From: Candidatus Desantisiibacteriota bacterium
GTDB lineage: Bacteria; UBA9089; CG2-30-40-21
Length of the DNA: 18,591 nt
Direction of reading: 5' to 3'
NCBI GenBank assembly: GCA_016208205.1
Contig: JACQYP010000030.1
Span: forward strand, 6,781-25,371
The notes beneath the pieces are model-generated. The model had not been told where the DNA came from. It was given only the letters and a program-made list of their open reading frames with translations, and searched no databases. The translations under genes were made by a program, and so were the position numbers. Shown piece after piece: positions 1 through 18,591 of this stretch. Within the stretch, counting starts at the first letter, position 1, and each line of letters starts with the position of its first letter.

Positions 1-537
1 GGGGAAAGGAAGGTCAATGCAAGGTCTGGTCTCTATTTGCCACGAAGCTCGAAAGGGCGGAAACATATGGAAGGGACTGACCTAAACAGAGGCATTTCAA
101 AGGTTCACTGTTCAAGGTTGGAGAGCGATGAAAATTGAACAGTGAGCAGTTCAGACGAACACACGCTATTGTTTGTGGATTCGTAACTACTCAGCAAGGG
201 GAATTTACCACGAAGAAACAGAGAAGAATTTAGCCGCAGATTACGCAGATTGTTAGAGAAAGAAGAGAAAGAATATAATTATGTCGTGCTTTCGTGGTAA
301 TCTTTTTCCTCTTTTCCTTATTAATCTGCGTAATCTGCGGCTAATCTTATGTTTGATTCTGTGGGGAATTCCTTTACCTGAGTAGTTATGTGGATTCATT
401 AACTATTTCAAGAAATATGAAGAACAGTAGTTACATCTACCAAGATACGAAGCGAGATGCTTCGTCTACTAACTTGAACCTTGAAGGGAGATAACCTGAG
501 TAGTTGTGAGTAATTACAAAAAACATGTAAAATATCC
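1..537. other. Gene-free repeat-rich leader region
   Basis: No convincing coding sequence is visible before hemA. The stretch holds a short inverted pair (106-115 with 135-144, cactgttcaa/ttgaacagtg), a ~207-bp inverted-repeat composite (183-389), and one copy at 444-469 of the GATACGAAGCGAGAYGCTTC palindrome that also occurs twice inside der. Another CTGAGTAGTT motif lies near 497-506. Everything up to the promoter at 538 looks like accumulated non-coding repeats. Confidence 0.75.
183..389. repeat. 207-bp inverted-repeat composite with CTGAGTAGTTA ends
   Basis: The left end reads gtaactactcag (183-194) and the right end ctgagtagtta (379-389), forming terminal inverted repeats. Inside is a perfect 21-bp inverted pair (231-251 with 323-343) built on the motif CCGCAGATTACGCAGA, and a third pair taccacgaa (206-214) with ttcgtggta (291-299). 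There is no ORF inside. The architecture is that of a small non-autonomous mobile or hairpin element. The terminal motif recurs at several other gaps in this window. Confidence 0.7.
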
Positions 538-566
538 TTGACAAGCAGCAACACTTTAATTATACT
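538..566 (+). promoter_or_regulatory. Sigma-70 type promoter of hemA, probably giving a leaderless mRNA
   Basis: TTGACA (538-543), a 17-bp spacer and TATACT (561-566) form a near-consensus promoter. Initiation 6-8 bp past the -10 box would fall at about 572-574, on or next to the ATG of hemA at 574. No Shine-Dalgarno sequence precedes that ATG. The expected mRNA is therefore leaderless or has a 5' end of only one or two bases. Confidence 0.75.
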
Positions 567-573
567 ATTAGTT

Positions 574-1707
574 ATGAAAATTTTTGCCTTTGGATTAAGT
601 CATCATACTGCTGGAATAGAGATACGGGAACAGGTTGCTGTTTCAGGTGATAGAAATAGTGAGGTTATAGGACTCCTTCATGATATTTTCCAGGAGGTAG
701 TTTTTGTTTCTACCTGTAATCGAACTGAAGCCTATGGGGTTTTTAAGGGTAGCTATCAAGAAGCAAGGCATAGCCTTATCTTTGTCTTTAGTAAATACTC
801 CCAACTTCCCTTTGAAACACTTGAAGAAAAAAGCTATTTTCTTATTGATCATGAGGCAGTAAGGCATCTGTTCCGGGTAATATCCAGTCTGGATTCTATG
901 GTTGTTGGTGAAAATCAGATAACCGGTCAGATAAAGACTGCCTATAACCTGTCCATAAAGCATCACACCGTAGGAAAGATCCTCCACCCATTATTTTCTC
1001 ATGCCTTTTCTGTGGTCAAGGGTATAAAAACAAAAACAGGTATCAGTAAAGGGGCTATTTCTGTAAGCTCTATTGCCGTTGACCTGGCAGAGAATATTTT
1101 GAATAGCCTTGATGGCAAAACAGCCATGATTATTGGTGCCGGCAAGATAAGTAAGCTAACCCTTAAATACCTCCTCTCCCATAAATGCAGCACTATTCTG
1201 GTAACTAATCGCTCCTTTGAACAGGCAAGTTGTTTGGCTGAGGAATGCTCTGGCAAAGCGATTCATTTTGACAGTTTTCTGCAAGAGATGCAGCAGGTAG
1301 ATATTGTTATCTCCTCTACCTCTGCCCCACACCATATTATTAATAATCAACAAGTTATAGATGTTATGAATAAGAGGGATAACCGCCCGTTACTCTTCAT
1401 TGATCTTGCGGTTCCAAGGGATATTCCCGAAGAGATACGAGAGATAGATGGTGTATTCCTCTATACTATAGATGACCTGAATATCGTCGCAGAAAATAAT
1501 CTCGCCAAAAGAAGGGTAGAGGTATTAAAGGCAGAAGCATTGATTGATCAGCATATGGTTGAGTTGGATAAGTTTTTTGTAACTACTCAGGTTCAAGGTT
1601 CAAAGGTTCACAGTTCACGGTTGGAAAGCAATGAAGCTTGTCCCTGCGAAGGCAGGGAATTGAACGGTTTGAAGATATTGAAGCTTGGCAACTGGCACAC
1701 GAATTGA
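574..1707 (+). CDS. hemA: Glutamyl-tRNA reductase lacking the C-terminal dimerisation domain
   Basis: GluTR reduces glutamyl-tRNA(Glu) to glutamate-1-semialdehyde with NADPH, the first committed step of the C5 tetrapyrrole pathway, in the cytoplasm. Counting from ATG 574, the N-terminal catalytic domain starts MKIFAFGLSHHTA and carries the nucleophile in STCNRTE (Cys48), followed by LDSMVVGENQITGQIK. A Rossmann NADPH domain begins at IIGAGKISK. The start of the spinal helix is seen at LAKRRVEVLKAEALID. Start 574 is chosen because the in-frame codons from 538 are the promoter itself. Family members are about 400-450 residues. Here homology appears to stop near residue 335, and the last 42 residues (from VTTQVQGSKVHS) are translated repeat DNA. 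The dimerisation domain is therefore absent, and whether the enzyme is functional is uncertain. No remnant of the missing domain was found downstream. Confidence 0.93.
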   Translation: MKIFAFGLSHHTAGIEIREQVAVSGDRNSEVIGLLHDIFQEVVFVSTCNRTEAYGVFKGSYQEARHSLIFVFSKYSQLPFETLEEKSYFLIDHEAVRHLFRVISSLDSMVVGENQITGQIKTAYNLSIKHHTVGKILHPLFSHAFSVVKGIKTKTGISKGAISVSSIAVDLAENILNSLDGKTAMIIGAGKISKLTLKYLLSHKCSTILVTNRSFEQASCLAEECSGKAIHFDSFLQEMQQVDIVISSTSAPHHIINNQQVIDVMNKRDNRPLLFIDLAVPRDIPEEIREIDGVFLYTIDDLNIVAENNLAKRRVEVLKAEALIDQHMVELDKFFVTTQVQGSKVHSSRLESNEACPCEGRELNGLKILKLGNWHTN

Positions 1708-1752
1708 CAACGCAAGTCTCCTAACCATGAACCGACAACCGTGAACGGTTAC
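1579..1752. repeat. Repeat composite overrunning the 3' end of hemA
   Basis: It begins with gtaactactcaggttc (1579) and continues with direct copies of GGTTCA-type units. It contains the small palindrome tccctgcgaaggcaggga (about 1641) and ends with a 24-bp block (1729-1752, containing CAACCGTGAACGGTTAC). That block recurs identically at 2665-2688. Inner arms ttcacggttg (1614-1623) and caaccgtgaa (1736-1745) are inverted. The first 129 bp are translated as the tail of HemA and supply its stop codon. Confidence 0.75.
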
Positions 1753-1771
1753 AGTATACACTGGAGATAAC

Positions 1772-2536
1772 ATGAAATCAAATAATACTATAGAAATAAA
1801 CATCCTGAAGATAAGGGATGGCATAAAACAAAACGAAAGAATGCTTGTCCCCATGGAAGAGCCGCTGCAATTAAAGCTGAACGATGAGGAATTTATTACC
1901 CTTCTTGCTACCCCTTCTGATGCAAAAGAGCTATTCGTTGGATACCTTTTTACTGAAGGGATAATTAAGCAATGGGGAGATGTTTTGTGTCTTGATGAGT
2001 GTGAAAAAGGGGTGAGCATAGAGACAGAAGCAGAGATTATTAAACCTGAATCAGCAATTATCACCTCAGGTTGCGGTCGAGGGGTTACATTTCAGAGGAT
2101 GGTTGATACCAGAATAACCAGCTCCATCCAATTTGATTGTGAATTAATCAGCAGCTTAATGAAGGAATTTTTGTCCCTTTCTAAGATGACAGGTCTTCAT
2201 GCAGCAGCATTAGCAGGTGGTGATGGCAAGATACTTATCCTCAAAGAGGATATCGGCCGGCATAACGCCATTGACAAGGTACTGGGTGCAGGATTAATCA
2301 AGGGAATAGATTTTGAGGATAAACTTTTGTTTACCACAGGTCGTCTTTCTTCAGAGATGGTGCTCAAGGCTGTCAAGGCAAAGATACCTGTGGTTATTGC
2401 CCGTTCATATGCAACCGGTTTAGCTGTAAAATGGGCACTCATGGCAGGCATCACGATCATTGGACAGGTAAAAGCAGCATCTATGAGTGTGTATAGCCAT
2501 CAAGAAAGAATTAAGGTAACCGTTCACAGTGGATAG
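1772..2536 (+). CDS. fdhD: FdhD formate dehydrogenase accessory sulfurtransferase
   Basis: FdhD transfers sulfur from a cysteine desulfurase to the Mo/W-bisPGD cofactor and is required for active formate dehydrogenase. Visible family features are LLATPSDAKELFVGYLFTEG near the N-terminus, the loop ITSGCGRGVTF, GLHAAALAGGDGKILILKED, the strongly conserved DIGRHNAIDKVLGAGL, and FTTGRLSSEMVLKAVKAKIP. The length of 254 residues is near normal (E. coli 277). E. coli has a CxxC loop; here only one cysteine is visible at that place. ATG 1772 follows ctggagataac, giving a good ribosome site. The last residues (about VTVHSG) and the stop lie in a repeat element starting at 2516, so the natural C-terminus may have been altered slightly. 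No formate dehydrogenase gene is in the window. Confidence 0.93.
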   Translation: MKSNNTIEINILKIRDGIKQNERMLVPMEEPLQLKLNDEEFITLLATPSDAKELFVGYLFTEGIIKQWGDVLCLDECEKGVSIETEAEIIKPESAIITSGCGRGVTFQRMVDTRITSSIQFDCELISSLMKEFLSLSKMTGLHAAALAGGDGKILILKEDIGRHNAIDKVLGAGLIKGIDFEDKLLFTTGRLSSEMVLKAVKAKIPVVIARSYATGLAVKWALMAGITIIGQVKAASMSVYSHQERIKVTVHSG

Positions 2537-2688
2537 ATACAAAAGAACTCTCTTATGCCCGTGGAGACCAAAAGGAAGGGTTAGGACACCTGAGGGGGAG
2601 ATTCCTGCATACGCAGGAATGACAGTGATGCACAGAAATGACAGCAATATACGGTGTCAGTTCAGAACCGACAACCGTGAACGGTTAC
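2516..2688. repeat. 173-bp element with 12-bp perfect terminal inverted repeats
   Basis: The arms are gtaaccgttcac (2516-2527) and gtgaacggttac (2677-2688). A central palindrome ATTCCTGCATACGCAGGAAT lies near 2601. The right end (2665-2688) is identical over 24 bp to the right end of the element after hemA. The left arm overlaps the 3' end and stop of fdhD, and the element fills nearly all of the fdhD/HEAT-gene gap. Confidence 0.75.
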
Positions 2689-2724
2689 GAATTAAGTTGG
2701 TTCTATAACAAATCATCAAGGATG

Positions 2725-5700
2725 CTACTCTACTTGTCTTTGTATTCTGGCGATAGCTGCTTTAGCGGCTGCACGGACACATGCTTCCGTATCATTATTG
2801 GAAATAATAGTCAACATCTTCAATGCCCGTGGAGCACCTATTTTGCCTAAGGCTTCAGCGGTTGTTGTTCTGACAACACCATTGCTGTCATTTAATCCCT
2901 TGAGCAATGCCTCAACCAGGGTATCTTGATTGGTAGATATATTCCCTATGGCAATTGCTGCCCCACCACGGCCATACCAGCTGTCATTATTCAAATTGCT
3001 GCTTAATGCCAGGATTATTTTTTCTTGTAATGATATGTCTTGTGTCTTTTCCAAAAGGCTTCCCAGGGCAATAGCCGCATACCATCGCACGATCTCCTGA
3101 TCACCATCTTGATACTCGAAAACTTGAAGAAGCGGGATAATAGCATCATCTCCCATAGTGGTTAACACATCTGTTGCTACCTTGCGAATGGTATTATTTT
3201 TATGTCCCATAGCCTTGATTAATGCTGGAATAGTTATTGTGCCTATCTTAATCAGTCTGCCTGTTACTATTTTCCGAATTAATGGATCCCGGGCATTAAG
3301 ATACTCAATTAATAACTGTATCCCTTCCAGATACCCTCTCTCACCCAGGGCAAGGGCAGCATTAAGTTGAATGTCTGGATTTGAATCGTCCAGGCTAATC
3401 ATTAAAAATTTAATCACCTCATCATCATCTATCTTTCCGAGGGCATTTGCTGCGTATACCCGGACATCCTCATTCTTATCTTCCATGGCTGTTGCTGCCA
3501 ATGGTTCAATGGCACTCGCATCAGCTATCTCTCCAAGGGCGATAACTGCTGCACCGCGGACATACCATGCCTCATCCTTAAGCATTGCTGTTAAAGGAGA
3601 AACAGCTCGCTTATCCTTTAGTTGTCCAAGGGCAAGGGTTGCATGTGCCCTTGCTGTATCAGTTCCATGAGATAATACTTCAATTAAGGATGGTACACAA
3701 GCGGTGCCGATATTAACTAAGGCTGAGGTGGTAATAGAGGCTATTTCCTCTTCCAAAGAGGCTTTCTCCTGCAGAGGAGTTTCCTCTGCTAAAGATGCTC
3801 TCTCTGCCAGAGGTGCTCCCTCTTGCTGAAGGAATTCTATCAGATATGGGATGGCTTCCTCTGCCTTTAATTTACCCACAGCCTCTATTGTTTGAGGCAG
3901 TAATTCTTGATAGATAAGGGTATCATCCCTTAGTTTTTTAATCAGGGGTTCAATAGCTCCTCTATCCCCTATCTCGCCAAGAGCCCAGGCAGCCCTGCCG
4001 GTTATTTTCTTATCTTTTTTGGAAGGTGATACACCTATCGATAGATTATCAACCAGTATATCCTTTGCACCAGCAGCTTGCAGTTTGCCGAAGATGGTAA
4101 ACACATGTATCTTATTTGGTGGTTGAGGGTTGGTGGTATTTGTCCTGTCTATGGATTTAAGCAGGTAAGGGATACAGGATGAGCCTATATTTATCAGAGC
4201 AGATACAGCTGCCTCCTGCACAGAGGTATCAGTATCATTCAATAACTCAATTAAAGGGATAATTGCCGTATCTACTGTTAGTGTAGCGACCTCTGTATTC
4301 TGTATTCTGCCCAGTGCTTCTGCTGCACATGCCCTGATAAAGCTCTCCTCATCCTTTAATGATTGGATAAGCGGAGGTATTGCTGCTGGATCTTTCATCT
4401 TACCCAAGGCAATTGCAGCATTACCCCTGACTGTCCAGATGGCAGGGGGAAGCCCCTCTGGCGTTAGATTCAAAAGATTTATCAGATAGGGGACAGCTTT
4501 TTTATCACCTATTTCACCCAGGCCAATCACTGCATTTCTTTGTGTTCTCCAGTCATCATCATTTAACATGGCTATCAGTGGCTCTACAGCTTTTTTGCTT
4601 AGAGTCTTTCCCAATGCAGCAGCAGCACACCTTCTAATCTCTGCATCCGTATCTTGTGCTGCAATAATTAACATATCAATCCCTGAGTCATTAATCTCAT
4701 CCCATAGAAGATTTGTTACATCACCATGTAAGGCAGATGTAAACATCCTCACAGCTTTTTCATCATTTATCCTGCCAATGGCAATAATAACCGATTCTTC
4801 TATTCCATAATCATTTTTTAACCATGAGATCAATGTTGGCAATGCCTCGCTGTCACCAATCTTTCCCAGTGCCCATACAGTTTTTTTCAATATAGACGGG
4901 TTGATTATAGAGGCAGAATCTCTGGCAGAGGTTAAAATCTTTGTTAATGACGGTGTTGCCTGCTTATCACCAATTTCCCCTAATATCCAGATAATGCATC
5001 CCTCAAGATCCATATCATTAGTATCCAGATAAGGGAGTAATGCAGGCACAGCAGTCGTTCCCATCTTTATCAATGCAGAGGAAATATCACGGCGAGGGAG
5101 TTCATCCTCTTCAGATAATGCCTCTATCAGGGGTGAAATTGTCCTTATATCTCGAATCTCCCCTAGTCCATAAGCCGCATATTGCCGCACCTGAGGATTT
5201 TTATCCCTTAGTATTCGAAGCAATGGAATGGTTGACGGTGTACCTATTTCTATCAATGACCATACTGCCAGCTTCATGCATTTGTCATAGTTGCTATCTG
5301 TATCACAGATGATGTCTTTATCTTCTGTAGAATGGATGAGTATATTGATTAATAAAAGTATTGCCTTTGTTGCCCGTATCTTACCTAAGGCTGCTATTGC
5401 CTCTTTTTGGACAGACTCATCCTCGTCCTTGCATGTATGGATAATTGCATCCGCAGCCTCTATAGAGCCTATCTCTCCAAGGGCATGGACAGCTTTGTCC
5501 CGAATTATCCAATTTTCATCCTTAAGGCATTTAATCAAGGCAGGGATAGCAGCAGGAGAGCCAATCTTCCCCAGAGATATAACGGCATTTCTCTTTACCC
5601 TCCATTTGGGATCATTTAAGGCATGGATCAGGGCAGTAACTGCCTCCTTGGAACAAACCTCTTTGCCGGCGGAGATACTATCCCCCAGGGTCTCAGCTGC

Positions 5701-5931
5701 TTGCATTCGTATGGCTTCATCCGTATCTTTCAAAGCAGAGATAAGAGACAGGTTGTCTTGTGCCGGAGTGGCTTCATCGAGTGATTGATTGGTAGTTAGT
5801 AGGACAGGCTTCCAGCCTGTCATTTGTGGGGTTTCCTCAAGTGATTGATTGGTGGCATTAGTAGATATTTCATTACCATAAACATGTGTAGATAAAGCTA
5901 TCAAGACAATTGATAGAAGAATAAAACGCAT
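2725..5931 (-). CDS. Large exported HEAT-repeat (PBS-lyase type) protein, 1068 aa
   Basis: The protein is an almost uninterrupted array of ~31-residue HEAT/PBS-lyase helical repeats, with units such as AIPALIKCLKDENWIIRDKA followed by VHALGEIG. Such solenoids act as protein-binding scaffolds; the ligand cannot be inferred. The N-terminus MRFILLSIVLIALSTHVYG is a clear Sec signal peptide with likely cleavage after VYG, so the product is periplasmic or extracytoplasmic. The start has a strong ribosome site (GGAGG, 6 bp before ATG on the minus strand). Residues ~26-50 contain an in-frame palindromic repeat (TGWKPVLL). Residues ~700-730 contain a low-complexity Leu/Ala/Glu stretch (APLAERASLAEE, then TPLQEKASLEEE) that breaks the repeat rhythm. 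It is convergent with fdhD and divergent from the next HEAT genes. Function is unknown. Confidence 0.85.
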   Translation of the reverse strand: MRFILLSIVLIALSTHVYGNEISTNATNQSLEETPQMTGWKPVLLTTNQSLDEATPAQDNLSLISALKDTDEAIRMQAAETLGDSISAGKEVCSKEAVTALIHALNDPKWRVKRNAVISLGKIGSPAAIPALIKCLKDENWIIRDKAVHALGEIGSIEAADAIIHTCKDEDESVQKEAIAALGKIRATKAILLLINILIHSTEDKDIICDTDSNYDKCMKLAVWSLIEIGTPSTIPLLRILRDKNPQVRQYAAYGLGEIRDIRTISPLIEALSEEDELPRRDISSALIKMGTTAVPALLPYLDTNDMDLEGCIIWILGEIGDKQATPSLTKILTSARDSASIINPSILKKTVWALGKIGDSEALPTLISWLKNDYGIEESVIIAIGRINDEKAVRMFTSALHGDVTNLLWDEINDSGIDMLIIAAQDTDAEIRRCAAAALGKTLSKKAVEPLIAMLNDDDWRTQRNAVIGLGEIGDKKAVPYLINLLNLTPEGLPPAIWTVRGNAAIALGKMKDPAAIPPLIQSLKDEESFIRACAAEALGRIQNTEVATLTVDTAIIPLIELLNDTDTSVQEAAVSALINIGSSCIPYLLKSIDRTNTTNPQPPNKIHVFTIFGKLQAAGAKDILVDNLSIGVSPSKKDKKITGRAAWALGEIGDRGAIEPLIKKLRDDTLIYQELLPQTIEAVGKLKAEEAIPYLIEFLQQEGAPLAERASLAEETPLQEKASLEEEIASITTSALVNIGTACVPSLIEVLSHGTDTARAHATLALGQLKDKRAVSPLTAMLKDEAWYVRGAAVIALGEIADASAIEPLAATAMEDKNEDVRVYAANALGKIDDDEVIKFLMISLDDSNPDIQLNAALALGERGYLEGIQLLIEYLNARDPLIRKIVTGRLIKIGTITIPALIKAMGHKNNTIRKVATDVLTTMGDDAIIPLLQVFEYQDGDQEIVRWYAAIALGSLLEKTQDISLQEKIILALSSNLNNDSWYGRGGAAIAIGNISTNQDTLVEALLKGLNDSNGVVRTTTAEALGKIGAPRALKMLTIISNNDTEACVRAAAKAAIARIQRQVE
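5781..5853. repeat. Palindromic repeat inserted in frame in the HEAT gene, with flanking duplication
   Basis: The core gacaggct-tcc-agcctgtc (5803-5821) is a perfect short palindrome. It is flanked by identical 13-bp direct copies gtgattgattggt at 5781-5793 and 5841-5853, exactly 60 bp (20 codons) apart; similarity extends about 10 bp further upstream with mismatches. On the coding strand the core is read as TGWKPVLL within the mature N-terminus, just after the signal peptide. Confidence 0.75.
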
Positions 5932-5984
5932 TTATCCTCCAAGTATATTACAAATTGTAGTCGCTTGCGGATTGAAATTTATTT

Positions 5985-6213
5985 GGAGTGCGGTAGCTTA
6001 CTTGCTACCGCTTTAGCGTAGTCGTCAAGAAAAAATAACTTGTACAGTCGTGTCACTGATCCATCTTGGCTGGCTTCGTTGTTTGTCGCCTACATACAGT
6101 AGTATGCTCGCTTCTCACGCCTTGCCAGCCAAGCGTCTTGCGTGACTCTTGGTGTACAACTTATTTTTCTTGACTCCTGAGTGAAAGCGAAAGCAAGTAA
6201 GCTTTCGCACTCC
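5985..6213. repeat. ~229-bp interrupted palindrome (hairpin element)
   Basis: Three nested arm pairs share one centre near 6099: 5985-6005 with 6193-6213 (19 of 21 bp), 6024-6045 with 6153-6174 (GTCAAGAAAAA and TTATTTTTCTTGAC, one base bulged), and cttggctggc (6065-6074) with gccagccaag (6124-6133). The centre reads catac-agta-gtatg. There is no ORF. The outer arm GTAAGCTTTCGCACTCCAT recurs alone right after the second HEAT gene, at about 7702-7720. It is likely a mobile or structured repeat lying between divergently transcribed HEAT genes. Confidence 0.75.
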
Positions 6214-6257
6214 ATAATTCAAGATGCAAGCGGCTCACTTGAGAATACAAATTAAAA

Positions 6258-6280
6258 TGCCCTCACTGTTAATGAGGGCA
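6258..6280. other. Perfect 8-bp stem hairpin in the divergent HEAT-gene gap
   Basis: tgccctca-ctgttaa-tgagggca is a perfect stem with a 7-base loop. On the minus strand it is followed by ATTTTAATTT, so it could act as a terminator or attenuator upstream of the minus-strand HEAT gene. On the plus strand no T-run follows. The role is undecided. The rest of 6281-6503 is AT-rich and shows no gene. Confidence 0.45.
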
Positions 6281-6503
6281 TGTTATAATAATTTATAAAC
6301 ATTTTAAGACTCGCAGCTACCTATTTCTGCTTTCGATAAATATATAAGCAATAATCGTGCCAGATTTTTCCTTGTATGGATAAAATGCTGTAATGCTTGT
6401 TATTGCAATATGTTTGGTACACGATAAGGAAGCAGTTCATATCTTGATTGTACCATCAGGTTCATAACGATTGGGGTATAGGTACAAGTTTTACGGATTT
6501 TTC

Positions 6504-6533
6504 TTGACAATGTATGATGAAATATGATATTAT
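6504..6533 (+). promoter_or_regulatory. Promoter of the cytoplasmic HEAT-repeat genes
   Basis: TTGACA (6504-6509), an 18-bp spacer and TATTAT (6528-6533) precede the ATG at 6659. The ~120-nt leader contains a short imperfect inverted repeat around 6560-6635 (ttgtaagttgtaggtt against aacctacaacctataa) just before the ribosome site. Confidence 0.65.
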
Positions 6534-6658
6534 ATACTCGACAGCGGCATAATCTGTGTTGTCTGTTGTAAGTTGTAGGTTTATGATGTTATTTGTGTTA
6601 TCTCTTCAACCTACAACCTATAATCTACAATATTATAGTTACAAGAAGGGGATAAAAA

Positions 6659-7120
6659 ATGTTAGGATTTTTACTCAATTTTTTTCAACCCAAATGGAAG
6701 CACTCAAGCCCAAAGGTTCGGGAAAAGGCAATAAAAAAGCTTGGAGAAACAAAAAAGAAGAATGCTGTGAAGATTCTTCTGGATGCACTTGGTGATGGTC
6801 ATGAGTCTGTGCGTGTTGCAGCTACAGAATCGCTGAGTCAGCTGGGATCTCAGGTAGTAGAACCTATTGTCCAATCTCTGAGCTCTCAGGATCCATCTGT
6901 ACGAAAAGCGGCTGTCCATGCTCTGGGCGCGACAAATGATTCACGGGCAATAAAACCACTGATTAATGTTTTAGAGGACGAAGATCCTGGTGTGAGAAAA
7001 ACAGTTATAGAGGTATTAAGCAAGATAGGGGATTCGCAGGTAATCGAGCCGATTATTACTATCTTAGCTGATAATGAGACTTATGTTCGCAAGGCAGCTT
7101 CTGCTATAATCGGGATATGA
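6659..7120 (+). CDS. HEAT-repeat protein, upstream part (153 aa)
   Basis: Four to five HEAT units are visible, for example DSRAIKPLINVLEDEDPGVRK. There is no signal peptide, so the product is presumably cytoplasmic, unlike the exported HEAT protein on the other strand. ATG 6659 has the ribosome site aagaagggga. The ORF ends mid-repeat after YVRKAASAIIGI, and its stop overlaps the next ORF's start (ATGA, 7117-7120). The following ORF resumes HEAT repeats at once in the -1 frame. Either these are two translationally coupled genes or one gene is split by a frameshift. No specific partner can be inferred. Confidence 0.75.
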   Translation: MLGFLLNFFQPKWKHSSPKVREKAIKKLGETKKKNAVKILLDALGDGHESVRVAATESLSQLGSQVVEPIVQSLSSQDPSVRKAAVHALGATNDSRAIKPLINVLEDEDPGVRKTVIEVLSKIGDSQVIEPIITILADNETYVRKAASAIIGI

Positions 7121-7701
7121 AAAAGATGCTTGATAGACTTGTCCGGTGTGGTGATTCTCGTGCAATCATGCCTGTTGGCAAGGCGTTAAAAGAAGGTGGC
7201 TGGACGATTAGACCTTTCGCTGTAGAGGCATTGAGTAAATTCAGTAGTTCACAGGTTGTAGAACTGCTGACTATTGCCATGGAGGATGAAAACTTTGAGA
7301 CCAGATTGGCTGCAGTAAAGGCATTGGGCAATTTTTATGATAGCCAGGCAGTAGAGTTATTGATTAAAAGTCTGGGTGATACAGAATGGTCTGTGCGGGA
7401 GGAATCAGCTAAGGCATTGGGACAATTAAATGATAGCCGTGCAATAGAACCATTGATTGCTGCTATGGATGATGAAAAACATCAGGTTCGAAAGACAGTT
7501 GCCTCTGCCCTTGCTTCGATTTACGCATCTAAAAGTATTTCTGCTGAACAAAAGGCAATGATTCTTCAGCATAAGGATGCGATAGCTCAGCAAGGTATAA
7601 AGATAAGCGGGCAACCGGATGTGGTAAAAATAGTTAATTCAAAATCGCAAGAAGCTCCAAAGCCTGATGGAAAAGATGGACAACCGGCAGAGAAAAAATA
7701 G
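7117..7701 (+). CDS. HEAT-repeat protein, downstream part (194 aa)
   Basis: HEAT units begin at about residue 13 (DSRAIMPVGKALKEGGWTIR) and continue to about residue 130 (DSRAIEPLIAAMDDEKHQVR). A hydrophilic Lys/Pro-rich tail follows, ending PKPDGKDGQPAEKK. There is no signal peptide or membrane segment. The ATG overlaps the stop of the preceding ORF by 4 bp, without a clear ribosome site of its own, which suits coupling or reinitiation. If the two frames were fused, the junction repeat would be about 41 residues rather than 31. That is a mild argument for two separate ORFs, but it does not exclude a frameshift. Confidence 0.72.
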   Translation: MKKMLDRLVRCGDSRAIMPVGKALKEGGWTIRPFAVEALSKFSSSQVVELLTIAMEDENFETRLAAVKALGNFYDSQAVELLIKSLGDTEWSVREESAKALGQLNDSRAIEPLIAAMDDEKHQVRKTVASALASIYASKSISAEQKAMILQHKDAIAQQGIKISGQPDVVKIVNSKSQEAPKPDGKDGQPAEKK

Positions 7702-7960
7702 GTAAGCTTTCGCACTCCATATAGCTTAAATTCATGTAGTAAATTTGAACTATAGAAGTTGAAATTATTGAGAGGGTTGTAAGAATCTTACAGGCAAACC
7801 TTTAGCTTCGCCCTAATTAGCGAGGCTAAAGCCTCACACTACGAACCGTAAATCGATAACCGTAAACCGTGAACAGTTATGCTATTCTTTTTTTATCTAT
7901 GCGAAATGGAATCATCTGCCCCTGATACTCACCCTGAGCTATGACTCTAAGAAAAATTCC
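7702..7960. repeat. Repeat-filled gap between the HEAT genes and efp
   Basis: The gap starts with gtaagctttcgcactcca (from 7702), a copy of the outer arm of the 5985-6213 palindrome. A hairpin follows at 7800-7831 (ctttagcttcgc, 8-base loop, gcgaggctaaag, one G-T pair), which may also terminate HEAT transcription although no T-run follows it. GAACCGTRAA-type units lie around 7844-7877 (aaccgtaaatcgataaccg, then gaacagttatgc). No coding sequence is seen. Confidence 0.6.
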
Positions 7961-7988
7961 TTGACAATATTTGAAAATTTGCTATAAT
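7961..7988 (+). promoter_or_regulatory. Consensus promoter of the efp-acc gene run
   Basis: TTGACA (7961-7966), a 16-bp spacer and TATAAT (7983-7988) match both boxes perfectly. Start of transcription is expected near 7995, giving a ~40-nt leader with the ribosome site gaggaggaaag before efp at 8034. Confidence 0.85.
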
Positions 7989-8033
7989 ACTATCTATTAG
8001 AATTATTGATGCTATACGAGGAGGAAAGTAGAA

Positions 8034-8597
8034 ATGATTGTTGCTAATGATATTCGTCCGGGAATGATTGTAGAGATGGACAATGGGTTATATACCTGTA
8101 CAGAGTTCCAGCATGTAAAGCCGGGAAAAGGGGGGGCATTTGTCAAGGCTAAGTTTAAGAACTTTCATATTGGATCGGTTGTTGACAAGACCCTTCGTCC
8201 GGAGGAGAAGTTTCATCTGGTCAGAATCTCCAAGAGAAATGTAAACTTTCTGTATCAATCTCAGGATAATTATGTGTTTATGGATAATGATTCATATGAA
8301 CAGATAGAGGTTTCACAGGATAAGATCGGCACAGCTGCCGGATTTTTGAAGGAAAATAATGAGGTCAGTCTTCTTGCAAGAGAGGATACAGGTGAGGTAA
8401 TGGGGATAGAATTGCCTACAGCCGTGAATCTAATGATTACAGAGACAGACCCTGGATTTAAGGGGAATACAGTCACCGGGGCAACAAAACCGGCTACCAT
8501 GGAAACAGGAATAATTATTCAAGTTCCATTATTTGTAAATGTAGGTGAGGTTATTCGCGTTGATACTCGCACCAATGCGTATATTGAAAGGGCATAA
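8034..8597 (+). CDS. efp: Elongation factor P
   Basis: EF-P binds between the ribosomal P and E sites and relieves stalling on polyproline stretches. The 187-residue length is typical. The KOW-like domain I begins MIVANDIRPGMIVEMDNGLY. The tip loop KPGKGGAF carries Lys32, the position that is lysylated, rhamnosylated (when Arg) or otherwise modified in other bacteria. No modification gene is in the window. Domains II/III contain FMDNDSYEQIEV and TVTGATKPATMETG and end VDTRTNAYIERA. It is the first gene after a consensus promoter and is followed by accB, an order also seen in Firmicutes. The stop abuts a dispersed repeat element. Confidence 0.97.
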   Translation: MIVANDIRPGMIVEMDNGLYTCTEFQHVKPGKGGAFVKAKFKNFHIGSVVDKTLRPEEKFHLVRISKRNVNFLYQSQDNYVFMDNDSYEQIEVSQDKIGTAAGFLKENNEVSLLAREDTGEVMGIELPTAVNLMITETDPGFKGNTVTGATKPATMETGIIIQVPLFVNVGEVIRVDTRTNAYIERA

Positions 8598-8685
8598 TTA
8601 CTCTGGTTCAGAGGTTCACGGTTCACGGTTGATGGTTTACTCTCTTAACCTCTGAACCGTGAAAGGAGACAACCTGAGTAGTTAC
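8595..8685. repeat. Inverted-repeat element between efp and accB
   Basis: The left end taattactctgg overlaps the efp stop and the right end is ctgagtagttac (8674-8685), the same terminal motif as the 183-389 element. An internal perfect pair is ggttcagaggtt (8605-8616) with aacctctgaacc (8647-8658). The end of the element lies just upstream of the accB ribosome site. Confidence 0.7.
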
Positions 8686-8701
8686 AAAAGGAATATAGCT
8701 T

Positions 8702-9145
8702 ATGGATATTCGTCAACAGGTCAAAAGCCTTATAGATATTATGGATGAAAATAGTTTAAGTGAGCTTGAGATTGAGGATACCAATCTTAAGGTAAAGATT
8801 TGCCTATCAAGTGATAGAATGGCTATGATCTCTGATAGAGATGCTGCTTCTATTTCGGATGGTGATAAACTATCTACAGATACAGAGACAGCTCCTGAAC
8901 CTGCAGACAAAGAGATTTGTTCACCATTGGTTGGAATATTTCATCTTTCTCCAGAAGGGAAAGACACCCCTTATGTCAAAACAGGTTCAATTATCCAACC
9001 ATCTCAGGTTCTTGGGCGGGTTAGGGTTGTAGATATAGATAATGAGATTCGGGCAGAGGTATCAGGGGTAATTACAGAAATATTGATAAAGGATGGGCAG
9101 CCGGTAGAGTATGACCAGCCATTGTTTTCGATTGAGCCTTCGTAA
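8702..9145 (+). CDS. accB: Biotin carboxyl carrier-like protein lacking the biotin-accepting lysine
   Basis: By fold and position this is AccB, which carries biotin between biotin carboxylase (AccC) and carboxyltransferase in acetyl-CoA carboxylase. At 147 residues it has normal length. An N-terminal helical region (1-40), a variable acidic linker (41-69) and the biotinyl domain (70-147) are all seen: ICSPLVGIFHLSPEGKDTPY, then NEIRAEVSGVITEILIKDG and QPVEYDQPLFSIE. The hairpin that should read EAMKM reads R108-V-V-D111-I, so the attachment lysine is Asp111 (codon 9032-9034). No indel separates the aligned flanks. As written the protein cannot be biotinylated there. Plant BADC proteins are a known parallel: lysine-less BCCP relatives that bind biotin carboxylase and restrain ACCase. 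The role here is inference. The ATG has a modest ribosome site (aaaagga). Confidence 0.88.
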   Translation: MDIRQQVKSLIDIMDENSLSELEIEDTNLKVKICLSSDRMAMISDRDAASISDGDKLSTDTETAPEPADKEICSPLVGIFHLSPEGKDTPYVKTGSIIQPSQVLGRVRVVDIDNEIRAEVSGVITEILIKDGQPVEYDQPLFSIEPS

Positions 9146-9154
9146 GTATTTTGG

Positions 9155-9275
9155 GCATGGTTCAAAACTGTTCACCACAGGGTTACAGAGAATTATAACC
9201 TCCTAACTCCCTTTTCTAAGGGGGAATTAGAGAAATATAGCCATCCTCAGTTTGTTACCCTGATTTGAACCATGC
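9155..9275. repeat. 121-bp element with 12-bp terminal inverted repeats before the cassette
   Basis: Perfect arms are gcatggttcaaa (9155-9166) and tttgaaccatgc (9264-9275). An inner short palindrome has aactccctttt against aagggggaatt (about 9205-9228). It lies immediately upstream of the A-rich two-gene module and overlaps the alternative ATG at 9272, which argues for the later start at 9317. Confidence 0.65.
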
Positions 9276-9316
9276 ATAAAAAGACTAAAAAGACTAAAAA
9301 GAGAGGTGACTTAGAG

Positions 9317-9469
9317 ATGCTAAAAAAAGAAAAAGATCTGGTACAACTAAGAAATCCAAAATCGGATCGCTATGTAAAAATTGATAAATCTATAGGAAAA
9401 ATCATTTCGTATAAGAAAAGTGAAGGACCTTATAAGAACATTCCTATAGTTATGGATCGTACAAAATGA
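9317..9469 (+). CDS. Small basic protein of unknown function, cassette gene 1
   Basis: This 50-residue, Lys-rich protein is not recognised with confidence. The core is LRNPKSDRYVKIDKSIGKI followed by SYKKSEGPYKNIPI, a compact beta-rich-looking motif. ATG 9317 is preferred because agaggtga lies at the right distance upstream. An in-frame ATG at 9272 would add 15 residues rich in Lys and Thr that are read from the end of a repeat element. The stop overlaps the ATG of the next gene by ATGA (9466-9469), so the two are probably translated together. Small size, basic charge and tight coupling would suit an antitoxin or partner protein, but that is inference only. Codons are markedly A-rich compared with efp and accC. 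Confidence 0.6.
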   Translation: MLKKEKDLVQLRNPKSDRYVKIDKSIGKIISYKKSEGPYKNIPIVMDRTK

Positions 9470-10107
9470 TTTTATATAAACCAACTGATGGTGATGTCCA
9501 AACAACAAAGATTGAATACCGTCCAAAAACTTGTTTTGTAATGACTAAGATAGGAACACCAATTCCAAGAGAAGTTAAAAAGATAAGGGAAAAACTTACA
9601 GAAGTCCTTTCTAAATATGAAATGAAAGAAATTGATGCTGGTAGTGAGATAACAGGAAGGGATTTTTTATTAAAAATCTGGCAAATGATAGTTGTAGTAC
9701 CACTGGGAATTGCAATTATTGATGATAGTATGTCATCAAATACTTTGTGCAATATATTTTATGAAGTGGGTCTCACGCATGCTTTAGGAAAAGAAACAAT
9801 TGTAATAAAGGCAGAAAATACAAAGGTTCCATCAGATTTCGTTAGAACTGAATACATTAACTTTGATAATAAGTTTGAGGAAAATCTAAAGAAATATTTT
9901 AGGACTTATTTTGAGTTAGCAAATCACTATGAAACAGTTGCATATCAACTTGAAAGAAACCCATTGCTAGCAATTGATTATTTACGCCGTGCATACCTTA
10001 TTTCAGGAAATGAAGAATTGCGAGCTAAAGCTAAGAAATTACATAGAGAGGCTACTTTGGAAGACCGAGCAAAAAATAGCGTAGAGCAGTTATTGGTCGA
10101 TTTTTAG
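9466..10107 (+). CDS. TIR-like / nucleoside-deoxyribosyltransferase-like protein, cassette gene 2
   Basis: This 213-residue protein has an N-terminal alpha/beta domain that resembles predicted nucleotide-binding TIR-like and nucleoside 2-deoxyribosyltransferase-like families. Supporting features are the first strand [12 protein letters not shown] (about 23-34), [12 protein letters not shown] (64-75), [13 protein letters not shown] (81-93), and the hallmark [19 protein letters not shown], in which Glu100 would be the catalytic acid. Usual relatives have an ADI.IADLT-type strand followed by N.NV.YELG.AHA; the match is by pattern only. The C-terminal ~75 residues are helical ([20 protein letters not shown]) and could be an oligomerisation or partner-binding region. 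It overlaps the small gene upstream and ends 14 bp before accC. NAD or nucleotide hydrolysis is possible but unproven. The A-rich composition suggests transfer. Confidence 0.65.
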
Positions 10108-10121
10108 GAGTAGGGGGGGAA

Positions 10122-11471
10122 ATGTTTAAGAAAATTCTTATAGCTAACAGGGGGGAGATAGCCCTCAGGATCATCAGGGCAGCAAAGGATTTAGATATAA
10201 AAACCGTTGCCGTATATTCTAAGGCAGATGCAGATTCCATGCATACTCAACTTGCAGATGAGAGGGTATGCATTGGTCCTGCCCCTGCTTCAGAGAGCTA
10301 TCTTAATATACCGCAAATAATTAGTGCGGCTATTATTACTGAATGTGATGCCATTCATCCTGGATATGGTTTTTTGGCTGAAAATGCTACATTTGCAGAG
10401 ATTTGTATAGAACATAATATTGCCTTTATTGGACCGGCACCGGATGTAATTACCAGTATGGGAAATAAGATAGAGGCAAAGGTGTTAATGAAAAAGGCCG
10501 GTGTTCCTATTGTGCCCGGTTTATTAGAGGCTGTAATCAGCATAGCTGAGATAAAAAAGATTATACAAAAGATTGGGTATCCTGTGATTATTAAGGCTGC
10601 GGCCGGTGGTGGTGGGAAAGGGATGCGAATTATTGAAGATTCATCACAGCTTGAGCCGATGATTAATGCAGCCAGATTAGAGGCGGAAAAGGCGTTTAAG
10701 GACTCAGCCCTTTATATAGAAAAATATATTCATGAATCAAGGCATATTGAGGTCCAGATATTAGCTGATAATTATGGCAATGTTATTCATCTTGGCGAAA
10801 GAGAGTGCTCTATCCAATCAAGGCATCAAAAACTAATTGAAGAATCTCCTGCAGTAAACCTTGACCCAAAGATAAAACAAAAGATGTGTGAAATTGCGGT
10901 AAAAGCAGCTAAATCAGTAAAATACAAGAGTGCCGGAACAATAGAATTCTTATTTGATTCAAAGGGAAAAGATTTTTACTTTATTGAGATGAATACCCGT
11001 ATTCAGGTGGAACATCCTGTAACCGAATTAGTTACAGGAATTGATCTGGTAAAGATGCAAATCCAGTTAGCTGCAGGTGAAAAGCTCAAGCTTACCCAGA
11101 AGGATATTGTTGCCTCCGGCCATGCTATTGAATGTCGAATAAATGCTGCAGATCCTGATAATAACTTTGCCCCTTCACCGGGTAAAATAGAAAGCCTTCA
11201 TCTGCCTGGCGGACCCGGTGTTCGGCTGGATACTCATATCTACTCCGGCTACACCATTCCCCCAAACTATGATGCAATGATAGCCAAGCTGACTACCTAT
11301 GGACATGATAGAAAAGAAGCTATGATTAGAATGAGAAGAGCACTTTCTGAGTTTATTGTTAATGGAATAAAGACAACGGTTCCATTGCACCAGAGGATAT
11401 TAAGCAATAAGTCATTTATTAAGGGAGAGATTCACACCCATTTCTTGAATTATATGGATAAAAAAGGGTAA
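10122..11471 (+). CDS. accC: Biotin carboxylase subunit of acetyl-CoA carboxylase
   Basis: AccC carboxylates biotin on BCCP using ATP and bicarbonate. Its 449 residues equal the E. coli length. It opens [20 protein letters not shown], has the ATP-grasp glycine loop [12 protein letters not shown], the catalytic segment [19 protein letters not shown], and [18 protein letters not shown] with the Glu, Asn, Arg and Glu residues that bind metal and position biotin. The end (biotin carboxylase C-domain) includes [20 protein letters not shown]. All key motifs look intact, in contrast to the lysine-less accB nearby, so it probably works with another biotinylated carrier elsewhere. The ribosome site is aggggggg before ATG 10122. 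The stop lies in the start of a repeat block. Confidence 0.97.
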
Positions 11472-11580
11472 TTACTCAGGTTCAAGGTTCAGAGGTTCAG
11501 GGTTCAGAGGTTCAGGGTTCAGAGGTTGATAGTTCGCTCTCTTAACCTTTGAACCGTGAACCGTTGAACCTCTTAACCTT
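11468..11580. repeat. Tandem and inverted GGTTCAGAGGTTCAG repeat block
   Basis: Three tandem 15-bp units (11486-11500, 11501-11515 and a variant at 11516-11530) are followed by the opposite orientation (ctcttaacctttgaaccg, then tgaacctcttaacc). The block starts with gtaattactcag, which contains the accC stop codon. It fills the accC/Asp23 gap up to the next ribosome site. Confidence 0.7.
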
Positions 11581-11606
11581 GCTAAAAAGATAAGGAGGGA
11601 TGAGAC

Positions 11607-11996
11607 ATGGTAGAACAAGCTAATATTGGAAGCGTAAAGGTAAGCGATGAGGTTATTGCCACTATATCAAGTGTTGCTGCCACTCAGGTTGAGGGTGTGG
11701 CAGGAATGAGCGAGGGGATTGTTGATGGAATAGCCAAGATCATTACCGGTGGTCAGGCAACCAAAGGGATAAAGGTCTCAGTTGGAGAAGAAGAGGCTGC
11801 TATTGATATCTCTGTTATCGTTGAATATGGGCATTCAATTGCAGAGATAGGAAGAAGGATCCAGGAGGCTGTGAAAAATGCTGTGGAATCCATGACCGGC
11901 TTAAGGGTAGTAGAGGTAAATGTGTATATTCAAGGTGTGCATCTGTTAGATGAAAAACGGGATGAAAAACACGAAAAAGGAAGAAAGCTTAAGTGA
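11607..11996 (+). CDS. Asp23/Gls24 (YqhY-like) protein
   Basis: This 129-residue DUF322 protein has the family core ISSVAATQVEGVAGMSEGIV, KGIKVSVGEEEAAIDISVIV and VESMTGLRVVEVNVYIQGVH. In Firmicutes the yqhY paralogue follows accB-accC and is linked to control of lipid synthesis, while Asp23 is anchored to the membrane by AmaP. Here it follows accC and precedes an AmaP-like gene, so it combines both contexts. There is no membrane segment; a cytoplasmic, membrane-associated location through the next gene product is likely. The ribosome site aaggaggga is strong. The C-terminus is a charged tail (DEKRDEKHEKGRK). Confidence 0.9.
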   Translation: MVEQANIGSVKVSDEVIATISSVAATQVEGVAGMSEGIVDGIAKIITGGQATKGIKVSVGEEEAAIDISVIVEYGHSIAEIGRRIQEAVKNAVESMTGLRVVEVNVYIQGVHLLDEKRDEKHEKGRKLK

Positions 11997-12075
11997 ATAG
12001 AATTCAGGAGGCAGAATACAGAATACAGAGGTTAGAAGTTACTTTTTCCTCCATTTATTGGAGGGGTTAGGGGAG

Positions 12076-12152
12076 GTCAGGAGTCAGAATGGAAACAGAT
12101 TCTACAGCAATTCTGAATTCTGTTTCCTATCTTCTGAATTCTGACTCCTGAC
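12076..12152. repeat. Hairpin repeat between the Asp23-like and AmaP-like genes
   Basis: A perfect 15-bp pair, gtcaggagtcagaat (12076-12090) with attctgactcctgac (12138-12152), encloses a second pair, ggaaacag (12091-12098) with ctgtttcc (12120-12127). Upstream, at 12005-12050, are short cagaatacagaatacaga direct units. No gene lies in 11997-12180. Confidence 0.7.
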
Positions 12153-12213
12153 TTCTTTATCAGTTTTGAAATGAGTTCTAATGTGTAAACAAAAGGAAAA
12201 AGGGGGTATGATT

Positions 12214-12765
12214 ATGGCTTTTATTAACAAATTTGGATTGGTGTTAAGTGTTTTGTTGTTATTTGTTCTGGGAAGTGTTGGTATTGGTGTTGGGTTTGGG
12301 ATGATTGATACAAACCTTGTTTTTACCTATCTCAATGATCCACATCACAAATTAATTATTACCCAGATTGGCGTTTTATTGTGGATAATTGGGTTGATAA
12401 TTATTTATACCAGCAGTATTCTTAGTAATGAGGAAAAAGGGGTTACCTTCCGAAATGCTGCTGGTGAGGTAAGGGTTACACGAAAGGCTGTTGAGGATTT
12501 TATTATCAGGGTTTGCTCCCAGGAGCCAAACATCCGCAGGGTAAAGCCAAGGGTAATAATAAAGAAAAAATACATCAAGGCAGGACTTGTTATCGCTATA
12601 ACATCAGATATTCCAGTCACCCAGTCCATCTCTGAGTTACAAGGCAAGATAAAGGAATCTTTAGAGGCAGGTATTGGTATGGTAAATGTGAAATCTGTTA
12701 GTGTCAGAGTAGAGGAAATATTTTATACCGGCGGCAGATTGCGAGGGGTGGAATATACGGGTTGA
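12214..12765 (+). CDS. amaP: AmaP-like membrane anchor protein for Asp23
   Basis: From ATG 12214 the product is 184 residues. Two N-terminal membrane helices (about 8-30, LVLSVLLLFVLGSVGIG, and about 49-69, QIGVLLWIIGLIIIYTSS) are followed by a cytoplasmic domain containing VTRKAVEDFIIRVCSQEPNI and KYIKAGLVIAITSDIPVTQS. That matches the alkaline-shock membrane anchor family, whose second half is itself Asp23-like. Start 12214 is chosen because agggggt sits 7 bp upstream; the ATG at 12208 is too close to it and the one at 12181 has no ribosome site. The neighbours (Asp23-like, DUF2273-like) support the call. Expected role: tethering the Asp23 protein to the inner membrane under envelope stress. 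Confidence 0.8.
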   Translation: MAFINKFGLVLSVLLLFVLGSVGIGVGFGMIDTNLVFTYLNDPHHKLIITQIGVLLWIIGLIIIYTSSILSNEEKGVTFRNAAGEVRVTRKAVEDFIIRVCSQEPNIRRVKPRVIIKKKYIKAGLVIAITSDIPVTQSISELQGKIKESLEAGIGMVNVKSVSVRVEEIFYTGGRLRGVEYTG

Positions 12766-12767
12766 GG

Positions 12768-12822
12768 GTAACTGCTCAGCCGCAGATGGACACAGATAGA
12801 CGCAGATAGACGCAGATAAAAG
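12768..12822. repeat. Short tandem CGCAGATAGA repeat with element end motif
   Basis: gtaactgctcag (12768-12779) is a variant of the recurrent terminal motif. It is followed by ccgcagatggacacagatag and further acgcagatag units up to the ribosome site of the next gene. This is the same family as the CCGCAGATTACGCAGATT arms at 231-251. Confidence 0.6.
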
Positions 12823-12835
12823 GAGGAAAGGACAG

Positions 12836-13024
12836 ATGATAAATGATTTGAAAAAAAAGTTGTTAGCCTTTATTGCTGAAAATCCGGGCACAGTGATAGG
12901 CACATTGCTTGGATTAGCAGTTGGGTTAATGGTTATTTCCTTTGGGTTGACAAAGGTCATTATCTTGTTGATAATTATCCTTATCTTCTTTCTCCTCGGC
13001 AGGATGAGGGATATGCAAGGGTAA
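12836..13024 (+). CDS. Small DUF2273-like membrane protein
   Basis: This 62-residue protein has a short basic N-terminus (MINDLKKKLLAF), the segment ENPGTVIGTLLGLAVGLMVI and a second hydrophobic helix (about 39-56, TKVIILLIIILIFFLLG), ending GRMRDMQG. This pattern matches the DUF2273 proteins often found beside Asp23 and AmaP genes. It is likely an inner-membrane partner of that envelope module. The ribosome site aaggaggaaagg is strong, and the stop is 2 bp before the next start. The assignment rests on hydrophobic pattern plus context. Confidence 0.75.
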   Translation: MINDLKKKLLAFIAENPGTVIGTLLGLAVGLMVISFGLTKVIILLIIILIFFLLGRMRDMQG

Positions 13025-13026
13025 CC

Positions 13027-14154
13027 ATGATGGATAAAGGAATATTAAGGATTATTGATGCTAATCTCAATCGAGCCAGAGAAGGGTTACGGGTAGTTGA
13101 AGAATTAGTAAGGTTTGACTTAAACGATTCTGGAATGAGCAAAAGATTAAAGGTGATACGGCATGAGATTGCCGGTTTGATAGATGAGATATTTGACTCA
13201 TCCTTACTTATCTCTGCCCGGGATAGCCATAATGATGTCGGGCTGGCTATACGAGTAGATACAGAATGTTGTAGAACAGACAAGACAGGGATAATAAAGG
13301 CGAATATGAAACGCAGCCAAGAGGCTATCCGGGTATTGGAGGAGTTTATTAAGATAGAGGCACAAAGGCATGTAGGGGCGGGTTTCAAACCCGCCTGTTC
13401 CAAACCAGCACAAAGGCAGGAGGAGACAGAAGAGACAAGCCGGAAGATGAAGGCATTGAGGTATCAGGCATATGAACTGGAGCAAGATGTGCTGCAAGCC
13501 TTTGGAAGGAATAAGAGCATTAAGGGTCTATACCTTATCCTTGATTATTGGCTTCTTGGAGAAAAGATCTGGGATAGGGATTATGTTGGTGAGATAATTA
13601 CCGCAGGTGTTGATGCTGTTCAGCTGCGGGTTAAAAATATTGTTCAGCAACATACTGAAAATATATCTGATAGTAAATTAATCATGCTGGGTAATATGTT
13701 ACGGGAGATAACAGAGAAAGCAGATATTCTATTAATCATAAATGATAAGATAGACATTGCCTTAGCAATTGGAGCAGATGGAGTACATCTTGGACAAGAT
13801 GATATTTCAATAGATGTTGCTCGCAGTCTTATGGGCAGGAGAATAATTGGAATATCTACCCACAGCCTTGCTCAAGCACAACAGCCAGCAAAAAATGGTG
13901 CAGATTATATTGGGATTGGACCAGTATACGGCACAACAACCAAGCATGATGCCGGTCAACCATTGGGCTGCAAAATAATTCATGAAATCTGCAAAACAGT
14001 CAACCTGCCTATAGTGGCTATTGGTGGAATAAATGAGGATAATCTTACCCAGGTGATAGAAACAGGTGCGCATGGGATAGCCGTTGCCAGTGCAATCTTA
14101 AAGGCACCTGATCCTGTGGCAGTAGTAAAAAGAATACATGAAAAGCTGGCATGA
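13027..14154 (+). CDS. thiE: ThiD2-ThiE fusion: HMP-phosphate kinase-like domain plus thiamine phosphate synthase
   Basis: Two domains are present. Residues ~4-150 match the ThiD2 family (RIIDANLNRAREGLRVVEEL, SARDSHNDVGLAI, RSQEAIRVLEEFIKI, LRYQAYELEQDV), reported elsewhere as a monofunctional HMP-phosphate kinase often fused to ThiE. Residues ~160-375 are thiamine phosphate synthase, joining HMP-PP and thiazole phosphate: GLYLILD, VQLRVK, IINDKIDIAL, GADGVHLGQDD, IIGISTHSLAQA, DYIGIGPVYGTTTKHD, VAIGGI. Within the first domain, at residues ~112-131, a palindromic repeat is inserted in frame (VGAGFKPACSKPAQ), just before the last conserved helix. Whether the kinase-like domain tolerates it is open. 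ATG 13027 follows aaggg; ATG 13030 is an equal alternative. Translation is probably coupled to the gene before. Confidence 0.92.
   Translation: MMDKGILRIIDANLNRAREGLRVVEELVRFDLNDSGMSKRLKVIRHEIAGLIDEIFDSSLLISARDSHNDVGLAIRVDTECCRTDKTGIIKANMKRSQEAIRVLEEFIKIEAQRHVGAGFKPACSKPAQRQEETEETSRKMKALRYQAYELEQDVLQAFGRNKSIKGLYLILDYWLLGEKIWDRDYVGEIITAGVDAVQLRVKNIVQQHTENISDSKLIMLGNMLREITEKADILLIINDKIDIALAIGADGVHLGQDDISIDVARSLMGRRIIGISTHSLAQAQQPAKNGADYIGIGPVYGTTTKHDAGQPLGCKIIHEICKTVNLPIVAIGGINEDNLTQVIETGAHGIAVASAILKAPDPVAVVKRIHEKLA
13360..13418. repeat. Palindromic repeat inserted in frame in thiD2-thiE, with flanking duplication
   Basis: The core ggcgggttt-c-aaacccgcc (13377-13395) is a perfect palindrome preceded by gtagg. 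Identical 11-bp direct copies gcacaaaggca lie at 13360-13370 and 13408-13418, exactly 48 bp (16 codons) apart, as expected of a target-site duplication. Confidence 0.8.
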
Positions 14155-14159
14155 AAAGA

Positions 14160-14269
14160 GGTAGCCGCAACCTTTAGGTTGCGTATTTACACAGGCTCTG
14201 GGACGCGACTACTCTGAGAGAAGTGTAACCGTTCAGGGCTATGAAATCTCAAGCCGCAAGCGGCTACGC
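14160..14269. repeat. Two small hairpins in the convergent gap after thiE
   Basis: cgcaacc-ttta-ggttgcg (14166-14183) and gccgc-aa-gcggc (14253-14264) are palindromes sharing the GTAGCCGC lead in opposite orientations, with gtaaccgttcag (14225-14236) between them. The gap separates convergent genes, so the hairpins may aid termination, although no T-runs follow. The second supplies the stop codon of the minus-strand regulator. Confidence 0.6.
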
Positions 14270-14905
14270 TATCTTATATGCAACCTCTGTACCATTTGAC
14301 ACCTCTGAAAAAGACTTACCGTATATGACCTTCCCTGTTTTTTCTATCTGAAGGATCATTGGATCTCCGACTCTGTATCTTCGATAGAATTCATCTGCTT
14401 TAATAATCAAAGGTCTTAAATAGTTGCCAAAGGATTGGTATATTTCATTTATCTCCACTTCCACTTCTTTTTCTACAGCTTTCAGATTCATCTCATCCCG
14501 AACAACAAGCAAAATGTCAACATTATTAGTATCCTCTTTTTCATCATGAATAACATTACCAAACAAGATTAAAGAAACAGCAAATATCTTGAACCTTTTG
14601 GCAATATGGTCGCTTAGGGTTGACAATAACTCTTTTTCTGACTTGAACAATGGTTTTAAGATATCCCTTGCCAAAAGATTGTTTGGATTGATTTGATAAA
14701 TCATAGCATTGCCAACAATCTTGACGCAGACAATTCCTTGATCAGCCAATTCCTTTAATGCATGATGTGCTTTAAGATGAGATAGCCCTATTTTTTTAGC
14801 TATCTGACGACCGGTGAGTTCTTCATGGCAGGAAAAAAGATAACGAAGCAATTTTATCTTAGAGCGTTGCCCTAAAACCGTATCAAATGTGTTCTGAAAA
14901 TACAT
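14264..14905 (-). CDS. Winged-helix protein with degenerate nucleotidyltransferase-like domain
   Basis: Residues ~1-75 form a winged helix-turn-helix (TGRQIAKKIGLSHLKAHHALKELADQGIV), so DNA binding is likely. Residues ~105-210 resemble the MNT/KNTase fold used in antitoxins and minimal nucleotidyltransferases: SLILFGNVIHDEKED and NNVDILLVV. The usual GS and D-x-D residues are changed: GS reads GN, and only one aspartate remains in NNVD. Catalysis is therefore doubtful and a regulatory or binding role is more likely. The ribosome site ggggaggggg lies 4 bp before the ATG, and the gene has a consensus promoter. The last residues and TAG stop are in a GTAGCCGC repeat. No toxin partner (such as HEPN) is adjacent. 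Confidence 0.75.
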   Translation of the reverse strand: MYFQNTFDTVLGQRSKIKLLRYLFSCHEELTGRQIAKKIGLSHLKAHHALKELADQGIVCVKIVGNAMIYQINPNNLLARDILKPLFKSEKELLSTLSDHIAKRFKIFAVSLILFGNVIHDEKEDTNNVDILLVVRDEMNLKAVEKEVEVEINEIYQSFGNYLRPLIIKADEFYRRYRVGDPMILQIEKTGKVIYGKSFSEVSNGTEVAYKIA

Positions 14906-14946
14906 CTATCCCCCTCCCCTTTTATTGATACAAAAAACACAAAGTT

Positions 14947-14975
14947 ATTATACTACAACAAGGCTATTCTGTCAA
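14947..14975 (-). promoter_or_regulatory. Consensus promoter of the winged-helix gene
   Basis: On the minus strand TTGACA (14970-14975), a 17-bp spacer and TATAAT (14947-14952) match both boxes perfectly. This gives a leader of about 35 nt before ATG at 14905. Confidence 0.85.
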
Positions 14976-14992
14976 CTAATTTTTACACAAAA

Positions 14993-15103
14993 CTGAAAAT
15001 CCGATATAAGGATAGATAATAATTATACCTGTCTGTTGCGTTGCACAGCAGACAGGTACCAGTGGCGGAGGTTCATAATTATTTTAGGTATGTCGATTTT
15101 CAG
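14993..15103. repeat. 111-bp nested palindrome, MITE-like
   Basis: The outer arms are ctgaaaatccga (14993-15004) and tcgattttcag (15093-15103). The middle arms are aataattat (15018-15026) and ataattatt (15075-15083). The inner arms are acctgtctg (15027-15035) and cagacaggt (15049-15057). It has no ORF. Nested arms around offset centres suggest a foldable non-autonomous element. Confidence 0.6.
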
Positions 15104-15223
15104 CTTTATTTCCCCACCTGTTTCAAAACAATTTTCCCAGGTAGTTTCAGAATAATTCCACCACTTTTTCAAAAAATACTGTAAAATTTCTATGTAAGAA
15201 ATTTAAGGAAAGGAGGAAATTTT

Positions 15224-15337
15224 ATGGCAAGAAAGGAGATAAGAATGGAGGAGGGTAGGAAGGTGACAGTTTATGTAACATTAATAGAAGGCATTAGTTA
15301 CAACAAAAATATTGACAAAGCTATCATTTTGTGTTAA
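15224..15337 (+). CDS. Short ORF with strong ribosome site, possible gene remnant (37 aa)
   Basis: ATG 15224 follows aaggaaaggaggaaat, an excellent ribosome site, and reads MARKEIRMEEGRKVTVYVTL before stopping at 15337. The first residues faintly recall the start of IS21-type transposases (MARxxISM), but the rest does not continue that family. It may be the broken 5' end of a lost gene. The promoter of the next unit overlaps its 3' end. Function is unknown. Confidence 0.3.
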   Translation: MARKEIRMEEGRKVTVYVTLIEGISYNKNIDKAIILC

Positions 15338-15340
15338 AAT
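15312..15340 (+). promoter_or_regulatory. Promoter upstream of metG
   Basis: TTGACA (15312-15317), a 17-bp spacer and TAAAAT (15335-15340) give a near-consensus promoter with start near 15347. The resulting ~215-nt leader before metG (15562) shows no T-box or S-box motif. Confidence 0.7.
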
Positions 15341-15363
15341 ATGATTTATGGCATCAAGCGTAA

Positions 15364-15483
15364 CTTAAAAACCTTGAAAATCAGTCTGAACATGGGTTCC
15401 ACCTTAGAGAGGTTCAGCCGATAATTGATGAGTCTGAGGAAATAGTTCGATCTGTGCGGTTGAAATTTACTATATGGTACTAA
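15364..15483 (+). pseudogene. Possible gene fragment in the metG leader
   Basis: This frame is open for 39 codons without a start codon and reads GFHLREVQPIIDESEEIVRS followed by VRLKFTIWY, which has a protein-like composition. An ATG at 15341 is one base out of frame (MIYGIKRNLKTLK), so a frameshifted small gene is conceivable. The family is not recognised, and chance is a fair alternative. Confidence 0.22.
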
Positions 15484-15561
15484 CTGATCCATATTAATCA
15501 AAAAACTTGAACATCTAGTTTTAGACTTTTTGCTAAATCATCAAACAAGGAAAAACAAAAA

Positions 15562-17163
15562 ATGTCAAAAAAATTTTATATCACCACACCTTTATATTAT
15601 GTCAATGATGTGCCTCATATCGGGCATTCGTATACCAATGTAGCTGCAGATGTTCTGGCACGATACAAGAGGCTCTGTAGTGAGGATGTCTTTTTCCTTA
15701 CCGGTACGGATGAGCATGGTCAAAAGATCGAACAGGCAGCTAAGGCAAGGAATGAAACCCCTCAGCAATTGGCTGATAGGGTCGTAGAAAATTTCAAGGG
15801 ATTATGGATAAGGCTTAATATTTCCAACGATGATTTTATCCGTACCACTGAGAAGCGACATAAGAAGGCAGTAACCGCCTTTTTTCTCAAGCTGTATGAA
15901 AAGGGTGATATTTATCGCGGTAAATACGAGGGATGGTATTGCATCCCCTGTGAAACATATTGCCCGGAGGGACAGGTTGAGGATCAGAAATGTCCATCCT
16001 GCGGCAGGCAATTGGAATGGCTCGAGGAAGATGGATACTTTTTCCGCATGTCTGCTTATGCTCAAGGCTTGCTTGATTATTTAGATAAAAACCCTGAATT
16101 TATCATGCCTGAAAACCGTCGTCAAGAAATAGTCAATATCATCAAAGGTGGGCTAAAAGACTTAAACATCAGCCGGGCTACCTTTGATTGGGGCATACCT
16201 GTACCCATTTCAGACAAGAATGAGATTATTTATGTCTGGTTTGATGCGTTGATAAATTATATCACTGCAGCAGGGTATGCTGAAAATGAGGAAAAATTTG
16301 AGAGTCTTTGGCCTGCGGATGTTCATATTATCGGCAAAGACATCCTTAAGTTTCACGCCATTATCTGGCCAACCATGCTTATGGCTGCCGGGCTCAAGTT
16401 GCCAAAAATGCTTGCTGTTCATGGCTGGTGGACGGTTGAGGGCAAAAAGATGTCAAAATCCTCTGGAAATGCGATTAACCCTGATGATATTATAGCACAG
16501 GTTGGGGTAGACGGTTATCGATACTTTTTGTTAAAAGCAGTGCCATTTGGACAGGATGGTGATTTTTCAAGCAGCACATTAATCCGTACGGTAAATAGTT
16601 CATTAGCAAATGATCTGGGCAACCTTGTTTCAAGAACTATTGCTATGGTTAATAAATATTTTGAAGGCATGATACCATCCGCACAAGAAGGGGATAATCC
16701 ACTCAAGGAAACAGCCCTGCGAATCGTACCGGAGATTGATAAGTTCATGTGCAGGGCAGAATTCCATAATGCACTGGGCAGTATCTGGGAACTGATTGTA
16801 GAGTGTAACCGTTACATTGACAGAACTGCACCATGGGTGCTATTCAAGGAAGGAAAGATAGCAGGGCTTAAGGGTGTGCTTTATAACCTGCTCGAGTCCA
16901 TCCGATTTGTGACTATACTCCTTGGCCCGTTTATTCCAGGGATAGCTGAAAAAATATGGACGCATCTGGGAGTAGAAGAACTACTATATGAACAACAGTT
17001 TTCTGACGGTGTAGGGTGCGTTCCCCTGAACGCACCTGTTTCTGTAGGGAGACCACTGAGAGAGCAACGGCTTTCCGACCTTGAGTGGGGAAGATTACAA
17101 AAAGGTGGAAGGGTTATCCTGCCTGCCCAGCCAATTTATGCGAGGATACAAGAAAATGGATAA
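15562..17163 (+). CDS. metG: Methionyl-tRNA synthetase
   Basis: This enzyme charges tRNA(Met) for initiation and elongation. It is class I: TTPLYYVNDVPHIGHSYTNV carries the HIGH motif and GKKMSKSSGN the KMSKS loop. A four-cysteine zinc knuckle is seen at CIPCETYCPEG with CPSC. The anticodon-binding helical domain follows (FHNALGSIWELIVECNRYID, APWVLFKEG). At 533 residues it is the short form without the C-terminal tRNA-binding/dimerisation domain, unless that is encoded separately. Near the end (residues ~477-506) a palindromic repeat is inserted in frame, reading GVGCVPLNAPVSVGRPLREQ; the normal ending LEWGRL...PAQPIYARI resumes after it. The last 8 bp overlap der. Its ribosome site (caaggaaaaac) is weak to moderate. 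Confidence 0.96.
   Translation: MSKKFYITTPLYYVNDVPHIGHSYTNVAADVLARYKRLCSEDVFFLTGTDEHGQKIEQAAKARNETPQQLADRVVENFKGLWIRLNISNDDFIRTTEKRHKKAVTAFFLKLYEKGDIYRGKYEGWYCIPCETYCPEGQVEDQKCPSCGRQLEWLEEDGYFFRMSAYAQGLLDYLDKNPEFIMPENRRQEIVNIIKGGLKDLNISRATFDWGIPVPISDKNEIIYVWFDALINYITAAGYAENEEKFESLWPADVHIIGKDILKFHAIIWPTMLMAAGLKLPKMLAVHGWWTVEGKKMSKSSGNAINPDDIIAQVGVDGYRYFLLKAVPFGQDGDFSSSTLIRTVNSSLANDLGNLVSRTIAMVNKYFEGMIPSAQEGDNPLKETALRIVPEIDKFMCRAEFHNALGSIWELIVECNRYIDRTAPWVLFKEGKIAGLKGVLYNLLESIRFVTILLGPFIPGIAEKIWTHLGVEELLYEQQFSDGVGCVPLNAPVSVGRPLREQRLSDLEWGRLQKGGRVILPAQPIYARIQENG
16990..17079. repeat. Palindromic repeat inserted in frame near the end of metG
   Basis: The core ggtgcgttc-ccct-gaacgcacc (17015-17036), preceded by gtag, is the GTAGGGTGCG family also seen after der. 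Diverged direct copies flank it: 16990-17007 and 17062-17079 match at 14 of 18 bases and are 72 bp (24 codons) apart, encoding EQQFSD and EQRLSD. Confidence 0.65.
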
Positions 17164-18502
17164 ACCAATTGTAGCTATTGTAGGCAGACCAAATGTAGGC
17201 AAGTCAACCCTGTTTAATCGTCTCTCATCTACCAGACAGGCAATTATCCATCCCACACCAGGGGTAACCAGGGATAGGAATTATATTGATGTCTCATGGT
17301 CAGGGATTGATTTTGTACTTATTGATACCGGCGGGATCGAGGTTAATTCCAATGATCCCTTGCTTCAACAGATACGACATCAGGCAGAGGTGGCTATTAA
17401 AGAGGCAGATGTTATTGTTTTCCTTTGCGATGGCAAGGATGGGGTTGCAGCTGCTGATGTAGAGATTTCTCATATACTTCATAAAACAAGTCAACCTGTC
17501 ATATTGGCAATAAATAAGGTTGACAATATGATGCGTGATGTAGAATTTACCTCTGAATTTTATAGGCTGGGCATGGGTAATCCCATAGCCTTATCAAGCA
17601 TTCATGGGCTGAATATCAATGACCTTCTTGATGAAATAATCAGTCATTTTGAGGATACGAAGCGAGACGCTTCGTCTACAAAGGATACGAAGCGAGACGC
17701 TTCGTCTACAATTGCCATAGCTGTTGTCGGCAAGCCCAATGTAGGCAAATCATCCCTGATAAATGTCCTTCTTGGAGAGGAAAGATTGATAGTACATGAT
17801 GTAGCTGGAACTACTCGGGATACGATTGATACAAATATTACCTGGAATGGTCAGGAGCTTGTGCTCATTGATACTGCCGGTATTAGAAAAAAGGCAAAGA
17901 TAAAAGAGGATATAGAAAAATCAAGCGTACTTCGGGCATTAAATGCAGTTGACCGCTCAAAGGTCTCTGTGCTGATGATTGATTGCAATGAGGGATTAAC
18001 CGAGCAGGATCAAAAGATTTTATCCAGGATAGAACATCGTGGATGCGGATGTATTATTGCTGTAAATAAATGGGACCTGCGGCCATCAGAAGAGGAGACC
18101 GAAGAACTACGGGAGAAATACGCAGCTTTTATTCAAAAACAGATCCCGTATCTCGTATATGTCAAAGTAGTCTTTATCTCAGCCCTTAAAAAACAGGGGA
18201 TTACCAGACTCCTTAATCTTGTGGAAAAGACTGCTCAAGAGCATGGGAGATGGATATCTACAGGCAGGGTTAATCGGGCAATCGAAAAGGCTTGTGAAGA
18301 TGTTCATCCACCGTCAACCAATGGGAAACAATTAAAAATATTCTATGCGACTCAGGTAAAAACAAATCCGCCAATATTTGCCTTGTTTGTCAACCAGACA
18401 GCCCTTGTTACTGATGCCTATTCCAGATACCTGATGAAAAAGCTTCGTGAAGGGTTTGGGTTTGAGGGTGTGCCGGTTAAATTTGCAATCAAGCAGAGGT
18501 AA
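17156..18502 (+). CDS. der: Ribosome-assembly GTPase Der (EngA)
   Basis: Der is the tandem-G-domain GTPase needed for 50S subunit maturation. G domain 1: AIVGRPNVGKSTLFNRL, DTGG, NKVD. G domain 2: AVVGKPNVGKSSLINVLLG, DTAGIRKKAK, NKWD. A KH-like C-terminal domain ends KLREGFGFEGVPVKFAIKQR. From ATG 17156 it is 448 residues, the usual size. The longer reading from 17081 is rejected because MDKPIVAIVGRP is the canonical start and gagga lies 9 bp upstream. It overlaps the end of metG by 8 bp, so translation is coupled. The linker between the G domains contains two tandem copies of a 10-residue unit, DTKRDASST(I/K), read from an inserted palindromic repeat. Confidence 0.97.
   Translation: MDKPIVAIVGRPNVGKSTLFNRLSSTRQAIIHPTPGVTRDRNYIDVSWSGIDFVLIDTGGIEVNSNDPLLQQIRHQAEVAIKEADVIVFLCDGKDGVAAADVEISHILHKTSQPVILAINKVDNMMRDVEFTSEFYRLGMGNPIALSSIHGLNINDLLDEIISHFEDTKRDASSTKDTKRDASSTIAIAVVGKPNVGKSSLINVLLGEERLIVHDVAGTTRDTIDTNITWNGQELVLIDTAGIRKKAKIKEDIEKSSVLRALNAVDRSKVSVLMIDCNEGLTEQDQKILSRIEHRGCGCIIAVNKWDLRPSEEETEELREKYAAFIQKQIPYLVYVKVVFISALKKQGITRLLNLVEKTAQEHGRWISTGRVNRAIEKACEDVHPPSTNGKQLKIFYATQVKTNPPIFALFVNQTALVTDAYSRYLMKKLREGFGFEGVPVKFAIKQR
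17652..17710. repeat. Two tandem 30-bp palindromic units inside der
   Basis: Two near-identical units with a period of 30 bp (10 codons) each hold the palindrome cgaagcg-aga-cgcttcg (17658-17674 and 17688-17704). The same sequence with one or two changes occurs in the gap at 444-469. The location is exactly the flexible linker between the two GTPase domains. Confidence 0.85.
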
Positions 18503-18518
18503 GGGGAGAAGTAGCAGC

Positions 18519-18571
18519 GTAGGGTGCGTTATACGCACCGTATTCATATTTGGTGCATAAATGCACCCTAC
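18519..18571. repeat. Hairpin repeat after der (GTAGGGTGCG family)
   Basis: The outer arms are gtagggtgc (18519-18527) and gcaccctac (18563-18571). Alternative inner hairpins are ggtgcgt-tat-acgcacc (18523-18539) and ggtgcat-aa-atgcacc (18552-18567). A possible terminator role is not supported by a T-run. A further short palindrome, cgaga-aat-tctcg type, follows to the window end. Confidence 0.65.
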
Positions 18572-18591
18572 CGAGAAATCTCTCGTAGGGG

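Follow-up and report, generated by a model that had tools for sequence, protein, structure and literature searches.

The efp-linked accB gene of the window, as we call the whole 18,591-nucleotide stretch of DNA analysed here, encodes a complete BCCP-type protein in which an aspartate, Asp111, takes the place of the biotinyl lysine. This Lys-less BCCP paralogue of 147 amino acids (8702..9145, forward strand) was identified from its open reading frame and by Pfam, NCBIfam, phmmer, AlphaFold2 and Foldseek, and is termed BCCP-B below. With a probability of about 0.64, we attribute to it a structural role in acetyl-CoA carboxylase (ACC), as a subunit that is not biotinylated and would work like the plant BADC proteins, with a second paralogue, BCCP-A, as the biotin carrier. 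Little is understood of how the weakly bound subunits of ACC, the enzyme that commits carbon to fatty acids, assemble.

In solved BCCPs the biotinyl hairpin is the site of biotin attachment, and a single lysine takes the biotin. The hairpin that replaces EAMKM in the window reads RVVDI (9023..9037, forward strand), encoded by the codons AGG GTT GTA GAT ATA for R108, V109, V110, D111 and I112, with the GAT codon of D111 at 9032-9034. In the phmmer alignment the biotinyl lysine of E. coli BCCP pairs with D111 and the surroundings of the hairpin are free of gaps. The preliminary description, made from the sequence alone, had read RVVDI for EAMKM with Asp111 for lysine, between flanks that align without gaps; codons and alignment both agree with this reading, and a frameshift as the cause of the missing lysine could be ruled out by the gap-free flanks.

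The protein consists of an N-terminal domain (residues 1-38), a linker (39-68) and a biotinyl-like domain (69-147). It matched Pfam Biotin_lipoyl with 37.9 bits, and the NCBIfam model for BCCP, TIGR00531, covered residues 1-145 with 85.5 bits, below the cut-off of 115.2. In the AlphaFold2 model the biotinyl-like domain reached block-mean pLDDT values of 89-96, and D111 forms the tip of the hairpin between strands 103-109 and 112-117; for the whole model, loose linker included, the mean pLDDT was 80.7 and the pTM 0.52. Foldseek ranked 1bdo, the biotinyl domain from E. coli, first (TM by target 0.94), and the two top-ranked solved structures were E. coli BCCP and Arabidopsis BCCP. Two further elements are of importance below: a modelled N-terminal beta-hairpin at residues 21-34 (8762..8803, forward strand; strands 21-26 and 29-34) and the motif GQPVEYDQ at residues 132-139 (9095..9118, forward strand), the V-E/D-Y/F part of which is kept in BCCP-B copies. 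BCCP-B thus resembles bacterial AccB (TIGR00531; E. coli 1bdo and 4hr7) in fold, N-terminal domain, thumb segment, including a retained thumb loop, GQPVE and gene neighbourhood, but differs from it in the absence of the biotinyl lysine and in the score below the family cut-off. Labelling such proteins acetyl-CoA carboxylase biotin carboxyl carrier protein, as some sources do, is misleading.

The neighbourhood identifies the gene as the syntenic accB, as had been proposed from context with efp upstream and accC and a YqhY-like gene downstream. The gene for elongation factor P, efp, which we used as synteny anchor, lies at 8034..8597, accC for biotin carboxylase (717 bits against NF006367) at 10122..11471 and the Asp23-family gene at 11607..11996, all on the forward strand. 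The window AccC aligns along its whole length with a solved biotin carboxylase, and its catalytic motifs, at what we take to be the relevant positions, read as intact in that alignment. Between the BCCP-B gene and accC lies an ORF of 213 aa (9466-10107), for which no match was found in Pfam, NCBIfam or PDB; PADLOC matched it weakly to a model for TIR effectors (E 6.6e-4). A homologue occurs upstream of accC in a related genome (G004, L110) and is absent there in two others (G001 and G003; L111 and L116), and the ORF looks like an insertion.

The 12 closest homologues (P0002-P0013) show 49-78% identity, and three of them bear the name Candidatus Desantisbacteria. Alignment of residue 111 in these relatives, which the preliminary description had suggested, gave no lysine in any of the 12, where D or G was found instead. 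Together with the best 120 of 1041 matches of a profile search, 132 proteins were examined, 37 of which carried Desantis-type hairpins in four classes assigned by sequence; the tip was D in 10 and G in 27 of them, and Lys in none. The absence of the lysine from all 12 closest homologues, together with dN/dS below 0.5 in 13 of 13 pairs, shows that Asp111 is no error. An assembly or base error could also be ruled out by the agreement of independent contigs and genomes. Attachment of biotin or lipoate to another lysine of BCCP-B is barely conceivable. Within the window clade two lysines, K32 and K130, are conserved and could be considered for it; both, however, lie outside the hairpin where solved BCCPs carry biotin, K130 is replaced by Glu in G007 and G008, and no Desantis-type protein has a lysine at the tip. 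Plasmids were searched with the window protein and with two other Lys-less types, and all matches lay below 60% identity.

Biotin carrier candidates were then sought in 19 kin genomes from the phylum of the Candidatus Desantisbacteria record L004. (Record L001, titled Marinifilum sp., holds a Desantis-type locus and belongs to the phylum group of the L004 genome; its title looks wrong.) BCCP-A is present in 18 of the 19 genomes (not G011), has the lysine (EAMK) in 18 of 18 and keeps the BCCP-type N-terminal domain; no accC match was seen near it in the 18 loci read. BCCP-B was found in 14 kin genomes plus the window. It has the lysine in G009, G010, G012 and G013, and lacks it in ten of the 19 genomes (G001-G004, G007, G008, G014, G015, G017 and G018) and in the window. 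A complete BCCP-B was not found in G005, G006, G011, G016 and G019, G016 holding a fragment at a contig end; since an accC match was likewise not found in G005, G006 and G019, these gaps likely reflect genome incompleteness.

All ten kin genomes with a Lys-less BCCP-B encode BCCP-A with EAMK, and all ten have accC. Nine of ten have accA (not G017), nine an accD-type match (not G003) and nine a biotin-ligase family match (not G008). The second biotinyl protein, biotin ligase and accA/accD that the preliminary description had proposed to look for are thus found among the kin genomes, and the window's own genome presumably has BCCP-A as well. The Carboxyl_trans matches listed fell in the accA- or accD-type range in 19 of 19 kin genomes, and PYC_OADA was detected in one (G012). 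In the Lys-less genomes heteromeric ACC is therefore the sole evident biotin-dependent carboxylase and the sole evident user of BCCP-A, from which we infer that BCCP-A must be its carrier. The same data give no support to the idea that BCCP-A serves a different carboxylase, or a decarboxylase, as its biotin subunit. In G012 a BCCP-A domain is fused to a PYC_OADA-type protein (L050/L149), which suggests that AccC could be shared with pyruvate carboxylase there. Other Biotin_lipoyl matches in the kin genomes were weak, at about 21-25 bits, and the few that were viewed (L033, L128 and L131) appeared HlyD-like or GcvH-like by eye.

The Lys-less gene showed pairwise dN/dS values of 0.07-0.49 (13 pairs), with no stop in any frame used, compared to 0.05-0.08 for AccC (13 pairs) and 0.11-0.31 for BCCP-A (9 pairs). 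BCCP-B exceeded BCCP-A in seven of the nine pairs measured for both, so its constraint is somewhat looser. Conservation, calculated from 11 of 13 sequences after removal of the partial P0007 and P0012, averaged 0.93 across residues 103-117, which form what was once the biotin hairpin, compared with 0.87 in the domain and 0.54 in the linker. The dN/dS range and the conserved hairpin indicate that the Lys-less gene is kept by selection, less tightly than BCCP-A. A decaying locus with no other ACC genes, the case that the preliminary description had set against its own proposal, agrees neither with dN/dS values below 0.5 nor with the ACC genes of the kin genomes. It is highly improbable that BCCP-B is a relic, that is, an old accB that lost its lysine and lingers after BCCP-A took over. 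The presence of BCCP-A in every Lys-less kin genome, the fast-diverging linker and the seven higher dN/dS values would fit such a relic, but the range of dN/dS, the lack of stops and the conserved hairpin speak against it, as does the equal Lys-less state in other phyla described below.

The gene order around BCCP-B varies among the kin genomes. Ten of the 12 loci examined have efp beside it. BCCP-B adjoins accC in G001, G003, G007 and G008, and is separated from it by the one ORF in the window; in G004 the BCCP-B locus is cut by contig ends, and the ORF upstream of accC fits the window order. BCCP-B and accC are not neighbours in G002, G014, G015, G017 and G018; in the last four, BCCP-B is next to efp. 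Six genomes, G009, G010, G014, G015, G017 and G018 (L124-L127, L129 and L130), have a BCCP-B without the thumb loop, among them copies with and copies without the lysine.

Comparison of the two paralogues with single BCCPs revealed a division of motifs. Single BCCPs carry a V-E/D/Q-Y/F motif about 25 residues past EAMK. Both elements were present in 93 of 93 Lys-bearing homologues, a set biased by having been found as homologues of BCCP-B, and in 30 of 30 cyanobacterial loci, of which the pattern caught 27 and inspection by eye the other 3 (PIEF, PVEYN and PVEYN). In BCCP-A the lysine is present in 34 of 34 sequences and the V-E/D-Y/F motif in 0 of 34 (18 from Desantisbacteria, 16 from Eremiobacterota). 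For BCCP-B, all 15 Desantis sequences and all 30 Eremiobacterota loci have the motif, whether Lys-less or not. These counts use a pattern that was loosened after the misses of a stricter first one had been read; the latter missed 34 of the 93 single BCCPs, 2 of 15 Desantis BCCP-B, 1 of 19 Eremiobacterota BCCP-B and 1 of 37 Desantis-type proteins. The first extraction patterns for Eremiobacterota themselves contained EAMK or V-E/D-Y/F, and the counts given were instead obtained by reading the loci. One protein, P0163, was scored as Lys by the script pattern and has Asn at that position. As the BCCP-B copies of G009, G010, G012 and G013 still have the lysine and the BCCP-A copies of these genomes are without the motif, loss of the motif in BCCP-A probably preceded loss of the lysine in BCCP-B. 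This order is as expected if two duties of an ancestral protein were shared out, and the division singles out the V-E-Y patch as a region worth examining.

Lys-less BCCPs linked to accC are also found in a second phylum. A Candidatus Eremiobacteria record has a BCCP with VEALG directly upstream of accC. Of 58 genomes drawn from Eremiobacterota, 50 matched, and the best 30 loci were read. All 30 have accC nearby; the lysine is absent in 27 (26 Gly, 1 Arg) and three read EALK, a proportion that gives no prevalence, as these are the best 30 of 50 matching genomes for a Lys-less query. The Arg tip was seen in L192 (G058), and EALK in L186, L187 and L191 (G076, G044 and G064), which may reflect loss, late loss or regain of the lysine. 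Among 17 second-copy loci, 16 hold an EAMK BCCP unfused to biotin carboxylase, and the remaining one, in G076, is a BC-BCCP fusion. The Lys-less copy is present in 15 of the 16 genomes with the unfused EAMK BCCP, the accC-linked copy of G044 reading EALK. In G050 both copies lie on one contig of 2.79 Mb, about the whole length of the genome. Full-length accA was detected in 22 of 24 Eremiobacterota genomes searched (not G020 and G076). G020 has a Lys-less copy, with EAMK domains in BC fusions; neither a separate EAMK BCCP nor a full-length accA was found in it. Weaker ACCA-family matches in Eremiobacterota genomes resemble PCC/MCC-type enzymes and, together with the BC-BCCP fusions of G020, make the argument by elimination weaker in this phylum than in Desantisbacteria. 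In several Eremiobacterota genomes the Lys-less BCCP is in frame with the upstream folK (L024, 9500-10390; also L211, L213, L215 and L217), which looks like a FolK-BCCP fusion unless a start was missed.

The loci of the two phyla also bear on the possibility that the function of BCCP-B lies elsewhere than in ACC, perhaps with EF-P or as a scaffold in its own right, its proximity to accC being historical. The efp-adjacent copies of G014, G015, G017 and G018, away from accC, would agree with this. The 30 Eremiobacterota loci with accC nearby do not, and at 23 accC-side loci of that phylum efp was not among the matches listed; folK was present in 19 of the 23. Since the BCCP-type N-terminal domain is kept in addition, we consider a function outside ACC very unlikely.

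A search with two further Lys-less proteins (P0034 and P0037) extended the observation. Its best 120 of 2977 matches contained 118 additional proteins (P0133-P0250), all without the lysine, 94 with Asn and 24 with Arg in its place. They represent two large types, EALN-like and EAMR-like, and the PVEY-type motif is kept in 120 of 120 among the matches listed. Protein names point to Ktedonobacterales for the EALN-like (Asn) type and to Armatimonadota, Cytophagales and Ktedonobacterales, with one protein each, for the EAMR-like (Arg) type. To see whether BADC might come from cyanobacteria, 79 Cyanobacteriota genomes were drawn and their 30 best loci read, all 30 with EAMK; in 16 weak-match regions of the cyanobacterial search the lysine was present in all 13 BCCP-type matches listed.

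Phylogenetic trees were used to estimate the number of origins. The Desantis BCCP-A sequences form one clade, with support of 100/97 with the hairpin columns and 98/95 without them. BCCP-B of the same phylum forms one clade with the hairpin (96/86), and such a clade was not rejected without it (p 0.524). The Desantis loss of the lysine appears as one change in the tree with hairpin columns (84/81) and as two changes without them, where a single change occurred in 1% of 200 bootstrap trees; an AU test without the hairpin columns did not reject a single Lys-less clade (p 0.449). In a cross-phylum tree, built by a quick method from few columns with the hairpin and V-E-Y columns left out, the Lys-less proteins of Eremiobacterota and of the Armatimonadota type group together, apart from those of Desantisbacteria (SH-aLRT 97), and those of the Ktedonobacterales type lie on a further branch. 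This grouping makes more than one origin of Lys-less BCCPs likely. The wider cross-phylum pattern is stronger than the single case of the window. We tentatively propose, at somewhat less than even odds, that a two-carrier ACC operates in bacteria of several phyla, namely Desantisbacteria and Eremiobacterota and, to judge from protein names, Ktedonobacterales and Armatimonadota, with BCCP function split over an obligate A/B hetero-oligomer that would have arisen at least twice in bacteria, independent of or possibly ancestral to plant BADC.

The plant BADC proteins are BCCP-like and have no biotin motif. A 2025 article that calls them unique to the plant enzyme reports that they serve as glue for the BC-BCCP subcomplex and that their action lies near the thumb (PMC11926652). 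BCCP-B has in common with them a BCCP-like sequence with a biotinyl-type domain and no biotinylation lysine and, in the kin genomes, a biotinylatable BCCP alongside in a heteromeric ACC (PMC11926652). It differs from BADC in being bacterial, in lying beside efp or accC and in that the Lys-less copy is the syntenic accB. BCCP-B is therefore plausibly a working analogue of BADC, and membership of the BADC family is not claimed. In the open-licence literature we found no report of a bacterial BADC or Lys-less BCCP, such proteins being described only in plants.

How a BCCP might assemble a carboxylase without its biotin is illustrated by BC1 of Chloroflexus aurantiacus, where N-terminal beta-hairpins of BCCP are reported to form a barrel that joins two BC dimers; formation of the tetramer through this hairpin, and not through the biotinyl core, raised BC activity (PMC11077971). 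BC1 differs from BCCP-B in being biotinylated, at Lys553, and in its fusion of BC and BCCP in one chain, but the parallel that a BCCP part outside the biotinyl core assembles BC dimers would be a plausible job for a Lys-less BCCP (PMC11077971). The N-terminal hairpin predicted for BCCP-B (residues 21-34) may by analogy work as in BC1.

BCCP-B cannot carry CO2. As it retains the fold of a BCCP, together with its N-terminal beta-hairpin and V-E-Y motif, it most likely sits with AccC and with the EAMK-bearing BCCP-A encoded elsewhere. On the basis of the BC1 hairpin, the matching hairpin in the model of BCCP-B and the reports on plant BADC, we propose a mixed BCCP-A/BCCP-B assembly on AccC. In it BCCP-B would be the fixed part that holds the biotin-carboxylase half together and BCCP-A the moving carrier that shuttles carboxybiotin; complex formation, the assembly role and any tuning of activity by BCCP-B are all part of the proposal. 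Several observations run counter to such a scaffold. Constraint on BCCP-B is somewhat looser than on BCCP-A, BCCP-A, with its own BCCP-type N-terminal domain, might serve AccC alone, neither accC linkage nor the thumb loop is universal among BCCP-B copies, and G020 is without a separate EAMK BCCP. Certain bacterial acyl-CoA carboxylases have 'glue' subunits that are small unrelated proteins and no BCCP homologues. These non-catalytic subunits are reported likewise to assemble their carboxylase (PMC11926652).

Alternatively, BCCP-B might mainly inhibit ACC or act as its rheostat: as an inactive carrier it would compete with BCCP-A for AccC and thereby, in some condition, reduce ACC activity. 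Negative regulation through competition with BCCP for BC has also been described for plant BADCs (PMC7712654, PMC12873504), and YqhY of B. subtilis, a relative of the neighbouring Asp23-family gene product, is reported to control and restrain ACCase (PMC5437119). The absence of the V-E-Y motif from all 34 BCCP-A sequences, however, would fit mutual dependence of the paralogues better than a dispensable inhibitor, and we regard a mainly inhibitory role as unlikely. A scaffold in which two paralogues share the labour agrees better with the evidence than a pure inhibitor does. For plant BADC the inhibitor and glue models still compete, and the bacterial pairs make this question testable with small proteins.

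Some further features of the window were observed outside the acc genes. A ThiD2-ThiE fusion is encoded downstream of them at 13027-14154, with matches in some of the kin loci. Large proteins that appear HEAT-repeat-like by eye are encoded at 2725-5931 on the reverse strand and at 6659-7701 on the forward strand, the latter being split across two overlapping ORFs, possibly by a frameshift.
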